In this document: positions 1-64,000 of the stretch, piece after piece
Layout: every line of letters starts with the position of its first letter
Position numbering within the stretch: the first letter of the stretch is position 1
NCBI RefSeq assembly: GCF_900090285.1
Contig: NZ_LT607754.1
Location: forward strand, 1,736,001-1,800,000
From: Micromonospora inositola
Lineage (GTDB): Bacteria; Actinomycetota; Actinomycetes; Mycobacteriales; Micromonosporaceae
DNA length: 64,000 nucleotides
Direction of reading: 5' to 3'
Notes under the pieces: model-generated
The model's database searches: none
Seen by the model: the letters and a program-made list of their open reading frames with translations, nothing else
Told to the model about the DNA's origin: nothing
Position numbers and translations under genes: made by a program

Positions 1-1
1 C

Positions 2-466
2 CGGGGTCGGCAGCTCGACGTGGTGCTCGTCGGGTCGGTCGACGGGGAGGAGGTGTGGCGCGGCGTCTCGACGTACCTCGGCAAGGAGCGCAGGGCCGGC
101 GGCGGTGAGCGGCGCGACCGGGGCGACCGGCCGACCCCGCCGGCCCCCTCCGCGCACTGGCGGCTGACCCCCCGGGTCGGTACGGACTACGCGCGGGTCT
201 CCGGCGACCACAACCCGATCCACACCTCCCGGCTGGGCGCGCGACTGTTCGGCTTCCCCCGGCCGATCGCGCACGGGATGTGGAGCAAGGCCCACTGCCT
301 GGCCGCGCTGGAGAGCCGGCTGCCGGACGCCTACACGATCGACGTGGCGTTCAAGCTGCCGGTGCCGCTGCCGTCGACGGTGGCGTTCAGCGCCACGCCG
401 GGCTGGGACTTCGCGCTGCACGACGCCCGGTCCGGCCGCCCGCACCTGGCCGGCGCGATCCGCTGA
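2..466 (+). CDS. MaoC-type enoyl-CoA hydratase, C-terminal part
   Basis: The gene starts upstream of the window; the frame is open from base 2 to the TGA at 464-466. It encodes the C-terminal hotdog half of a MaoC-like (R)-specific enoyl-CoA hydratase/dehydratase. The hydratase-2 signature is visible as VSGDHNPIH, with the catalytic Asp and His, followed by GFPRPIAHGMW. The family hydrates trans-2-enoyl-CoA in beta-oxidation or polyketide/lipid metabolism in the cytoplasm. The nearby SCP2, acyl-CoA dehydrogenase and acyl-CoA ligase genes fit a lipid-catabolism setting. Which substrate it uses cannot be read from this fragment. Confidence 0.85.
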   Translation, partial: RGRQLDVVLVGSVDGEEVWRGVSTYLGKERRAGGGERRDRGDRPTPPAPSAHWRLTPRVGTDYARVSGDHNPIHTSRLGARLFGFPRPIAHGMWSKAHCLAALESRLPDAYTIDVAFKLPVPLPSTVAFSATPGWDFALHDARSGRPHLAGAIR

Positions 467-552
467 CCCGCCGCCGCGTGAGCCGGGCCCGGGCGGTGCC
501 GTGATCCGGCGACTCGGCCCGCGGCCGGTGGCCGAGCACCGAGCATGGGGGC

Positions 553-1170
553 ATGGAGTCCGTGCTCGACCTGCTGCACGACACGGTCGCCTCGCCGTGG
601 GTGTACCTGGTGATCTTCGCGGTCACCGCGGTCGACGCGTTCTTCCCGGCGGTGCCGGGCGAGACGGTGGTGATCACGGCGGGAGTCTTCGCGGTGGGCG
701 GGGAGCCCGCCCTGGCCGCGGTGATCGTGGTGGCCGCGGTCGGCGCGCTCGCCGGCGACCACGTCTCCTACGGCATCGGCCGGGGCGGCGGCGCCCACCG
801 GGTGGCCCGGCTGCCCGCCGACAGCCGTCGGCGGGCCGGCTCGGAGTGGGCGCGCCGGGCTCTCGACCGGCGCGGCGGGATGATCCTGACCACCGCCCGC
901 TACGTGCCCGGCGGTCGCACCGCGGTCACCCTGACCATGGGCGCGGTCCGCTACCCGCTGCGCTGCTTCCTGCTGTACGACGCGCTGGCCTGCGGCAGCT
1001 GGGCGGTCTACTGCGGCCTGCTCGGTTACCTCGGCGGCCTGGCCTTCGAGCGCGACCCGGTGAGGGGACTGCTGGTCGGCGTCGGCCTGTCGATCGCGGT
1101 GACGGGGTCGCTGGAGGTGGCCCGCTGGGCCCGCCGCCGCGCCCGCGTCCGCGCCGCCGCCCGGCGCTGA
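553..1170 (+). CDS. DedA family membrane protein (VTT domain)
   Basis: 205-residue integral membrane protein of the DedA/VTT superfamily, whose members act as proton-coupled lipid scramblases or transporters (undecaprenyl phosphate or phospholipid) in the inner membrane. Visible hallmarks are the re-entrant segment FFPAVPGETVVITAG near residues 28-42, GDHVSYGIGRG near 70-80 and RYVPGGRTAVTLTMG near 113-128, each followed by hydrophobic helices, with a basic C-terminal tail. The ATG at 553 follows a G-rich stretch that could serve as a weak Shine-Dalgarno. A second, longer DedA protein lies at 26893-27699. Substrate is unknown. Confidence 0.85.
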   Translation: MESVLDLLHDTVASPWVYLVIFAVTAVDAFFPAVPGETVVITAGVFAVGGEPALAAVIVVAAVGALAGDHVSYGIGRGGGAHRVARLPADSRRRAGSEWARRALDRRGGMILTTARYVPGGRTAVTLTMGAVRYPLRCFLLYDALACGSWAVYCGLLGYLGGLAFERDPVRGLLVGVGLSIAVTGSLEVARWARRRARVRAAARR

Positions 1171-1246
1171 CCCGCCCGGCACCGACCGTCCCAGCCGCCG
1201 CTCGGACCCGCCCGGCCACCAGGGCGGTCGGTGCTGGCCGGGGGCG

Positions 1247-1897
1247 TCAGATCGTCGGCGGACGCCAGGTGACGCCGTGGAGGAGCTGGGCGGCGCCGAG
1301 CCAGGCGACGTTCATCATCCGGGTGGCGGTCTTCTCCGGGTCGGCCTCGGGGTGGTCGGCGAGCCAGTCCGCGAGCGACTCGGTCGCGCCGACCAGGGCG
1401 TACGCGACCACCTCCAGGTCGGTCGGGCCCACCTCGCGCCCCTCGGCGCGCAGCGCGTGGTCCAGCATTCCGGCGACCACCTCGACCAGCCGGCCCCGCA
1501 TGGTGGCCAGTTCCCCGGCGAAGGGCTGCTCGCCGCGGGCCTGGCGGTAGAGCACCGCCCAGCCGTCCCGGTGCGCGCCGACGAAGCCGAAGAAGGCGCG
1601 CAGGCCGCGCCAGAGCCGCTCGTCGGCGGGGAGGTCGGAAGCGGCCGCCCCGGCGATCGCCTCCATCATCCGGGTGCCCTCCCGGTGCAGGCAGGCCACG
1701 AAGAGCTCCTCCTTGGTGCCGAGGTACGCGTAGACCATCGGCTTGGAGATCCCGGCGTCCTCGGCGATCTCGTCCATGCTGGCGGCATGGAAGCCGCGGC
1801 GGGAGAAGACCTTGACCGCCGCGTCGAGCATCTGCTGCTCGCGGACGGCCCGGGGCAGGCGCTTGAAGGTGGGTGTGCTGGACACTCTTGCGAGCAT
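1247..1897 (-). CDS. TetR family transcriptional regulator
   Basis: 216-residue TetR repressor. The N-terminal helix-turn-helix is clear: FSRRGFHAASMDEIAEDAG followed by ISKPMVYAYLGTKEELF at residues ~33-67. The C-terminal ligand domain is not assignable. It is divergent from the SCP2/acyl-CoA dehydrogenase pair and starts only 3 bp from a 28-bp near-perfect palindrome (1901-1928), which is the obvious operator. The inferred role is autoregulation and repression of the neighbouring fatty-acid genes, probably relieved by an acyl-CoA; the ligand is inference. Confidence 0.9.
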   Translation of the reverse strand: MLARVSSTPTFKRLPRAVREQQMLDAAVKVFSRRGFHAASMDEIAEDAGISKPMVYAYLGTKEELFVACLHREGTRMMEAIAGAAASDLPADERLWRGLRAFFGFVGAHRDGWAVLYRQARGEQPFAGELATMRGRLVEVVAGMLDHALRAEGREVGPTDLEVVAYALVGATESLADWLADHPEADPEKTATRMMNVAWLGAAQLLHGVTWRPPTI

Positions 1898-1916
1898 ACC
1901 TACTCGTGCGTAAGGT
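1888..1916 (+). promoter_or_regulatory. Probable promoter of the SCP2-acyl-CoA dehydrogenase operon
   Basis: A -35-like TTGCGA (1888-1893) and a -10-like TAAGGT (1911-1916) are separated by 17 bp, ahead of the ATG at 1964. The -10 lies inside the palindrome at 1901-1928, so repressor binding would block polymerase. Read by eye only. Confidence 0.5.
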
Positions 1917-1928
1917 TACGCCCGAGTA
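1901..1928. promoter_or_regulatory. TetR operator, 28-bp palindrome
   Basis: TACTCG-T-GCGTAA-GG-TTACGC-C-CGAGTA: 12 of 14 base pairs are self-complementary, with mismatches only at the seventh and central pairs. It sits in the 66-bp gap between the divergent TetR gene and the SCP2 gene and overlaps both the tetR ribosome-binding region and the -10 of the forward promoter. Size and symmetry suit two TetR dimers or one extended site. Confidence 0.75.
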
Positions 1929-1963
1929 ACCAAAGTCGGCCCGCTCCGAGAGGTGCATCCCCA

Positions 1964-2416
1964 ATGACTGACTTCGACCCGGCCAACTTCGCGAACGTGG
2001 CCCCCAAGGAGTTCGCGCAGCTGGTCAAGTCCACCCCCGACGACAAGATCGCCGAGGTGATGTCGGGCGACCTGCGCGGCAAGATCCTGAGCGAGGTCTT
2101 CAACCGGATGCCGTCGCTGTTCCGCGCCGATCGCGCCGGCTCGACCAACGCGGTCATCCACTGGAACATCACGGGCCGCCCCGACGGGGGCACCGACACC
2201 TACGAGATCGTCATCGAGAACGGCGCCTGCACCGTCAACGAGGGCGCGCAGCGGGACCCGAAGCTGAGCCTCACCATGGGCCCGGTCGAGTTCCTCAAGA
2301 TCGTCTCCGGCGGCGCCAACCCGGTCATGATGTTCATGACCGGCAAGCTGAAGGCCAAGGGCGACCTGGGCCTCGCCGCCAACATCGCCAACCTGTTCGA
2401 CATCCCCAAGGCCTGA
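1964..2416 (+). CDS. SCP2 sterol-binding domain protein
   Basis: 150-residue single-domain SCP2-like protein. The first ~50 residues are helical (PKEFAQLVKSTPDDKIAEV), followed by the SCP2 fold with the typical DGGTDTYEIVIENG strand pair, PKLSLTMGPVEFLKIVSGG, and a helical lid GKLKAKGDLGLAANIANLF. Such proteins bind fatty acyl-CoA or sterol-like ligands. The ATG at 1964 has a GAGAGG Shine-Dalgarno about 10 bp upstream. The next gene starts 1 bp after the stop, so the two are co-translated. Likely a lipid carrier for the downstream dehydrogenase, repressed by the divergent TetR protein. Confidence 0.88.
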   Translation: MTDFDPANFANVAPKEFAQLVKSTPDDKIAEVMSGDLRGKILSEVFNRMPSLFRADRAGSTNAVIHWNITGRPDGGTDTYEIVIENGACTVNEGAQRDPKLSLTMGPVEFLKIVSGGANPVMMFMTGKLKAKGDLGLAANIANLFDIPKA

Positions 2417-2417
2417 C

Positions 2418-3632
2418 ATGGCCGAGTTCTCGCTCGACCTGAACGAGGAACAGCGGGATCTGCGCGACTGGGTGCACGGCTTCGCCGCCGAGGTCGTGCG
2501 CCCGGCCGCGGCCGAGTGGGACGCCCGGGAGGAGACCCCCTGGCCGGTCATCCAGGAGGCGGCGAAGGTCGGCCTGTACGGCTTCGAATTCCTCGCCAAC
2601 TGCTGGGCCGACCCCACCGGCCTGTCCCTGCCGATCGCCAGCGAGGAGCTCTTCTGGGGCGACGCCGGCATCGGGCTCAGCATCTTCGGCACCTCCCTCG
2701 CCGTCGCCGCCATCTACGGCGCGGGCACCCCGGACCAGCTCGTCGAGTGGGTGCCGCAGTGCTTCGGCGACGTCGACTCCCCGGCCGTCGCCGCGTTCTG
2801 CACCAGCGAACCGGAGGCCGGCTCCGACGTCGGGTCGATGCGTACCCGGGCGGTCTACGACGAGGCCACCGACGAATGGGTGCTGCGCGGGCAGAAGGCG
2901 TACGCCACCAACGGTGGGATCGCCGGGGTGCACGTCGTCACCGCCTCGGTCGACCCGTCGCTCGGCTCCCGTGGGCAGGCGGCGTTCGTCGTACCGCCGG
3001 GCACGGCGGGGCTCAGCGCGACCCGCAAGCTGCGCAAGCTGGGACTGCGCGCGTCGCACACCGCCGACGTCTTCCTCGACGACGTACGGGTGCCCGGGCG
3101 CTGCCTGCTCGGCGGTCGGGACGCCCTGCTGGAACGGCTCGACCGGGCCCGCTCCGGCCAGCGCGCCTCCGGCCAGGCCGCGATGCGGACGTTCGAGCTG
3201 TCCCGGCCCACGGTCGGCGCGCAGGCCCTCGGCGTGGCCCGGGCGGCGTACGAGTACGCCCTCGACTACGCCAGGGACCGGGTCCAGTTCGGACGGCCGA
3301 TCATCGAGAACCAGGCGGTCGCGTTCGCGCTGGCCGACATGAAGATGGAGATCGACGCGGCTCGGCTGCTGGTCTGGCGGGCCTCCTGGATGGGGCGCAA
3401 CAACCGGCCGTTCACCGCGGGCGAGGGCTCGATGTCCAAGCTCAAGGCCGGCGAGGTGGCCGTGTCGGTCACCGAGAAGGCGGTCCAGCTGCTCGGCGGC
3501 GCCGGCTTCCTGCGCGACCACCCGGTCGAACGCTGGTACCGGGACGCCAAGATCTACACCATCTTCGAAGGCACCTCGGAGATCCAGCGGCTGGTCATCT
3601 CCCGGGCGATCTCCGGGGTGCAGATCCGCTGA
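2418..3632 (+). CDS. acyl-CoA dehydrogenase
   Basis: 404-residue acyl-CoA dehydrogenase, normal length for the family. It oxidises acyl-CoA to trans-2-enoyl-CoA with FAD. Visible motifs are the FAD/substrate signature FCTSEPEAGSDVGSMRTRA near residues 130-148, the C-terminal FAD-binding arginine region YARDRVQFGRPI, and the catalytic glutamate in YTIFEGTSEIQR near the end. The ATG at 2418 follows the SCP2 stop by 1 bp. Two strong hairpins follow the stop, so the operon probably ends here. Chain-length preference cannot be predicted from sequence alone. Confidence 0.93.
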   Translation: MAEFSLDLNEEQRDLRDWVHGFAAEVVRPAAAEWDAREETPWPVIQEAAKVGLYGFEFLANCWADPTGLSLPIASEELFWGDAGIGLSIFGTSLAVAAIYGAGTPDQLVEWVPQCFGDVDSPAVAAFCTSEPEAGSDVGSMRTRAVYDEATDEWVLRGQKAYATNGGIAGVHVVTASVDPSLGSRGQAAFVVPPGTAGLSATRKLRKLGLRASHTADVFLDDVRVPGRCLLGGRDALLERLDRARSGQRASGQAAMRTFELSRPTVGAQALGVARAAYEYALDYARDRVQFGRPIIENQAVAFALADMKMEIDAARLLVWRASWMGRNNRPFTAGEGSMSKLKAGEVAVSVTEKAVQLLGGAGFLRDHPVERWYRDAKIYTIFEGTSEIQRLVISRAISGVQIR

Positions 3633-3633
3633 C

Positions 3634-3670
3634 GGCGACCGGGTCCGGACCACGGGCCGACCCGGTCGCC
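3634..3670 (+). terminator. Hairpin terminator after acyl-CoA dehydrogenase
   Basis: GGCGACCGGGTC (3634-3645) pairs perfectly with GACCCGGTCGCC (3659-3670) around a 13-nt loop, 1 bp after the stop codon. There is no T-tract, as is usual in high-GC actinobacteria. Confidence 0.75.
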
Positions 3671-3684
3671 GGCGCGGGCCGGAC

Positions 3685-3722
3685 CCGTGGCGACGTCGCC
3701 GTGCCGGGCGGCGTCGCCACGG
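3685..3722 (+). terminator. Second tandem hairpin
   Basis: CCGTGGCGACG (3685-3695) pairs perfectly with CGTCGCCACGG (3712-3722). With the preceding hairpin it forms a tandem terminator in the 313-bp gap 3633-3945. The rest of that gap is the leader of the acyl-CoA ligase gene; I see no additional gene in it. Confidence 0.6.
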
Positions 3723-3930
3723 CCGGCGTACCCGCCGGAGGGTGACCGGCAGTCGCCGTCCGGTGACGCGGGGACCGCACGTCCTCACCTTCCGTTCCGA
3801 CGCGTACGACCCACCGTGTCCGACGGGTGGGCAGGGAGAACGCCGGCTGGGCTCCCCGCCGCCGCGGGTGCATGATCGTGAAGACACGCTCGGCCTGGCA
3901 GGGCTCCTCCGGGGCCCTTCGGTGCTCCCC

Positions 3931-3939
3931 GAAGGAGGT
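3931..3939 (+). promoter_or_regulatory. Strong ribosome-binding site fixing a TTG start
   Basis: GAAGGAGGT is close to the full anti-Shine-Dalgarno complement and lies 6 nt before the in-frame TTG at 3946. No comparable site precedes the earlier in-frame start at 3742, whose extension is Pro/Arg-rich and unlike the family. Confidence 0.8.
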
Positions 3940-3945
3940 AGCGGC

Positions 3946-5511
3946 TTGGACCTGCCGTTCATCGTCGCCACGCTGACCCGGCGCGGGCTGCTCACCCCCG
4001 GCCGTCCCATCCGGGTCGCCTCCCAGCTCGGTGCGCTGCGCAAGTGGGGCTGGAGCCTCGCCGGCGAGCTGCGCCAGGCCGCCGCCCGCGACCCCGGCCG
4101 GACGGCCGTCGTCGACGAGCAGGGCGTCGAGCTCACCTATCAGGAGCTGCTGGACCGGGCCGAACGGCTGGCCCGATCGATGCGCGCCGGACTCGGGGTC
4201 CAGGCCGGGGACCGGATCGGGGTGCTCTGCCGCAACCACCACGGGCTGATCGAGGCGGTCGTCGCGGCGATGCTGCTCGGCGCGGACGCCGTCCTGGTCA
4301 ACACCGGCCTCTCCGCCGCGCAGTTGACCACCGTCGCGGAGGAACAGTCGCTGCGGGTCCTGGTGCACGACGCCGAGTTCGCCGAGCGGGTCCTCGGCCT
4401 CCCCGCCGACGTCCATCGGGTCGACGAGCGCGGCCAGGAGGAACTCATCGCCGGCGCCCTCCCCGGTGACCAGCTCCAGCCGCCCGAACGGGACGGCCGG
4501 ACCATCGTGCTCACCTCCGGCACCACCGGAACGCCCAAGGGCGCCCGACGGCCCACTCCGCACGGCTTCGGCCCGCTGGTCTCCATCATCGACCGGATCC
4601 CGCTGCACGCCCGCGACACCGTGCTGATCGCTGCGCCGCTCTTCCACACCTGGGGGTACGCGGCCCTTCAGGTGGCCTTCGCGCTGCGCTCCACGATCGT
4701 GCTGCACCGCCGCTTCGACCCGGCCGCCACGGTGGCCGCGCTGGCCGCCCAGCCGTGCGACGCGCTCTTCGCCGTGCCGGTGATGCTGCAGCGGTTGCTG
4801 GAGGTGCCGCCGCCGAGCCCCCGACCGCCGCTGAAGGTGGTCGCGGTCAGCGGCTCGGCCCTGCCCGGCGGGCTGGCTCCGAGGTTCATGGACGTCTACG
4901 GGGACGTCCTCTACAACCTGTACGGCTCGACCGAGGTCTCCTGGGCGTCCATCGCCGGCCCGGCCGACCTGCGCGCGGCCCCGACCACCGCCGGCCGCCC
5001 GCCGCACGGCACCCGGCTGGAGATCCTGGACGACGCCGGTGAGCCGGTCCCGGACGGGCGGGTCGGGCGGATCCTCGTGGGCAACGAGATGCTCTTCGAG
5101 GGGTACACCTCGGGGGCCCGCCGGGAGACCCACGACGGCCTGCTGGACACCGGCGACCTGGGTCGGGTCAACCCCGAGGGTCTGCTCTTCGTCGACGGCC
5201 GCGCGGACGACATGATCGTCTCCGGGGGCGAGAACGTCTTTCCCTCCGAGTTGGAGGACCTGCTCGCGCAACTGCCGCAGGTCCGCGAGGCCGCCGTGAT
5301 CGGGGTGCCCGACCCCGAGTACGGCCAGCGCCTCGCCGCGTTCCTCGCCCTGCACCCCGGCGAGACGCTCGACCCGGAGGCGGTCCGCGAGTACGTCCGG
5401 CACTACCTGGCCCGCTTCTCCGTGCCCCGGGACGTGATCTTCGTGAAGTACCTGCCGCGCAACGCCACCGGCAAGGTGCTCAGTCGCGAGCTGCGCCGCT
5501 ACTACGGCTGA
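3946..5511 (+). CDS. fatty-acyl-CoA ligase (AMP-dependent synthetase, FadD-like)
   Basis: 521-residue ANL-superfamily ligase that activates a carboxylic acid to its acyl-adenylate and then acyl-CoA. Motifs in order are the phosphate loop LTSGTTGTPKG near residue 189, YNLYGSTEVSW near 324, LDTGDLGRVNPEGLLFVDGR near 400, the hinge region DDMIVSGGENVFPSELE, and the catalytic lysine in PRNATGKVLSREL near 504. The N-terminus (TLTRRGLLTPGRP) resembles actinobacterial FadD2/FadD12-like ligases. The TTG start is chosen for its near-perfect ribosome-binding site. It probably feeds the upstream acyl-CoA dehydrogenase; exact substrate is unknown. Confidence 0.88.
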   Translation: MDLPFIVATLTRRGLLTPGRPIRVASQLGALRKWGWSLAGELRQAAARDPGRTAVVDEQGVELTYQELLDRAERLARSMRAGLGVQAGDRIGVLCRNHHGLIEAVVAAMLLGADAVLVNTGLSAAQLTTVAEEQSLRVLVHDAEFAERVLGLPADVHRVDERGQEELIAGALPGDQLQPPERDGRTIVLTSGTTGTPKGARRPTPHGFGPLVSIIDRIPLHARDTVLIAAPLFHTWGYAALQVAFALRSTIVLHRRFDPAATVAALAAQPCDALFAVPVMLQRLLEVPPPSPRPPLKVVAVSGSALPGGLAPRFMDVYGDVLYNLYGSTEVSWASIAGPADLRAAPTTAGRPPHGTRLEILDDAGEPVPDGRVGRILVGNEMLFEGYTSGARRETHDGLLDTGDLGRVNPEGLLFVDGRADDMIVSGGENVFPSELEDLLAQLPQVREAAVIGVPDPEYGQRLAAFLALHPGETLDPEAVREYVRHYLARFSVPRDVIFVKYLPRNATGKVLSRELRRYYG

Positions 5512-5612
5512 GGCGGGTAACACAAGGGACGGACGCATCGGGCGGCGGTGGTACCTTTTCATCCGCCGCCGGTCCCGGCAGGTCCCTGTTCACTCGTTCC
5601 AGGAGCTGTCCA

Positions 5613-7142
5613 ATGGTCCGTCTCCGCCGGCGCTGGGCACTCGGTCTCCTCGCCGGCGGCGCCTCCGCCGCGGCGCTCGGCACCACCGACCCGGTCCGCC
5701 ACCGCACCGGGACGCTGGTCCGGCGGGAGCCACCGCCGGTGGAGGTGGAGAACCGGGCGGCCGGCGCGCCCTGGTGGCCGTGGGACGGCCAGCGGGCCGT
5801 GGACGACCGGCACCGCCAGATCCAGGGGTACGCCTCGACCACCAGCGTGGCGCCCGGCGAGTCGATCGACTTCCACGTCGCGGTCAACCCGGCCGGCCGG
5901 TACCGGATCTCGGTCCACCGGCTCGGCTGGTACGACGGCGCCGGCGCCCGCACCATGCTGACCAGCCCCGAGTTCGACGGCGTGCCGCAGCCGGTGCCGC
6001 CGGCCGACCCGGCGACCGGCACGATCGCCTGCCGCTGGCCGGTCTCCTGGACGGTCCGGGTGCCGGACCACTGGACCTCCGGGCTCTACCAGGCGGTCTT
6101 CACCTCGGCGGACGGCTGGCACGCCTGCACCCCGTTCGTGGTCCGGGACGACCGGCGGGCGGCCGCGCTCTGCGTGGTCCTGCCGGTCACCACCTGGCAG
6201 GCGTACAACCAGTGGCCGCGGGACCGGCGGGCCGGCAAGAGCCTCTACAACGGCTACGCGGCCACCGGCCGCCAAGATCCCCGGCTCCGGGCGCTGGAGG
6301 TCTCCTTCGACCGCCCGTACGCCGAGCACGGCATCCCGATCCAGCTCACCCGGGACCACGACGCCATCCAGTGGCTGGAACGCAGCGGGTACGACGTCAG
6401 CTACGCGACCAGCCTCGACCTGCACTCCGGGCGGCTCGACCCGACCCGGCACCGGGGCATCGTCTTCGCCGGGCACGACGAGTACTGGTCGGCGGAGATG
6501 CGCCGGACCGCAGAACGGGCGGTGGCCGCCGGTCACAGCCTCGCCTTCCTCGGCGCCAACAGCGTCTACTGGCACATCCGGGTCCGCCCCACCGCCGACG
6601 GCCGCCCCGAACGGGTGGTCGCCTGCGCCAAGAAGACCGACTCCGACCTGGGCCAGGACGCCGCCGGCCCGACGGTCAGGTGGCGCAGCCTCGGGCAGCC
6701 CGAACAGGCGCTCATCGGCGTGCAGTACAACGGCATCGTCGGCGACCCGCAGCCACTGGTGGTGCAGGGCGCGGACCACTGGTTCTGGGCCGGCACCGGG
6801 GTGGCCGACGGCGACCGGATCCCCGGGGTGGTCGGCGGCGAGGCGGACGGCCTCAACCCGACCGGGCCGCGGCCCGCCGCCACCACCGCCACCCTGCTCA
6901 GCGCCTCGCCGTACCGGACGCGAGAGGGCAGGCGGCAGATGCAGAACACCCACCTGTACGAGACACCGCAGGGTGGGATCGTCTTCGCCGCCGGCACGCT
7001 CTGCTGGACGATGGCGCTCAACCGCCAAGGAAACCGGGACGAGCGGATCGAGCGGGCCACCGCCAACCTGCTGGACCGGATAACCGGCCGGGCCGGCGCG
7101 TCGACGGGCCCGACAGGCCCGGCGGTGGAGGCCCCGGACTGA
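5613..7142 (+). CDS. exported N,N-dimethylformamidase large-subunit-like protein
   Basis: 509 residues. The N-terminus MVRLRRRWALGLLAGGASAAALG is a basic n-region plus hydrophobic core, a Sec or Tat-like signal peptide. The rest matches the C-terminal module of N,N-dimethylformamidase beta subunits, with RISVHRLGWYDGAGAR, the conserved GHDEYWSAEMRRTAE and the NSVYWHIR segment. DMFase hydrolyses dimethylformamide in known cases, but most actinobacterial homologues are uncharacterised and no small-subunit gene is adjacent. ATG 5613 has AGGAGC 7 nt upstream. It is monocistronic and ends at a bidirectional hairpin shared with the convergent ATPase gene. The real substrate is unknown. Confidence 0.72.
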   Translation: MVRLRRRWALGLLAGGASAAALGTTDPVRHRTGTLVRREPPPVEVENRAAGAPWWPWDGQRAVDDRHRQIQGYASTTSVAPGESIDFHVAVNPAGRYRISVHRLGWYDGAGARTMLTSPEFDGVPQPVPPADPATGTIACRWPVSWTVRVPDHWTSGLYQAVFTSADGWHACTPFVVRDDRRAAALCVVLPVTTWQAYNQWPRDRRAGKSLYNGYAATGRQDPRLRALEVSFDRPYAEHGIPIQLTRDHDAIQWLERSGYDVSYATSLDLHSGRLDPTRHRGIVFAGHDEYWSAEMRRTAERAVAAGHSLAFLGANSVYWHIRVRPTADGRPERVVACAKKTDSDLGQDAAGPTVRWRSLGQPEQALIGVQYNGIVGDPQPLVVQGADHWFWAGTGVADGDRIPGVVGGEADGLNPTGPRPAATTATLLSASPYRTREGRRQMQNTHLYETPQGGIVFAAGTLCWTMALNRQGNRDERIERATANLLDRITGRAGASTGPTGPAVEAPD

Positions 7143-7148
7143 CGGGTC

Positions 7149-7191
7149 GGCGGCGGGGCGGCCCGGCGTACCGGAAAGCCGCCCCGCCGCC
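7149..7191. terminator. Bidirectional hairpin terminator
   Basis: GGCGGCGGGGCGGC (7149-7162) and GCCGCCCCGCCGCC (7178-7191) form a perfect 14-bp stem between two convergent genes. Confidence 0.8.
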
Positions 7192-7195
7192 GGTG

Positions 7196-10100
7196 TCAGG
7201 CCCGGTCGGCGGCGCGGCCGATCGCCGCCGCAACCCCGCCGACCCGGTCGGCGAGCAGGCCGAGCGCGCCCACCGCCCGGTCCACCGGGTCGTCTGAGGC
7301 GCCACCGAGCGCGCGGGCCCGCAGGTAACCGGCCTTCACCTCGGCCCACCGCCGGCCCTGCTCGGTTGTGAGCCGGCCACGCAGCTCGGCCAGCTTCAGC
7401 AGGTTCGCCTCGGCGCCCGCGGCCAGGGTCTGCGCCTCGCCGAGGTAGTGGTCGTCGATGACCGCCTCCAGCTCCTCGTCGCTGAGCACCGGGACGATCC
7501 GCTCGGCCAGCTTGTTCATGTTCCGGTACGACCCCTGAAGCTGGAAGGGCGGCTCGGTGCGGGACGCGTCGGACTGCGCCGCCGAGGCGATGTACGCCTG
7601 GTTGTTGGCGAGCACGACCTGCTGCACCCGCAGCAGCTTGCGCAGCACCGAGACGATCTGCTCCAGCTCCACCGGAGAGTAGGGGTGGGCGAGCTGGTCG
7701 GCCCGCACCGAGTCGTCGCCCCGGGCGATGCGGACCAGCAGCTCGACGTCGCCGCGGTCGCGGCCGGAGAGCGGCGCCAGCACCGGGTTCGAGGTGAGCG
7801 CGTTCTCGATGTAGCTGAGCGCGAACACCTCCTCCCGGCCGGAGAGCACGTCGCCGAGGTTCCACACGTCGGCCCGGTTGGCCAGCATGTCCGGCACCCG
7901 GAACCGCTGCCCCGACTCGGTGTACGGGTTGCCCGCCATGCACACCGCGAACCGCTTGCCGCGCAGGTCGTAGGTGCGGGTCCGGCCCTCCCAGACGCCT
8001 TCCATCCGGCGCTGCCCGTCGCAGAGCGAGATGAACTTCTGCAGCAGCTCCGGCGAGGTGTGCTGGATGTCGTCGAGGTAGAGCAGGACGTTGTTGCCCA
8101 GCTCCAGGGCGAAGGAGATCTTCTCCACCTCCTGCCGGGCGGTCGCGTCGGGCGCGTCCGCCGGGTCGAGCGAGGTGACCCCCGAGCCGAGGGCCGGCCC
8201 GTTGACCTTGACGAAGACCAGGCCCAGCCGGCTGGCCACGTACTCCATCAGGGTGGTCTTCCCGTAGCCGGGCGGGGAGATCAACAGCAGCAGGCCGGAC
8301 TGGTCGACCCGCTTGGCGTCGCCGGTCGCGCCGAGCTGGCGGGCCAGGTTGTCGCCGATCAGCGGCAGGTACACCTCGTCGAGCAGCCGGTTGCGGACGA
8401 ACGCGCTCATCACCCGCGGCCGGTACTCCTCCAGCCGCAGCCGGTCCCGCTCGGCGGCCACCAGCGCGTTGCGCCGGCGCTGGTAGTCCCGGTACGCGGG
8501 CGCCAGCTCGGTGCGGAACCGGCGGGTCCGGGCCAGCGTCTCGTCCAGCCGCAGCGTCATCGCCGATCCGACGATCCGGGGATGCGCGCCGAGCAGCCCG
8601 CCGACGGTCTCCGACATCGCCGCCGCAGCCTCGTGGCGCGGCAGGTCGGCGCCGCACAGCTCCACCGCGACCGCCTCCGGCAGGTCGTACCCGGACAGCG
8701 TGCCGCCGTCGGTGGCGAGGAACGCGGTCAGCCACGCCTCGACGAGCTGGTGGCGGCTGGTCAGGTCGCCGTCGAGGGCCCGCAGGTCGGCGTCGAACTC
8801 CCGGGCGGAGCGGGACTGCGGGCCGCCGAGGGCGCGGCGGAACCGGTCCAGCATGGCCCGCGCGCCGGCACCGGTGACGAACCCGGCGGGCGGTCGGGAC
8901 AACTCCTCGAACAGGTACTCCCCGGCGAGGCCGGCCTCCCCGGCGGGCCCGGTCAGCCCGGCGCCGGCCAGGAAGCGGCCCACCTCGGCGGCCAGCTCGG
9001 CGTACAGCCGGTCGATCGCGTCCCCCGCCTCGACCCGGTCGCCGTCCGGCACGGCAGCACGGTCGGGGCGGCCGAAGCGGTCCCGGGCCCGGGCCAGCGA
9101 GGTGGCCCGGGCGGTCCAGCCTGCCCGGGCCGGCTCGGCCGTGCCGAACCGCCAGAAGAGCTGCGCGGCGGCCCGGGCGGCCGGCGGGTAGCGGAGCAGG
9201 CCGGCCCCGGCGTGCAGGCGCAGCAACGCCCGCAGCAGCTCGGTGGCGTCGTGGTCGTGCACGCCGCGCTCGTAGCCCTCGTCGTAGCGGGCCTCGGCGA
9301 ACCGGCGGACCAGCTCGCGCAGGTCACTCGCGTCGGCCGCCGCCGCCCGCAGCCCGTCCAGCGTCAACCCCTCGCGGCCCGTCTCGGCGGCGGTCAGGAG
9401 CGACGTCGCCAGGTACTCCGCGCGGTACACCTCCGGCGACTCGGAGACCAGCAGCTGGTCCCAGAACCGGCGGGTGCGGGCGAACTCCTCGTCCCGGACC
9501 GGGGCCCGGTAGTCGGTGCCGGTCACCGCCACCGCCAGCCCGCCGTCGTGCGGCACCACGCTGACGTCGATCGGCTGGGTGTTCACCGCGAACCGGTGCC
9601 GGCCCAACCGGATCGTCTCGCCGCCGTCGGCGTACAGGTCCAGGCGGTCGCGCAAGCCGCGACCGGCCTCCTGGCGCGCCGCCCGGATCCGGCCGTCCAG
9701 CTCCTCGGCCCGGACCGGGTCGCCGAGGGTACGCAGCTCGTCGACGACCGCGCGCAGCTTGCCCACCATCGGGTCCGCCGCGAAGTACGTGTTGATCTCG
9801 TCCAGCGAGCCGAGCGTGCCGATCCGGCGCCGCACGCTGACCAGGATGCGCTCCGACGACGAGACGAGCCGGTCGGCCCGCCGGGCCCGCTCGTCCAGCA
9901 GCGCCTGCTTCCGCGAGGAGAACGCCTCGTAGATCTCGGTCCGCCGGGTCGCCAGCTCGGCGAGGAAGTCGTCGAACTCCCCGAACCGGGACTCCAGGTC
10001 CTCCACCCGCAGCAGCAGCCGGCCGAGCTGCTCGTCGCAGCGCTCGGCGGTGTCCGCCGCCGCCAGCGCCCCGGTCACCGCCTGCCCGAGCAGCGCGAAC

Positions 10101-12262
10101 TCGGCCGCGAAGCCGGCCCGGCCCTCCACCTCCAGCAGCTCCCGGCGGCGGTTGTCCAGCACCGCTCGGGCCCGGTTGACCGCGCCGAGCACCTCACCGA
10201 CCCGGGTCAGGATCCCGGTGCGTACGGTCGCGTCGGCGATGTCGAGCCCGCCCACCACGTCGGTGATGGTCTGCAGGCCCTCCGCGCGCCCGGCCAGCTC
10301 GTCGCGGACCGCCCCGGCCTCGGCCACCGTGCCGATCGCGGCGCCCTGCCCGGCCAGCCGGTCCACCTCGGCCTGGTAGCCGGTGAACGCGTCGTCCCGG
10401 CGCAGGAAGTCCACCGCCCGGCGGCCGGCGGCCGCCAACTCCCCGTCCAGCCGCTCCGCCAGCTCGTCGATCCGCCCGTGGTCGACGTACCGCAGCTCCC
10501 GCAGGGTCTCCAGGTGGCCGCGCGCCTGACGCAGCCCGGCCAGCTGCCGCACCCAGTCGTCGGCGGTCAGCGGCGCCTCGCCGCGCGCCCGCCGCGCCAG
10601 CGAGGCGATCCCCTGCGCGCTCTCGTCCAGCGCCGTCCGCGCCTGCTCGGTGAGGGCGCGGACCTTCTCGTACTCGTCGAGCACCGCGACGGCGGTGCGC
10701 CGCAGCTCGGCCAGCGGCGCCAGCAGCTCGCCGAGGTCGGCCTCGCCGAGCCAGTGGTAGTGGTCGACGATCCGGGCGCAGGTCGCGATCAGCGCCTCGT
10801 AGACACCCGTGGTGGCCGCGGCGCCGTCGACCATCCGGGCCACCGACAGGCAGTCGGAGATGCCCCGGACCAGGTCGGCGTTGCCGACCCGCTCCAGCGG
10901 GCCGGTGCCCGCCGGCTGGGCCGCCGCGTACGCGTCGGAGACGTACGGCGTCTGCCAGATCTGCATCGGGTGGACCCGGGTCGGCTCCTCGGAGGTGGCC
11001 CGGAACACCACCAGCGTGCCGTCGTCGAAGAGCGAGAAGCCGTGGCACGGGATCGGCGCCGCCACCTCCTTGCGGATGGCGTTGTACGGCAGCAGCAGCG
11101 AGCGGCCGTCGGCCCGGGCGTGGAAGACGTAGAGGACGTCCTCCCCGTTCGGAGAGCGGACCACCTGCTCGAACTCCAGCCCCGTCACGTCGGTGTCGAA
11201 CGTGCGGGTGACCCCGGTTGCCAGGTGGTAGCCGCCCGGGAAGATGATCCCGTGGTCCTCGGGCAGCCGCTGGCAGGCCGGCCCGATGCCGTCGAGCCGG
11301 ACCACCTCCCGGGTCAGCGTGTTGAAGACCAGGTGCCGCCACTCGGTCTCCTTGTACGGCCGCATCCGCAGCAGGATCAGCGGGCCGACCCGGGCCCAGC
11401 TCACGTCGGCGTCGGCCAGGCTCTGCAACGGCTCGTCCACCGGCTCGTCGTAGATGCCCTCGCCGACCTCGGTGTTGTTCTCCAGCTTGACGGTCAGCGT
11501 GCCGCCGACCGTCTCCACGAAGACCTCGTCGGCGATGGAGATGTGCGGGTGCCGGCCGAGGACGTGGTCCTCCCGGGTCGTCTCGATCCACTCGAAGTCG
11601 TGCGACGGCGGGAAGACGTGGTCCCGCTCGCCCCGGTTGTCCAGGTACGCGACGCCGCCGTCGCTGTCGAGCCGCCAGCGCAGCACCCGGATGTCGTCGG
11701 TCCGCGGGCCGGTCTGGAACACCGCCAGCAGCCGCCCGTCGAGCCGGCGCAGCTGCAGCAGCCGGGTCTGCCGGTAGTAGCGGTACAGCTCCGCGAAGTC
11801 GCGCTGGAACACCGGGTCGCGCAGCAGACCGGGCAGCTCGTCCGGGCCGGCCCGGTCGAACCGGAACGTGTCGGAGTCGCTCCCCGCGTCGGCGGCGCTG
11901 CGTTCCCGCTCGAAGCGGTGCAGCGAGAAGACGTCGTCGACCGTCGTCTCCGGCTTCAGTCCGATGAAGACGTTGTAGCCGAAGAGCATCAACCCGCCGA
12001 CCGACACGATGTCCCGTGGCACGCAGTTGTGCCCGGTACGGATCCGCTCGGTGCTGAGCAGGCGCAGCTCGGTGCTGCCGAACACCTCCAGCCGCCGGGC
12101 GTTCAGCCGCTCCGCCCGCCGGGCCAGCTCGCCGGCCTGCCCGACCAGCCGGTTGCGCAGCACCTCGTAGCTGCCCGCGTCCAGCCCGGCCGGGCCGCCG
12201 GCGTCCGCCCCGGCCGGCCCGGCCGCGTTCCCGCCGGTCGGACCGGGCACCGGCTCACTCAC
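7196..12262 (-). CDS. giant AAA+ ATPase (DNA repair ATPase-like, flotillin partner)
   Basis: 1688 residues from the GTG at 12262, which overlaps the flotillin stop by 8 bp (GTGAGTGA); an upstream ATG at 12331 would lie inside the flotillin gene. The region to ~residue 450 is beta-rich with a conserved start (ELRLLSTERIRTGHNCVPRD). Residues ~450-880 are helical and coiled-coil. An AAA+ module lies near residues 1290-1560 with Walker A SPPGYGKTTL (~1330) and Walker B NVLLYLDDIQ (~1395). Homologues are annotated DNA repair ATPase (DUF3686 type), but a DNA role is not demonstrated. The gene order suggests a flotillin-associated membrane remodelling or stress ATPase; that is inference. Confidence 0.82.
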   Translation of the reverse strand: MSEPVPGPTGGNAAGPAGADAGGPAGLDAGSYEVLRNRLVGQAGELARRAERLNARRLEVFGSTELRLLSTERIRTGHNCVPRDIVSVGGLMLFGYNVFIGLKPETTVDDVFSLHRFERERSAADAGSDSDTFRFDRAGPDELPGLLRDPVFQRDFAELYRYYRQTRLLQLRRLDGRLLAVFQTGPRTDDIRVLRWRLDSDGGVAYLDNRGERDHVFPPSHDFEWIETTREDHVLGRHPHISIADEVFVETVGGTLTVKLENNTEVGEGIYDEPVDEPLQSLADADVSWARVGPLILLRMRPYKETEWRHLVFNTLTREVVRLDGIGPACQRLPEDHGIIFPGGYHLATGVTRTFDTDVTGLEFEQVVRSPNGEDVLYVFHARADGRSLLLPYNAIRKEVAAPIPCHGFSLFDDGTLVVFRATSEEPTRVHPMQIWQTPYVSDAYAAAQPAGTGPLERVGNADLVRGISDCLSVARMVDGAAATTGVYEALIATCARIVDHYHWLGEADLGELLAPLAELRRTAVAVLDEYEKVRALTEQARTALDESAQGIASLARRARGEAPLTADDWVRQLAGLRQARGHLETLRELRYVDHGRIDELAERLDGELAAAGRRAVDFLRRDDAFTGYQAEVDRLAGQGAAIGTVAEAGAVRDELAGRAEGLQTITDVVGGLDIADATVRTGILTRVGEVLGAVNRARAVLDNRRRELLEVEGRAGFAAEFALLGQAVTGALAAADTAERCDEQLGRLLLRVEDLESRFGEFDDFLAELATRRTEIYEAFSSRKQALLDERARRADRLVSSSERILVSVRRRIGTLGSLDEINTYFAADPMVGKLRAVVDELRTLGDPVRAEELDGRIRAARQEAGRGLRDRLDLYADGGETIRLGRHRFAVNTQPIDVSVVPHDGGLAVAVTGTDYRAPVRDEEFARTRRFWDQLLVSESPEVYRAEYLATSLLTAAETGREGLTLDGLRAAAADASDLRELVRRFAEARYDEGYERGVHDHDATELLRALLRLHAGAGLLRYPPAARAAAQLFWRFGTAEPARAGWTARATSLARARDRFGRPDRAAVPDGDRVEAGDAIDRLYAELAAEVGRFLAGAGLTGPAGEAGLAGEYLFEELSRPPAGFVTGAGARAMLDRFRRALGGPQSRSAREFDADLRALDGDLTSRHQLVEAWLTAFLATDGGTLSGYDLPEAVAVELCGADLPRHEAAAAMSETVGGLLGAHPRIVGSAMTLRLDETLARTRRFRTELAPAYRDYQRRRNALVAAERDRLRLEEYRPRVMSAFVRNRLLDEVYLPLIGDNLARQLGATGDAKRVDQSGLLLLISPPGYGKTTLMEYVASRLGLVFVKVNGPALGSGVTSLDPADAPDATARQEVEKISFALELGNNVLLYLDDIQHTSPELLQKFISLCDGQRRMEGVWEGRTRTYDLRGKRFAVCMAGNPYTESGQRFRVPDMLANRADVWNLGDVLSGREEVFALSYIENALTSNPVLAPLSGRDRGDVELLVRIARGDDSVRADQLAHPYSPVELEQIVSVLRKLLRVQQVVLANNQAYIASAAQSDASRTEPPFQLQGSYRNMNKLAERIVPVLSDEELEAVIDDHYLGEAQTLAAGAEANLLKLAELRGRLTTEQGRRWAEVKAGYLRARALGGASDDPVDRAVGALGLLADRVGGVAAAIGRAADRA

Positions 12263-14276
12263 CGGCGCGCTGCCGCGGGCCGGCCAGGGCAGCCAGCGGG
12301 GTCTCGGCCACGCCGAGGCGCTGCGCTGCATTCAGCAGTTCCTGGAGCTTGCCCTTGTCCGCGCCGCCGGCCCGCATCTGCTGTAGCAGGAAAGCGGAGA
12401 GGGTCAGGTTCTGCACGTCACCGGTGTTCACCGAGCCGAGCATCCGGGTCAGGTCGTCGGTGAAGCTGGCGGTGCCGTCCAGCCACGGCTGGGTGAGCCC
12501 GCGGGCCACGTCCGAGTGCGCGACGAACCCGTCCACGCTCTTGCCGAACGAGATCGAGCTGAGCAGCCGGTCGAAGAAGACGCTGTCCCCGCCGACGATG
12601 TCGATGTTCGCCTTCTCCAGGCCGGTGGAGACCAGCCTCGCCTGCGCCTCGGCGACCTGCCGCTGCGCGTCCAGCCCGGCGAGCCGGACCTCCTTCTCCA
12701 GCTCCAGCCGCAGCCGGTACTCCTCGTGCTGGCGGGTGGCGTCGTCCAGCGCGGCCATCGCCGCCGCCTTGTCGGTGAGGCCCTCGGCCTCGCCCTTCAG
12801 CTTCTCGCGTACCGCCTCGGCGGCCAGCAGGGCCTTGTCACGCTCGACGGCGACCTCGGCGCGGCCCACCTTCTCGATCGCCTCGGCGCCCCGCTCGCGG
12901 ACCTGCACCTCGGCCAGGCCGGCGGCCGCCGCCTCGGCCTGCAGGCCCTCGGCCAGCCGGATCTTCGCCCGGGTGTCCAGCTCCGCGGCCTGCTGCCGGG
13001 CCTCGGCGAGGACCAGCTCCTCACGGGCCTTGAACTTGGCCGCCGCCTCGGCCGCCTCCGCCGCCTTGATGTCCTTGACCAGGTTCTCCTGCGCCTCGGC
13101 CTCGGCCTGGATCACCACCGCCTGGCGGGTCCGCTCGGCCTCCTCGACGACCCGCAGCCGCTTGATGTTCTCCTCCTGCTCGGCGACGGTCTTCTCGACC
13201 GCGATCCGCTCCCGGACGACCTCGGCGATGGCCCGCTTCTCCGCCTCGACCTCCTTGTCCTTGGCGATCGTGCTGAGCTCGGTCTCCCGCTGCCGGCCGA
13301 TGACCTCCAGCATCCGGTCCTTCTCGATCCGCTCGGTCTCGATCGCGATGACCCGCTCGCGGTTCTTCTCGGCGACCGCGATCTCCCGGCTCCGGTTCTC
13401 GTGCTGGATGCCCAACTGCTCGTCGGTACGGATGTTCGCCGTCTCGGCCCGCAGCCGCTCCTCCGCCCGGACCCGGGTGATCTCGGCCTCCTCGCGGGCC
13501 CGTACCGTCTCGATCTCGCGCCGCTGCTTGGCCTCGGCGTCCGCCTGCCGCCGCTCCAGCTCCAGGATCGCCTCCCGGGCGTCGACGTTCTGCCGGGTGA
13601 TCTCCTTCTCCTCGCTGCGCTGGAACTCGTTGGTCCGCACGTGTTCGATCGCGGTCAGCTCGGTGATCTTCCGGATGCCCTGGGCGTCGAGGATGTTCTT
13701 GGCGTCCAGCTGGGACATCGGGGTCTGCTCGAGGAAGTCGATCGCCGCGTCCTCCAGGCTGTAGCCGTTGAGGTCGGTACCGATCACGCGGATGATCTGG
13801 TCACGGAACTCGTCGCGCTTCGTGTAGAGGTCGACGAAGTCGAGCTGCTTGCCCACCGTCTTCAGCGCCTCCGAGAACTTGGCGTTGAACAGCTCCTGGA
13901 GGGTCTCCCGGTCGCTGGCCCGGGCGGTGCCGATGGCCTGCGCCACCTTGATCACGTCCTCGGTGGTCTTGTTGACCCGGACGAAGAAGGTGATCCGGAT
14001 GTCGGCCCGGATGTTGTCCCGACAGATCAGACCCTCGTTGCCGGTCCGCTCGATGTCGATCGTCTTCACCGAGATGTCCATGATCTCGGCCTTGTGCAGC
14101 ACCGGCAGGACGACCGCTCCGGTGAACGTGACGTCCACCCGGCGGACCTTCGAGACGATCAACGCCTTGCCCTGTTCCACCTTGCGGAACAGGCGGCTGA
14201 CCAGGAAGACCACGCCGAGCGCGACGAGCAGGAGGACGGCGAGCAGTACGCCGATCCCGGTGGTGACGACATCCAT
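12255..14276 (-). CDS. flotillin-like SPFH/Band 7 protein (YqiK type)
   Basis: 673 residues. The N-terminal membrane anchor (TTGIGVLLAVLLLVALGVVF, residues ~5-24) is followed by an SPFH domain (VEQGKALIVSKVRRVDVTF to about residue 220). Next comes a very long Glu/Ala/Arg-rich coiled coil (residues ~225-520) with the repeating EA-type heptads of flotillins, and a helical C-terminus. Flotillins oligomerise on the inner membrane and organise microdomains. The gene lies between a YqiJ/NfeD-like gene and the giant ATPase. No strong Shine-Dalgarno precedes the ATG at 14276, although the N-terminal anchor starts well there. Confidence 0.9.
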   Translation of the reverse strand: MDVVTTGIGVLLAVLLLVALGVVFLVSRLFRKVEQGKALIVSKVRRVDVTFTGAVVLPVLHKAEIMDISVKTIDIERTGNEGLICRDNIRADIRITFFVRVNKTTEDVIKVAQAIGTARASDRETLQELFNAKFSEALKTVGKQLDFVDLYTKRDEFRDQIIRVIGTDLNGYSLEDAAIDFLEQTPMSQLDAKNILDAQGIRKITELTAIEHVRTNEFQRSEEKEITRQNVDAREAILELERRQADAEAKQRREIETVRAREEAEITRVRAEERLRAETANIRTDEQLGIQHENRSREIAVAEKNRERVIAIETERIEKDRMLEVIGRQRETELSTIAKDKEVEAEKRAIAEVVRERIAVEKTVAEQEENIKRLRVVEEAERTRQAVVIQAEAEAQENLVKDIKAAEAAEAAAKFKAREELVLAEARQQAAELDTRAKIRLAEGLQAEAAAAGLAEVQVRERGAEAIEKVGRAEVAVERDKALLAAEAVREKLKGEAEGLTDKAAAMAALDDATRQHEEYRLRLELEKEVRLAGLDAQRQVAEAQARLVSTGLEKANIDIVGGDSVFFDRLLSSISFGKSVDGFVAHSDVARGLTQPWLDGTASFTDDLTRMLGSVNTGDVQNLTLSAFLLQQMRAGGADKGKLQELLNAAQRLGVAETPLAALAGPRQRAGE

Positions 14277-14447
14277 GGCTGAGCGCGCGGCGCCGGTCCG
14301 GTGGTGCGGGCGGGCCGGTGGGTGCCGCGCATCCTCCTTTCAGTGGGAGTGCGGGGGCAGCGTGGGACGGACCGGCGGCGGGGTGAGGCGTCCGGTCGAG
14401 GCTCGAAGGGGTGACCCACCGTCGCGGGAGAGGGTCACCGGCGGCGG

Positions 14448-15086
14448 TTACATCGGTGCGTGACGCGAAGGATCGGGGTCGAAGGCGATGCCGGCGGGCA
14501 TGACCCAGAAGAACTCGCCCTCGACGTCGTAGTCGTAGATCAGCGCTGAACTGCCGGCACGCAGTGCTTCGGCACCGGGCTGGCGGACCTGGACGACCGC
14601 GGACGAGCCGTCCGCCGCCGTCACCTCCGCCTGCCCGAAGTCGGCCGTCACCCGCCCGGTGCGGATGGTGCAGAGGCTGCCGACGAAGGCGTGCCGGCTG
14701 GACTCCGTACCGGTGGGGAAGAGTCGGCCGAGCGGCACGGCGACCAGCCGGGTCACCAGCCAGGCGCCGAGCAGGGCCGCCAGCAGCACCCCGACCGATA
14801 TGGCGACCCGGGCGGCGACGCCGAGGCCGAGCTCGTCGAGCAGCACGGTGCCGGCCAGGCTGACGAACCAGGCCACCGCGACGAGCAGGGAGAACACGAT
14901 GGTGGCGGGCAGTCCGCCGAGCCCGAGGCCGGCCAGGACGCCACCCGGCACCCCGTCCACGTCGAGGTCGTCGCCGAGGTCCAGCACCCCGGTCAACACC
15001 AGCAGCCAGTAGCCGACGACCACCAGCAGCAGGAAGCTGAACAGCACGGTGGGGAAGCTGAGCGCCGTACCGAGGAAGCCGGCCAC
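14448..15086 (-). CDS. YqiJ/NfeD-like membrane protein (OB-fold, flotillin partner)
   Basis: 212 residues from the GTG at 15086, preceded by GGAGGGGG at good spacing; longer in-frame starts lack this and add a non-conserved extension. There are three to four hydrophobic segments (PTVLFSFLLLVVVGYWLLVL, ATIVFSLLVAVAWFVSLAG, VAARVAISVGVLLAALLGAW), then a soluble beta-rich C-terminal domain (~residues 140-205: GSLCTIRTGRVTADFGQAEV, SALIYDYDVEGEFFWV) with the OB-fold look of NfeD/YqiJ. In other bacteria such proteins are encoded next to flotillins and bind them. The 171-bp gap before the flotillin gene shows no clear hairpin, so the three genes probably form one operon. Confidence 0.8.
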   Translation of the reverse strand: MAGFLGTALSFPTVLFSFLLLVVVGYWLLVLTGVLDLGDDLDVDGVPGGVLAGLGLGGLPATIVFSLLVAVAWFVSLAGTVLLDELGLGVAARVAISVGVLLAALLGAWLVTRLVAVPLGRLFPTGTESSRHAFVGSLCTIRTGRVTADFGQAEVTAADGSSAVVQVRQPGAEALRAGSSALIYDYDVEGEFFWVMPAGIAFDPDPSRHAPM

Positions 15087-15298
15087 CGCAATCCCCCTCC
15101 CCGTTACCGGCGAGGCCTCACACCCACCGACAGGGTGATCGTGGCATGGGGTGTCAATGTGCGACGGCCGCCGAACGGCTGGTTCACGCCGGCCTGACCA
15201 GGCAGGAATGCGCACGCCGATCGATCCGACGGCACCGCGACCGGGCCAACGGTCGGCGCGGCGCGGGGGCACCAGCGGCTGGTCCAGGGGTGGTCGGA

Positions 15299-16549
15299 TC
15301 AGCCCGGCAGGGTGATCCGGCCATTTACCGCGGCGGCGGCGATGTCGGTGCGGTGCTGCGAGCCGGCCAGCTCGATGCCGCGTACCAGGGCGTAGGCGGC
15401 ATCCCGCGCGGCGACCAGGTCCGGGCCGGTGGCCGTACCGCAGAGGACCCGGCCGCCGGCGGAGAGCAACGCGCCGTCGGCGGCCCGACGGACGGTGCCC
15501 GCGTGGATGACCCCCGGGCGGTCCGCGCCGGTGATCACGTCGCCGGTGCGCGGCGCGGCCGGGTAGTCGGCGGCGGCCACGACCACGGTGACCGCGGCGC
15601 CGTCCCGCCAGCGCAGCGGCGGGTGCGCGGCCAGCGTGCCGGTGGCGGCGGCGTGCAGCAGCCCGGCGAGCGGCGTCTCCAGCAGCGCCAGGACGACCTG
15701 GGTCTCCGGGTCGCCGAACCGGGCGTTGAACTCGATCACCCGCGGCCCGGCGGCGGTGACCGCCAGCCCGACGTAGAGCAGCCCGGCGAAGGGCGTGCCC
15801 CGGCGGCGCATCTCGGCCAGGGTGGGGTGTACGACGTCGCGCATCACCTCGTCGACCAGGCCGGGCGGCGCCCAGGGCAGCGGCGCGTACGCCCCCATGC
15901 CGCCGGTGTTCGGCCCGGTGTCGCCGTCACCGACCCGCTTGAAGTCCTGCGCGGGCAGCAGCGGCAGCGCCGCCTCGCCGTCGGTGACCACGAAGAGCGA
16001 GACCTCGGGGCCGGCGAGGTACTCCTCGATCACCACCCGGCCGCACTCCTCGGCGTGCTTCAGCGCCGTGGCCCGCTCCTCGGTGACGACGACGCCCTTG
16101 CCGGCGGCCAGGCCGTCGTTCTTCACCACGTACGGCGGCCCGAACTCGTCCAGCGCGGCGCCGGCGCTCTCGGCGTCCGTGCAGGTGAAGGCGCGCGCGG
16201 TCGGCACGCCGGCGGCGAGCATCACGTCCTTCGCGAACGCCTTGGAGCCTTCCAGCCGGGCCGCCTCCGCCGACGGACCGAACGCGGGGATGCCCTTGGC
16301 GCGCACCGCGTCGGCGACCCCGGCCACCAGCGGCGCCTCCGGCCCGATCACCACCAGGTCGGCCCCGACCTCCACGGCGAGCCCCGCGACGGCCGAGGGG
16401 TCGGTCGCATCGACCGACCGCAGCTCCGCCACGGCGGCGATGCCAGGGTTACCCGGCGCCGCGATCAACGCCTCGACGGAAGCATCGGCTGCCAGCCCGA
16501 GCGCGAGCGCATGCTCCCGCCCCCCACCACCCACAAGAAGAACCCGCAC
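15299..16549 (-). CDS. purD: phosphoribosylamine-glycine ligase
   Basis: 416-residue GAR synthetase, purine pathway step 2 (phosphoribosylamine + glycine + ATP). The N-terminal nucleotide fold begins VRVLLVGGGGREHALALGLA. The ATP-grasp domain shows GSKAFAKDVMLAAGVPT, GDGDTGPNTGGMGAYAPLPW and the metal-binding EFNARFGDPETQ, followed by the B-type C-terminal domain. The GTG at 16549 gives the canonical N-terminus; longer in-frame starts do not. It is about 170 bp downstream of purA on the same strand, separated by a large palindromic repeat, so the two purine genes may or may not be co-transcribed. Confidence 0.96.
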   Translation of the reverse strand: MRVLLVGGGGREHALALGLAADASVEALIAAPGNPGIAAVAELRSVDATDPSAVAGLAVEVGADLVVIGPEAPLVAGVADAVRAKGIPAFGPSAEAARLEGSKAFAKDVMLAAGVPTARAFTCTDAESAGAALDEFGPPYVVKNDGLAAGKGVVVTEERATALKHAEECGRVVIEEYLAGPEVSLFVVTDGEAALPLLPAQDFKRVGDGDTGPNTGGMGAYAPLPWAPPGLVDEVMRDVVHPTLAEMRRRGTPFAGLLYVGLAVTAAGPRVIEFNARFGDPETQVVLALLETPLAGLLHAAATGTLAAHPPLRWRDGAAVTVVVAAADYPAAPRTGDVITGADRPGVIHAGTVRRAADGALLSAGGRVLCGTATGPDLVAARDAAYALVRGIELAGSQHRTDIAAAAVNGRITLPG

Positions 16550-16583
16550 GACCCCGCATCCTACTGACCCCACCCCTGGACCC

Positions 16584-16646
16584 CGTTGATCATGAGGTTG
16601 GCGGGTGCTTCGATCACGAATCAGCCCGCCCACCTCATGATCAACG
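16584..16646. repeat. Intergenic palindromic repeat (copy 1)
   Basis: CGTTGATCATGAGGTTGGCG.. (from 16584) and ..CGCCCACCTCATGATCAACG (to 16646) form an imperfect inverted repeat: 21-nt core arms match at 20 positions, with a 19-nt loop. The outer motif GTTGATCAWGARGTT recurs in the palindrome at 37705-37783. It lies between purA and purD and may act as a terminator or be a REP/MITE-like element. Confidence 0.75.
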
Positions 16647-16718
16647 CCACGACTCACCACCGTGGACCACCCCACCTGCCCCACCACCCCCTGTGGACAA
16701 CCGCCCCACAGAAGCCGG

Positions 16719-19131
<2,413 letters not shown>

Positions 19132-19207
19132 CCCCCGTCGATCCGTGGGCGGCTCCCCCGGGACCCGGACGGCCTATCCTCGGCGGGAGGAATGGGGAGG
19201 AACCGTG

Positions 19208-21085
19208 GTGCACGAGAACGCCGACCGGGCCCACGTGCCGGGCCAACAGCCGGTGCCCGAGCGGGACATCGAACCGCTCTGGCCGCCGGACCCGACCGAG
19301 CCGGTAGCCGCCCAGCCGTGGGCCGTACCGACCCAGCCGGCCGCACCCGCCTGGCCCACCCCGCCGCCGAACGGGGGCACGCCGCCGCCGGCTCCCGCTC
19401 CCACGCCGCCTGCCGCTGAACCCGGGACCGCCGGTTGGGCGTTGACCGCGCCGGCGGACTCCGGTGCGGCGCGACCTGCGGAGCCGGCGAAGCCTCGGAC
19501 GGCCCGGCCGGCGGTCGACCTGGACCTGCCCTTCAGCCTCGACCACCCGGCGTCCGCCACGCCGATGGGCGCCACGCCGGGGGCGGCCGGACCGACGGGT
19601 CCGGCGACCACCCGGACCGACGGGACAACGGGTCCGGGGACCGCCGGACCCGCCGGGGCAGGATCGCGGGACGCGGCTGGTCCGGCCGGCCAGGCCGACG
19701 GCGACGCGGCTGGCGTGGCCGTCGACCCGGCCGAGGGGGGCCCGGCCGCGGCCCGAAATCCGGGCGAGTCGCCGTGGGCCCAGCCGCCGCAGCGGCTGAC
19801 CAGCGGACCGGCCGAGCCGCCCGCGCCGCCCCGGCTCGGGCCGTTCCCGCCCGCGCCGGGCGTACCGGTCCACCGCCCGGACCAGCAGCCGCCAATGCCC
19901 GGACCGGTGCCGCCGTACGGCGACGGCACGGGGTACCCACCACTGCCGCCGTACGGCCAGCCCGGCTATCCCGGCACGTCCGCGTACCCGCCGCCGCAGG
20001 CGCCCGGACCGGGCCCGGCCGCCCCGCCCGGCTGGTACCCGCCGCCCTGGCCGCCGCAGGCCAGCGCCGGACCGCACCAGCCCGGACCGCAGCAGCCGGT
20101 CCCGCCGCAGCGGACGCCCGCGGCGTACCCGGATCCGGCCTGGACGCCGGAGACCGGCGCCACCCCGACCGCCGAGGACTTCGCCCGGCGGCGGCAGGCC
20201 AGGCCGGTGGACCCGGTGGCCACCATGGGCGTGCGGGCCGTGGTCAACAGGATGGGCCTGGTCCGGCTCGCGCCCGGGCGGCACGAGCAGGAGCTCAAGC
20301 GCGACATCGAGATGGTCCGCCGCAACTTCGGCGGGCTGCGCCAGGTGACCGTGGTCAACCCGAAGGGCGGCGCCGGGAAGACGGTGGCGATCCTGCTGCT
20401 CGCCATGACCTTCGGGCAGAAACGGGGCGGCTACGTGCTGGCCTGGGACAACAACGAGACCCAGGGCACCCTGGGGATGCGGGCGCAGCAGGACTTCCAC
20501 TCCCGTACGGTCCGGGACATGCTGCGCGACCTGGGCCAGTTCCAGGGCGCGCACGGCCGGGTCGGCGACCTGTCGCAGTACGTCCGCTCGCAGGGCGAGG
20601 GCATGTTCGACGTGCTCGCCTCGGACGAGTCGGCCACCGGCGGGGAGATGCTCACCGCGGCCGCGTTCGCCGAGATCCGCGAGGTGGTCAGCCGCTTCTA
20701 CAAGCTGATCTTCGTGGACACCGGGAACAACGTCCGGGCGCAGAACTGGCAGGCCGCGATGGACGCCACCGACCAGCTGGTGGTCACCATGTCGGCCCGG
20801 AACGACTCGGCGGAGACCGCCGCCCGGATGCTCGACCACCTGGAGCAGAGCGGCCGGCAGCGGCTGGTCCGGCAGGCGGTGACGGTGGTGTCGATGCCGC
20901 CGTCCCGCAAGGAGATCGACCTGCCGGCGATCCAGGAGCACTTCGCCGCCCGGACCCGGGCAGTGCTGCTCGCGCCGTACGAGCGGTTGATCGACACCGG
21001 GGAGCCGATCCGGTACGGGCAGCTCTCCTCGGCCACCCGGGACGCCTGGCTGAAGATCGCCGCCGCGGTCGCCGAAGGGCTCTGA
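19208..21085 (+). CDS. Pro-rich ParA/MinD-like ATPase
   Basis: About 625 residues. Residues 1-~340 are low-complexity, rich in Pro, Ala and Gly. The C-terminal ~290 residues are a ParA/SIMIBI ATPase: deviant Walker A VVNPKGGAGKTVAIL, a switch-like WDNNETQGTLGMR where classical ParA has DxDPQ, and Walker B KLIFVDTGNN. Architecture resembles the Pro-rich ATPases linked to type VII secretion (EspI-like) and other actinobacterial ParA paralogues, but no ESX gene is nearby. Two adjacent GTGs (19205, 19208) follow GGGGAGG; 19208 has the better 7-nt spacing. A hairpin terminator follows. Function unknown. Confidence 0.75.
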   Translation: MHENADRAHVPGQQPVPERDIEPLWPPDPTEPVAAQPWAVPTQPAAPAWPTPPPNGGTPPPAPAPTPPAAEPGTAGWALTAPADSGAARPAEPAKPRTARPAVDLDLPFSLDHPASATPMGATPGAAGPTGPATTRTDGTTGPGTAGPAGAGSRDAAGPAGQADGDAAGVAVDPAEGGPAAARNPGESPWAQPPQRLTSGPAEPPAPPRLGPFPPAPGVPVHRPDQQPPMPGPVPPYGDGTGYPPLPPYGQPGYPGTSAYPPPQAPGPGPAAPPGWYPPPWPPQASAGPHQPGPQQPVPPQRTPAAYPDPAWTPETGATPTAEDFARRRQARPVDPVATMGVRAVVNRMGLVRLAPGRHEQELKRDIEMVRRNFGGLRQVTVVNPKGGAGKTVAILLLAMTFGQKRGGYVLAWDNNETQGTLGMRAQQDFHSRTVRDMLRDLGQFQGAHGRVGDLSQYVRSQGEGMFDVLASDESATGGEMLTAAAFAEIREVVSRFYKLIFVDTGNNVRAQNWQAAMDATDQLVVTMSARNDSAETAARMLDHLEQSGRQRLVRQAVTVVSMPPSRKEIDLPAIQEHFAARTRAVLLAPYERLIDTGEPIRYGQLSSATRDAWLKIAAAVAEGL

Positions 21086-21092
21086 ACAGGCA

Positions 21093-21125
21093 CGACGGCC
21101 GGCCCGGCCTCCGGACCGGCCGTCG
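21093..21125. terminator. Bidirectional hairpin terminator
   Basis: CGACGGCCGG (21093-21102) pairs perfectly with CCGGCCGTCG (21116-21125) between the convergent ParA-like and DUF3151 genes. Confidence 0.7.
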
Positions 21126-21134
21126 AGGCGCGGG

Positions 21135-21563
21135 TCAGTTGCTGGCGAGGGCGTCCCCGGCGGCCGGGTCGCAGTCACGGAGGAACTGGGCGCAGCGGGC
21201 CGCCTCGTCCGCCTCGCCGATCTCACCGGCGGCCCGGGAGAGCAAGTACAGGCAGCGTAGGAAGCCGCGGTTGGGCTTGTGCGACCACGGCACCGGGCCG
21301 TGGCCCTTCCAGCCGCTGCGGCGCAGTTGGTCCAGGCCGCGGTGGTAGCCGGTGCGCGCGAACGCGTACGCGGAGATGACCTGGCCCGCGGCGAACGCGC
21401 GGGCGGCGAGCGCCGCCCAGGCCGCGCTGTGGGTCGGGAAACGGGCCGCCACCTCGGCGTACGCCTCGTCGGTGTCCTGCGCGGCGGCGTCGGCCAGGGC
21501 GGCGTCGGCCTCCTCGTGCGCGGGCAGGAGGGTGGCCGGTGGCTCAGGCAACAGGTTCTGCAT
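21135..21563 (-). CDS. DUF3151 family protein
   Basis: 142-residue soluble helical protein. It begins MQNLLPEPPATLLPAHEEAD and contains AYAFARTGYHRGLDQLRRSG and KGHGPVPWSHKPNRGFLRCL, the conserved segments of the actinobacterial DUF3151 family, which looks like a short TPR-type helical repeat. The ATG at 21563 is chosen because the preceding in-frame extension is Arg/Pro-rich and not family-like. The family is commonly found close to fbaA and purA, as here. No biochemical role is known to me. Confidence 0.82.
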   Translation of the reverse strand: MQNLLPEPPATLLPAHEEADAALADAAAQDTDEAYAEVAARFPTHSAAWAALAARAFAAGQVISAYAFARTGYHRGLDQLRRSGWKGHGPVPWSHKPNRGFLRCLYLLSRAAGEIGEADEAARCAQFLRDCDPAAGDALASN

Positions 21564-21834
21564 CGCCCCATTCAACCCGCTTCGCCCGGGGGCGCGCGAG
21601 GGGGTCCGGCGAAGCCGGGCATGCGGCCGGCGTTGCCCGTTCCGGTCGGTGACCGGTGTGGCATGCACGTGGCGGCGGAAGCCGCGGCCGAGGACTGCCC
21701 CGCGGACCCGCCGCGCCGAACCGGGCCAGCCGGTCGCTGTGCGTCACTCTTACTACGGTGAACTCGCCGGCCGCCGGGCTCCTGTCCGTCCGGCCGACGT
21801 TTGCCGGGTTGCCCGGTGCGGGCAGGATGGCCTG

Positions 21835-23052
21835 GTGCCGACCCCACCTCCCGCGGACGTCATCGAGCCGCACGACACCAGCGTCGACGAGATCGAGACC
21901 CGGGCCGAGTTCGACCGGCGGCTGGCCGGCGGCGGCCTGGCCGGGCTGACCGTGCAAGGACTCCGCCTCGACCTCGACCCGGTGCCCGACCTGACCGCCG
22001 CCGATGTCGCCGGCACCCTCTTCGTGGGCTGCCGGTTCGCCGGCCGGGAGGTCGGCGCGGACCTGGTCCGGCGCGGCGCGAACGTGGTGCCGCCCTTCTC
22101 CGGGCTGCCCTACCCGACTCAGCCGTCCCACCTCTACACCCCCGACGACCTGGCCGCCGGCTTCGCTGAGGGTGGCTTCACCGGGATGTACGACACCCGG
22201 GTGTACGAGCACTTCCGCGCCCACGGCGGCGCCCTGCCGGACGTCCGCGAGGCGCTCGGCCAGCGGCTGCACGACCACGGGGTGGACAACGCCCTGGCCG
22301 ACGCCACCCGGACGTGGCTGGCCGGGCACGGGCCGCAGTCCGTGGTGGGGGTGATGGGCGGGCACGCGGTGCCGCGCGGCAGCGCCGCGTACCGGATGGC
22401 GGCGGTGCTGGGCTGGGAGCTGGCCCGGGCCGACCGGCTGGTGGTGACCGGCGGCGGTCCGGGGGTGATGGAGGCGGCGAACCTCGGCGCGTTCCTCGCG
22501 GCCTGGCCGGCGGAGGAACTGACCGCCGCGATCGACCTGCTCGCCACCGCCCCCGACTTCACCGACCACGACCGCTACACCGCCGCCGCCCTGGCGGTCC
22601 GGCAGCGGTACGCGCCCGGGCCGACCCTGCCCGCGCAGCGCCCCGCGGCGGCCGGCACCGAGTGGGCCCGCTCCGGCGGGCTGGCCATCCCCACCTGGCT
22701 GTACGGGCACGAGCCGGCGAACCTCTTCGCCGGGCGGATCGCCAAGTACTTCTCCAACGCCATCCGGGAGGACACCATCCTGCGGCTGGCCCGGGGCGGG
22801 ATCGTCTTCGCGCCGGGCCGGGCCGGGACGGTGCAGGAGGTGTTCCAGGCGGCCACCAAGACGTACTACGGCACCGACGGGGCGAGCGGCGCGTACGTCT
22901 TCCTCGACCGGGCGTACTGGACGACGGAGCTGCCGGTCGAGTCGTTGCTGCGGCCGCTGCTGGCCGCCTCGCACTTCGGCGACCTGTCGGCGACGGTGCA
23001 CCTGACCGACGACGTCCGCGAGGCGGTCCGGGTGCTGACCGCGGCGGCCTGA
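21835..23052 (+). CDS. LOG-family nucleotide-binding Rossmann protein
   Basis: 405 residues from the GTG at 21835. The C-terminal two-thirds hold the LOG/lysine-decarboxylase-like Rossmann fold: VVGVMGGHAVPRGSAAYRMA, VTGGGPGVMEAANLGAF near residues 203-219, and FAPGRAGTVQEVFQA near 325, the variant of the PGGxGTxxE signature. The ~170-residue N-terminal extension (e.g. LFVGCRFAGREVGADLVRRG) is much longer than in classical 180-200-residue LOG phosphoribohydrolases. LOG enzymes release cytokinin bases from nucleotides, but long bacterial versions are largely uncharacterised. Convergent with fbaA. Confidence 0.78.
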   Translation: MPTPPPADVIEPHDTSVDEIETRAEFDRRLAGGGLAGLTVQGLRLDLDPVPDLTAADVAGTLFVGCRFAGREVGADLVRRGANVVPPFSGLPYPTQPSHLYTPDDLAAGFAEGGFTGMYDTRVYEHFRAHGGALPDVREALGQRLHDHGVDNALADATRTWLAGHGPQSVVGVMGGHAVPRGSAAYRMAAVLGWELARADRLVVTGGGPGVMEAANLGAFLAAWPAEELTAAIDLLATAPDFTDHDRYTAAALAVRQRYAPGPTLPAQRPAAAGTEWARSGGLAIPTWLYGHEPANLFAGRIAKYFSNAIREDTILRLARGGIVFAPGRAGTVQEVFQAATKTYYGTDGASGAYVFLDRAYWTTELPVESLLRPLLAASHFGDLSATVHLTDDVREAVRVLTAAA

Positions 23053-23056
23053 CCCG

Positions 23057-23093
23057 GAAAGGGCCGGCACCCGCGCGGGGGGCCGGCCCTTTC
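23057..23093. terminator. Bidirectional hairpin terminator
   Basis: GAAAGGGCCGGC (23057-23068) pairs with GCCGGCCCTTTC (23082-23093), a perfect 12-bp stem between the convergent LOG-family and fbaA genes. Confidence 0.8.
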
Positions 23094-23107
23094 GGCGTAC
23101 GTGCTGG

Positions 23108-24130
23108 TTACTTCATCTTCGTGCCGGTGGAGCGCAGGTGCTCGCAGGCCTCCACGACGCGGGCGGCCATGCCGGCCTCGGCGGCCTTGCCCCAGACCCG
23201 GGGGTCGTACATCTTCTTGTTGCCGACCTCGCCGTCGACCTTCAGCACGCCGTCGTAGTTGCGGAACATGTGGTCCGCGACCGGCCGGGTGAAGGTGTAC
23301 TGGGTGTCGGTGTCGATGTTCATCTTCACCACGCCGTAGTCCAGCGCCTCCCGGATCTCCGAGAGCAGCGAGCCGGAGCCGCCGTGGAAGACCAGGCTGA
23401 GCGGCTTCTCCTTGCCGTACTTGGCGCCGACCGCCATCTGGATGTGGTCGAGCACCTCGGGGCGGAGCTTGACGTTGCCCGGCTTGTAGACGCCGTGCAC
23501 GTTGCCGAAGGTCAGCGCCGCCATGTAGCGGCCCTTCTCGCCGAGGCCGAGCGCCTCGACCATGGCCAGGCCGTCCTCGACGGTGGTGTAGAGCTTCTCG
23601 TTGATGGCGTTCTCGACGCCGTCCTCCTCGCCGCCGACCACGCCGACCTCGATCTCGAGGACCACGGCGGCCTTGGCGGCCTCGTCGAGCAGCTCGGCGG
23701 CGATCTCCATGTTCTCCGCCACCGGCACCGCGGAGCCGTCCCACATGTGCGACTGGAACAGCGGCTCCTCGCCGCGCTTCACCCGCTCCTGGGAGATCTT
23801 CATCAGCGGCCGGACGAACTTGTCCAGCTTGTCCTTCGGGCAGTGGTCGGTGTGGAGGGCGATGTTGACCGGGTAGTTCCTGGCCACCTCACGGGCGTAC
23901 GCGGCGAACGCCGCCGCGCCGGTGACCATGTCCTTCACGGACGGGCCGGAGAGGTACTCCGCGCCACCGGTGGAAACCTGGATGATGCCGTCGCTCTCCG
24001 CGTCGGCGAAGCCCTTCAACGCCGCGTTCAGGGTCTGCGAGGACGTCACGTTGATCGCGGGGTACGCGTACCGGCCGGCCTTGGCGCGGTCCAGCATCTC
24101 CGCGTACGTTTCGGGGGAAGCGATGGGCAT
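23108..24130 (-). CDS. fbaA: class II fructose-bisphosphate aldolase
   Basis: 340 residues, typical length. Cleaves fructose-1,6-bisphosphate to DHAP and glyceraldehyde-3-phosphate in glycolysis, with a zinc cofactor. Zinc-binding and catalytic segments are visible: NIALHTDHCPKDKLDKFV (His and catalytic Asp), ALTFGNVHGVYKPGN, LVFHGGSGS and KMNIDTDTQYTFTRP. The ATG at 24130 follows an AGGAGCG ribosome-binding site. It is transcribed alone and ends at a strong bidirectional hairpin. Confidence 0.97.
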   Translation of the reverse strand: MPIASPETYAEMLDRAKAGRYAYPAINVTSSQTLNAALKGFADAESDGIIQVSTGGAEYLSGPSVKDMVTGAAAFAAYAREVARNYPVNIALHTDHCPKDKLDKFVRPLMKISQERVKRGEEPLFQSHMWDGSAVPVAENMEIAAELLDEAAKAAVVLEIEVGVVGGEEDGVENAINEKLYTTVEDGLAMVEALGLGEKGRYMAALTFGNVHGVYKPGNVKLRPEVLDHIQMAVGAKYGKEKPLSLVFHGGSGSLLSEIREALDYGVVKMNIDTDTQYTFTRPVADHMFRNYDGVLKVDGEVGNKKMYDPRVWGKAAEAGMAARVVEACEHLRSTGTKMK

Positions 24131-24261
24131 GTCGAACGCTCCTTACTTACCGCTCTCGGCCGTGCAGGCCGCTGTCTTCCATGGGTGCGCCGGACCGCGC
24201 TGTCCACCGCGGGCAGTATCCCGTAGAAGGCGGCGACGGGCACAACCGACCCGGGACACGC

Positions 24262-24645
24262 TCACCGGTTCTCCAGGCGGTCCGGCACGACGATGCTGAT
24301 CAGCCAGCTCACCACCGCCATCACGATCGCTCCCCAGAAGGCGGCCCAGAAGCCGTCCACCCGGAACGGCAGGTCCAGCCCCCGGGCGATCCAGTCGGTG
24401 AGCAGGAACAGCAGCGCGTTGACCACGAGCGCGAACACGCCGAGGGTGAGCAGGTAGAACACACAGCCGAACACCTTGATGACCGGCTTGAGGACCGCGT
24501 TGACCACGCCGAAGATGAGCGCCACCACGATCAGGGTGAGCGCGTTGTCGGCGCCGCTGCGGCCGGTCACCTCGACGCCGGGCACGATGAGCGTGGTGAC
24601 CCACAGCGCGACCGCGGTGATCGCCAGTCGGATCAGGAAGCCCAC
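24262..24645 (-). CDS. four-helix membrane protein of the phage holin family 4 superfamily (YvlD-like)
   Basis: 127 residues from the GTG at 24645. Four hydrophobic helices are evident: FLIRLAITAVALWVTTLIVP, ALTLIVVALIFGVVNAVLKP, VFYLLTLGVFALVVNALLFL and WAAFWGAIVMAVVSWLISIV, with the family's NAVLKPVIK motif. Such proteins are named after phage holins but are ordinary chromosomal membrane proteins of unknown function. There is no phage context here. Confidence 0.82.
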   Translation of the reverse strand: MGFLIRLAITAVALWVTTLIVPGVEVTGRSGADNALTLIVVALIFGVVNAVLKPVIKVFGCVFYLLTLGVFALVVNALLFLLTDWIARGLDLPFRVDGFWAAFWGAIVMAVVSWLISIVVPDRLENR

Positions 24646-24781
24646 GCCCCCATCCTGGCACCGGCGTCCCGGTACGGAGGGACAATCCGCCGAGTCCGGT
24701 TCCGCTCGGCTCCGAGCAGCCTGCGCGCGCAGCCCGTACGGTGTGTGGGTAGCTGTCCGCACCGAGATCCAGGGAGGGACG

Positions 24782-24994
24782 ATGGGTCAGCCCGACGAGG
24801 ACTTCACCCCCAGCGACCACCTCGCTCCGGAGGAACGGGATCCGGAGGCGGAACCGGCCGACGCGGTCGAGCAGGCGATGTCCACCGACCCGGGCGACGG
24901 CGAGACCGAGCCGCACCGCGGCCTGGAGGTCGACGACTGGGACGCGATGGAACAGGCCCGGGTGGTCGCCGCCGACGAGGACGACTACCGCTGA
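24782..24994 (+). CDS. small acidic protein, unknown function
   Basis: 70 residues, strongly acidic (Asp/Glu-rich), with no predicted membrane segment. It begins MGQPDEDFTPSDHLAPEERD and ends VVAADEDDYR. An AGGGAGGGAC ribosome-binding site directly precedes the ATG and the frame ends 3 bp before the convergent LCP gene stop. Its composition looks intrinsically disordered. I recognise no domain; the good ribosome-binding site and coding-like codon use argue it is real. Confidence 0.65.
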   Translation: MGQPDEDFTPSDHLAPEERDPEAEPADAVEQAMSTDPGDGETEPHRGLEVDDWDAMEQARVVAADEDDYR

Positions 24995-24997
24995 CGC

Positions 24998-26059
24998 CTA
25001 CCGCAGCCCGGTGACCTGGTCCGGGTGGGCGGCCGTCCACTCGCCCAACCGGTCCTCCCGCAGCGCGGCGAGGAACGCCGGAGCGGCGGCCCGGTCGAGC
25101 TGGAAGCCGAAGAACGGCTTCTCCGTGTAGACCACCGGGAGGCCGACCGCGACCGGCTCGGCGGCGGCCGCTTTCCCGGCCACCGAGAGCAGCGTCAGCA
25201 CCGACGTCTCCCCCGTCTTCACCGTCAGGCCGGAGCCGATCTGCGTGAGCAGCGTGTTAAGCATCGCCGGGTCCGTCAGCACACCCCGCTCGCCGATCCG
25301 GCGCAGCAGGCCGGCCGCGTACCGCTGGGCGTTCCGGTCCCGGTCCTGCACCGCGTCGGCGAGTCCGACGCGCTGCCTGAGCAGGTCGACCGAGGCCGCG
25401 CCGTCGAGCTGCTGGCAGCCGGCGGGGAAGACCCGGCGGGTGTGGAACGACCGGACCCGCTGCGGCAGGCAGACCGGTACGCCGCCGACCGCGTCGGTGA
25501 GCTTCCGCAGCGCCGGATAGGTCATGACCGCCCCGGCGTCGATCGGTACGCCGGTGACCTCGGTGACCACCCGTCGGGTCAGGTCGTAGCCGCGGGTCAG
25601 GTCGCCCTTTGCCGCCATGCTGCCGTAGGCGAAGGAGCTGTTGAGCTTGTTCGTGCCGACCCCGGGGATCGGCACCTGCAGGTCGCGCGGGAGCGAGACG
25701 AGGTAGAGCCGGCTCCGGTCCGCCGGGATGTGCACCAGCAGGATGGAGTCCGCCCGCCGGGTCCCGCCGGGGCTGGCCCCGTCCAGGCCGAGCAGCAGCA
25801 CGTTCAGCGCCCCGGTTGGCGTCGACGGGCCGGGCTCGACCAGCAGCGTCGCGGTCTGCTGCTGGCGGTCCGGGGTCATCGCCGGTACGCCGACCAGGGC
25901 GGCCACGACCAGCGCCAACGCCGTACCGCCGAGCCGGAGCCGGAACCGGCGGCGCCGACGGCGGAACGCCGTGCGCTCGATCGCGGAGCGTACCGGCCCG
26001 GTGGCCGGGGTCAGGGTCTCGTGCCGGGCAAAGGCGGCCCGCAGCTCGTCCTCGATCAT
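24998..26059 (-). CDS. LCP (LytR-CpsA-Psr) family protein with anti-sigma-like N-terminus
   Basis: 353 residues. A short cytoplasmic head (MIEDELRAAFARHETLTPA) is followed by an Arg-rich stretch and one transmembrane helix (GGTALALVVAALVGVPAM, residues ~44-61), then an extracellular LCP domain with LNVLLLGLDG, RADSILLVHIP, SLPRDLQVPIPG, TNKLNSSFAYG and LTDAVGGVPVCLP. LCP enzymes attach anionic polymers to peptidoglycan from lipid carriers. Its ATG shares one base with the sigma-factor stop (TGATG), implying translational coupling. The head resembles those encoded after SigE-family sigma genes, so an anti-sigma role is possible but inferred. Confidence 0.8.
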   Translation of the reverse strand: MIEDELRAAFARHETLTPATGPVRSAIERTAFRRRRRRFRLRLGGTALALVVAALVGVPAMTPDRQQQTATLLVEPGPSTPTGALNVLLLGLDGASPGGTRRADSILLVHIPADRSRLYLVSLPRDLQVPIPGVGTNKLNSSFAYGSMAAKGDLTRGYDLTRRVVTEVTGVPIDAGAVMTYPALRKLTDAVGGVPVCLPQRVRSFHTRRVFPAGCQQLDGAASVDLLRQRVGLADAVQDRDRNAQRYAAGLLRRIGERGVLTDPAMLNTLLTQIGSGLTVKTGETSVLTLLSVAGKAAAAEPVAVGLPVVYTEKPFFGFQLDRAAAPAFLAALREDRLGEWTAAHPDQVTGLR

Positions 26060-26541
26060 CAGCAGACCTCCACGTACTCGGCTCGGAGGGTGGCCAGGGC
26101 GCGGGAGATGCAGGAGCGGACGGTGCCGACGGCGCAGCCGAGGATCTCGGCGATCTCGGCGTCCGGCAGGTCCTCGTAGTAGCGCAGCACCAGCGTGGCC
26201 CGCTGCCTGCGGGGCAGCCGGGACAGCCAGGACCAGACCTGGTCCCGGTCCACCGCGGACTGCGCGTGGTCGGCGGGCGCGGGCACCGCCTCGTCCGGCT
26301 CGCCGCGCAGCAGCACCCGGCGCGCCCACGACCCCCGCCGCCAGTCGACGTACTGGTTGGTGAGCATCCGGCGGACGTACCGCTCCGGCGAGTCCGTCCG
26401 GGCCACCCGCCGCCAGTTCAGCTGGACCCGGACCATCGTCTCCTGCACCAGGTCCTGGGCCTGGTGGGGATCGCCGGTCAGCATGACCGCGTACCGCAGC
26501 AGGGCGCCCAGCCGCGAGTCGGCGAACTCCTCGTACGTCAC
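26059..26541 (-). CDS. SigE-family ECF RNA polymerase sigma factor
   Basis: 160 residues from a GTG with GGGAGGT upstream. Region 2 is seen as LGALLRYAVMLTGDPHQAQDLVQETMVRV with YVRRMLTNQYVDWRR. Region 4 helix-turn-helix is LPRRQRATLVLRYYEDLPDAEIAEILGCAVGTVRSCISRALATL, quoted here in pieces: the recognition part is GCAVGTVRSCISRAL. Length and motifs match the actinobacterial SigE-family (TIGR02983-like) extracytoplasmic function sigma factors. The downstream coupled gene encodes a membrane LCP protein, so cell-wall status may be the signal; that is inference. Confidence 0.9.
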   Translation of the reverse strand: MTYEEFADSRLGALLRYAVMLTGDPHQAQDLVQETMVRVQLNWRRVARTDSPERYVRRMLTNQYVDWRRGSWARRVLLRGEPDEAVPAPADHAQSAVDRDQVWSWLSRLPRRQRATLVLRYYEDLPDAEIAEILGCAVGTVRSCISRALATLRAEYVEVC

Positions 26542-26718
26542 TGCACCTCCCGGTGTCCCGTCCTGTTGACGGGTCCGGGCCCACAGAACGTTGCGGCAAC
26601 GCCCGCGGAGGGATCAAGCCTGACCGCCCGGAGCGGGTGGGGCTCCCCGGAAACCCCCACCGCGACACGGCCAAAACGGGACGACGCAAGATCGATCATC
26701 CTGACACCCATCGACGGC

Positions 26719-26841
26719 GTGCTGCTCACCCTGACGACCACCCACCGGCCGGCGACCGACCTCGGTCACCTGCTGGTCAAGCACCCGGGCCGGGTGCAGA
26801 GCTTTGCCTGCGAGTCGGAGCCCGTCGACCCGCGGCGCTGA
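26719..26841 (+). pseudogene. hen1 5' remnant (3'-terminal RNA ribose 2'-O-methyltransferase)
   Basis: A 40-residue frame from the GTG at 26719. The first ~29 residues (VLLTLTTTHRPATDLGHLLV then KHPGRVQSF) match the highly conserved N-terminus of bacterial Hen1, which 2'-O-methylates RNA 3' ends during Pnkp/Hen1 RNA repair. After this the expected continuation is lost (ACESEPVDPRR and stop) and a DedA gene begins 51 bp later. The full enzyme is over 450 residues, so this is a truncated relic; no pnkp gene is in the window. A short functional peptide is unlikely but not excluded. Confidence 0.7.
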
Positions 26842-26892
26842 GTCCCGTACGCCCGGTCCGGCGCGACGCCTGACCGGGCTTGGGTAACCTGT

Positions 26893-27699
26893 GTGGCCGT
26901 GGACACAGCAGAGAAGACCCGGATGCTCGCCGAGAGCGTCGCCCTGAACCCGCTCGACCCGAAGGACCTGATCCACACCTTCGGTCTGATCGGCGTCTGG
27001 GCGATCCTCTTCGCCGAGACCGGGCTCCTGATCGGCTTCTTCTTCCCGGGCGACTCGCTGCTGTTCCTGGCCGGCGTGGCCGCGTCGCCGGTGGCCGACG
27101 CCATCTTCGGCGGCGGCACCCGGCTCTCCCTGGCGGGCCTGCTGATCGGCGGCCCGATCTGCGCGATCCTCGGTGCCCAGCTCGGGCACTGGCTGGGCGC
27201 GCGGTACGGCCGCCGGATGTTCGACCGCCCCAACTCCCGCCTGTTCAAGCGGGAGTACGTAGAGAAGGCGGAGTACTACTTCGAGAAGTTCGGCCCGGCG
27301 AAGGCCGTGGTGCTGGCCCGCTTCATCCCGATCGTCCGTACGTTCCTCAACCCGGTGGCCGGGGTGCTCGGCATGCCGGCCCGGCAGTTCCTGATCTGGA
27401 ACATCGTCGGCGCGGTCCTCTGGGTGGACGGCATCCTGCTGATCGGCTACCTGCTCGCCGACCAGATCTACCAGGCGATCGGCGACAAGATCGACCGGTA
27501 CATCCTGCCGGTGGTGGTGCTGATCGTCCTGATCTCGGTGCTGCCGATCTTCTTCGAGTTCCTTCGCGACCGGCGGGCGCGCAAGCGCGGCGAGGCGGCC
27601 GCGGTGGTCGCGGCGGCCAGCGCGGCGGGCGCGGTCGAGGCGGTGCGGGACGCCGTCGAGGGCGACGACCACGGCCAGCGCGGCCAGCACGGCCGCTGA
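26893..27699 (+). CDS. DedA family membrane protein
   Basis: 268 residues; larger than the DedA protein at 553-1170. Hallmarks: FAETGLLIGFFFPGDSLLFL (re-entrant segment 1, residues ~37-56), ARFIPIVRTFLNPVAGVLGM with the conserved arginine (second re-entrant segment) and VVVLIVLISVLPIFFEFLRD. It ends in an Ala/Arg/Lys-rich cytoplasmic tail. Members move lipid-linked phosphates or phospholipids across the inner membrane. Start is GTG 26893 or the GTG two codons later. A very strong hairpin follows the stop. Confidence 0.9.
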   Translation: MAVDTAEKTRMLAESVALNPLDPKDLIHTFGLIGVWAILFAETGLLIGFFFPGDSLLFLAGVAASPVADAIFGGGTRLSLAGLLIGGPICAILGAQLGHWLGARYGRRMFDRPNSRLFKREYVEKAEYYFEKFGPAKAVVLARFIPIVRTFLNPVAGVLGMPARQFLIWNIVGAVLWVDGILLIGYLLADQIYQAIGDKIDRYILPVVVLIVLISVLPIFFEFLRDRRARKRGEAAAVVAAASAAGAVEAVRDAVEGDDHGQRGQHGR

Positions 27700-27710
27700 C
27701 CCCGGGTACG

Positions 27711-27746
27711 CCGATGGCCGGTCCCCTCGTGGGGGCCGGCCATCGG
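27711..27746 (+). terminator. Strong hairpin terminator after dedA
   Basis: CCGATGGCCGG (27711-27721) pairs perfectly with CCGGCCATCGG (27736-27746); the stem extends inward through TCCCC/GGGGG with one T-G wobble, leaving a TCGT loop. No T-tract. Confidence 0.85.
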
Positions 27747-27879
27747 CAACGACCTGTCGACCTGCGGATGGTACGGATGACGGGCAGCCGTCACCGTCCG
27801 GTGGTGGCGCCACCCCTGGCACGCCACCCGACGTCGCCCCGGGCAGGGGCGATCATCCGGCCGTCGGACACGTCCAGTT

Positions 27880-28257
27880 TCAGCGGGCCTTCTTGGTGGC
27901 CCGCTTGCGCGGCGGGGTCAGCAGATCCGCGATCGTCGCGATCGCGCTCGGCACCAGCCGGTAGTACGCCCAGACACCGCGCTTCTCCCGCTCCAGCAAG
28001 CCGGCCTCGGTGAGGATACGCAGGTGGTGACTGACCGTCGGCTGCGAGAGGCCGAGCGGCGCGGTCAGGTCACAGACGCACGCCTCGCCCTCGGGGGCCG
28101 ACTGGATCAGGCTGAGCAGCCGGAGCCGGGCGGGATCCGCGAGGGCCTTCAGGACCCCCGCGAGACGCTCGGCATCGGCACGTTCGATCGGCTCGCCGGC
28201 AAGCGGCGAGATCTGAGGCATGGTCATTTCAGCCAACGCAGTTCCCACGTATTCCAT
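27880..28257 (-). CDS. ArsR family metalloregulator
   Basis: 125 residues with a winged helix-turn-helix: VLKALADPARLRLLSLIQ, then APLGLSQPTVSHHLRILTEA and GLLEREKRGVWAYYRL. The segment EACVCDLT places two cysteines (CVC) at the start of helix alpha-3, the As(III)/Sb(III)-sensing position of classical ArsR (ELCVCDL). A lysine/arginine-rich tail follows. No arsB/arsC/acr3 gene adjoins it; the nearest upstream gene is pyrE. The ATG at 28257 is used, although ATG at residue 11 is an alternative. Metal specificity is inferred from the motif only. Confidence 0.85.
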   Translation of the reverse strand: MEYVGTALAEMTMPQISPLAGEPIERADAERLAGVLKALADPARLRLLSLIQSAPEGEACVCDLTAPLGLSQPTVSHHLRILTEAGLLEREKRGVWAYYRLVPSAIATIADLLTPPRKRATKKAR

Positions 28258-28314
28258 CCTTCCACCAGCAGCATCGATCCGCCTGCATATCAGCAGATCC
28301 GAATCGGCAAACTT

Positions 28315-28854
28315 TTACGCCACAAGGCCGAGGTCAGCCAACGTATAGGCCGCCCGATAAGGCAAGCCGGCGGCTCGCACCGCGTCGCCGGCACCTCGAT
28401 CAACAATAACCGCCACACCCACTACTTCGGCCCCGGCCTCGCGCAGCGCCTCGACGGCGGTCAACACACTGCCACCCGTGGTCGAGGTGTCCTCCACCGC
28501 CAGGACCCGACGACCCGCGACGTCCGGCCCCTCGATCCGGCGTTGCAGACCGTGCGCCTTGCCCGCCTTGCGGACCACGAACGCGTCCAGCGGGCGGTCG
28601 GTCGCGGCGGCCGCGTGCAGCATCGAGAGGGCGATCGGATCCGCCCCCAGGGTCAGCCCGCCGACGGCGTCGTACTCCCAGTCGGCGGTCAGGTCGCGCA
28701 GCACCTGACCGACCAACGGCGCCGCCCGGTGATGGAGCGTGACGCGACGCAGATCGACGTACCAGTCCGCCTCGCGACCCGAGGAGAGCACCACCCGTCC
28801 ATGGACCACAGCCAGGTCGGTAATGAATTTACGCAGGTCGTCGTGGTGGCCCAT
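28315..28854 (-). CDS. pyrE: orotate phosphoribosyltransferase
   Basis: 179 residues from the ATG at 28854 (MGHHDDLRKFITDLAVVHG), the usual length in actinobacteria. Converts orotate + PRPP to OMP in pyrimidine synthesis. Key segments are SGREADWYVDLRRVTLHH, the flexible-loop RKAGKAHGLQRRIEG and the PRPP-binding signature RVLAVEDTSTTGGSVLTAVE. A longer in-frame extension to 28911 is not family-like. It lies upstream of, and on the same strand as, the arsR gene; the pyrE stop is about 57 bp from the arsR start. Confidence 0.95.
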   Translation of the reverse strand: MGHHDDLRKFITDLAVVHGRVVLSSGREADWYVDLRRVTLHHRAAPLVGQVLRDLTADWEYDAVGGLTLGADPIALSMLHAAAATDRPLDAFVVRKAGKAHGLQRRIEGPDVAGRRVLAVEDTSTTGGSVLTAVEALREAGAEVVGVAVIVDRGAGDAVRAAGLPYRAAYTLADLGLVA

Positions 28855-29019
28855 GGCGATAGAGGGTACTGCGCAAGTCTGGGAGCCGTCTGCGGGGTCC
28901 ACCCGCGTCACCCTGCGGGCGACAGATGGGTGGCGATGTCCGACTACTCCGTGCGACTGTCCACCTGGGTCGGCCCCGCGACGTCCCGCCCGCGGGACAG
29001 CCGCCCGGCCGGCCGACGG

Positions 29020-29829
29020 TCAGCGGCCGTCCCGGTCCACCCGGCCCCGGGTGTCCCGGGAGACCCCGCGCAGCAGCCGCCGCGGCGCGTGCCGCAGACC
29101 CGCCACCGCCAGCTTGTACTTCCACGTCGGAACGCTGACCAGTTTTCCTTTCCCCAGGTCACGCAGCCCCTCGGCGACCACGTCGTCGGCCTTGAGCCAC
29201 AGCCAGCGCGGGGTCGCGGACATGTCGATGCCGGCCCGCTCGTGATAGCCGGTGCGGGTGTAGCCGGGGCAGAGCGCCATCACCCGTACGCCGAGCGGGG
29301 CCACCGACCGAGCGATCGACTCACTGAAATTCGTCACCCACGCCTTGCTCGCCGAGTACGTCGAGCCGGGCATGACCACCCCGAAACCCGCAACCGAAGA
29401 GACATTTATCACTGCCCCTCGCCGGCGTTCGGTCATCGGGCCGAGGGCGGCGTGGGTCAGCCGTAGCACCGCCAGCACGTTGAGCCGCAGCAGCCGGGCC
29501 TCGTCCTCGACGGTCGACCGGAGGAACGGGGTGTTGAGGCTGATCCCGGCGTTGTTGACCAGCAGCTCGATCGGCGGGTCGGCGGTGAGCCGGCGCTCCA
29601 CCGCCGCGCAGCCGTCTTCGGTGGACAGATCGGCGGAGATCGTCTCGACGCCCCGCCCGTACCGGCCGGTCAGCTCGCCGGCCGTGGCGTCCAGCCGGCC
29701 GGCGTCCCGGGCCACCAGGACCAGGTCCCAGCCGTCGGCGGCGAGCCGGTGCGCGAAAGCCGCCCCGATGCCGGAGCTGGCGCCGGTGATCAGGGCCCGT
29801 CGTGGGGCGGGGGGTGGCTCGGTGGTCAC
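29020..29829 (-). CDS. short-chain dehydrogenase/reductase
   Basis: 269 residues from a GTG with GGAGG 10 nt upstream; GTGA overlaps the stop of the upstream membrane-protein gene by 4 bp. Classical SDR motifs: nucleotide loop ALITGASSGIGAAFAHRLA (TGxxxGxG), VNNAGIS (NNAG), INVSSVAGFG with the catalytic Ser, and YSASKAW with the YxxxK pair. Cofactor is probably NADP(H), given the VARDAGRLD segment. It resembles the ketoacyl-reductase-like YqjQ/DltE group; substrate unknown. Confidence 0.92.
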   Translation of the reverse strand: MTTEPPPAPRRALITGASSGIGAAFAHRLAADGWDLVLVARDAGRLDATAGELTGRYGRGVETISADLSTEDGCAAVERRLTADPPIELLVNNAGISLNTPFLRSTVEDEARLLRLNVLAVLRLTHAALGPMTERRRGAVINVSSVAGFGVVMPGSTYSASKAWVTNFSESIARSVAPLGVRVMALCPGYTRTGYHERAGIDMSATPRWLWLKADDVVAEGLRDLGKGKLVSVPTWKYKLAVAGLRHAPRRLLRGVSRDTRGRVDRDGR

Positions 29830-30512
29830 GGGCGATCCTCCGGGGGTGGGGTCGGGCCGGGCGGGGGTCCGTAGCCGAGCGAGGCCGGGTAGCCGGGGGC
29901 GGTGGGAGCACCTGCTGGCATCGGGGGCGTGGGGCCGGACGGGGCCGGACGGCGATGGAGGAAGGCGCTCGCGGCGGGCAGGGCCAGCAGCGCCGCGACC
30001 ACCAGGTAGCCGAGGACCTGCGCCACCGACAGGGCCGCGTTCAGCGGAATCCACCACCCCGGATAGGCGTCGCCGAGCCGGCCGAGCAGGTCGGCGGTGA
30101 CCTGCTCGTCGGCGCCCAGCCGCAGCGGCGCGGCCCGCTGGCCGACCAGCACGGCCAGCCCGCAGCAGCCGCAGAGCAGGCCCAGCCCGCAGACCACCCA
30201 GGTGCCCACCCGGGCACCCGCGCGGCCGGAGACCAGGCCGAGGGCGAGGCCGACGAGCACCAGCCCGATCAGCACGCCGACCACGGCCGACAGCACGGTC
30301 GAGGCGCGCAGCAGCGAGACCACCCCGTCGATCTCGCTGGCCGCGGCACCGGTCGCGCTCGCCGCCGATCGGAAGCGGTCGACGGTGCCATCCAGGACGA
30401 GCAGGCCCGCGACGGCGTACACCGCGGCGCCGACGGCCATCAGCACCAGCACCGCCGCCGCCGCGACGACCGCCGCCGGACGACGGGGCGGCGCCTGCTC
30501 GGCATACGACAC
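29826..30512 (-). CDS. four-helix membrane protein, unknown function
   Basis: 228 residues. Four hydrophobic segments: VVAAAAVLVLMAVGAAVYAV (~15-34), STVLSAVVGVLIGLVLVGLA, VGTWVVCGLGLLCGCCGLAV and LNAALSVAQVLGYLVVAALL. The tail after residue ~195 is Pro/Gly-rich and presumably cytoplasmic. It overlaps the SDR gene by 4 bp and is preceded by a perfect 7-bp inverted repeat at 30572-30593. I recognise no named family; similar Pro-rich multi-helix proteins are common in Micromonospora. Confidence 0.75.
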   Translation of the reverse strand: MSYAEQAPPRRPAAVVAAAAVLVLMAVGAAVYAVAGLLVLDGTVDRFRSAASATGAAASEIDGVVSLLRASTVLSAVVGVLIGLVLVGLALGLVSGRAGARVGTWVVCGLGLLCGCCGLAVLVGQRAAPLRLGADEQVTADLLGRLGDAYPGWWIPLNAALSVAQVLGYLVVAALLALPAASAFLHRRPAPSGPTPPMPAGAPTAPGYPASLGYGPPPGPTPPPEDRP

Positions 30513-30571
30513 GACAGATCCCTCCGGTAGGCCCTTGCAACCTACTCGGAGGGATCGTCGGCGTCGCTCTT

Positions 30572-30593
30572 ATCCGGACGTCAACTTCCGGAT
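30572..30593. promoter_or_regulatory. Inverted repeat upstream of the membrane protein gene
   Basis: ATCCGGA (30572-30578), 8-bp spacer, TCCGGAT (30587-30593): perfect arms, about 60 bp before the start at 30512 and inside the 219-bp gap 30513-30731. It could be an operator or part of a terminator for the upstream operon. No other feature seen in the gap. Confidence 0.4.
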
Positions 30594-30731
30594 GGCGGCC
30601 GGGTTCCCAAGCCCTCGGTCCCCTCCTCTCGGCCACCCGGCTGATCCGCACCCGGCTGCCCGGGAGCGGGCGGGGCCGGCGGCTGCCACGGACCGGACGC
30701 CGGGCGGAAACCTTCGGGACGGGGGCGTGGA

Positions 30732-31793
30732 TCAGCCGGCGAGCGGCGGATCCTCCCGGCAGAGCCGGTGGTGCTCGGCGGTGACCACGCCGAGGAGGAA
30801 GAGGTCGACGGCGACGGCGGAGACCGCCCCGAACTGGTTCACGGTGAAGTTGAAGATCTGCCCGAACAGCAGGTCCACCAGGAGCGCCAGCTTGAACAGC
30901 CGGAACGCGTCGGCCCGGTCCCGGCGCAACCGCAGCGCCGCCCGTACGCTGAGCACGGCGGTGATCAGCGCGGCGACCGAGGTCCCCAGCACCGCGCCCC
31001 ACTCCCGTTGCTGATCCAGCTCACCGGTGACGCCGGCGAGCAGCACCCCCGCCACGGTGACCACCGGCTCCACCACCAGATAGACCACCACCGGGTAGAC
31101 CAGCCACCGGCGGGCGGTCAGCCAGGCGACGACCCGACGGGAACGGGTCACCCAGCGCTGCCAGAACCGGACCGGTGGCGGCTCGCGGCGCGGCACCGCG
31201 TCGAGCAGCCGGGCCACGGCCGCCTCGGCAGCCGGACCCGACCCCCGGACCAGCCGCAGCACCGCCACCCGCCGCCGGTCGGTGAGCCCACCCGGCACCC
31301 CGCCCAGCACCAGGTCCAGCGCGTTCGCGGTCCGCTCGGCGGGGGTCAGCCTGGTCCGGCCGCGGACCGCCTGGGTGAGCACGACCAGCAGGGCGAACGC
31401 GCCGTAGATGATGCCGGCTGCCGGGGCGTAGAAGTAGTCCGTCCGGCTGGTGACGAACTTGCCCACCTCGTCGATGAAGAGCCCGAAGCCGACGCCGCCC
31501 ACGATCGCGCCGGCCGTCCGGGGCCCACCGCCGAGGAAGAGCAGCGCGATGCCGAGACCGACCGCCATCAGCAGCCCACCCCAGAGCACGTGCGCGACGT
31601 GCAGGCCGCCCCCGCCGAGCTGCGGATACCCGGTGGCCCGGAGGTACGCCCGGGTGAGCAGCACGGTGACCACCCCGGAGAGCACGAACGCCTCGAGGTA
31701 CGAGGCCGCCTCCACCGACCGGGTCGGCACCCGGTTGCGGAGCCACTCGACGCCCGGCGGCGTACGGCGGCGACGCGACGACCGGGGCGACAT
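30732..31793 (-). CDS. polytopic membrane protein, end of the DUF350/speE operon
   Basis: 353 residues with about seven hydrophobic segments (e.g. LEAFVLSGVVTVLLTRAYL, VLWGGLLMAVGLGIALLFLG, VYPVVVYLVVEPVVTVAGVL, LALLVDLLFGQIFNFTVNQF). The N-terminus is Arg-rich. Midway lies GFGLFIDEVGKFVT, an acidic motif in an otherwise hydrophobic context. Its start is 9 bp after the stop of the spermidine synthase gene, which argues for the same operon. Family not recognised; a transporter or an enzyme acting in the membrane are both possible. Confidence 0.75.
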   Translation of the reverse strand: MSPRSSRRRRTPPGVEWLRNRVPTRSVEAASYLEAFVLSGVVTVLLTRAYLRATGYPQLGGGGLHVAHVLWGGLLMAVGLGIALLFLGGGPRTAGAIVGGVGFGLFIDEVGKFVTSRTDYFYAPAAGIIYGAFALLVVLTQAVRGRTRLTPAERTANALDLVLGGVPGGLTDRRRVAVLRLVRGSGPAAEAAVARLLDAVPRREPPPVRFWQRWVTRSRRVVAWLTARRWLVYPVVVYLVVEPVVTVAGVLLAGVTGELDQQREWGAVLGTSVAALITAVLSVRAALRLRRDRADAFRLFKLALLVDLLFGQIFNFTVNQFGAVSAVAVDLFLLGVVTAEHHRLCREDPPLAG

Positions 31794-31802
31794 GCCCCGA
31801 AC

Positions 31803-33371
31803 CTAGTAGCCGCGCCACTCCGCCCGGGCGTACTCCAGCACCCTGGGCTGCAACAACGTGGAGGCGGGCACGTCCATCCGGCCCCGGTCGGCGGGGAAGG
31901 CCGCCGCCGCGCGCAGCACCTCCGGGGTGAGGAAGCGCAGCGGCGGGGCGTCGGCGGGCAGGTCCAGCACCGGCGGGGTGGCCCCCGGGGCGGCCAGCAC
32001 GAATCCCCAGTCGCCGAAGCTCGGCACGTCCACGTGGTACGGCGCGGTGGCGAAGCCGGCCTCGCGGATCGACCGCTCGATCGACCAGTACGACCGGGGC
32101 GCGAAGTACGGCGACCCGGACTGCACCACCAGCCGCCCACCGTCGGCGAGCACCGAACGGATCAGCGCGTAGAACTCGACGGTGTAGAGCTTCGCGGTGG
32201 CCGTCTCGTCCGGGTCGGGCAGGTCGGCCACCACCACGTCGAAGCGTTCCGCGGCGGTGCGCAGCCAGCCGAACGCGTCGAGGTTCAACACCCGCACCCG
32301 GGGGTCGGCGAACGAGTCGTGGTTGAGTTCGCGCAGCTGGGGCTCGGTCCGGGCCAGCTTCACCACGGCCGGGTCGAGGTCGACCACGGTCACCCGGCGG
32401 ACGTCCGGGTAGCGGAGGATCTCGCGGACGGCGAGCCCGTCGCCGGCGCCGAGCACCAGCACCTCGCCGCGCGACCCGCGCATCGCCGGGTGCACCAGCG
32501 ACTCGTGGTAGCGGTACTCGTCGACGGAGCTGAACTGGAGGTCGCCGTTGAGGAAGAGCCGCAGGTCGGTGTCGGCGTGCCCCACCTCGCGCACCGACCG
32601 GGTGAGCACGATCTCCTGGTAGCGGCTGCGCTCGGCGTGCACCACCGGGTCGCGGTAGAGCTGCTGCCGGGCGGTCAGCTCGAAGTCGGCGGCGGTGATC
32701 CAGGCGTACCCCAGGCAGAGGGCGACCACGACGGAGCCGGCGCCGAGCGCGAGCCGCGCGCGGCGGCTCAGCTCCCGACGGAAGACCGTGCAGACCAGGG
32801 CGAGGCCGGCCACCGCGTTCACCACGCCGACCACCAGGGCGCCCTTGAGCTGGCCGAAGATCGGCATCAGCAGGAACGGGAAGGCCAGCCCGCCGAGCAG
32901 CGCGCCGACATAGTCGGCGGCGAAGAGGTCGGCCACCGCGCTGCCGGCGGACTGCTCGCGGATGCGTTGCAGCATGACCATCAGCAGCGGGATCTCCGCG
33001 CCGATCAGCAGGCCGAGCACGAAGGCGGTGCCGACCAGCGCCGGGCCGTAGAGGTCGAGCCAGGCGAAGGCGGCGTAGAGGCCGAGCACGGAGAGCCCGC
33101 CGAGCAGCGCGAGGGTCAGCTCGATCGCGGCGAACGCGGCGGCGGCCCGGGACTGCAACGGCTTGGCGACGAGCGCGCCGACGCCCATCGCGAAGACCAT
33201 CACGCCGAGCACGATCGACGCCTGGCCGACCGCGTCGCCGATCAGGTAGCTGCCGAGCGCGACCAGCGCCAGCTCGTAGACCAGGCCGCAGGCCGCGCAG
33301 ACGAAGACCGCGAGCAGGACCGCCGCGCGGGCCGCCCGCCGGCCCGGCCGCGCCGGCACGTCGGTGGTCAC
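31803..33371 (-). CDS. membrane-fused spermidine synthase-like protein
   Basis: 522 residues from a GTG overlapping the preceding stop by 4 bp (GTGA). The N-terminal ~225 residues form about seven transmembrane helices (VYELALVALGSYLIGDAVGQ, GTAFVLGLLIGAEIPLLMVM). The C-terminal ~290 residues are a polyamine aminopropyltransferase fold: SRYQEIVLT, LFLNGDLQFSSVDEYRYHES, VLVLGAGDGLAVREIL (aligned with GGGDG) and VVADLPDPDETATAKLY with the catalytic Asp. The family transfers an aminopropyl group from decarboxylated SAM to putrescine. No speD is in the window, so the acceptor may be membrane-associated and non-canonical. Confidence 0.85.
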   Translation of the reverse strand: MTTDVPARPGRRAARAAVLLAVFVCAACGLVYELALVALGSYLIGDAVGQASIVLGVMVFAMGVGALVAKPLQSRAAAAFAAIELTLALLGGLSVLGLYAAFAWLDLYGPALVGTAFVLGLLIGAEIPLLMVMLQRIREQSAGSAVADLFAADYVGALLGGLAFPFLLMPIFGQLKGALVVGVVNAVAGLALVCTVFRRELSRRARLALGAGSVVVALCLGYAWITAADFELTARQQLYRDPVVHAERSRYQEIVLTRSVREVGHADTDLRLFLNGDLQFSSVDEYRYHESLVHPAMRGSRGEVLVLGAGDGLAVREILRYPDVRRVTVVDLDPAVVKLARTEPQLRELNHDSFADPRVRVLNLDAFGWLRTAAERFDVVVADLPDPDETATAKLYTVEFYALIRSVLADGGRLVVQSGSPYFAPRSYWSIERSIREAGFATAPYHVDVPSFGDWGFVLAAPGATPPVLDLPADAPPLRFLTPEVLRAAAAFPADRGRMDVPASTLLQPRVLEYARAEWRGY

Positions 33372-34174
33372 GCCTTCTCCCCGGTACGCCCGGCGGCTTC
33401 GGCCCCGGCGCGCTGCGCGGGCACGGCCGCCCGGAGCTGCCGGCGGCGCTGCACCACGCCCACGGTGAGGAAGAGCGCGGCAAGCAGGAGGAGCCCGACC
33501 GTGCCGAACAGCCAGCCCCAGCGGTCCCGCCAGAAGTCGCTGCCGGCGGCCGGCAGCGGGCTCGACGCGGCGGCCGGGCCGGTGCTCGGGGTGGCGAGCG
33601 GCTGAGCCAGCCCGGCCTCGGCGGCGAGCAGCGGCAGTGTGGTCGCCGCCCGGGTGACCGCCCAGCCGGGGTCGTCGATGAAGGCGTCCTCGTCCAGCCC
33701 GAACCGCGCCAGGCCGTTGGCGATGGTGTCGAGGTCCGGCCGGTCGATGTCGGTCGACCCCTCGACGTGGATCTCGGCCCGGTCCGGCGACTCGCTGCTC
33801 TCCGACGTGTAGCGGATGTTGGCGACCACCTCGACCCAGCGCGGGCAGCGCGGGTCGGCGTTCACCGCCAGGTCCTCGCCCAAATTGGAGCCGGCGTCGA
33901 CCGGACTGGTCCAGTCGAGGAGCTTCCAGCCGTAGCAGATGCCCTGGCTGCTGGCGGCGTGCTGAAGGATCGGGACGGTGGCGGCCCGCTCGTCGGTGGC
34001 CGGCGCCGGGACGCCCGTGCCGTCGTCGGAGCCGCCGCTGGCCGCGCCCCAGACGCAGAGGCCGACGACGACCACGATCGCCAACCCACCGAGCACCTGC
34101 TTGCCGAGGGACGTCTTCCCGCTGCTGACCGGGGTCGTCGCGCCGGTGAACCGGGAGCGGTCCGCCGTACCCAT
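33368..34174 (-). CDS. bitopic membrane protein of the DUF350/speE operon
   Basis: 268 residues: cytoplasmic start, one helix LGGLAIVVVVGLCVWGA (~29-45), an ~160-residue extracytoplasmic domain containing three cysteines (GICYGWKLLDWT, ADPRCPRWVEVVANIRYTSE), and a C-terminal helix FGTVGLLLLAALFLTVGV followed by a basic tail. The start overlaps the DUF350 stop by one base (TGATG), and the end overlaps the speE start by 4 bp. The conserved Cys/Trp-containing outer domain is unassigned. I recognise no named family; the tight coupling ties it to the operon's function. Confidence 0.8.
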   Translation of the reverse strand: MGTADRSRFTGATTPVSSGKTSLGKQVLGGLAIVVVVGLCVWGAASGGSDDGTGVPAPATDERAATVPILQHAASSQGICYGWKLLDWTSPVDAGSNLGEDLAVNADPRCPRWVEVVANIRYTSESSESPDRAEIHVEGSTDIDRPDLDTIANGLARFGLDEDAFIDDPGWAVTRAATTLPLLAAEAGLAQPLATPSTGPAAASSPLPAAGSDFWRDRWGWLFGTVGLLLLAALFLTVGVVQRRRQLRAAVPAQRAGAEAAGRTGEKA

Positions 34175-34596
34175 CAGCTGATTGCGGCGGCGATGATCGC
34201 GCCGGTGGCGAGGTGCACGACCGCGGAGACCCAGACCGCCGGGTGGGGCTCCGGGTCGACCAGCAGCTCACCCAGCTTGCCGGGGGTGGCCACGTCCAGC
34301 AGCACGAAGGCCGCCGCCATGATGACCAGGCCCAGGACGCCGTACGCGGCCGCGCCGACCAGGCCGAGCACGAAGTCGTCCTCGCTGGCGGCGATCGCGG
34401 CGACCACGATGACGCCGACCCCGGCCAGGTTGGAGGCGAGCAGCAGCGCCGCGTTGCGGTTGCGCTCGTGCCAGATCAGGTGGTTGAGCCGGCCCGGGGT
34501 GGCCAGGTCGACCAGCACGTAGCCGATGCCCATCAGGACGACGCCGACCACGCCGTACGCGAGGGTGACCAGCAGATCGGTGGCGAGGTTCTGCAC
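34174..34596 (-). CDS. DUF350 family membrane protein (YjfL-like)
   Basis: 140 residues from the GTG at 34596 with GGAGCTGAA just upstream. It has the DUF350 architecture of two repeated two-helix units: LVTLAYGVVGVVLMGIGYVL followed by the conserved DLATPGRLNHLI, then GLVGAAAYGVLGLVIMAAAF followed by DVATPGKLGELL. The duplicated D-x-ATPG-x-L turn is clear. E. coli YjfL is the namesake and sits in an operon with PspA-like and amidoligase genes. Function is unknown; it may form a small channel or an adaptor. Confidence 0.87.
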   Translation of the reverse strand: MQNLATDLLVTLAYGVVGVVLMGIGYVLVDLATPGRLNHLIWHERNRNAALLLASNLAGVGVIVVAAIAASEDDFVLGLVGAAAYGVLGLVIMAAAFVLLDVATPGKLGELLVDPEPHPAVWVSAVVHLATGAIIAAAIS

Positions 34597-34625
34597 TTCA
34601 GCTCCAGGGTGAGGGGTCAGGCTGG

Positions 34626-35057
34626 CTACTTGCCGGCGCCGGGGCCACCGCCCCGGACGGTGCTGCCACGGCCCCAGCCCCAGCCGCCGCCGACGACGTG
34701 GTGGTAGCGGGGGTAGGCGGTGGTCATCCGCTCCAGCAGGATCACCGAGCCGGCGGCGACCGGCAGGATCACCACCGAGTCGTCGTCGTAGCGCAGGTAG
34801 ATCCCGCTGCCGTCGACGTACTGGTCGGCGGGCTGCCAGGCGTCCGTGATGTCCTTCGACACCTGGCTCGGGGTGCGGGTCGAGGTGTACGCGACCGCGT
34901 CCCGGCCGATGTCCCGGCTGGAGGCGCGGCGGTAATGGTCCTGCACGTACCCGCGCGGGGAGAAGTTGCCGTAGAAGATCGCGAAGGCGGCGAGCAGCGC
35001 GCCGACCACGGCGACGGCCACCCCCACCACGATCCACCGCCGGTACGTCGTCGTCAC
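34626..35057 (-). CDS. DUF4247 family protein
   Basis: 143 residues from a GTG with GAGGTGG upstream. One N-terminal helix (WIVVGVAVAVVGALLAAFAI) anchors an outer domain containing FSPRGYVQDHYRRASS, SQVSKDITDAWQPADQYVDG and VVILPVAAGSVILLERMTTA. The C-terminus is Gly/Trp-rich (VVGGGWGWGRGS). The combination matches the actinobacterial DUF4247 family, regularly encoded with DUF350 and spermidine synthase genes. No activity is known to me. Confidence 0.82.
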   Translation of the reverse strand: MTTTYRRWIVVGVAVAVVGALLAAFAIFYGNFSPRGYVQDHYRRASSRDIGRDAVAYTSTRTPSQVSKDITDAWQPADQYVDGSGIYLRYDDDSVVILPVAAGSVILLERMTTAYPRYHHVVGGGWGWGRGSTVRGGGPGAGK

Positions 35058-35112
35058 AGCGCCACCTCTGTTCGCGACTGCGGGGCTCGCAGAACCGGCT
35101 CACTCCTCGCGC

Positions 35113-35604
35113 TCACAGAGCCACCACCGTCTCGGTCAGGACCAGCTCGTTGGTCTGGGGGTACGCGTGCCAGGTGCGCCAGCCCACCGTGCCGTCGGGC
35201 GGGTCGGGGCGTACGGAGAGCGCGGTGACCGCGTCCACGTCGCCGGGGAAGACCCCGACCAGCGCGTACGGGTCGTCGGCCAGCTCGGCGCGGAGCGCGG
35301 CGACCCGGGTGCGCAGGCCGTCGCCGTCGGGCCGGAGCACCGTGGCGGTGAACCGGTAGCCGGCGGCGTCGTCGTGCAGGGCGCCGGGCAGGTGCGGCGG
35401 GCGGCCGGGCAGGCAGGCGACCGTCTCGGTCAGGCCGCCGCAGACGACCTGGTGGGAGGCGCCGAGCAGGCGCAGCCGCAGGGTCAGCCCGCCGGGCAGG
35501 GTCAGCTCGCGGACGTGCAGCGCGGGGCGTTCCGGGCCGCCGAGCGCCAGGCTCAGGTCGGCGGCGCTGGTGTCGACGTACGGGGCGTCCAGGGTGACGA
35601 GCAC
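35113..35604 (-). CDS. DUF2617 family protein
   Basis: 163-residue soluble protein from the GTG at 35604, 2 bp after the DUF4178 stop. It begins LVTLDAPYVDTSAADLSLAL and contains VRELTLPGGLTLRLRLLGAS, SHQVVCGGLTETVAC and TVGWRTWHAYPQTNELVLTE near the C-terminus, the conserved HxYP(Q) region of DUF2617. The fold is probably an alpha/beta sandwich. Its operon partners are the membrane DUF proteins on both sides. The role is unknown. Confidence 0.83.
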   Translation of the reverse strand: MLVTLDAPYVDTSAADLSLALGGPERPALHVRELTLPGGLTLRLRLLGASHQVVCGGLTETVACLPGRPPHLPGALHDDAAGYRFTATVLRPDGDGLRTRVAALRAELADDPYALVGVFPGDVDAVTALSVRPDPPDGTVGWRTWHAYPQTNELVLTETVVAL

Positions 35605-35606
35605 GC

Positions 35607-36236
35607 TCAGGCCGCCGTCTCCGGGCCGCCCTGCGGGTAGATCATCACCTCGGCCCGGTGCAGCTTTTCGCCGAGCGCCACCTCCCAGCCGGCTTCCCCG
35701 TACGCCTCGAAGGAGAGGCGGGCGCCGCCGGGCGCCTGGTAGTCGTGGTAGCGCATGGTGCCGCGCGGATCGAGGCCGGTGCCGTCGGTGGCGGTGTAGC
35801 GGGCCTGGCCGGACTCGTCCCAGGTGTACCGGCGGCTGGCGATGTCGAGGGTCGGCGCGCCGGGGGTGACGGTGGCGGACGGCTCGCCGGTCCAGAGCAC
35901 CAGCTCCAGGTCCGGGTCCTCCTCGACGGAGAGCCAGCGCTTCACCCCGCCGGCGTCGTCGAGCAGGTGTTCCGCCCAGCTCCAGCCGCCCTCGACCAGG
36001 TGCACCGAGCCGCGGACCGTGTACGGCACCTGGCGGATCTCCACGATGTCGCCGGGCCGCAGCTTGCGGGGGTCACCGCGCAGCGCGTCGGAGTCCCGGT
36101 CGCGGAACGGGTCGCCGGCCGCCGGCGGGCGCGGCCCGGACCGGGCCTTGCGGAGCGCCACCACGGCGATCACGACACCGGCCACCCCGATCAGACACCC
36201 CAGCGTCGTCACCAGGTACGCCACCGAACCGTTCAC
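35607..36236 (-). CDS. DUF4178 domain protein, first gene of the operon
   Basis: 209 residues from the GTG at 36236, chosen because GGGGAGG precedes it; an upstream in-frame start at 36287 lacks one. One N-terminal helix (AYLVTTLGCLIGVAGVVIAV) is followed by a basic linker and a DUF4178 domain: KLRPGDIVEIRQVPYTVRGS, GGWSWAEHLLDDAGGVKRWL, SVEEDPDLELVLWTGEP. DUF4178 looks like a beta-barrel domain seen with DUF350 and polyamine-synthase genes. It leads the seven-gene minus-strand operon ending at 30732. Function unknown. Confidence 0.82.
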   Translation of the reverse strand: MNGSVAYLVTTLGCLIGVAGVVIAVVALRKARSGPRPPAAGDPFRDRDSDALRGDPRKLRPGDIVEIRQVPYTVRGSVHLVEGGWSWAEHLLDDAGGVKRWLSVEEDPDLELVLWTGEPSATVTPGAPTLDIASRRYTWDESGQARYTATDGTGLDPRGTMRYHDYQAPGGARLSFEAYGEAGWEVALGEKLHRAEVMIYPQGGPETAA

Positions 36237-36319
36237 GCCGACCGCCTCCCCACGTGCGTCGGCGGAAACGGTAACAACCCGACGCATCCTCGCGAAAAGC
36301 TTGCCCGCCGAGTCAAGGC

Positions 36320-37231
36320 TCAGCTACCCAGGGTCCCGGCGGTGGGGTCGACGGGCGGCTTCTCCGGCCCATCAGGCCTGCTGCTCTCGGGTGCGGTCGC
36401 GTCCCCGCCGGTCGGCGCAGGACCGGCCGGGGTGGACCGTTCCGGGCCGGTGGACGGTTGGGGGAGGTGCAGCGCCGGGTCGGGACAGACCATGTAGCCC
36501 GGCGGCAGCACCACGCCGGGCGACGGGTAGCCGTACGGGATCACCGCGCCCGGTGACAGGTAGCCGTAGCCGGCGGTCAGCCCAGGAGCGCCGGCCGGGA
36601 CCGCCGGCTGCGGCCGGAACCAGCGGCGGGCCTCGGGAAGCAGGAGCAGCACCACCACGCTCACGGTTAGCGCCAGCACCACCAGCACGCCGAGGCCGCC
36701 GATCGCGAAGACGGCGTCCCCCGGGTCGCCCTGCGCGTAGAGGGTGTCGAGGAACTTCGACTGCTCCCAGTCAGCGCCGTCCGGCGGCATGCCCTCCGCG
36801 GGGTCGAAGCCGGGGTCGCCCATTCCGGCCGCCAGCGCGAGCGGGACCAGCAACACGCCCGAACACCCCTGCCCGAGACAGAGCAGCAGTTGCGCGCCGG
36901 CAGCCACGAAGACCAGGATCCGGGCGGTGTTGCCGCCCCGGCGCAGGGGCAGCGCGGTGGCGGCGAGCCAGGCCGCCAGGAGCAGTGCCGGCCCGCCGAT
37001 GACCAGGGCCATGAAGACGTTGCCCGACCGCTCGTCCGACACCTCCGTCGGGTCCGCGTCGGGGACGAGCCGGAGCGCCCGGTCGATCTGGCCGTCGTAG
37101 CGGACCGCCTCGGCGACCACCAGCCCGACCAGGACGAGCAGGACGACGACCGCCGCGAGCTGCAACCAGAAGGCGACGGTGACGATGGCGGGCCGGGCAG
37201 GTCGGGCCGACGCGGCCTCGGGCAGGGTCAT
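36320..37231 (-). CDS. proline-rich polytopic membrane protein
   Basis: 303 residues from the ATG at 37231 (no strong ribosome-binding site; a TTG at 37258 is in frame). Four hydrophobic segments: AFWLQLAAVVVLLVLVGLVV, VFMALVIGGPALLLAAWLAA, ILVFVAAGAQLLLCLGQGCS and VFAIGGLGVLVVLALTVSVV. The C-terminal third is Pro/Gly/Tyr-rich (repeats around YGYLSPGAVIPYGYPSPGVV). This layout is shared with the protein at 29826-30512. Family and function unknown. Confidence 0.72.
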   Translation of the reverse strand: MTLPEAASARPARPAIVTVAFWLQLAAVVVLLVLVGLVVAEAVRYDGQIDRALRLVPDADPTEVSDERSGNVFMALVIGGPALLLAAWLAATALPLRRGGNTARILVFVAAGAQLLLCLGQGCSGVLLVPLALAAGMGDPGFDPAEGMPPDGADWEQSKFLDTLYAQGDPGDAVFAIGGLGVLVVLALTVSVVVLLLLPEARRWFRPQPAVPAGAPGLTAGYGYLSPGAVIPYGYPSPGVVLPPGYMVCPDPALHLPQPSTGPERSTPAGPAPTGGDATAPESSRPDGPEKPPVDPTAGTLGS

Positions 37232-37300
37232 GGCTGGCAAGGTACGGCGTGCCGCCAAGCTCCGGCAGGGCCGATCGGACAGGCCCCGTCGGCGAGTGGA

Positions 37301-37678
37301 TCAATCGGCCGCGAGTCGTTCGGTGGCGTACCCGCGCAGCGTCGCGCGCCCCATCACGCACCCGCTGAACGTGGTGAACTCGCGCTCGTCGTCGCGGAGC
37401 CGGGTCCAGGCCGCCCGACCGGCCTCCGGGTCGACCCGGTCCAGCAGCGTCGCCGCGTACGCCTTGCCGGCCGGCGAGCCGTGCTTGAGCAGCCAGTCGA
37501 CCTTCTTACGGGCCTCCTCCGGGTGCTCGTCGAGCGCCCGCTCCACGTGCCGGTACGCCTCGGTCGCCGGCAGCAGCGTGGAGGCGATGCCCACCCCGCC
37601 GAAGGCGAGCGTGTCGGCCTTGGCCAGCTCCTTGACGGCGGCGTCGAGCTCGCGGTCCTTCTTCCCGATCCCCAACAT
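37301..37678 (-). CDS. conserved hypothetical protein with helical repeats
   Basis: 125 residues from the ATG at 37678 (MLGIGKKDRELDAAVKELAK). It is wholly soluble and helical. Segments such as AYRHVERALDEHPEEARKKV and KAYAATLLDRVDPEAGRAAW suggest TPR/HEAT-like packing, and FTTFSGCVMGRATLRGYATE carries the only cysteine. No membrane segment. I do not recognise the family; similar small proteins are seen widely in actinobacteria. Confidence 0.7.
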   Translation of the reverse strand: MLGIGKKDRELDAAVKELAKADTLAFGGVGIASTLLPATEAYRHVERALDEHPEEARKKVDWLLKHGSPAGKAYAATLLDRVDPEAGRAAWTRLRDDEREFTTFSGCVMGRATLRGYATERLAAD

Positions 37679-37704
37679 GCCTTCACTATTGCCCCGCACC
37701 GGGG

Positions 37705-37783
37705 CCGCTGACCCTGTTGACCAAGAAGTTTCCGTCCGGGAGCACCAGCTCCACGGACGCAAACTTCTTGATCACTCCAGCGG
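37705..37783. repeat. Intergenic palindromic repeat (copy 2)
   Basis: GTTGACCAAGAAGTTTCCGT (37715 on) pairs imperfectly with ACGGACGCAAACTTCTTGAT (near 37753-37772), and the symmetry extends to CCGCTG (37705) and CAGCGG (37778-37783). Its outer motif GTTGAYCAWGARGTT matches the palindrome at 16584-16646. It separates the genes at 37678 and 37787 (both minus strand) and could terminate clpB transcription. Confidence 0.7.
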
Positions 37784-37786
37784 CCG

Positions 37787-40378
37787 TCAGGCGGCGGTGA
37801 CCGCCAGGGAGTCCTTGCTGTCCGCGAGGTCGACCTTGACGGTGTCGCCGTCGCGGATCGTGCCGGACAGCAGGGCCTTGGCGAGCTGGTCGCCGATGGC
37901 CGACTGCACCAGGCGACGCAGCGGACGGGCGCCGTAGATCGGGTCGTACCCGTGCTCGGCGAGCCAGGTGCGAGCCGCCTCGGTGATCTCCAGGCCGAGC
38001 CGGCGGTCCGCGAGCCGCTTCCGCATCCGGTTCAGCTGGATGTCGACGATGGACCGCAGGTCGTCGCCCTGAAGGGCGGCGAAGACCACGATGTCGTCGA
38101 GGCGGTTGAGGAACTCCGGCTTGAAGTGCGACCGGACCACCGCGAGGACGCCCTCCCGGCGCTGCTCCTCGGCCAACGTCAGGTCGCTGATCACCGACGA
38201 CCCGAGGTTGGAGGTGAGGATCAGGATCGCGTTGCGGAAGTCCACCGTCCGGCCCTGACCGTCGGTGAGCCGGCCGTCGTCGAGCACCTGGAGCAGCACG
38301 TCGAAGACGTCCGGGTGGGCCTTCTCCACCTCGTCCAGCAGAATCACCGAGTACGGCCGGCGGCGCACCGCCTCGGTGAGCTGGCCGCCCTCCTCGTAGC
38401 CGACGTACCCGGGCGGGGCGCCGACCAGACGGGCCACGGAGTGCTTCTCGCCGTACTCGCTCATGTCGATGCGGACCATGGCCCGCTCATCGTCGAAGAG
38501 GAACTCGGCGAGCGCCTTGGCCAGCTCCGTCTTGCCGACACCGGTCGGGCCGAGGAAGAGGAAGCTGCCGGTGGGGCGGTCCGGGTCGGCGACGCCGGCC
38601 CGCGCGCGGCGGACCGCGTCGGAGACCGCGGCCACCGCCTCGGACTGGCCGACCACTCGGGCGCGCAGCGACTCCTCCATCCGGAGCAGCTTGGCGGTCT
38701 CGCCCTCCAGCAGCCGTCCGGCGGGGATGCCGGTCCAGGAGGCGACCACGGCGGCGATGTCGTCCGCGCCGACCTCCTCCTTGAGCATCGCGCCGTCGGC
38801 CTGGAGCCGGGCCAGCTCCTCCTCCGCCCTGGCCAGGTCGGCCTTCAGCGCGGGGATCCGGCCGTACCGCAGCTCGGCGGCGCGTTCCAGCTCGCCGTCG
38901 CGCTCGGCCCGCTCGGCCTCGCCGCTGAGCCGCTCCAGCTCCTCCTTGGCCGTGGAGAGCTTGGTGATGTGGCTCTTCTCCAGCTGCCAGCGCTCCGAGA
39001 GCGCGGTGAGCTGCTCACGCTTGTCGGCCAGCTCCTTGCGCAGCCGCTCCAGCCGCTCGGCGGAGGCGGCGTCCGGCTCCTTGGCCAGCGCCATCTCCTC
39101 GATCTCCAGCCGGCGCACCGCCCGCTCGATCTCGTCCACCTCGACCGGCCGGGAGTCGATCTCCATCCGGAGCCGGGACGCGGACTCGTCGACCAGGTCG
39201 ATCGCCTTGTCCGGCAGGAACCGGTCGGTGATGTAGCGGTCGGAGAGGCCGGCGGCGGCCACCAGCGCGGCGTCGGTGATCCTTACACCGTGGTGCACCT
39301 CGTACCGCTCCTTGAGGCCGCGCAGGATGCCGATGGTGTCCTCGATGGTCGGCTCGCCGACCAGCACCGGCTGGAATCGGCGCTCCAGCGCCGGGTCCTT
39401 CTCGATGTGCTCGCGGTACTCGTCCAGGGTGGTCGCGCCGACCATCCGCAGCTCGCCGCGGGCGAGCATCGGCTTGAGCATGTTGCCGGCGTCCATCGAG
39501 CCCTCGCCCTTGCCGGCGCCGACGACGGTGTGCAGCTCGTCGAGGAAGGTGATGACCTGACCGTTGGAGTTCCTGATCTCCTCGAGGACGGACTTCAGCC
39601 GCTCCTCGAACTGGCCGCGGTACTGCGCGCCGGCCACCATCGCGCCGAGGTCCAGCGACACCAGCTTCTTGTCCCGCAGCGACTCGGGCACGTCACCGGC
39701 GACGATCCGCTGGGCGAGGCCCTCGACGATCGCGGTCTTGCCGACGCCGGGCTCACCGATCAGCACCGGGTTGTTCTTGGTACGCCGGGACAGCACCTGG
39801 ATCACCCGGCGGATCTCCGAGTCCCGGCCGATCACCGGGTCGATCTTGCCGTCGCGGGCGCTGGCGGTCAGGTCGACGCCGTACTTGGCCAGGGCCTGGT
39901 AGGTCTGCTCCGGGTCGGCGGTGGTGACCCGCCGGTCCCCGCCGCGGACGCTCGGGAACGCGGCGACCAGGTTCTCCTCGGTGGCGCCGGCGGACTTCAG
40001 CGCGCCGGAGACCCCGCCGCCCACCCGGGCCAGGCCGGCGAGCAGGTGCTCGGTGGAGGTGTACTCGTCGCCCAGCGGCCGGGCGATCTGCTCGGCGGCG
40101 CCGATGGCGTTGACGAACTCGCGGGCCAGGGTGGGCTCGGCGATGCTGGACCCGCGCGCGGCGGGCAGCCCGTCGACCGCACGCTGGGCGGCCCGGCGCA
40201 GCTCGGCGGGGTCGGCCCCGACGGCGCGCAGCAGGCCGGCGGCGGTCGAGCCCTCGGTGTCCAGCAGCGACAGCAGCAGGTGCCAGGGCTCCACCGTGGC
40301 GTGGCCGCGCTGGTTCGCCAGCGCGACGGCGCCGGTGATGGTCTCGCGGCTCTTGGTGGTGAGACGTTCCGTGTTCAT
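37787..40378 (-). CDS. clpB: ATP-dependent disaggregase ClpB
   Basis: 863 residues. N-terminal repeat domain ([20 protein letters not shown]); AAA-1 with Walker [20 protein letters not shown] and Walker [16 protein letters not shown]; a long coiled-coil middle domain (~residues 400-525), the ClpB mark; AAA-2 with [20 protein letters not shown] and [16 protein letters not shown]; and a C-terminal small domain. No ClpP-binding IGF/IGL loop is needed for this class. It works with DnaK/DnaJ/GrpE, also encoded here. ATG 40378 has GGGGGAG upstream. A HAIR-type inverted repeat at 40424-40444 implies HspR repression. Confidence 0.96.
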
Positions 40379-40423
40379 GGGCTCCCCCTGGTCGGCGTGT
40401 CCACTAGGAAGGACACAACCAGA

Positions 40424-40444
40424 GTTGAGCCTATTCCGCTCAAC
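40424..40444. promoter_or_regulatory. HAIR-type HspR site upstream of clpB
   Basis: GTTGAGC-CTATTCC-GCTCAAC: perfect 7-bp arms with a 7-bp spacer, matching the HAIR consensus CTTGAGT-N7-ACTCAAG in geometry and at the TTGAG/CTCAA core. It lies 46 bp upstream of the clpB ATG. The cognate HspR is encoded at 44962-45402. Confidence 0.82.
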
Positions 40445-40847
40445 TCCAACCGTGTGACCTGGCTCACTCAATGCACGGCCAGCCGTGCGCGGATCTATCC
40501 AGCAGAACTACATAACTAAATATCCGAGCCTGAGATTAGGTACTTTGCTCGAGCAGACGCCGGCGGTCGGTTCAAGACCGAGGTCAACCTGGTCGTCGAC
40601 CGCTCCGCTTCGGGGGAGGTGACCGTCCGCTTCCGGCCCGTCCGAGCGGGCGGCGGTCCGGGCGAGGATCTTGGCCCGAGTGAGGTCGGCGGCGGTGTCG
40701 AGGGCCACCAGGGCAAGGGCACGTACGTGGCTCAACGCAGCCCGTCCCCCTGATTCAGCTCCAACCGATCCGACCAGCCCAGGTTCGGTCGCCAGGCGGT
40801 AGCCGAGGGGGCAGCTCCACAGGGATCGCGCACCGGCAGCCGGCGGG
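40445..40847. other. Gene-poor region between clpB and the lipoprotein gene
   Basis: About 400 bp without a gene I can defend. The part around 40495-40555 is distinctly A/T-richer than its surroundings (CATAACTAAATATCC). A minus-strand frame at 40508-40735 (75 codons) has reasonable codon use for its first half (VRALALVALDTAADLTRAKI) but no ribosome-binding site or family, and the opposite strand is also open. It may hold a decayed gene end plus the clpB promoter. Confidence 0.5.
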
Positions 40848-41951
40848 TCAGTCGCCGTCCAGGATCACCTTGATCCAGCGCCGGTTCGCGGTCCACCCAG
40901 TGCCGAGGATGACGTCGTCCGGCCCGCGAGCGGCGATCGTGCCGTCGGTGAGCACCGTGAGGTAGTGCTCCGCCGTGAGCGGCCAGTCGAGGTGGTAGTA
41001 ACGACCACCGGCCACCATGCCCGCGCCGTCGGGGCCGGTCACCGCCAACAACCCGACCCCGATCGGCGCCACCGACCGGGCCTGCGCGGGATGCCCGACC
41101 GCGCGCTCCGGCTCCCAGGAGCGGGGGCGGACGAAGCGCCACAGCGCCGGGAAGCCGGTCCGGTCCGGCCGCTCCCCGATCAGCCACCCCGCGCCGTCGG
41201 GGGCGAAGGCCACCCTCAGCAGCCCCACCTCGCCGCCGGAGAACGGCACCGTGGTGCTCAGCCAGTGCCGCCCCTGGTCCCGCGACACCGCGGCGTAAGG
41301 CCGGCCGGCGGCCGCACCGGCCGCGACGATCAGGTCGCCGTAGTGACCGACCGTGTTCAGCCCGGGCACCGACGGCTGGACGGCCAGTGGGCGCAGGTGC
41401 CGACCGTCCCACTCACCGACTCCGCCCAGGCCTTCAATGACCTGGTAGTCGCCCCTCGCCGCCACCAGCGGCAGCGGCTCCGCTCCGGTGGTGTGGGCGA
41501 AGGTGGCGCCGCCGTCGATCGAGGTGTACCAGCCGTACGGCTCGGCGAGCAGCACCAGCGCCCCCGGTACCGCGTAGAGCTGCTGGTCCTGCGCGGCCGG
41601 ACGGGGATGCCGCAGCGCCCGCCAGGAGCGTCCACCATCGACGGTGACGTAGAGCAGTGCGGGGCAGCCGCGACCGGGCGGCTGCCCGGCACAGGCGGCG
41701 AAGAGCGCGTAGCCGTGCTGCGCGTCGGCGAACTCGACGAACGGCTGGTCGTACCGTTGAGGGACGGCGACCCGGACGTGGCGTACCTCGTCGAAGCCGA
41801 CGACCCGGGGCGGCGCCGGTGCGGTCACGACCGGGCGGTGCGACGCGGACGCCCGGTTCGGCGGCGGCCGGCGGACGTCCCCGATCGAACAGGCCGCCAG
41901 GGCCGGCAGGAGCAGCAGTGCGGTCACCGAGCGGGTTGTTCGCCGATTCAT
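40848..41951 (-). CDS. lipoprotein with BNR/Asp-box beta-propeller repeats
   Basis: 367 residues. The signal peptide ends in a lipobox LLLLPALAACS, with the cysteine at about residue 21, so it is a membrane-anchored lipoprotein. Three Asp-box-like turns are visible: VTVDGGRSWRAL, TSIDGGATFAHT and VSRDQGRHWLS, typical of sialidase-like or photosynthesis-stability-factor-type beta-propellers. The catalytic arginine triad of sialidases is not evident, so a binding or scaffold role is likelier. The ATG at 41951 follows a GGAGGCGCC ribosome-binding site. Confidence 0.82.
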   Translation of the reverse strand: MNRRTTRSVTALLLLPALAACSIGDVRRPPPNRASASHRPVVTAPAPPRVVGFDEVRHVRVAVPQRYDQPFVEFADAQHGYALFAACAGQPPGRGCPALLYVTVDGGRSWRALRHPRPAAQDQQLYAVPGALVLLAEPYGWYTSIDGGATFAHTTGAEPLPLVAARGDYQVIEGLGGVGEWDGRHLRPLAVQPSVPGLNTVGHYGDLIVAAGAAAGRPYAAVSRDQGRHWLSTTVPFSGGEVGLLRVAFAPDGAGWLIGERPDRTGFPALWRFVRPRSWEPERAVGHPAQARSVAPIGVGLLAVTGPDGAGMVAGGRYYHLDWPLTAEHYLTVLTDGTIAARGPDDVILGTGWTANRRWIKVILDGD

Positions 41952-41966
41952 GGCGCCTCCAGCACA

Positions 41967-42019
41967 CGGTAGCCAGCCTCACCTGGATGCGAGTACGTGT
42001 GAACAGACTGTCCTATCGG
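41967..42019 (+). repeat. Direct repeat, copy 1 (duplicated antiporter-operon 5' end)
   Basis: This stretch matches 42199-42250 almost throughout: GGTAGCC, ACCTGGRTGCGAGTACGTGT and GAACAGACTG, then CCTAYCGG. It differs by a 4-bp insertion and a 1-bp deletion after the start codon. Copy 2 contains the true start of the RCK_C gene. In copy 1 the same start (ATG 41986) runs only 15 codons before TAG. It is a duplicated promoter/start remnant or a leader peptide. Confidence 0.7.
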
Positions 42020-42047
42020 CGTCCGCACGGGTAGCGATGCGACCCGG

Positions 42048-42182
42048 TCACCTGTCCGCCGGCGGAGGGCGCCGCTCCAGGACAACCCGCACCCAGTGGT
42101 CGCCGCCGTCGACGATCGTCCACGCCGCCGCCGCGAACAGCACGAGCAACGCGACCAGCGAAGCACACCTTCGCGGGCTCAT
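42048..42182 (-). CDS. 44-residue single-helix membrane protein
   Basis: ATG 42182 is preceded by GGAGGG at 5-nt spacing. The product MSPRRCASLVALLVLFAAAA begins with a basic head and one hydrophobic helix, followed by WTIVDGGDHWVRVVLERRPP. It lies upstream of, and on the same strand as, the lipoprotein gene, divergent from the antiporter pair, and between the two copies of a direct repeat. It is too short for standard gene calling but has a good ribosome-binding site and coding-like codons. Function unknown. Confidence 0.6.
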   Translation of the reverse strand: MSPRRCASLVALLVLFAAAAWTIVDGGDHWVRVVLERRPPPADR

Positions 42183-42198
42183 CCGACCCTCCGGCGCA

Positions 42199-42250
42199 GG
42201 GTAGCCTTACCTGGGTGCGAGTACGTGTCGAACAGACTGCCCTACCGGGG
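42199..42250 (+). repeat. Direct repeat, copy 2 (functional promoter/start)
   Basis: Second copy of the segment at 41967-42019, covering a TAGCCT -10-like box (42202-42207) and the GTG start at 42215 with the first 12 codons of the RCK_C gene. The -10 lies 8 nt before the GTG and no Shine-Dalgarno is visible, so the mRNA may be leaderless. Confidence 0.65.
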
Positions 42251-42715
42251 ATCGGCGTACGTCACGATCTGGTGACGGAATCGGGCCGCCGGCTGGGGGT
42301 GGTCTCCCACCGCAACGGCCGCCGGGACCTTGTCCTGTACGACCGGGACGATCCGGACGCCTGTCAGGCCGACATCCCGCTGACCGACGACGAGGCGGAG
42401 GCGCTCGCCGACATCCTCGGCGCGTCGCTGATGCTCGGCCAGCTCTCCGGGCTACGCGAGCAGGCCGCCGGGCTGCTCACCGAGCAGATCGCCATCCCGG
42501 CCGGCTCGAAGTACGTCAACAAGCGGCTCGGCGACACCCGGGCGCGCACCCGCACCGGCGCCTCCATCGTGGCGGTGCTGCGAGACGGCGAGGTCATCGT
42601 CTCGCCGGACCCCACCTTCCGCTTCGCGGCCGGTGACGTGGTGGTCGTGGTCGGCACCCGCCAGGGTCTCGACGGGGTGACCGCCATCCTCGCCGACAGT
42701 GACCCGGACGGCTGA
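42215..42715 (+). CDS. K+/H+ antiporter regulatory subunit (RCK_C domain, KhtT-like)
   Basis: 166 residues. The N-terminal half (VRVEQTALPGIGVRHDLVTE, GRRLGVVSHRNGRRDLVLYD) and the C-terminal RCK_C/TrkA_C domain (AGSKYVNKRLGDTRARTRTG, ASIVAVLRDGEVIVSPDPTF, RFAAGDVVVVVGTRQGL) match KhtT, the regulatory subunit that gates the K+/H+ antiporter KhtU, in some bacteria by c-di-AMP binding. GTG 42215 lacks a ribosome-binding site and may be translated from a leaderless mRNA. The transporter gene starts 5 bp after the stop. Confidence 0.87.
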   Translation: MRVRVEQTALPGIGVRHDLVTESGRRLGVVSHRNGRRDLVLYDRDDPDACQADIPLTDDEAEALADILGASLMLGQLSGLREQAAGLLTEQIAIPAGSKYVNKRLGDTRARTRTGASIVAVLRDGEVIVSPDPTFRFAAGDVVVVVGTRQGLDGVTAILADSDPDG

Positions 42716-42720
42716 GGCGG

Positions 42721-43929
42721 ATGCACGAAACCACGACTCTGCTCGTCGAGGTCGGCGCGCTGCTGCTCCTGCTCGGCCTCCTCGGCCGGCTCAGCCGTCG
42801 GGTCGGCGTCTCCCCGATCCCCCTCTATCTGCTCGCCGGTCTCGCCTTCGGTCACGGCGGCCTGCTGCCGCTGAACGCCAGCGAGGAGTTCTTCGCCGTC
42901 GGCGCGGAGATCGGCGTGATCCTGCTGCTGGTCATGCTCGGCCTCGAATACAGCGCCAACGAGCTGGTCGGCAACCTCCGCTCGGCGGCCCCGGCCGGCC
43001 TGATCGACGCGGTGCTCAACGCCCTGCCCGGCTTCGCGTTCGCGCTGCTGCTCGGCTGGGGCTGGGTGGCCGCGGTGGTGCTGGCCGGCGTCACCTGGGT
43101 CTCCTCGTCCGGGGTGATCGCCAAGGTCCTCGGCGACCTCGGCCGGGTCGGTAACCGGGAGACCCCGGTGATCCTCTCCGTCCTGGTGATCGAGGACCTG
43201 GCGATGGCGCTCTACCTCCCGTTGGTCACCGCGCTGTTGGCCGGCGTCGGCCTGGTCACGGGCGGGATCGCCCTGGCCGTCGCGGTGCTCACCGTGGTGC
43301 TCGTGCTGGCGGTCGCCATCCGGTACGGCCACCTGATCTCCGCGGCGCTCTCCGCCAAGGATCCGGAGGCCCTGCTGCTCGGGGTGCTGGGCCTGACCCT
43401 GCTGGTCGCCGGCGTCGCCGCCAAGCTCCAGGTCTCCGCGGCGGTCGGCGCGTTCCTGGTCGGCATCGCACTCTCCGGGCCGGTCGCGCACCACGCCACT
43501 GAACTGCTCTCCCCGCTGCGGGACCTCTTCGCCGCGGTCTTCTTCGTCTTCTTCGGGCTGGTCACCGACCCGCTGGACATGCCGCCGGTGCTGCTGCCTG
43601 CGCTGGGGCTGGCCGTGGTGACCATGGGGACCAAGCTGCTCACCGGCTACCTGGCCGCCCGGCGGGCCGGGATCGCCGAGCCCGGTCGCTGGCGGGCCGG
43701 GTTCGCGCTCACTCCGCGCGGCGAGTTCTCCATCGTCATCGCCGGGCTGGCGGTCGCCGCCGCCCAGCCGGTGGAGCCCCGGCTGGCGGCGCTCGCCACG
43801 GCGTACGTGCTGATCACCGTGGTGACCGGGCCGATGCTGGCCCGGCTGCCCGACTTCCCGTGGTTCAAGCGCTGGCTGCGCCGGCGCAGCCAGGTCCGCC
43901 GGCCGGAGCCGGTGCCGGCAGCCGACTGA
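42721..43929 (+). CDS. cation:proton antiporter (CPA2 family, KhtU-like)
   Basis: 402 residues with about 12 transmembrane helices and no C-terminal TrkA_N domain. The CPA2 features are PIPLYLLAGLAFGHGGLLPL, EIGVILLLVMLGLEYSANEL, GVTWVSSSGVIAKVLGDLGR and SVLVIEDLAMALYLPLVTAL, with the conserved acidic residue (the ED pair) of the transport site. Exchanges K+ (or Na+) for H+ at the inner membrane. Pairing with the KhtT-like subunit just upstream supports a K+/H+ antiporter role. Confidence 0.92.
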   Translation: MHETTTLLVEVGALLLLLGLLGRLSRRVGVSPIPLYLLAGLAFGHGGLLPLNASEEFFAVGAEIGVILLLVMLGLEYSANELVGNLRSAAPAGLIDAVLNALPGFAFALLLGWGWVAAVVLAGVTWVSSSGVIAKVLGDLGRVGNRETPVILSVLVIEDLAMALYLPLVTALLAGVGLVTGGIALAVAVLTVVLVLAVAIRYGHLISAALSAKDPEALLLGVLGLTLLVAGVAAKLQVSAAVGAFLVGIALSGPVAHHATELLSPLRDLFAAVFFVFFGLVTDPLDMPPVLLPALGLAVVTMGTKLLTGYLAARRAGIAEPGRWRAGFALTPRGEFSIVIAGLAVAAAQPVEPRLAALATAYVLITVVTGPMLARLPDFPWFKRWLRRRSQVRRPEPVPAAD

Positions 43930-44108
43930 CGCCGGTCGATGCATCCCGGGCCGGGTCGGCCGTACGGTGGACCCGGCCCGGCCGTCCGTTGCCGAATCGG
44001 TCCCGGACAGGTCTTCCGTCGCCGCGCGAAACCGCGTTACCGTGTCGCCCCAGCAGCCAGGTCCGCGGGTGGCTGGTGCCCCCGCCAGCGGAAGCGGAAG
44101 GTTGGCCG

Positions 44109-44540
44109 GTGAGCGTGCAGGAGTCGACGTTCCACGGCTTTGCCAACCCCGTTGATCCGTCACCGGCGGAGTTGCGGGCCTGGGCGTACCAGCCGGATTC
44201 CGTGCCGCTGGCCTCGATGCCCCCGGACTGGGACCTGCTGGTCGCCGGCGACCAGCTCGTGGCGACGCTCTTCGAGCTGGCGATGGACCCCGCCTGCCCG
44301 GCCCGGCGGTTCGCCCTGCACTGCCTCTACATCTACGCCGCCGACGGCATCCGGACAAACTTCCGGGCCCACCCGAAGCGCCGCTTCCGGAAGCTGGTCG
44401 AGCAGGCCGAGCGCGCCGGCGACGAGCTGATGCGCAACTGGGCGCACAACGGCCGCGTGCTGCTGGCCCGGCCGGAACTCTTCGTCTACCACGACTGGTG
44501 CGAGGGCGGCCTGGTCCGGGAGAACCGCCGCATCGGCTGA
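44109..44540 (+). CDS. conserved actinobacterial protein, unknown function
   Basis: 143 residues from GTG 44109 (or GTG 44115). It is soluble, with DWDLLVAGDQLVATLFELAM, PARRFALHCLYIYAADGIRT and KRRFRKLVEQAERAGDELMR, followed by HNGRVLLARPELFVYHDWCE. Trp, His and Cys near the C-terminus are the sort of residues kept in a conserved core. No membrane segment. I recognise the sequence style from actinobacterial hypothetical proteins but can name no domain. A bidirectional hairpin follows. Confidence 0.7.
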   Translation: MSVQESTFHGFANPVDPSPAELRAWAYQPDSVPLASMPPDWDLLVAGDQLVATLFELAMDPACPARRFALHCLYIYAADGIRTNFRAHPKRRFRKLVEQAERAGDELMRNWAHNGRVLLARPELFVYHDWCEGGLVRENRRIG

Positions 44541-44560
44541 ACCACGTGTCGACGGGCGAA

Positions 44561-44591
44561 CGGGCCGGGACCCCCCGTGGGTCCCGGCCCG
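44561..44591. terminator. Bidirectional hairpin terminator
   Basis: CGGGCCGGGACCC (44561-44573) and GGGTCCCGGCCCG (44579-44591) form a perfect 13-bp stem with a 5-nt loop between convergent genes. Confidence 0.85.
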
Positions 44592-44606
44592 CACGTCGGC
44601 GGATCG

Positions 44607-44816
44607 TCAGCTGGTCGATCCCCCCTGCTTCCGGCGTTTCACGTCGGCCCGGCCGCGGTCGATGCCGTGGTCGACCTGGTCGGCGAAGCGCCCTTCCTTG
44701 ATCTTGTCCGAGAACTTGCCCTTGGCGAGCCGGTCGAACTTCTCCCGTACGTTCTCGGCCGCCTTCTCGAGCTGGTCCTCCGTCTGCTGGGCCACCTTCT
44801 TCGCCGATTCCGCCAT
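44607..44816 (-). CDS. small Lys-rich helical protein (possible antitoxin-like)
   Basis: 69 residues: MAESAKKVAQQTEDQLEKAA, then VREKFDRLAKGKFSDKIKEG and FADQVDHGIDRGRADVKRRK. It is charged, helical and without membrane segments. The pattern is reminiscent of the small Rv0909/MT0933-type antitoxin-annotated proteins of actinobacteria and of CsbD-like stress proteins, but the match is weak and no toxin gene is adjacent. The ATG follows GCAGGGGGG. It lies downstream of hspR on the same strand with a 145-bp gap, so separate transcription is likely. Confidence 0.65.
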   Translation of the reverse strand: MAESAKKVAQQTEDQLEKAAENVREKFDRLAKGKFSDKIKEGRFADQVDHGIDRGRADVKRRKQGGSTS

Positions 44817-44961
44817 GGCCCCCCTGCCAGTTCGGAGTCCGGATTGATCTGGTTGGACCTGATTCTCAGGCTAACGAAACGGCCCGACCCGCGCCGGGGA
44901 TTTCCCCGAACTGCGAGCCGGGCCGGTGTGGACCAGCGGTCGAGCGGCGAGCGGCGAGCGG

Positions 44962-45402
44962 TCAGCGCTCCGGGTTCCGGCGCGGACGCCAGACCACCAG
45001 CGCGGTCGAGGTGCGGTTGGTGGGCACGAGGTCCCGGCCCGGGAAGGTGGCCAGCGCCTCCAGCTCAGCGATCCGCCGGTACGCGGCGTCCAGCTCCGCC
45101 TCCAGCCGGGCCACCCGCTGCTGCGCCTGCTCCAGCAGCCGTTCCAGGCCGATGATCCGCTTGACCCCGGCCAGGTTGATCCCGTCGTCCTGACTGAGCC
45201 GCTGCACCTCGCGGAGCAGCACCACGTCCCGCACGCTGTAGCGGCGGCCGCCGCCGGCGGCCCGGCCCGGCTGCACCAGGCCCAGCCGGTCGTACTGGCG
45301 CAGAGTCTGCGGGTGCATCCCCGCCATCCGCGCCGCGACCGAGATCATCAGCACCTTGGCCTCGTAGGCAGGGTCACCCGAGCCGACGAACTCCTGCGAC
45401 AT
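44962..45402 (-). CDS. hspR: heat-shock repressor HspR (MerR family)
   Basis: 146 residues. MerR-type winged helix: VLMISVAARMAGMHPQTLRQ, YDRLGLVQPGRAAGGGRRYS, then a coiled coil (LERLLEQAQQRVARLEAELD). HspR binds HAIR repeats and represses dnaK and clpB, with DnaK acting as co-repressor in Streptomyces. It is last in dnaK-grpE-dnaJ-hspR, 30 bp after dnaJ, the standard actinobacterial order, giving negative feedback. ATG 45402 has GGAGGTGAG upstream. Matching HAIR elements are present at 40424 and 49459. Confidence 0.95.
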   Translation of the reverse strand: MSQEFVGSGDPAYEAKVLMISVAARMAGMHPQTLRQYDRLGLVQPGRAAGGGRRYSVRDVVLLREVQRLSQDDGINLAGVKRIIGLERLLEQAQQRVARLEAELDAAYRRIAELEALATFPGRDLVPTNRTSTALVVWRPRRNPER

Positions 45403-45432
45403 CCCCGCTCACCTCCGCAGCACTCGACCGGA

Positions 45433-46623
45433 TCAACTGAATCGACGCACCCGCGCGTCGAGATGTTCCCGCGCGGCGGGCGGGGTCTGGTCGGCGAACG
45501 ACTCCAGCGCCGCCCGCGCCTCGTCCGACAGCTTCGCCGGCACCACCACGTCGAGAGTGACCAGCAGGTCACCGGCTCGACCGTCCTTGCGCACCACACC
45601 CTTGCCCCGGGCCCGCAGCACCCGTCCGCTCGGCGTACCGGGCGGCACCCGCAGGGTCACCGTGCCGTCGAGGGTCGGCACCCGCAGGTCGATGCCGAGC
45701 ACCGCCTCCGGGAACGTGATCGACGCGGTCAGGGTCAGGTCGTCCCCGGTGCGCCCGAACAGCTCGTCCGGGCGGACCTTCACCTGGACGAAGAGGTCGC
45801 CCGCCGGGCCGCCCCGCTCGCCGGGCTCGCCCCGGCCGGCCAGCCGGATGCGCTGGCCGTCGGCCACCCCGGCGGGGAAGCGGACGTTCAGCGTGCGGGT
45901 CTTGGTGACCCCGCCGGTGCCGTGGCACTCCGGGCACTTCTCCTCGACGACCGTGCCCACGCCCTGGCAGTTGCGGCACGGCTCGGAGAAGCTGAACGAC
46001 CCCTGGTTGCGGGTGGTCACCCCGGCGCCGTGGCAGACCGGGCACGCCACCGGCTGGGTGCCCGGCTTCGCCCCGTTGCCGTGGCAGGTGTCGCAGACGC
46101 CGGGCGCGCGCAGCGAGAGCGGCAGCGTCACCCCGCGTACCGCGTCCTCGAAGTCCAGCGCGACCTCGGTCTCGACGTCCCGCCCGCGCGCCGGACCCCG
46201 GGGGCGGGCCGGACCGCCGGCGCCGGCGCCACCGGAAAAGATCGAGCTGAACAGGTCGGTGAAGCCACCCCCGCCGAAGCGGGTGTCGGCACCGCCGGTC
46301 GCGCCGCCGCCGAACAGGTCGGAGACGTTGAACGGCATCCCGCCAGGCTGGCCCCCACCGCGGGCGTTGCGGCGGAACGCGCCCGAGCCGAACAGCGAGC
46401 GCATCTCGTCGTACTCGCGGCGCTTCGACTCGTCGCCGAGCACCGCGTACGCCTCGGAGACGGCCTTGAACCGCTCCTCGGCCTTCGGGTCACCGGGGTT
46501 GTGGTCCGGGTGCGACTCCCGGGCCAGCTTCCGGTACGACTTCTTGATCTCGTCCGAGGAGGCGGACTTCTCCACGCCCAGCATGGCGTAGTAGTCCTTC
46601 TCGATCCAGTCCTTGGAACTCAC
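45433..46623 (-). CDS. dnaJ: chaperone DnaJ
   Basis: 396 residues from GTG 46623; a short upstream extension (MEGGGP) is disfavoured. J domain DYYAMLGVEKSASSDEIKKS with HPDHNPGD (HPD motif). Gly/Phe linker (~residues 75-150). Zinc region with four CxxCxGxG repeats: CDTCHGNG, CPVCHGAG, CRNCQGVG, CPECHGTG. C-terminal substrate-binding domains follow. Stimulates DnaK ATPase. A perfect 14-bp hairpin separates it from grpE, which may tune its level relative to dnaK-grpE. Confidence 0.97.
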   Translation of the reverse strand: MSSKDWIEKDYYAMLGVEKSASSDEIKKSYRKLARESHPDHNPGDPKAEERFKAVSEAYAVLGDESKRREYDEMRSLFGSGAFRRNARGGGQPGGMPFNVSDLFGGGATGGADTRFGGGGFTDLFSSIFSGGAGAGGPARPRGPARGRDVETEVALDFEDAVRGVTLPLSLRAPGVCDTCHGNGAKPGTQPVACPVCHGAGVTTRNQGSFSFSEPCRNCQGVGTVVEEKCPECHGTGGVTKTRTLNVRFPAGVADGQRIRLAGRGEPGERGGPAGDLFVQVKVRPDELFGRTGDDLTLTASITFPEAVLGIDLRVPTLDGTVTLRVPPGTPSGRVLRARGKGVVRKDGRAGDLLVTLDVVVPAKLSDEARAALESFADQTPPAAREHLDARVRRFS

Positions 46624-46656
46624 CGGTCCACCCCCTTCCACGGGACGTATCCCGGT

Positions 46657-46689
46657 CGTCCCGCCCGCCCCTGACGGGCGGGCGGGACG
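46657..46689 (-). terminator. Intra-operon hairpin between grpE and dnaJ
   Basis: CGTCCCGCCCGCCC (46657-46670) and GGGCGGGCGGGACG (46676-46689) form a perfect 14-bp stem with a 5-nt loop in the 79-bp grpE-dnaJ gap. It could attenuate transcription or stabilise the upstream dnaK-grpE message. Confidence 0.75.
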
Positions 46690-46702
46690 GCGCGGGTCGG
46701 CA

Positions 46703-47455
46703 CTACTCCGGGTCGGCCACCGCGACCAGCGCGGGCCGCAGCAGTCGCTCGCCGAGCTGGTAACCCCGGCGCATGACCTGCACGCAGGTCGGTTCGGTCA
46801 CGTCGGCGGAGGTCTGGTGTGCCACCGCCTCGTGCCGGGTCGGGTCGAACGGGTCGCCCTGCTCGCCGAACGCGGTCAGGCCGAACTTGCCCAGCGCGGT
46901 GGTGAGCTGCTCGGCCACCGCGCCGAACGGGCCCACCAGGTCGCCGTGATCGCGGGCCCGGTCCAGGTCGTCGAGGATCGGCAGCAGCGCGGCCAGCACC
47001 GTGCCGATCGCCTGCTCCTGGACCAGGCTGCGGTCCCGGTCCACCCGCTTGCGGTAGTTGGCGTACTCCGCCGACACCCGCTGCAGGTCCCGGGTGCGCT
47101 CGTCCAGCTCGGCGCGGAGCGACTCCAGCTCGGCGCCGAGCGGCGATCCGCCGCCCTCCGTCGGCTGGGCCGGGGCGTCCACCACCGGCGGGCCGGCGGG
47201 TGCCGGGCCGTCGACCGCGTCCGCCTCGACCTCGATCTCGTCGACGACGACCTCGGCCTCCTCGACCAGCCCTTCGGCCGGGGTGTCGGCCGCGGCGTCG
47301 GCGGCGGTGGTGGTCGACTCCCCGGTCTTGCGGATCTTGCGCTTGTCACGGATGACGACCCGCGGCTCCTCGCCGGCGGCCTTGCCGGCGGTCGCGGAGC
47401 CACCCGGCGCCGACCCGGTGGAGCCCGGGTCGGCGGCTCGTGGCTTCTCCGTCAT
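46703..47455 (-). CDS. grpE: nucleotide exchange factor GrpE
   Basis: 250 residues. The long acidic, low-complexity N-terminus (to ~100) is unusual for GrpE but common in actinobacteria. The long helix ELDERTRDLQRVSAEYANYR leads into VDRDRSLVQEQAIGTVLAAL and the beta domain FGEQGDPFDPTRHEAVAHQ, CVQVMRRGYQLGERLLRPAL. Releases ADP from DnaK. ATG 47455 has GAGGT upstream. It lies 48 bp after dnaK. Confidence 0.95.
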   Translation of the reverse strand: MTEKPRAADPGSTGSAPGGSATAGKAAGEEPRVVIRDKRKIRKTGESTTTAADAAADTPAEGLVEEAEVVVDEIEVEADAVDGPAPAGPPVVDAPAQPTEGGGSPLGAELESLRAELDERTRDLQRVSAEYANYRKRVDRDRSLVQEQAIGTVLAALLPILDDLDRARDHGDLVGPFGAVAEQLTTALGKFGLTAFGEQGDPFDPTRHEAVAHQTSADVTEPTCVQVMRRGYQLGERLLRPALVAVADPE

Positions 47456-47503
47456 GCGGCTACCTCATCCCTCTGCCGTGGGTACGTGTCCGCCAGCGGC
47501 AGG

Positions 47504-49369
<1,866 letters not shown>

Positions 49370-49458
49370 GTTCGCTTCCTCGCTTCGTAACGTCGAGCAG
49401 GTGACGGGCATCGCCCGCTGGGTTCCGGTGGGCCTCGCCGACAGCGATCCCACCACAA

Positions 49459-49479
49459 GTTGAGTGAACTTGACTCAAT
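49459..49479. promoter_or_regulatory. HAIR-type HspR site upstream of dnaK
   Basis: GTTGAGT-GAACTTG-ACTCAAT, matching HAIR (CTTGAGT-N7-ACTCAAG) at 12 of 14 arm positions with the correct 7-bp spacer. It is 90 bp from the dnaK start, and 111 bp from the divergent GTPase start, so it could influence both. Confidence 0.87.
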
Positions 49480-49589
49480 AGTGCCACGCCCCCGGGAAAC
49501 CGCAAGTCGAGGTTGAGCCGACCCGACGCAACCCGACCGTTATTACCGTCCGGTTGTCTTCCCTTGCATCGGTCGGGCACGCTTTAGCG

Positions 49590-51428
49590 GTGACGACGCA
49601 TGGCGATCCCGCCACCCATTCCGGCGCGCCCGCCGTCGCAGCCCGCTCCGGACCGCCGGACGCCGGGGAGGCTCCGCCCGGCACCACCGGGGACGGCCTG
49701 TCCGCCGCGCTCGCCGGCCTGCGGGCCGCGATCGGCGCGGCCCGGTTCCCGCTGGCCCTGCCCTCGGCCGAGCCGGCCCGGCACGCCGCCGCCGGCCTCA
49801 CCGACCAGCTCGACGACTACCTGCTGCCCCGGCTGGCCCGGCTCGACGCGCCGCTCCTGGTGGTGGTCGGCGGCTCCACCGGGGCCGGCAAGTCGACCCT
49901 GGTGAACAGCCTGGTCCAGGCGCGGGTGAGCCCCGCCGGCGTGCTCCGCCCCACCACCCGCTCCCCGGTGCTGGTCTGCAACCCGACCGACTCCGCCTGG
50001 TTCCGGCGGGGGGAGCTGCTGCCCGGCCTCACCCGCACCAACGAGCCGAGCGAGAACCCCGGCACCCTGCACCTGGTCACCGCGCCCGCCCTCCCCGCCG
50101 GGCTCGCCTTCCTCGACGCGCCCGACATCGACTCGGTGGTCGACGCCAACCGGGCCCTCGCCGGCCAGCTCCTGGCCGCGGCCGACCTCTGGCTCTTCGT
50201 CACCACCGCCGCCCGGTACGCCGACGCCGTCCCGTGGGAGCTGCTGCGCAGCGCCCGGGCCCGGGGCACGGTGATCGCCATGGTGCTGGACCGGGTGCCC
50301 CCGGAGGCGGCCGACGAGATCGCCGCCCACCTGTCGGAGATGCTCGCCGCCCAGGGCCTCGACGCCGCGCCGCTCTTCGTGCTGCCGGAGACCTGGGTCG
50401 ACGGCCAGGGGCTGCTCCCCGACAAGGTCACCGCCCCGCTGAGCGCCTGGTTCTCCCGGCTCGCCGCCGACGCCGACGCCCGGTCCGCCGTGGTCCGGCA
50501 GACCCTCGACGGGGCGCTCGCCGCCCTGCACCCCGCCGTGGACGGGCTGGCCGACGCCGCCGACGAGCAGCTGGCCACCGCAGGCGCGCTCGACGAGCGG
50601 GTCCGGGCGGCGTACCGGGGGGCGCAGCGGACCGTCGAGCAGGGGCTCAAGGACGGCCGGCTGCTCCGGGGCGAGGTGCTGGCCCGCTGGCAGGAGTTCG
50701 TCGGCACCGGCGAGTTCTTCCGCACCCTGGAGGCGCGGATCGGCCGGCTCCGGGACCGGGTGGTCGCGGCGGTGACCGGGCGTCCGGCGCCCGCCGCCGA
50801 ACTGCGCAACGCGATCGAGTCGCAGCTGGTGACCCTGTTGCGCGGGGTCGCCTCGGAGGCGGCGGAGAACGCGTACACCGGGTGGAAGGCGCATCCCGCC
50901 GGGGCGGCGCTGCTCGATCCGCCGCTCGCCCACGCCTCCGACGACCTGGCCGAACGCGCCGAGCGGCTGGTCCGCGACTGGCAGCGCGGGGTGCTGGACC
51001 TGGTCCGCGAGGAGGGCGGCGACCGCCGCTTCGTGGCCCGGACGGCCGCGTACGCGGTGAACGCCACCGGGCTGGCCGTGATGATCGGGGTCTTCGCCTC
51101 GACCGCCTTCATCCCGACCGGTCTGGAGGTGGCCACCGGCGCCGGCACCACGGTCGCCGCGCAGGCCGTGCTCCAGGCGATCTTCGGCGACCAGGCGGTG
51201 CGCAACCTGGCCAACAAGGCACGGGTGGACCTGCTGGACCGGATCGGCGCACTGCTGGAGGAGGAGGCGGCCCGCTACCTCGACCGGACGGCGGCGGCCC
51301 GCCCGGCCGCCGAGACCGGCGCCACCCTGCGCCGGGCGGCCGCCGAGGTGGAGATGGCCCGGCACCGCAGCGGCCTGTCCCGCACCGACGGGCCGGCGCT
51401 GCCGCCGACCGGGACGGGCGCCCGATGA
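49590..51428 (+). CDS. dynamin-like GTPase 1 with degenerate G4 motif
   Basis: 612 residues from GTG 49590. G domain: P-loop VVVGGSTGAGKSTLVNSL (~residue 95), switch region RPTTRSPVLVCNP, and G3-like FLDAPDIDSV. The expected NKxD specificity motif reads AMVLDRVPPEA, lacking the Asn-Lys. A long helical region follows, then a hydrophobic segment ATGLAVMIGVFASTAFIPTG and GLEVATGAGTTVAAQAVLQA. It resembles bacterial dynamin-like membrane-associated GTPases. It overlaps the second GTPase gene by 4 bp (ATGA) and is divergent from dnaK. Confidence 0.8.
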   Translation: MTTHGDPATHSGAPAVAARSGPPDAGEAPPGTTGDGLSAALAGLRAAIGAARFPLALPSAEPARHAAAGLTDQLDDYLLPRLARLDAPLLVVVGGSTGAGKSTLVNSLVQARVSPAGVLRPTTRSPVLVCNPTDSAWFRRGELLPGLTRTNEPSENPGTLHLVTAPALPAGLAFLDAPDIDSVVDANRALAGQLLAAADLWLFVTTAARYADAVPWELLRSARARGTVIAMVLDRVPPEAADEIAAHLSEMLAAQGLDAAPLFVLPETWVDGQGLLPDKVTAPLSAWFSRLAADADARSAVVRQTLDGALAALHPAVDGLADAADEQLATAGALDERVRAAYRGAQRTVEQGLKDGRLLRGEVLARWQEFVGTGEFFRTLEARIGRLRDRVVAAVTGRPAPAAELRNAIESQLVTLLRGVASEAAENAYTGWKAHPAGAALLDPPLAHASDDLAERAERLVRDWQRGVLDLVREEGGDRRFVARTAAYAVNATGLAVMIGVFASTAFIPTGLEVATGAGTTVAAQAVLQAIFGDQAVRNLANKARVDLLDRIGALLEEEAARYLDRTAAARPAAETGATLRRAAAEVEMARHRSGLSRTDGPALPPTGTGAR

Positions 51429-53110
51429 CGAACTTCGTCGGTCGGGTACGCGAGGCTTTCCGCGGCGACCAGCGGGTCGACCCGGACGAGCTGATCGCCC
51501 GCCTGGACGCCGTGCAACGCTTCCTCCGCGCGGTGGACGGCCAGGTGCCGGACGCACAGCTCATCCCCGCGCACACCGTCGTCGAGCGGGCCGGCACCCG
51601 GCTCACCCTCTCCGGCGACCACACCGTGGTCGCCCTGGCCGGGGCCACCGGCAGCGGCAAGTCCAGCCTGTTCAACGCCCTCGCCCGGCTGGAGCTCTCG
51701 CCGGTCGGCGTACGGCGGCCGACCACCGGCGTGGCGCACGCCTGCGTCTGGGGGCCGCTGGGCGGCGCCAGCCGGCTGCTCGACTGGCTCGGCGTGCTGC
51801 CCCGGCACCGGTTCGTCCGGGAGAGCGCCCTCGACGGCGACGACGAGTACGCCCTGCACGGCCTGGTCCTGCTGGACCTGCCCGACTTCGACTCGGTGCA
51901 GCGGACCCACCGGCTGGAGGTGGACCGCCTGCTCGGCCTGGTCGACCTCGTGGTCTGGGTGGTCGACCCGCAGAAGTACGCGGACCGGGTTATCCACGCC
52001 AGCTACCTGCGCGAGTTCCACCGGCACAGGGACGTGACCGTGGTCGTGCTCAACCAGGCGGACCGGCTGCCCCCGGCCGAGCTGCCCCGGGTGCTGGACG
52101 ACCTGCGCCGGCTGCTCGACGCCGACGGCCTGGGCGGGGTCCCGCTGCTGCCCACCGTCGCGGTCGACCCGGCCGGGATGGACGGGCTGCGGGCAGCGCT
52201 GGAGCGTACGGTCGCGGAGCGACAGGCGGCGCTGCGTCGGCTGGCCGGAGACGTGGACATCGTGGTGGACGAGCTTGAGTCGCTGGTCGGTGTCGAGCCG
52301 CCGCGTACCGGACCGGACGACAGGTCGGCGCGGGAGCTCACCGGGGCCCTGGCCGGGGCGGCCGGGGTGCCGGCGGTGGCGGAGGCGGTCGAGGGCGCGT
52401 ACCGGCACCGGGCCGGCGGGACGACCGGCTGGCCGCTGGTCAAGGGCTGGCGCAGACTGCGGCCGGACCCGCTGCGCCGGCTGCACCTGCCAGGACCGGG
52501 CGGGGACCCGGACGCGCCCGCGGAGAGCCTGGTCGCCGCGACATCCGTACCGGATCCGACCGCCGCGCAGCGCTCGGCGCTCAACCTGACGATCCGCGCG
52601 GTGGCCGACCGGTCCGGTGCCGACCTGCCGGCACCCTGGCCGACCGCGGTGACCGCCGCGGCCCGGTCCCGGCTCGGCGACCTGCCGGACGCGCTGGACC
52701 GCGCGGTGGCCGGCACCGACCTGGGGATGGATCGACGGCCGGCCTGGTGGCGGGTCGTCGGCGGCCTCCAGTGGCTGGTCACGCTCGCCGCGCTGGTCGG
52801 GCTGGGCTGGCTCGCGCTCGGCTACGCCCTGCGGGCGCTCGGCCTGCCGGCACTCGACTACCCGAGAGTGGGCGAGTCCCCGCTGCCGACGGTGCTGCTC
52901 CTCGGCGGCCTGCTCGCCGGGCTGCTGGTGGCGGCGCTGACCAGACCGGTGGTCCGGTGGGCGGCGCGGCGGGCCCGCCACCGGGCGGAGCAGCGGCTCA
53001 CCAGCTCGGTGGGGACGGTCGGCGAGGAGTACGTGCTGGTCCCGGTGCGCGCCGTGCTGACCCGGTACGCGCAGGCCCGCGAGGCACTCCGGGACGCCGC
53101 CCGCCGCTGA
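51425..53110 (+). CDS. dynamin-like GTPase 2 (YfjP-type)
   Basis: 561 residues. Full G domain: P-loop VVALAGATGSGKSSLFNALA (~75), RRPTTGVAHACVWG, LDLPDFDSVQRTH (G3) and VVVLNQADRLPP (G4, NxxD present). The C-terminal half has two transmembrane helices (LQWLVTLAALVGLGWLALGY and LLLGGLLAGLLVAALTRPVV) followed by a basic region. Its start overlaps the stop of GTPase 1. The pair resembles the paired bacterial dynamins in which one partner has a full G domain. Likely role is membrane remodelling or division; that is inference. Confidence 0.85.
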   Translation: MTNFVGRVREAFRGDQRVDPDELIARLDAVQRFLRAVDGQVPDAQLIPAHTVVERAGTRLTLSGDHTVVALAGATGSGKSSLFNALARLELSPVGVRRPTTGVAHACVWGPLGGASRLLDWLGVLPRHRFVRESALDGDDEYALHGLVLLDLPDFDSVQRTHRLEVDRLLGLVDLVVWVVDPQKYADRVIHASYLREFHRHRDVTVVVLNQADRLPPAELPRVLDDLRRLLDADGLGGVPLLPTVAVDPAGMDGLRAALERTVAERQAALRRLAGDVDIVVDELESLVGVEPPRTGPDDRSARELTGALAGAAGVPAVAEAVEGAYRHRAGGTTGWPLVKGWRRLRPDPLRRLHLPGPGGDPDAPAESLVAATSVPDPTAAQRSALNLTIRAVADRSGADLPAPWPTAVTAAARSRLGDLPDALDRAVAGTDLGMDRRPAWWRVVGGLQWLVTLAALVGLGWLALGYALRALGLPALDYPRVGESPLPTVLLLGGLLAGLLVAALTRPVVRWAARRARHRAEQRLTSSVGTVGEEYVLVPVRAVLTRYAQAREALRDAARR

Positions 53111-53210
53111 GTCCGACGACGACCCGGCCCACCGCGCCGGCCAGCCCGTCACGGCGAGGCCCGGCGCGCTGGCGGGTGTCCCGGCCGGCCCGGCGGCGTA
53201 GGGTCGGTGC

Positions 53211-54434
53211 ATGGCCACGCCACAGACCCCCTACGAGGCGGTGCTGCACGCCGCCCGCGACGTGACGAGGCTCGACTGCGCCCTCGACGCGGAGATGCTC
53301 GGCGCCGCGCTGCTCGGCAGCGTGTACGCCGTCGCGGAGACCGACCGGGAGACCGCCGTCCGGGAGTTCGTGACCGGCTTCCTCGCCGCCACCTCCCGCC
53401 GCCGCAGCGCCGCCGCCACCACCATCCGCGCCGTCTTCGCCGCCCTGGTGCCGGGCGCCGACGGCGCCGGCCGGGTCCGCCCGGGCGCGCAGGCGCCGGC
53501 CTGGGCCGGCCAGCTCGGGCGGGTCCACCTCACCGGCGTCTGGTCCTACGGCGACGTGTACGGCGACCAGACCTCGTACCTCGCCACCTTCGCCTACGAC
53601 GAGGTCGACGGCGGCCCGGAGCACGCCCTGGTGGCCCTGGTCGACCACAACATCGGCATCACCAAGGACGTCTTCGTCGGGGGCCCGGCCGAGCGGATCC
53701 TGGAACAGGTCCGGCAGATGTGCACCGAGGACGAGTTGACCTGGTTCCGCACCGAGGAGCCGGCCCGGATGCGCGGGGTGGTGACCCGTCACCTGGCGGT
53801 CACCGACGACCTGGGCGAGCTGCCGGCGGCCGGCTCGCTCGCCACCGACCGGGCGCTGGTCGGCGCGCGGCTGGCCGTGCTGCCCGCACCGGCCCGGGTG
53901 AGCGGCGACCCGATCGCTGCGCCGCTCACCGACCAGGAGCGGACCCGGCTGATCCGGGGCTTCCTCGGCTCCCCGGAGGCCGCCCGGTTCGGCCTGGACA
54001 CGGTGGCGGATGCCGAGCTGGCCTCGCTGCATTTCTGCCTGGGCCTGCTGCTCGACCACGCGCAGAGCTTCCCGGACGCCGATCCGATGCGGTGGAGCCC
54101 GACGGTGGCCGAGCTGTTCCTGCTCGACTGGGTGCACCGGCGGGCGGTGCTGGACATGGACGACGCCGCCATGCTGCCCCGGGTGCTGCGCGGCTGGGCG
54201 GCGTACGCGGCCCGGCAGCGGGGGCTCGCGGAGGCGGCGGCCCGCCGGACGGACGACGCGATCGAGGAGATGGTCCCCGAGTTCGCCCGGCTCTACAGCA
54301 CCGGGGAGCGGCGCAGCCCCGCCACCGCCGCCGTCGCCCAGTTGATGGCCGACGGCGTCGACCCGGACGATCCGGCCGCCCTGGACGCCTGGATCGAGGC
54401 CAACCGCCACCGCCTCACCGACGACCCCGCCTGA
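53211..54434 (+). CDS. conserved hypothetical protein
   Basis: 407 residues, soluble, mostly helical, with no signal or membrane segment. Recognisable blocks are VWSYGDVYGDQTSYLATFAY, VALVDHNIGITKDVFVGGPA, and LELDW-like MRWSPTVAELFLLDWVHRRA. The length and composition are typical of a single large domain found in many actinobacteria; I can name no family. ATG 53211 is preceded by a weak TAGGG site. It stands alone between the GTPase pair and the convergent Pro-rich gene. Confidence 0.7.
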   Translation: MATPQTPYEAVLHAARDVTRLDCALDAEMLGAALLGSVYAVAETDRETAVREFVTGFLAATSRRRSAAATTIRAVFAALVPGADGAGRVRPGAQAPAWAGQLGRVHLTGVWSYGDVYGDQTSYLATFAYDEVDGGPEHALVALVDHNIGITKDVFVGGPAERILEQVRQMCTEDELTWFRTEEPARMRGVVTRHLAVTDDLGELPAAGSLATDRALVGARLAVLPAPARVSGDPIAAPLTDQERTRLIRGFLGSPEAARFGLDTVADAELASLHFCLGLLLDHAQSFPDADPMRWSPTVAELFLLDWVHRRAVLDMDDAAMLPRVLRGWAAYAARQRGLAEAAARRTDDAIEEMVPEFARLYSTGERRSPATAAVAQLMADGVDPDDPAALDAWIEANRHRLTDDPA

Positions 54435-54463
54435 GCGCCCCCGGCGTTCGGCGCCGCGGGACG

Positions 54464-55399
54464 TCACCGCCCGTCGGCCGCCACCACACCGGTCGGCGCG
54501 GCCCCGGCACCGGCCGGTACCGGCGAGCACCGCGGCGACGGGACCGGGACGGGCGCGGCGACGGCCCACGGTCGGACGGCCGGCGGCGCCGGGCGGGACG
54601 GGGCGTAAACGGGCCGAGCAGACGGAGGACCAGCGGAGCCCGACGGGCCGGACGACGATGCGGACGGTGACACGGGCAGTTCGGACGGTGACGCGGGCGG
54701 CTCGGACGGTGACGCGGGCGGCTCGGACGGCGAGGCGCTGCCGCCGGGAACCGGGCTGGGGCTTCCGGTCTGCCCGGGGGGCGGTGGGGTGAGGATGACC
54801 GTCGGCAGCGGCACCGGGTCCGGACTCGACGAGCCGGTCGGCGTCGGACTGGGTGAGGGACTCGGTGACCCGCTCGGGGACGGCGACTGTCCGCCGCCGG
54901 CGAAGGGGGTGGGGCGGGCCGCTCCGGTGGGGGGCGCCGGTGTGGCCGGTGGTCGGGGCCGCCGCTCCCACACCGGGTCGGATGCCACTGCCGGGGCCGG
55001 GGCGGCGGCCACGACGGCGGCCTCTGACGCGCCGGGGCGGATGACCACCGGGGCGGGACGGGTGGGCGGCACCGCGGACTGGCTGGTCGCGGGCAGCGGG
55101 ATCACCACCGGGCCGACCGAGGGCGTCGGGATGAACGGCGTGCTGTTGTCCGGAAGGGCGGTGCTGCCGACGGTGGCCGACCCGGCGCTCATGGCGGCGA
55201 GGATCGGCATGGACGCGGTGCCGGCGAGCAGGGCGACCGTGAAGAGGTAGCCCCGGCTCGGGCCGCCAAGTCCGGTTTCCCGGTGCGCCCCGACCACCCG
55301 TCGGTAGGCGGCGCCGGGGGCCCCGCGGTGGCGGCCGAGGAGCGGGGTTCCGGGACCCTCGGCTGGCTCGGACACCGGCACACCCCTCGTCGTCGACAT
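54464..55399 (-). CDS. Pro/Ser-rich membrane-anchored protein with SPSEPPA repeats
   Basis: 311 residues. A cytoplasmic head is followed by one helix (YLFTVALLAGTASMPILAAM, ~51-70). The rest is an outward-facing Pro/Ser/Ala stalk with tandem repeats (SASPSEPPASPSEPPASPSE) and SPSPSGSPSPSPSPTPTGSS. No folded domain is apparent. It could be a cell-wall-spanning stalk protein; such sequences are variable between species. Repeats also make it prone to length variation. Convergent with the gene at 53211. Confidence 0.65.
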   Translation of the reverse strand: MSTTRGVPVSEPAEGPGTPLLGRHRGAPGAAYRRVVGAHRETGLGGPSRGYLFTVALLAGTASMPILAAMSAGSATVGSTALPDNSTPFIPTPSVGPVVIPLPATSQSAVPPTRPAPVVIRPGASEAAVVAAAPAPAVASDPVWERRPRPPATPAPPTGAARPTPFAGGGQSPSPSGSPSPSPSPTPTGSSSPDPVPLPTVILTPPPPGQTGSPSPVPGGSASPSEPPASPSEPPASPSELPVSPSASSSGPSGSAGPPSARPVYAPSRPAPPAVRPWAVAAPVPVPSPRCSPVPAGAGAAPTGVVAADGR

Positions 55400-55876
55400 C
55401 GGCGGGCTCGTCGGTGGCGCGGATGTTCACAGCCGAACGGACAAACACCGCTTAACGCTCACCACACACCAGTCAGCCTGGACCAGTAACGCTCAGTTCA
55501 CCAGACCTCACCGCGTGTCGACACACAATTTGTCCGTCGGGCTGTGGGCCCAGGCGACAAAAAGGCCAATCCGTCGCGTATCAGACGGAACCCGGCAGGG
55601 GTGGAGGGCCATATTGTGGGCGCGCTCACCTCCTCTGCAATCATTCAGGCACGACGGCAATGCAGCCGCTACCTCCGCGCACCCGCGGCTGGTGCGGTCC
55701 GGCGCCGGCGCTCCCGAACCGGGTTCGCCCAAGAATCCGGCTCAACGCCGCGCGGCAACCCTCACCGGGGCTAGGCGCGGCCGCCAGGAACCAGCCCGGC
55801 ACCGGCCGGGCCGGCGCACGATTTGCGCGGCACGGGTCACCCCCGACGCCGGCGCAGACACGACAGGGAGAGACGG
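55400..55876. other. 477-bp intergenic region upstream of the E1 alpha gene
   Basis: It holds no gene I can support. It is less G/C-rich than its surroundings near 55440-55650. An imperfect 31-bp inverted repeat (55530-55560) and CATATTGT (55611-55618) are the only signal-like elements. It must hold the divergent promoters of the Pro-rich gene and of the 2-oxo acid dehydrogenase operon. No hairpin with a strong stem is evident. Confidence 0.6.
55530..55560. promoter_or_regulatory. Imperfect 31-bp inverted repeat, possible operator
   Basis: TTGTCCGTCGGGC (55530-55542), a central TGTGG, and GCCCAGGCGACAA (55548-55560): outer TTGTC/GACAA and inner GGGC/GCCC are symmetric. It sits between the Pro-rich gene and the E1 alpha gene; a regulator of the operon may bind here. 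Speculative. Confidence 0.35.
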
Positions 55877-57061
55877 ATGGCAAAGGGCGACCCCGGGGTC
55901 ACCACCCGCGGCCGGCGGGCCGCACCCCGTACCAAGCGAGCCGCATCGGCGGCCACCGGCGAACCGGAACTCGTCCAGCTGCTGACGCCGGAGGGCGAGC
56001 GGATCGAGAGCGCGATCGGCCCGGACGGGACCGAGTACCGCGTCGACTTCACCGACGAGGAGTACCGCGGGCTCTACCGCGACCTCGTGCTGGTCCGCAA
56101 GCTCGACGCCGAGGCGACCGCGCTGCAGCGCCAGGGCGAGCTGGGCCTCTGGGCCAGCCTGCTGGGCCAGGAGGCCGCGCAGGTCGGCTCCGGCCGGGCG
56201 CTGCGCACCCAGGACATGGCCTTCCCGACCTACCGGGAGCACGGCGTCCTCTACTGCCGGGGCATCGACCCGATCATGCCGCTCGGCCTGTTCCGCGGCG
56301 TCGACCAGGGCGGCTGGGACCCCAACGAGTTCAAGTTCAACATGTACACGATCGTGATCGGGGCGCAGACCCTGCACGCGACCGGGTACGCCATGGGTGT
56401 CGCCATGGACGGCAAGACCGGCACCGACGACGGCGAGGCGGTGATCGCCTACTTCGGCGACGGCGCCACCAGCCAGGGCGACGTCAACGAGGCGTTCGTC
56501 TGGGCCAGCGTCTTCAACGCCCCGCTGGTGTTCTTCTGCCAGAACAACCAGTACGCCATCTCGGAGCCGCTGGAGCGGCAGACCCGCGTCCCGCTGTACC
56601 AGCGGGCGGGCGGCTTCGGCTTCCCCGGCGTCCGGGTGGACGGCAACGACGTGCTCGCCTCGTACGCGGTGACCCGGCACGCGCTGGACAACGCCCGGCT
56701 CGGCCAGGGCCCCAGCCTGATCGAGGCGTACACCTACCGGATGGGGGCGCACACCACCTCCGACGACCCGACCCGCTACCGGATCGCCAGCGAGGTCGAG
56801 GCCTGGCAGGCCAAGGACCCGATCGCCCGGATGAAGGCGTTCCTGGAGCGGCAGCAGATCGCCGACACGGACTTCTTCACCTCCGTCGACGAGCAGGCCC
56901 GCGCCGAGTCGGTGCACCTGCGCGAGCGGGTGCTCGCCATGCCGAACCCGGAGCCGGTGACGATGTTCGATCACGTCTACCCCAACGGGTCCCCCGAGCT
57001 CGACGAGCAGCGGGCGCAGTTCAGCAAGTACATGGAGTCGTTCGAGGGGAGCGCCCACTGA
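55877..57061 (+). CDS. 2-oxo acid dehydrogenase E1 component, alpha subunit
   Basis: 394 residues from ATG 55877 with GGGAG upstream. Thiamine-diphosphate-binding signature: YFGDGATSQGDVNEAFVWAS to FCQNNQYAI (GDG...NN). Phosphorylation-loop-like segment YRMGAHTTSDDPTRYR. The N-terminal 30 residues are basic and low-complexity. Oxidatively decarboxylates a 2-oxo acid (pyruvate or branched-chain) with the beta subunit. It shares one base (TGATG) with the beta gene. The QGGWDPNEFKFN block resembles branched-chain/mixed PDH alphas, so bkdA or pdhA is equally possible. Confidence 0.92.
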   Translation: MAKGDPGVTTRGRRAAPRTKRAASAATGEPELVQLLTPEGERIESAIGPDGTEYRVDFTDEEYRGLYRDLVLVRKLDAEATALQRQGELGLWASLLGQEAAQVGSGRALRTQDMAFPTYREHGVLYCRGIDPIMPLGLFRGVDQGGWDPNEFKFNMYTIVIGAQTLHATGYAMGVAMDGKTGTDDGEAVIAYFGDGATSQGDVNEAFVWASVFNAPLVFFCQNNQYAISEPLERQTRVPLYQRAGGFGFPGVRVDGNDVLASYAVTRHALDNARLGQGPSLIEAYTYRMGAHTTSDDPTRYRIASEVEAWQAKDPIARMKAFLERQQIADTDFFTSVDEQARAESVHLRERVLAMPNPEPVTMFDHVYPNGSPELDEQRAQFSKYMESFEGSAH

Positions 57062-58050
57062 TGGCCACGGAGACGCTCACCCTCGGCAAGGCCCTCAACA
57101 CCGGCCTGCGCAGGGCCCTGGAGAACGACCCGAAGGTCGTCATCATGGGCGAGGACGTCGGCAAGCTCGGCGGCGTCTTCCGGATCACCGACGGGCTCCA
57201 GAAGGACTTCGGCGACCAGCGGGTGATCGACACCCCGCTGGCCGAGTCCGGCATCATCGGCACCGCGGTCGGCCTGGCCATCCGCGGCTTCCGCCCGGTC
57301 TGCGAGATCCAGTTCGACGGCTTCGTCTACCCGGCGTACGACCAGATCGTGTCGCAGGTGGCGAAGATGCACTACCGCTCGCAGGGCAAGGTCCGGATCC
57401 CGATGGTCATCCGGATCCCCTACGGCGGTGGCATCGGCGCGGTCGAGCACCACTCGGAGTCGCCCGAGGCGTACTTCGCGCACACCGCCGGCCTCAAGGT
57501 CGTGACCTGCGCCAACCCGCAGGACGCGTACTCGATGATCCAGCAGGCGATCGCCTCGGACGACCCGATCGTCTTCCTGGAGCCGAAGCGGCGCTACTGG
57601 GAGAAGGGTCCGGTCGAGCTGGACGCCCCGCTGTCGGAGGCGTACCCGCTGCACTCGTCCCGGGTCGCCCGCGCCGGCGCCGACGCCACGGTGCTGGCGT
57701 ACGGCCCGATGGTGCGGACCTGCCTGGACGCGGCGACCGCCGCCGCCGAGGACGGCCGGGAGCTGGAGGTCATCGACCTGCGTACGCTCTCCCCGCTGGA
57801 CCTGACCGCCGCGTACGAGTCGGTGCGGCGCACCGGCCGCTGCGTCGTCGTCCACGAGGCCCCGGGCAACCTGGGCCTGGGCTCGGAGATCGCGGCCCGG
57901 ATCACCGAGGAGTGCTTCTACTCCCTGGAGTCCCCGGTGCTGCGCGTCACCGGCTTCGACACCCCCTACCCGGCCAGCCGGGTGGAGGAGGAGTACCTGC
58001 CCGACCTCGACCGGGTGCTCGACGCCGTCGACCGCACCTTCGGCTGGTGA
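57061..58050 (+). CDS. 2-oxo acid dehydrogenase E1 component, beta subunit
   Basis: 329 residues. Transketolase pyrimidine-type domain: VVIMGEDVGKLGGVFRITDG, DTPLAESGIIGTAVGLAIRG, CEIQFDGFVYPAYDQIVSQV, with the catalytic His region RIPYGGGIGAVEHHSESPEA. The C-terminal domain carries RTLSPLDLTAAYESVRRTGR and VVHEAPGNLGLGSEI. Pairs with the alpha subunit. A 1-base overlap upstream and a start of E2 at or just after its stop indicate one tightly coupled operon. Confidence 0.95.
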   Translation: MATETLTLGKALNTGLRRALENDPKVVIMGEDVGKLGGVFRITDGLQKDFGDQRVIDTPLAESGIIGTAVGLAIRGFRPVCEIQFDGFVYPAYDQIVSQVAKMHYRSQGKVRIPMVIRIPYGGGIGAVEHHSESPEAYFAHTAGLKVVTCANPQDAYSMIQQAIASDDPIVFLEPKRRYWEKGPVELDAPLSEAYPLHSSRVARAGADATVLAYGPMVRTCLDAATAAAEDGRELEVIDLRTLSPLDLTAAYESVRRTGRCVVVHEAPGNLGLGSEIAARITEECFYSLESPVLRVTGFDTPYPASRVEEEYLPDLDRVLDAVDRTFGW

Positions 58051-58055
58051 GCGGC

Positions 58056-59543
58056 ATGTCACGGATCAAGGAGTTCAACCTCCCCGACCTGGGCGAGGGC
58101 CTGACCGAGGGCGAGATCCTCGCCTGGTTGGTCAAGGTGGGCGACACGATCGAGCTGAACCAGCCGATCGTCGAGGTGGAGACGGCCAAGGCTGCGGTCG
58201 AGATCCCGGCGAAGTGGGCCGGCCAGGTGCGGGCGATCTTCCACCCGGAGGGCACCACGGTCGAGGTCGGCACGCCGATCATCTCGATCGACACCGACCC
58301 GGGCGCCGGCCCGATCGAGGAGTCGACCACCGGCACGCCGGCCGCCGACCTGCCCACTCCGTCGGCGGCCTCCCTCGCCGCTGTCGAGGTGGCCCCGGCC
58401 GAGGGCGCGGTCGAGCCCGGCCTGATCGGGGGTCCCGCCCCGGGTGGGCGGACCGCCGTGCTGGTCGGCTACGGCCCGCGCACCACCGCGGCGAAGCGCC
58501 GGCCGCGCAAGGGCGGCGCCCCCGCCCAGGCGTCGGCCGCGCCGGCCCCCCCGGTCCAGGCCGCGCCGGCTCCGCCGGTCCAGGCCGCGCCGGCTCCGCC
58601 GCCGGTCGCACCGGTGGCGTCGGCGGTCAACGGCAACGGCCGCACCGGCGGGCTGGTCCTGGCCAAACCGCCGGTCCGCAAGCTCGCCAAGGATCTCGGC
58701 GTCGACCTGGCCACGCTGATCGGCTCGGGCCCGTTGGGCTCGATCACCCGGGAGGACGTACAGCGGGCGGCGAGCGGGACCCCGACGGCGGCCGAGCCGC
58801 TGACGGTCGCGGCGCCGGCCACGGCGGCCGCGAGCTTCGGCGCGGACCGCGAGCAGCGCATCCCGGTCAAGGGGGTACGCAAGCTCACCGCCGAGAACAT
58901 GTCCCGCTCGGCGTTCACCGCCCCGCACGTGACGGAGTTCCTGACCGTCGACGTGACCCGGGCGATGAAGGCCCTGGACCGGCTCCGGGAGCGGCGGGAG
59001 TGGCGCGACGTCCGGGCCTCGCCGCTGCTGCTGGTGGCCAAGGCGGTGCTGCTGGCGGTCAGGCGCCACCCGATGGTCAACTCGACCTGGGCCGGCGACG
59101 AGATCGTGGTCAAGGACTACGTCAACCTGGGCATCGCGGCGGCCACCGAGCGCGGCCTGATCGTGCCGAACATCAAGGACGCCGGCCGGCTCTCCCTGCG
59201 CGAGCTGGCGGACGCGATGACCGACCTGGTGCAGACGGCCAAGGCCGGGAAGACCTCCCCGGCGGACATGTCGGGCGGCACGCTGACGATCACCAACGTC
59301 GGCGTCTTCGGCGTCGACACCGGTACGCCGATCCTGCCCCCGGGCGAGTCGGCGATCCTGGCCTTCGGCGCAGTCCGGGAGATGCCGTGGGTGCACAAGG
59401 GCAAGGTGAAGCCGCGCCTGGTCACCACGCTCGGCCTCTCCTTCGACCACCGGATCATCGACGGTGAGCTGGGCTCGAAGTTCCTCCGCGACATCGGGGA
59501 CTTCCTGGCCGATCCGGAGGCGGCGCTGCTCGCCTGGACCTGA
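58056..59543 (+). CDS. dihydrolipoamide acyltransferase (E2) of the 2-oxo acid dehydrogenase
   Basis: 495 residues from ATG 58056; a GTG at 58047 overlapping the beta stop is an alternative. Lipoyl domain (~1-78) with the lipoylated Lys in EVETAKAAVEIP. Ala/Pro linker with tandem APPVQAAPAPP repeats (~165-188). Peripheral subunit-binding domain VRKLAKDLGVDLATLIGSGP (~205-240). Catalytic domain with LSFDHRIIDG (HxxxD) near the C-terminus. Transfers the acyl group to CoA. No E3 gene adjoins. Whether pyruvate or branched-chain acids are used is unresolved. Confidence 0.94.
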   Translation: MSRIKEFNLPDLGEGLTEGEILAWLVKVGDTIELNQPIVEVETAKAAVEIPAKWAGQVRAIFHPEGTTVEVGTPIISIDTDPGAGPIEESTTGTPAADLPTPSAASLAAVEVAPAEGAVEPGLIGGPAPGGRTAVLVGYGPRTTAAKRRPRKGGAPAQASAAPAPPVQAAPAPPVQAAPAPPPVAPVASAVNGNGRTGGLVLAKPPVRKLAKDLGVDLATLIGSGPLGSITREDVQRAASGTPTAAEPLTVAAPATAAASFGADREQRIPVKGVRKLTAENMSRSAFTAPHVTEFLTVDVTRAMKALDRLRERREWRDVRASPLLLVAKAVLLAVRRHPMVNSTWAGDEIVVKDYVNLGIAAATERGLIVPNIKDAGRLSLRELADAMTDLVQTAKAGKTSPADMSGGTLTITNVGVFGVDTGTPILPPGESAILAFGAVREMPWVHKGKVKPRLVTTLGLSFDHRIIDGELGSKFLRDIGDFLADPEAALLAWT

Positions 59544-59563
59544 CGGTCCATGACACCAGGCCA

Positions 59564-59603
59564 CGGCCGGTGTGCCACGGGTGGACGCCCGGCACACCGG
59601 CCG
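59564..59603 (+). terminator. Terminator of the dehydrogenase operon
   Basis: CGGCCGGTGTGCC (59564-59576) pairs perfectly with GGCACACCGGCCG (59591-59603), 13-bp stem, 20 bp after the E2 stop. Confidence 0.8.
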
Positions 59604-59643
59604 TTGCCGTTGGGGGAAGAATTCGTAGCTCCGACTACCCGTT

Positions 59644-59662
59644 GACCTACGATCCTTAGGTC
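59644..59662. promoter_or_regulatory. Operator-like inverted repeat upstream of the 45-residue gene
   Basis: GACCTA (59644-59649), 7-bp spacer, TAGGTC (59657-59662): perfect arms. TTGACC (59642-59647) could serve as a -35 within it. It lies ~100 bp upstream of the micro-protein gene in an A/T-richer stretch. Confidence 0.45.
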
Positions 59663-59765
59663 CGTGGTTCAGCTCACCTAATAATCGATGGAATTTGGCG
59701 GCGTCATGCGCTTCAATAGAGACATCAAGGGGCTGACAACCGAATAGCCAGGAGGAGAGACCCAG

Positions 59766-59903
59766 ATGAGCATGATCGAGCGAATCCGCAACCGCCGCGA
59801 CGCCAACCGCCGTGCCCGCGCCATCGAGCACGCGCTGCGTTCCGCCAACTCGCCCGCGGTCCGCGAGGAGCTTCTCGCCATCGCCCAGCGTCACATGAGC
59901 TGA
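59766..59903 (+). CDS. 45-residue basic helical micro-protein
   Basis: ATG 59766 follows AGGAGGAGAG (59751-59760) by 5 nt. The product begins MSMIERIRNRRDANRRARAI and ends AIAQRHMS; it is Arg-rich, with helices throughout (ALRSANSPAVREELLAIAQR), and no membrane segment. It has a dedicated upstream operator-like repeat and a downstream hairpin terminator, so it is a free-standing transcription unit. No known family; it could bind nucleic acid or a protein partner. Confidence 0.75.
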   Translation: MSMIERIRNRRDANRRARAIEHALRSANSPAVREELLAIAQRHMS

Positions 59904-59934
59904 CGCTCCACGACTTTCCTCACCTCCTCCAGTT

Positions 59935-59969
59935 CGAGGACCCGCCCGGCAGCGCCGGGCGGGTCCTCG
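59935..59969 (+). terminator. Strong hairpin terminator after the micro-protein gene
   Basis: CGAGGACCCGCCCGGC (59935-59950) and GCCGGGCGGGTCCTCG (59954-59969): a perfect 16-bp stem with a 3-nt loop. Confidence 0.88.
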
Positions 59970-60142
59970 GCGTTCGGGGGTGACTGACACCGGGATTCCA
60001 CCTCGCCGCAGCGCCCGGTACGGTGGGGCTCGGTCGCCACCCATCCGCCCCTGGAGCAGATCGCGCCGATAGAAGCCGATCGACACCGAACGGCAACGGT
60101 GAGTGACGGCCGGTGCTCCCCGGACAGCTCCGGGCGGCCACC

Positions 60143-60177
60143 GGATACGGTGCGGGGAGCCCGCACGGCCGGTATCC
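60143..60177 (+). promoter_or_regulatory. Bulged hairpin in the leader of the LppU-like gene
   Basis: GGATAC...GTATCC (outer 6 bp) encloses GTGCGGG-GAG-CCCGCAC (inner 7 bp) with an asymmetric bulge. It lies 77 nt before the ATG at 60254 and would form in the 5' UTR. Could modulate mRNA stability or translation; no known riboswitch matched. Confidence 0.35.
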
Positions 60178-60253
60178 GCCGGCGACGCCGGCAACCATGC
60201 CGACGGTCCCCGATCGGCATCGGCGGCCGACATGTGATGGAGGAGGCGCACCC

Positions 60254-63061
60254 ATGACGTCCGAGGCCCCGCACCGCCCCGGCCAGGAGCCGGGCGAGGT
60301 GTCGCCGGGCGCCGGCGGACCGGCGCCGTACGGCGACCACCCGGCGCAGCAGGACAACGGGTACCCCAACGCCCCCGACCTCGGCTGGGCGCCGCCCCCG
60401 CCGGCCGGTCGGCCGAGCCAGCCCGCCCCCGCCTGGGCCGCGCAGGAGGACCAGTCGCCCGCCCCCGCCTGGGCGCCGCCGGGCGGCCAGCCACCGAGCT
60501 CCGCCTGGGGTGCCGCCCAGGTGCCGCAGCAGACCGAAGCGGGTGCCTGGGGCGGCTCGCCCCAGGCGGCCTGGGCCGCACCGGAGCAGGCCGGCCCCGC
60601 CTGGGCCGCCGCTTCCGCGCCCGACGCCAACCCGTCCAACCCCCCGGCGGAGCAGTCCCCGCCCGCGTGGGCGACGCCGCCCGAGCAGGCCGGCCCCAGC
60701 TGGGCCGCCGCGCCCCGCGACGAGCAGCCGGCCTGGGCGCAGGCCGCCGAGCAGGGCGCCCGGGGCGCGGCGCAGGTGACCACCCCCGCCGGGCAGCCGC
60801 GCGACGACGCGCCCCGCTCCGGCGGCTGGGCCGGCGCGCCGGCGCAGCAGCAGGACGACTCCGCCCGTTCCGGAGGCTGGAACGCGGCTCCCGCCAGTCA
60901 GGACGACCGCTCCGACGGCTGGGCCGTCGGGGCGGGCGCGCAGCAGCAGGACGACCCGGCCGGCTCGGGCGGCTGGGCCACCCCGCCGCAGGACGACCAG
61001 CCGGCCTGGGGCCAGCAGGGCGAGCAGTCCGCGCCCGCCTGGGCCTCCGCCGCGCCCACCGCCCGCGCCGCCGCACAGGTTCCCGCCCCGGCCGGACAGC
61101 CGAACGAGGCGTGGTCCACGCCGAACGACCCGAACCAGTCCGGCGGCTGGACGGCCGGCAACCCGGACCAGCAGGACGACGGCGCGCGCTCCGGCGGCTG
61201 GGAGGCCGGTCCCGCCGGGCCGCGCGACGACGACCCGGACCGCTCCGGGGGCTGGGCCGCCGGACGGGCGGCCGCTCACGGCGAGCCTCCGCAGCAGCCC
61301 GGCTGGGGCGTGCCGGACGACCAGCGTCCGGCCACCGGCTGGAGCGGCGCCGCCGCCGTACCGCAGCAGCAGGACCGGCCCGCGTCGGAGGAGTCGGCGC
61401 AGGCCGGCTCCTGGGGCGCGGCCGCCCCGGCGCAGGACGACCGACCGGAGGCGGGCACCTGGACGCCGCCCGAGCCCTCGCCGGCCCGGGCCACCGCCTC
61501 GGTGCCGTCCCCGGACGGCCCGCCCGCCTGGGGCGCCGACCAGGACGACGCACCGCAGTGGACCCGCGGGGATCGCCCGTCCGTGCCGGACGCCGAGCCG
61601 TGGCCGGCCAGCGAGGCGTGGGGCCGCTCCACCGAGGCGGAACCCGCCGCGCTCCAGTCGAACGGCTGGGAGCCGGGCCGGGGCGAGGAGCCGCCGGTCT
61701 ACCAGCCGGCAGCGGGCCCGGGCATCTCCCCGGCCAACGCCGTACCGCTGCCGCAGCAGGAGCAGCGGGTGCCGGGCGCCAGCCTGGCCGCGTCGCCGCC
61801 GGCCGACTACCTGCAGCCGGCGCAGTTCACCCCGGCCGCGGAGGCGCACGCCGAGCCCACCGGCCGGGACCCGCAGGCGTACGAGTCGGGGCAGTCGGAC
61901 GCCCGGCCCGGCTGGGGCCCGGCCGAGGCGTCGCACCAGGAGCCGCAGTCACCGGCCGGACCGGTGGTGCCCGCGCCGCGTACCTCGCCGGAGGCCGGTG
62001 CCGTCTCCGCCAGCGCGTCCGTGCCGCTGTCCAGCCGGGTGACGCCCCCGATCGACGAGGCAGTGCGACCCGCCGGCTCGCCGGCGCCGCAGCCCCGGGT
62101 GTACGGCCGCCCGACCCGGCCGGAGCCGGACGAGGCCGCCGCGCAGGACGACCCGAACGGCTACCCGGACCAGGGCCAGCGCTACGCCGACCAGGGGCCG
62201 CAGTCCCGCTACGACGACCAGGGCCAGCAGCCCGGCTTCGACGACCACGGCCGCGCGGCGGGGCCGCGCGCCTTCGCCGAGACGGCCTCGGCTCCGCCGT
62301 CGTCGCCCGCGGCTCCGCCGTCGTTCCCGCCCGGGGTGCCGTCCTTCGTCGACCCGGCCGCCAACAACCGCCCGGCCAACGGCGTGCACCCGCACAGCGG
62401 CGAACGTCCCGGCGACCCGTTCGGCGGTCCCCGCCAAGGCGACCCGTACGGCGGTCCGGGCGGTCACCAGGACCCCTTCGGGGGCCAGCCCGGCCCGGGC
62501 GGCCACGGTGACCCGTTCGCGGGTCAGGGTGGACCGGTCGGTGGCCGCGCCTCCGTCGCGGTGCCGGGCCAGGGACCGGGGGCGATGCACGAGCAGGGGC
62601 CCGGCGGGTTCCCGCCGGCCTTCCCGCCGCCGCCCCAGCAGGCGCCGCCAGCCTGGCAGCAGGGCCTCGGCGGCGAGCCGGAGCAGGGCCGCTTCGGCGC
62701 GTTCAAGCCCGACGCCGAGCCGAAGACCGAGGCGCCGACGCCGAAGGTGCGCAACGGGCGGGTGCTGGCCCTCGTGCTGATCGCGGCGGTGCTGATCCTG
62801 GCCGTTCCGCTCGGCCTGCTCACGCTGCTCGGCAAGGCCGGCGGCGACGACAAGCCGGCCGGCTTCGACCCGGCGGTGGGCTCCTGCGTGAAGCAGTCCG
62901 GCGGGGGCGCGGTGGCTGCCGACTGCGGTGAGCAGAACGCCTTCAGCGTCGTCTCGAAGGTCGACGCGCCGGACAAGTGCGGCGACCCGACGCAGCCGCA
63001 CGTGGTGCTGCCGGGCGAGGGGGCCAACCGGGTGCTCTGCCTGAAGCCGGCCGCCGGGTAA
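60254..63061 (+). CDS. very long Pro/Gln/Trp-rich LppU/SCO3897-like protein
   Basis: 935 residues from ATG 60254, with AGGAGG 7 nt upstream. Residues 1-~830 are low-complexity, rich in Pro, Ala, Gly, Gln and Asp, with recurrent APAWA and SGGW motifs (SGGWAGAPA, RSGGWNAAPA, GSGGWATPP, QSGGWTAGN, RSGGWEAGP, RSGGWAAGR). One helix (ALVLIAAVLILAVPLGLLTL, ~840) is followed by a ~75-residue outer domain with four cysteines (VGSCVKQSGGG, AADCGEQNAF, DKCGDP, RVLCLKP) like the LppU/SCO3897 family. The cytoplasmic tail is enormously long for the family. Role unknown; possibly a phase-separating scaffold. Confidence 0.8.
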   Translation: MTSEAPHRPGQEPGEVSPGAGGPAPYGDHPAQQDNGYPNAPDLGWAPPPPAGRPSQPAPAWAAQEDQSPAPAWAPPGGQPPSSAWGAAQVPQQTEAGAWGGSPQAAWAAPEQAGPAWAAASAPDANPSNPPAEQSPPAWATPPEQAGPSWAAAPRDEQPAWAQAAEQGARGAAQVTTPAGQPRDDAPRSGGWAGAPAQQQDDSARSGGWNAAPASQDDRSDGWAVGAGAQQQDDPAGSGGWATPPQDDQPAWGQQGEQSAPAWASAAPTARAAAQVPAPAGQPNEAWSTPNDPNQSGGWTAGNPDQQDDGARSGGWEAGPAGPRDDDPDRSGGWAAGRAAAHGEPPQQPGWGVPDDQRPATGWSGAAAVPQQQDRPASEESAQAGSWGAAAPAQDDRPEAGTWTPPEPSPARATASVPSPDGPPAWGADQDDAPQWTRGDRPSVPDAEPWPASEAWGRSTEAEPAALQSNGWEPGRGEEPPVYQPAAGPGISPANAVPLPQQEQRVPGASLAASPPADYLQPAQFTPAAEAHAEPTGRDPQAYESGQSDARPGWGPAEASHQEPQSPAGPVVPAPRTSPEAGAVSASASVPLSSRVTPPIDEAVRPAGSPAPQPRVYGRPTRPEPDEAAAQDDPNGYPDQGQRYADQGPQSRYDDQGQQPGFDDHGRAAGPRAFAETASAPPSSPAAPPSFPPGVPSFVDPAANNRPANGVHPHSGERPGDPFGGPRQGDPYGGPGGHQDPFGGQPGPGGHGDPFAGQGGPVGGRASVAVPGQGPGAMHEQGPGGFPPAFPPPPQQAPPAWQQGLGGEPEQGRFGAFKPDAEPKTEAPTPKVRNGRVLALVLIAAVLILAVPLGLLTLLGKAGGDDKPAGFDPAVGSCVKQSGGGAVAADCGEQNAFSVVSKVDAPDKCGDPTQPHVVLPGEGANRVLCLKPAAG

Positions 63062-63069
63062 CCAGCCCC

Positions 63070-63109
63070 ACGACGGCGGGGCCACGGTGATCCGTGGCCC
63101 CGCCGTCGT
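63070..63109 (+). terminator. Terminator after the LppU-like gene
   Basis: ACGACGGCGGGGCCACGG (63070-63087) pairs perfectly with CCGTGGCCCCGCCGTCGT (63092-63109), 18-bp stem, TGAT loop, 8 bp after the stop. Confidence 0.92.
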
Positions 63110-63179
63110 ATCCCGGGTGTGATCGAGCCCGCTCGGGGTGCCGGCCGGTCCGGGCCGTCCGGTCCGGCAGACTGAAGGC

Positions 63180-64000
63180 ATGAGCGCACGAGTACGGGCC
63201 CCCGAGCTGCGCGGTCGGGGCTGGCTGAACACCGGCGGCAGGGACCTGAAGCTGGCCGACCTGCGCGGCAAGATCGTCCTGCTGGACTTCTGGACCTTCT
63301 GCTGCATCAACTGCCTGCACGTGCTCGACGAGCTGCGCCCGCTCGAGGAGAAGTACGGCGACGTGCTGGTCGTCATCGGCGTGCACTCGCCCAAGTTCGA
63401 GCACGAGAAGGACCCGGACGCGCTGGCCGCCGCCGTCGAGCGGTACGGGGTGCACCACCCGGTGCTCGACGACCCCGAACTGGACATGTGGCAGCAGTAC
63501 GCGGCGAAGGCCTGGCCGACGCTGTCGGTGGTCGACCCCGAGGGTTACGTGGTGGCCACGATGGCCGGCGAGGGACACGCCGAGGGGCTGGCCCGGCTGG
63601 TCGACGAGCTGATCGCCACCCACGAGGCGAACGGCACCCTGCACCGGGGCGACGGCCCGTACGTCCCGCCGGCCGAGCCGGACACCACGCTGCGTTTCCC
63701 GGGCAAGGCCGTGGCGCTCGACGGCGGCAACCTGCTGGTCTCGGACTCGGCCCGGCACTCGCTGGTGGAGCTGGCTCCGGACGGCGAGAAGCCGGTCCGC
63801 CGGATCGGCGCCGGCGCCCGTGGCCACGCGGACGGCCCGGCGGAGACGGCCACCTTCTCGGAGCCGCAGGGGCTCTGCCTGCTCCCGGCGCATGTCGCCG
63901 AGGTGGCCGGCTACGACGTGGTCGTCGCGGACACGGTCAACCACCTGCTGCGCGGGGTGCGGCTGGACACCGGTGAGGTGGTCACGGTCGCCGGCACCGG
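63180..64000 (+). CDS. thioredoxin-like NHL repeat protein (NHLRC2-like), N-terminal part
   Basis: Starts at ATG 63180 (MSARVRAPELRGRGWLNTGG) with GAAGG upstream; open to the window end (273 codons, truncated). An N-terminal thioredoxin-like domain of the AhpC/TlpA type follows: KIVLLDFWTFCCINCLHVLD, with WTFCCINC in place of the common WCxxC, and AKAWPTLSVVDPEG with the cis-Pro. From ~residue 165 a beta-propeller begins (GKAVALDGGNLLVSDSARHS, FSEPQGLCLLPAHVAEVAG). The Trx-NHL fusion with CCINC is the NHLRC2 signature. Redox function is inferred. Confidence 0.88.
   Translation, partial: MSARVRAPELRGRGWLNTGGRDLKLADLRGKIVLLDFWTFCCINCLHVLDELRPLEEKYGDVLVVIGVHSPKFEHEKDPDALAAAVERYGVHHPVLDDPELDMWQQYAAKAWPTLSVVDPEGYVVATMAGEGHAEGLARLVDELIATHEANGTLHRGDGPYVPPAEPDTTLRFPGKAVALDGGNLLVSDSARHSLVELAPDGEKPVRRIGAGARGHADGPAETATFSEPQGLCLLPAHVAEVAGYDVVVADTVNHLLRGVRLDTGEVVTVAGT

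Follow-up and report, generated by a model that had tools for sequence, protein, structure and literature searches.

The locus raises the question of what a giant AAA+ ATPase, many of whose 120 listed relatives carry the name 'DNA repair ATPase', does in one gene set with a flotillin and a YqiJ/NfeD-like membrane protein. In the window, by which we mean the whole stretch of 64,000 nucleotides that was analysed, three genes lie in the order YqiJ/NfeD-like, flotillin and giant ATPase (Table 1), in a genome of 6.7 Mb that forms one contig. The original prediction had described them as a trio of minus-strand genes in which the start of the ATPase and the stop of the flotillin share 8 bp, and this was confirmed by the ORF coordinates and by the overlap sequence itself. 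Recurrence of the trio in several phyla shows that its genes have not come together by chance. The YqiJ/NfeD-like ORF spans 14448-15272 (minus strand), its GTG at 15086 is preceded by a GGAGGGGGA stretch, and the intergenic distance to the flotillin is 171 bp. The ATPase ORF (7196-12331, minus strand) also offers a longer ATG start at 12331; the predicted model has a pLDDT below 50 at residues 1-28, and translation from the GTG at 12262, giving 1688 aa, is plausible. The flotillin stop lies at most 93 bases from the codon of ATPase residue 32 in 33 of 133 loci (median 140; 86 in the window); tight flotillin-ATPase spacing is common across loci, though not universal. A strong AAAGGAGG was also seen at window positions 14333-14340 (minus strand); it precedes the flotillin ATG by about 56 bases and lacks an in-frame start codon at a usual distance.

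Table 1. Coordinates of the three genes and of the ATPase parts in the window
Feature	Position	Strand	Remarks
YqiJ/NfeD-like membrane protein, 212 aa	14448..15086	-	GTG start; three hydrophobic stretches, soluble C-terminal part
Putative YqiK-type flotillin (SPFH, long coiled coil), 673 aa	12255..14276	-	one N-terminal hydrophobic stretch
Giant AAA+ ATPase, 1688 aa	7196..12262	-	GTG start; DUF3686, DUF7902, AAA, AAA_5
Overlap of flotillin stop (TGA) and ATPase GTG start, 8 bp	12255..12262	-	sequence GTGAGTGA
WD40-like beta-propeller, ATPase residues 66-439	10946..12067	-	predicted model; inside DUF3686
Long helical/coiled region, ATPase residues 455-876	9635..10900	-	predicted models; includes DUF7902 at 624-708
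AAA+ module, ATPase residues 1274-1630	7373..8443	-	MoxR-like by predicted fold
Walker A SPPGYGKTT, residues 1329-1337	8252..8278	-	residues 1329-1336 identical in 139/139 aligned sequences
Walker B LYLDD, residues 1394-1398	8069..8083	-	D1397 and D1398 identical in 139/139 aligned sequences

A flotillin/YqiJ/AAA+ operon has been described as a novel PspA association (PMC11237479, mSystems 2024), together with abbreviated operons lacking PspA, which are more widespread, occur in bacteria and archaea and might work with PspA encoded elsewhere. The window trio resembles that operon in its gene set, in an ATPase combining beta-propeller, coiled coil and AAA+ module, and in a YqiJ/YuaF protein with three transmembrane segments. 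Models and fold ranking place an N-terminal beta-propeller and a coiled coil in the AAA+ ATPase, and band-7/flotillin and YqiJ/YuaF-like three-segment genes adjoin it, the similarity to YqiJ being moderate. It differs from the full form in having no linked CesT/Tir-PspA dyad, and because this dyad is not linked the trio fits the abbreviated form; we class it as an abbreviated operon of the type described in PMC11237479. The operon section of that paper names neither DUF3686 nor DUF7902 and gives no AAA+ clade placement or co-inheritance counts. Full-text searches of the open PMC library, which covers openly accessible main texts, found no paper for 'DUF3686' and none that joins 'DNA repair ATPase' with SPFH. 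The view that the system is poorly described therefore holds in part: no experiment was found in the literature, but the operon had already been described in silico in PMC11237479. Beyond this published operon type, the interest of the locus lies in the co-inheritance of its genes, in the MoxR-like fold of the ATPase and in a database label that the evidence here fails to support.

With respect to the two membrane components, the sequence of the window flotillin has no Pfam Band_7 match of its own; among the aligned members of its class, 4 of 13 do have one, and the profile of the class aligns with E. coli YqiK at an hhalign probability of 99.9% (E 1.5e-33). The window flotillin thus appears, by homology of its class only, to be an SPFH/Band_7 protein. 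The profile of the YqiJ/NfeD-like class gave a moderate match to E. coli YqiJ (probability 75%, E 2.6e-5), while against the YuaF structure 2k14 the E value was only 0.93; a Pfam search with the window protein gave no match, and an NfeD match was present in 1 of 12 proteins of this small-protein class. The E. coli YqiJ-YqiK pair has the same two membrane components in the same order, with strong homology for YqiK and moderate for YqiJ, but differs in that no ATPase gene lies downstream of yqiK. YqiJ/YuaF proteins were paired with SPFH2 flotillins in 2009, in a paper whose main text does not contain the words ATPase or DNA repair (PMC2636767). In Shewanella a terminator has been located 3' of the flotillin-like gene SO1377, whose knock-out changes iron metabolism (PMC1468410, 2006). 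YqiJ-YqiK-type pairs therefore exist without the ATPase, as E. coli, the Shewanella terminator (PMC1468410) and the presence of DUF3686 in 0 of 14 control genomes indicate.

Whether the ATPase in turn exists without the flotillin was answered with three draws of whole genomes, 790 in total, scanned with DUF3686 and with flotillin profile A3; this profile was built only from ATPase-linked flotillins, so that flotillin-only genomes are few partly by construction, while the direction from ATPase to flotillin is unaffected. The draw from the window's own phylum (296 genomes) held 8 genomes with both, none with the ATPase only and none with the flotillin only. From the phylum of G298 (377 genomes) the respective numbers were 61, 0 and 4 (G403, G436, G453 and G676), and from the phylum of the Myxococcus genome G296, to which locus L099 belongs (117 genomes), 48, 0 and 1 (G717). 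The flotillin class was thus found in 117 of the 117 ATPase-bearing genomes, a co-occurrence for which Fisher values overstate the significance because the genomes are phylogenetically clumped; the outcome named as refuting the original prediction, ATPase homologues mostly lacking a flotillin gene, did not occur. At least two of the flotillin-only genomes have the match at the edge of a contig: in G717 it is followed by 4 bases, and in G403 it reaches base 3 of the contig on the side where the ATPase would follow.

The two genes are also neighbours. They were adjacent in 56 of the 61 genomes of the G298 group, the other five having them on different contigs. A flotillin ORF was found in 135 of 140 ATPase loci read, and by a stricter count 132 of 138 have it next to the ATPase in the same orientation. 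Where it is missing, the sequence of L044 and L109 ends 30 bp upstream of the ATPase, and L210, L231 and L232 have 8.8-9.1 kb upstream without a flotillin, which their genomes (G350, G738 and G727) carry on another contig; the gene beside the separate flotillin of G350 (L251) looks YqiJ-like by eye. An NfeD-like gene was recognised in at least 110 of the 127 loci having at least 3.5 kb upstream, a lower bound because the protein is poorly conserved. Divergence of ATPase and flotillin ran parallel (r = 0.93 over 128 pairs), and did so within the actinobacterial pairs as well (r = 0.81, n = 79; maximum of 500 permutations 0.15), while the nearest neighbours of the two proteins were in agreement for just 75 of the 128. 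Of the 140 loci, 80 represent best hits to an actinobacterial profile. In the two-copy genomes G128 and G182 we noticed split ORFs, of the ATPase in L013 and of the flotillin in L016 and L017, which reflect decay or sequencing error.

The ATPase itself matches DUF3686 over residues 45-503 (E 2e-221) and DUF7902 over residues 624-708 (E 7e-29) in Pfam, with weak AAA and AAA_5 matches above cut-off, and no NCBIfam model at its cut-off. AAA_5 matched in 35 of 35 family members, where AAA and AAA_22 match as well. The family comprises 6134 protein clusters at E <= 0.001 among 8000 candidates scored, and the closest sequences among the matches listed are from Micromonospora. The proposed structure prediction of the ATPase was run and yielded a WD40-like propeller, a helical region and a C-terminal AAA+ module with a MoxR-like fold, so that the predicted models show both the beta-rich N-terminal region and the long coiled coil anticipated earlier. 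In Walker B, Asp-Asp replaces the usual Asp-Glu, and N1445, R1463 and R1580, which we take to be sensor 1, arginine finger and sensor 2, respectively, are invariant in 139 of 139 aligned ATPases. The three genes, the domain layout, these conserved motifs and the co-inheritance with the flotillin are computed results.

When the model of the AAA+ module was ranked by fold, CbbQ/NorQ came closest and MoxR and dynein members ranked high; in the model, a beta-hairpin follows Walker B ahead of the next core strand. In a PDB sequence search the P-loop matched NVL/Rix7 (E 3.8e-6), Cdc48 and RuvB, and midasin weakly, among the best 60 of 150 matches. The module is accordingly MoxR-like by its predicted fold, while its sequence gives a mixed picture, with AAA_5 matched throughout the family but P-loop matches that point to NVL/Rix7, Cdc48 and RuvB and not to MoxR. 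MoxR ATPases help protein complexes to mature in a chaperone-like manner (PMC3893208), and VWA proteins are their typical partners (PMC13036017). The window ATPase differs from CbbQ, NorQ and RavA in carrying its AAA+ module C-terminally in a protein of 1688 residues, in having a flotillin as gene partner and in having no sequence-level placement among MoxR members.

We favour, at a probability of about 55%, the explanation that the trio is a flotillin-scaffolded chaperone or remodeller of the MoxR class for envelope stress, in other words an SPFH machine that is energy-driven. In this view the YqiJ-like protein would make up a scaffold or cage at the membrane together with the YqiK-type flotillin. 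The giant ATPase, a soluble MoxR-class AAA+ remodeller, would work at this structure or within it and would probably form a ring; its WD40-like propeller would serve for recognition or docking, and its long helical region as a spacer. Its clients may be protein complexes associated with the membrane, which it would refold, extract or assemble during envelope stress, in company with PspA wherever that protein occurs. The flotillin-ATPase complex, the hexamerisation of the ATPase, its substrate and its role in stress are inferred. The co-inheritance and parallel divergence of ATPase and flotillin, the fold of the AAA+ module with its invariant motifs, and the gene context with PspA and YjfI or CesT/Tir in L022, L025 and PMC11237479 speak for this explanation; the P-loop sequence matches, the pairs without an ATPase and the rarity of PspA next to the trio speak against it. 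A scaffold-positioned MoxR remodeller is proposed because SPFH proteins build membrane-attached cages, of which those of HflK/C can contain hexameric AAA+ proteases (PMC11260169), and because MoxR ATPases are chaperone-like (PMC3893208). The HflK/C-FtsH and prohibitin-AAA protease assemblies share with the trio the combination of an SPFH scaffold with an AAA+ enzyme. FtsH, however, is a membrane protease, whereas the window ATPase has no strongly hydrophobic stretch, carries the WD40-like propeller and has no protease family among its Pfam matches. In a more far-reaching form, which we put forward tentatively and hold to be rather doubtful, a flotillin cage would house or dock a giant non-proteolytic remodeller of the MoxR class with a WD40-like head for recognition. 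Its co-inheritance with the flotillin would be obligate, and its targets would be envelope complexes or PspA polymers. If this is true, a third SPFH-AAA+ machine would stand beside HflK/C-FtsH and prohibitin-AAA protease, and bacteria would own a flotillin/ESCRT-III remodelling system powered by ATP whose AAA+ clade is not that of Vps4. If ATPases of this family power flotillin assemblies, PspA/flotillin systems would gain a candidate motor outside the Vps4 clade, and the role and energising of bacterial flotillin pairs would become testable.

The annotation offers a different answer, namely that the protein is a DNA-repair ATPase, and we consider this highly improbable. The Pfam description of DUF3686, whose cut-off is passed, speaks of DNA repair, but the label comes from this description only. 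RuvB models matched in 27 of 27 AAA+ modules and RuvB_N in 32 of 35 C-terminal halves; in the window ATPase, however, the RuvB matches cover about 40 residues round Walker A and score 17-21 bits against cut-offs of 282-299, and no match to a DNA-repair ATPase model rose above a curated cut-off. Also, the 7 Pfam families listed for the ATPase include no DNA-binding domain, and its constant partner is a membrane scaffold, while in the label's favour 8 non-actinobacterial loci have a gene for a type IB topoisomerase close to the trio. The earlier doubt over it was therefore justified, and reading the ATPase as a membrane remodeller is better supported. If such ATPases power flotillin assemblies, the name 'DNA repair ATPase' misdirects the annotation of a large family. 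An anti-phage or conflict system acting through membrane disruption or protection is very unlikely too. It would agree with the patchy distribution of the ATPase, found in 8 of 296 genomes of its own phylum, absent from the same-genus genome G204 and present in 12 plasmid-collection records, but PADLOC gave weak P-loop matches only and 50,697 phage records gave no match.

Two further alternatives concern what the ATPase would act on. As a bacterial counterpart of Vps4, it would disassemble PspA (ESCRT-III) polymers recruited to a flotillin patch, which we regard as unlikely. PspA adjoins the trio in only two of the loci read: in L022 (977-14181, on the Pseudomonas fluorescens plasmid pQBR103) the trio closes a series of YjfI, PspA, rhomboid, DUF2491, DUF350, DUF1190 and glutathionylspermidine synthase genes, and in L025 (Hymenobacter) a CesT/Tir protein and PspA precede it. 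Neither of these PspA proteins had a match in the other loci among the 140, by single-sequence queries of limited sensitivity. In the window genome the single PspA match (C1:256265) and the trio (about 1.75 Mb) are about 1.49 Mb apart. Searches for PspA were also positive in all 13 further genomes with the ATPase and in 5 of the 7 plasmid-collection records covered, but this says little because 9 of 14 control genomes have PspA too. ESCRT-like roles have been proposed for PspA systems with AAA+ ATPases (PMC11237479), and the SPFH protein YdjI is required for membrane localisation of PspA in B. subtilis (PMC8581546). The P-loop matches of the window ATPase include classical AAA proteins, while the ranking by predicted fold puts its AAA+ module beside MoxR and dynein, and the model shows the hairpin; to our knowledge Vps4 has no beta-hairpin of this kind, and its absence from the fold-ranking list carries no weight for or against. 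Somewhat less improbable, though still doubtful, is that the ATPase, like NorQ or CbbQ, matures one membrane enzyme, for example by metal insertion, and that the flotillin only localises it. The predicted fold, ranking with CbbQ and NorQ, is consistent with this, as are the need for NorQ/NorD in iron insertion into nitric oxide reductase (PMC9976466) and the iron phenotype of the SO1377 knock-out (PMC1468410). Against it, the largest recurring flanking families (the 25 largest clusters of flanking ORFs) are confined to one side of the divide between actinobacterial and other loci, the exceptions being some mixed clusters, a few of them smaller and one in 21 loci, which is called an ABC-transporter ATPase because its Hymenobacter member is annotated as such.

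Some neighbours of the trio were noticed besides. A PucR-type regulator gene (L077, 5372-6457, minus strand) belongs to a cluster in 35 actinobacterial loci upstream of the trio, with 29 of its 35 ORFs on the strand opposite to it; the one representative scanned has GGDEF-like and PucR helix-turn-helix matches, and the gene is a candidate regulator of the trio. A protein with two TrkA-N matches (L069, 14053-16053, plus strand; one representative scanned) is encoded near the trio in 16 actinobacterial loci, and a potassium channel has been noted in related PspA operons (PMC11237479). The type IB topoisomerase, of bacterial type in the one representative scanned (L219, 11017-12135), is probably a lineage-specific neighbour. 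In the window, the next upstream genes (15299-18851, minus strand) resemble phosphoribosylamine-glycine ligase (purD) and adenylosuccinate synthase (purA), by reading of the sequence alone.
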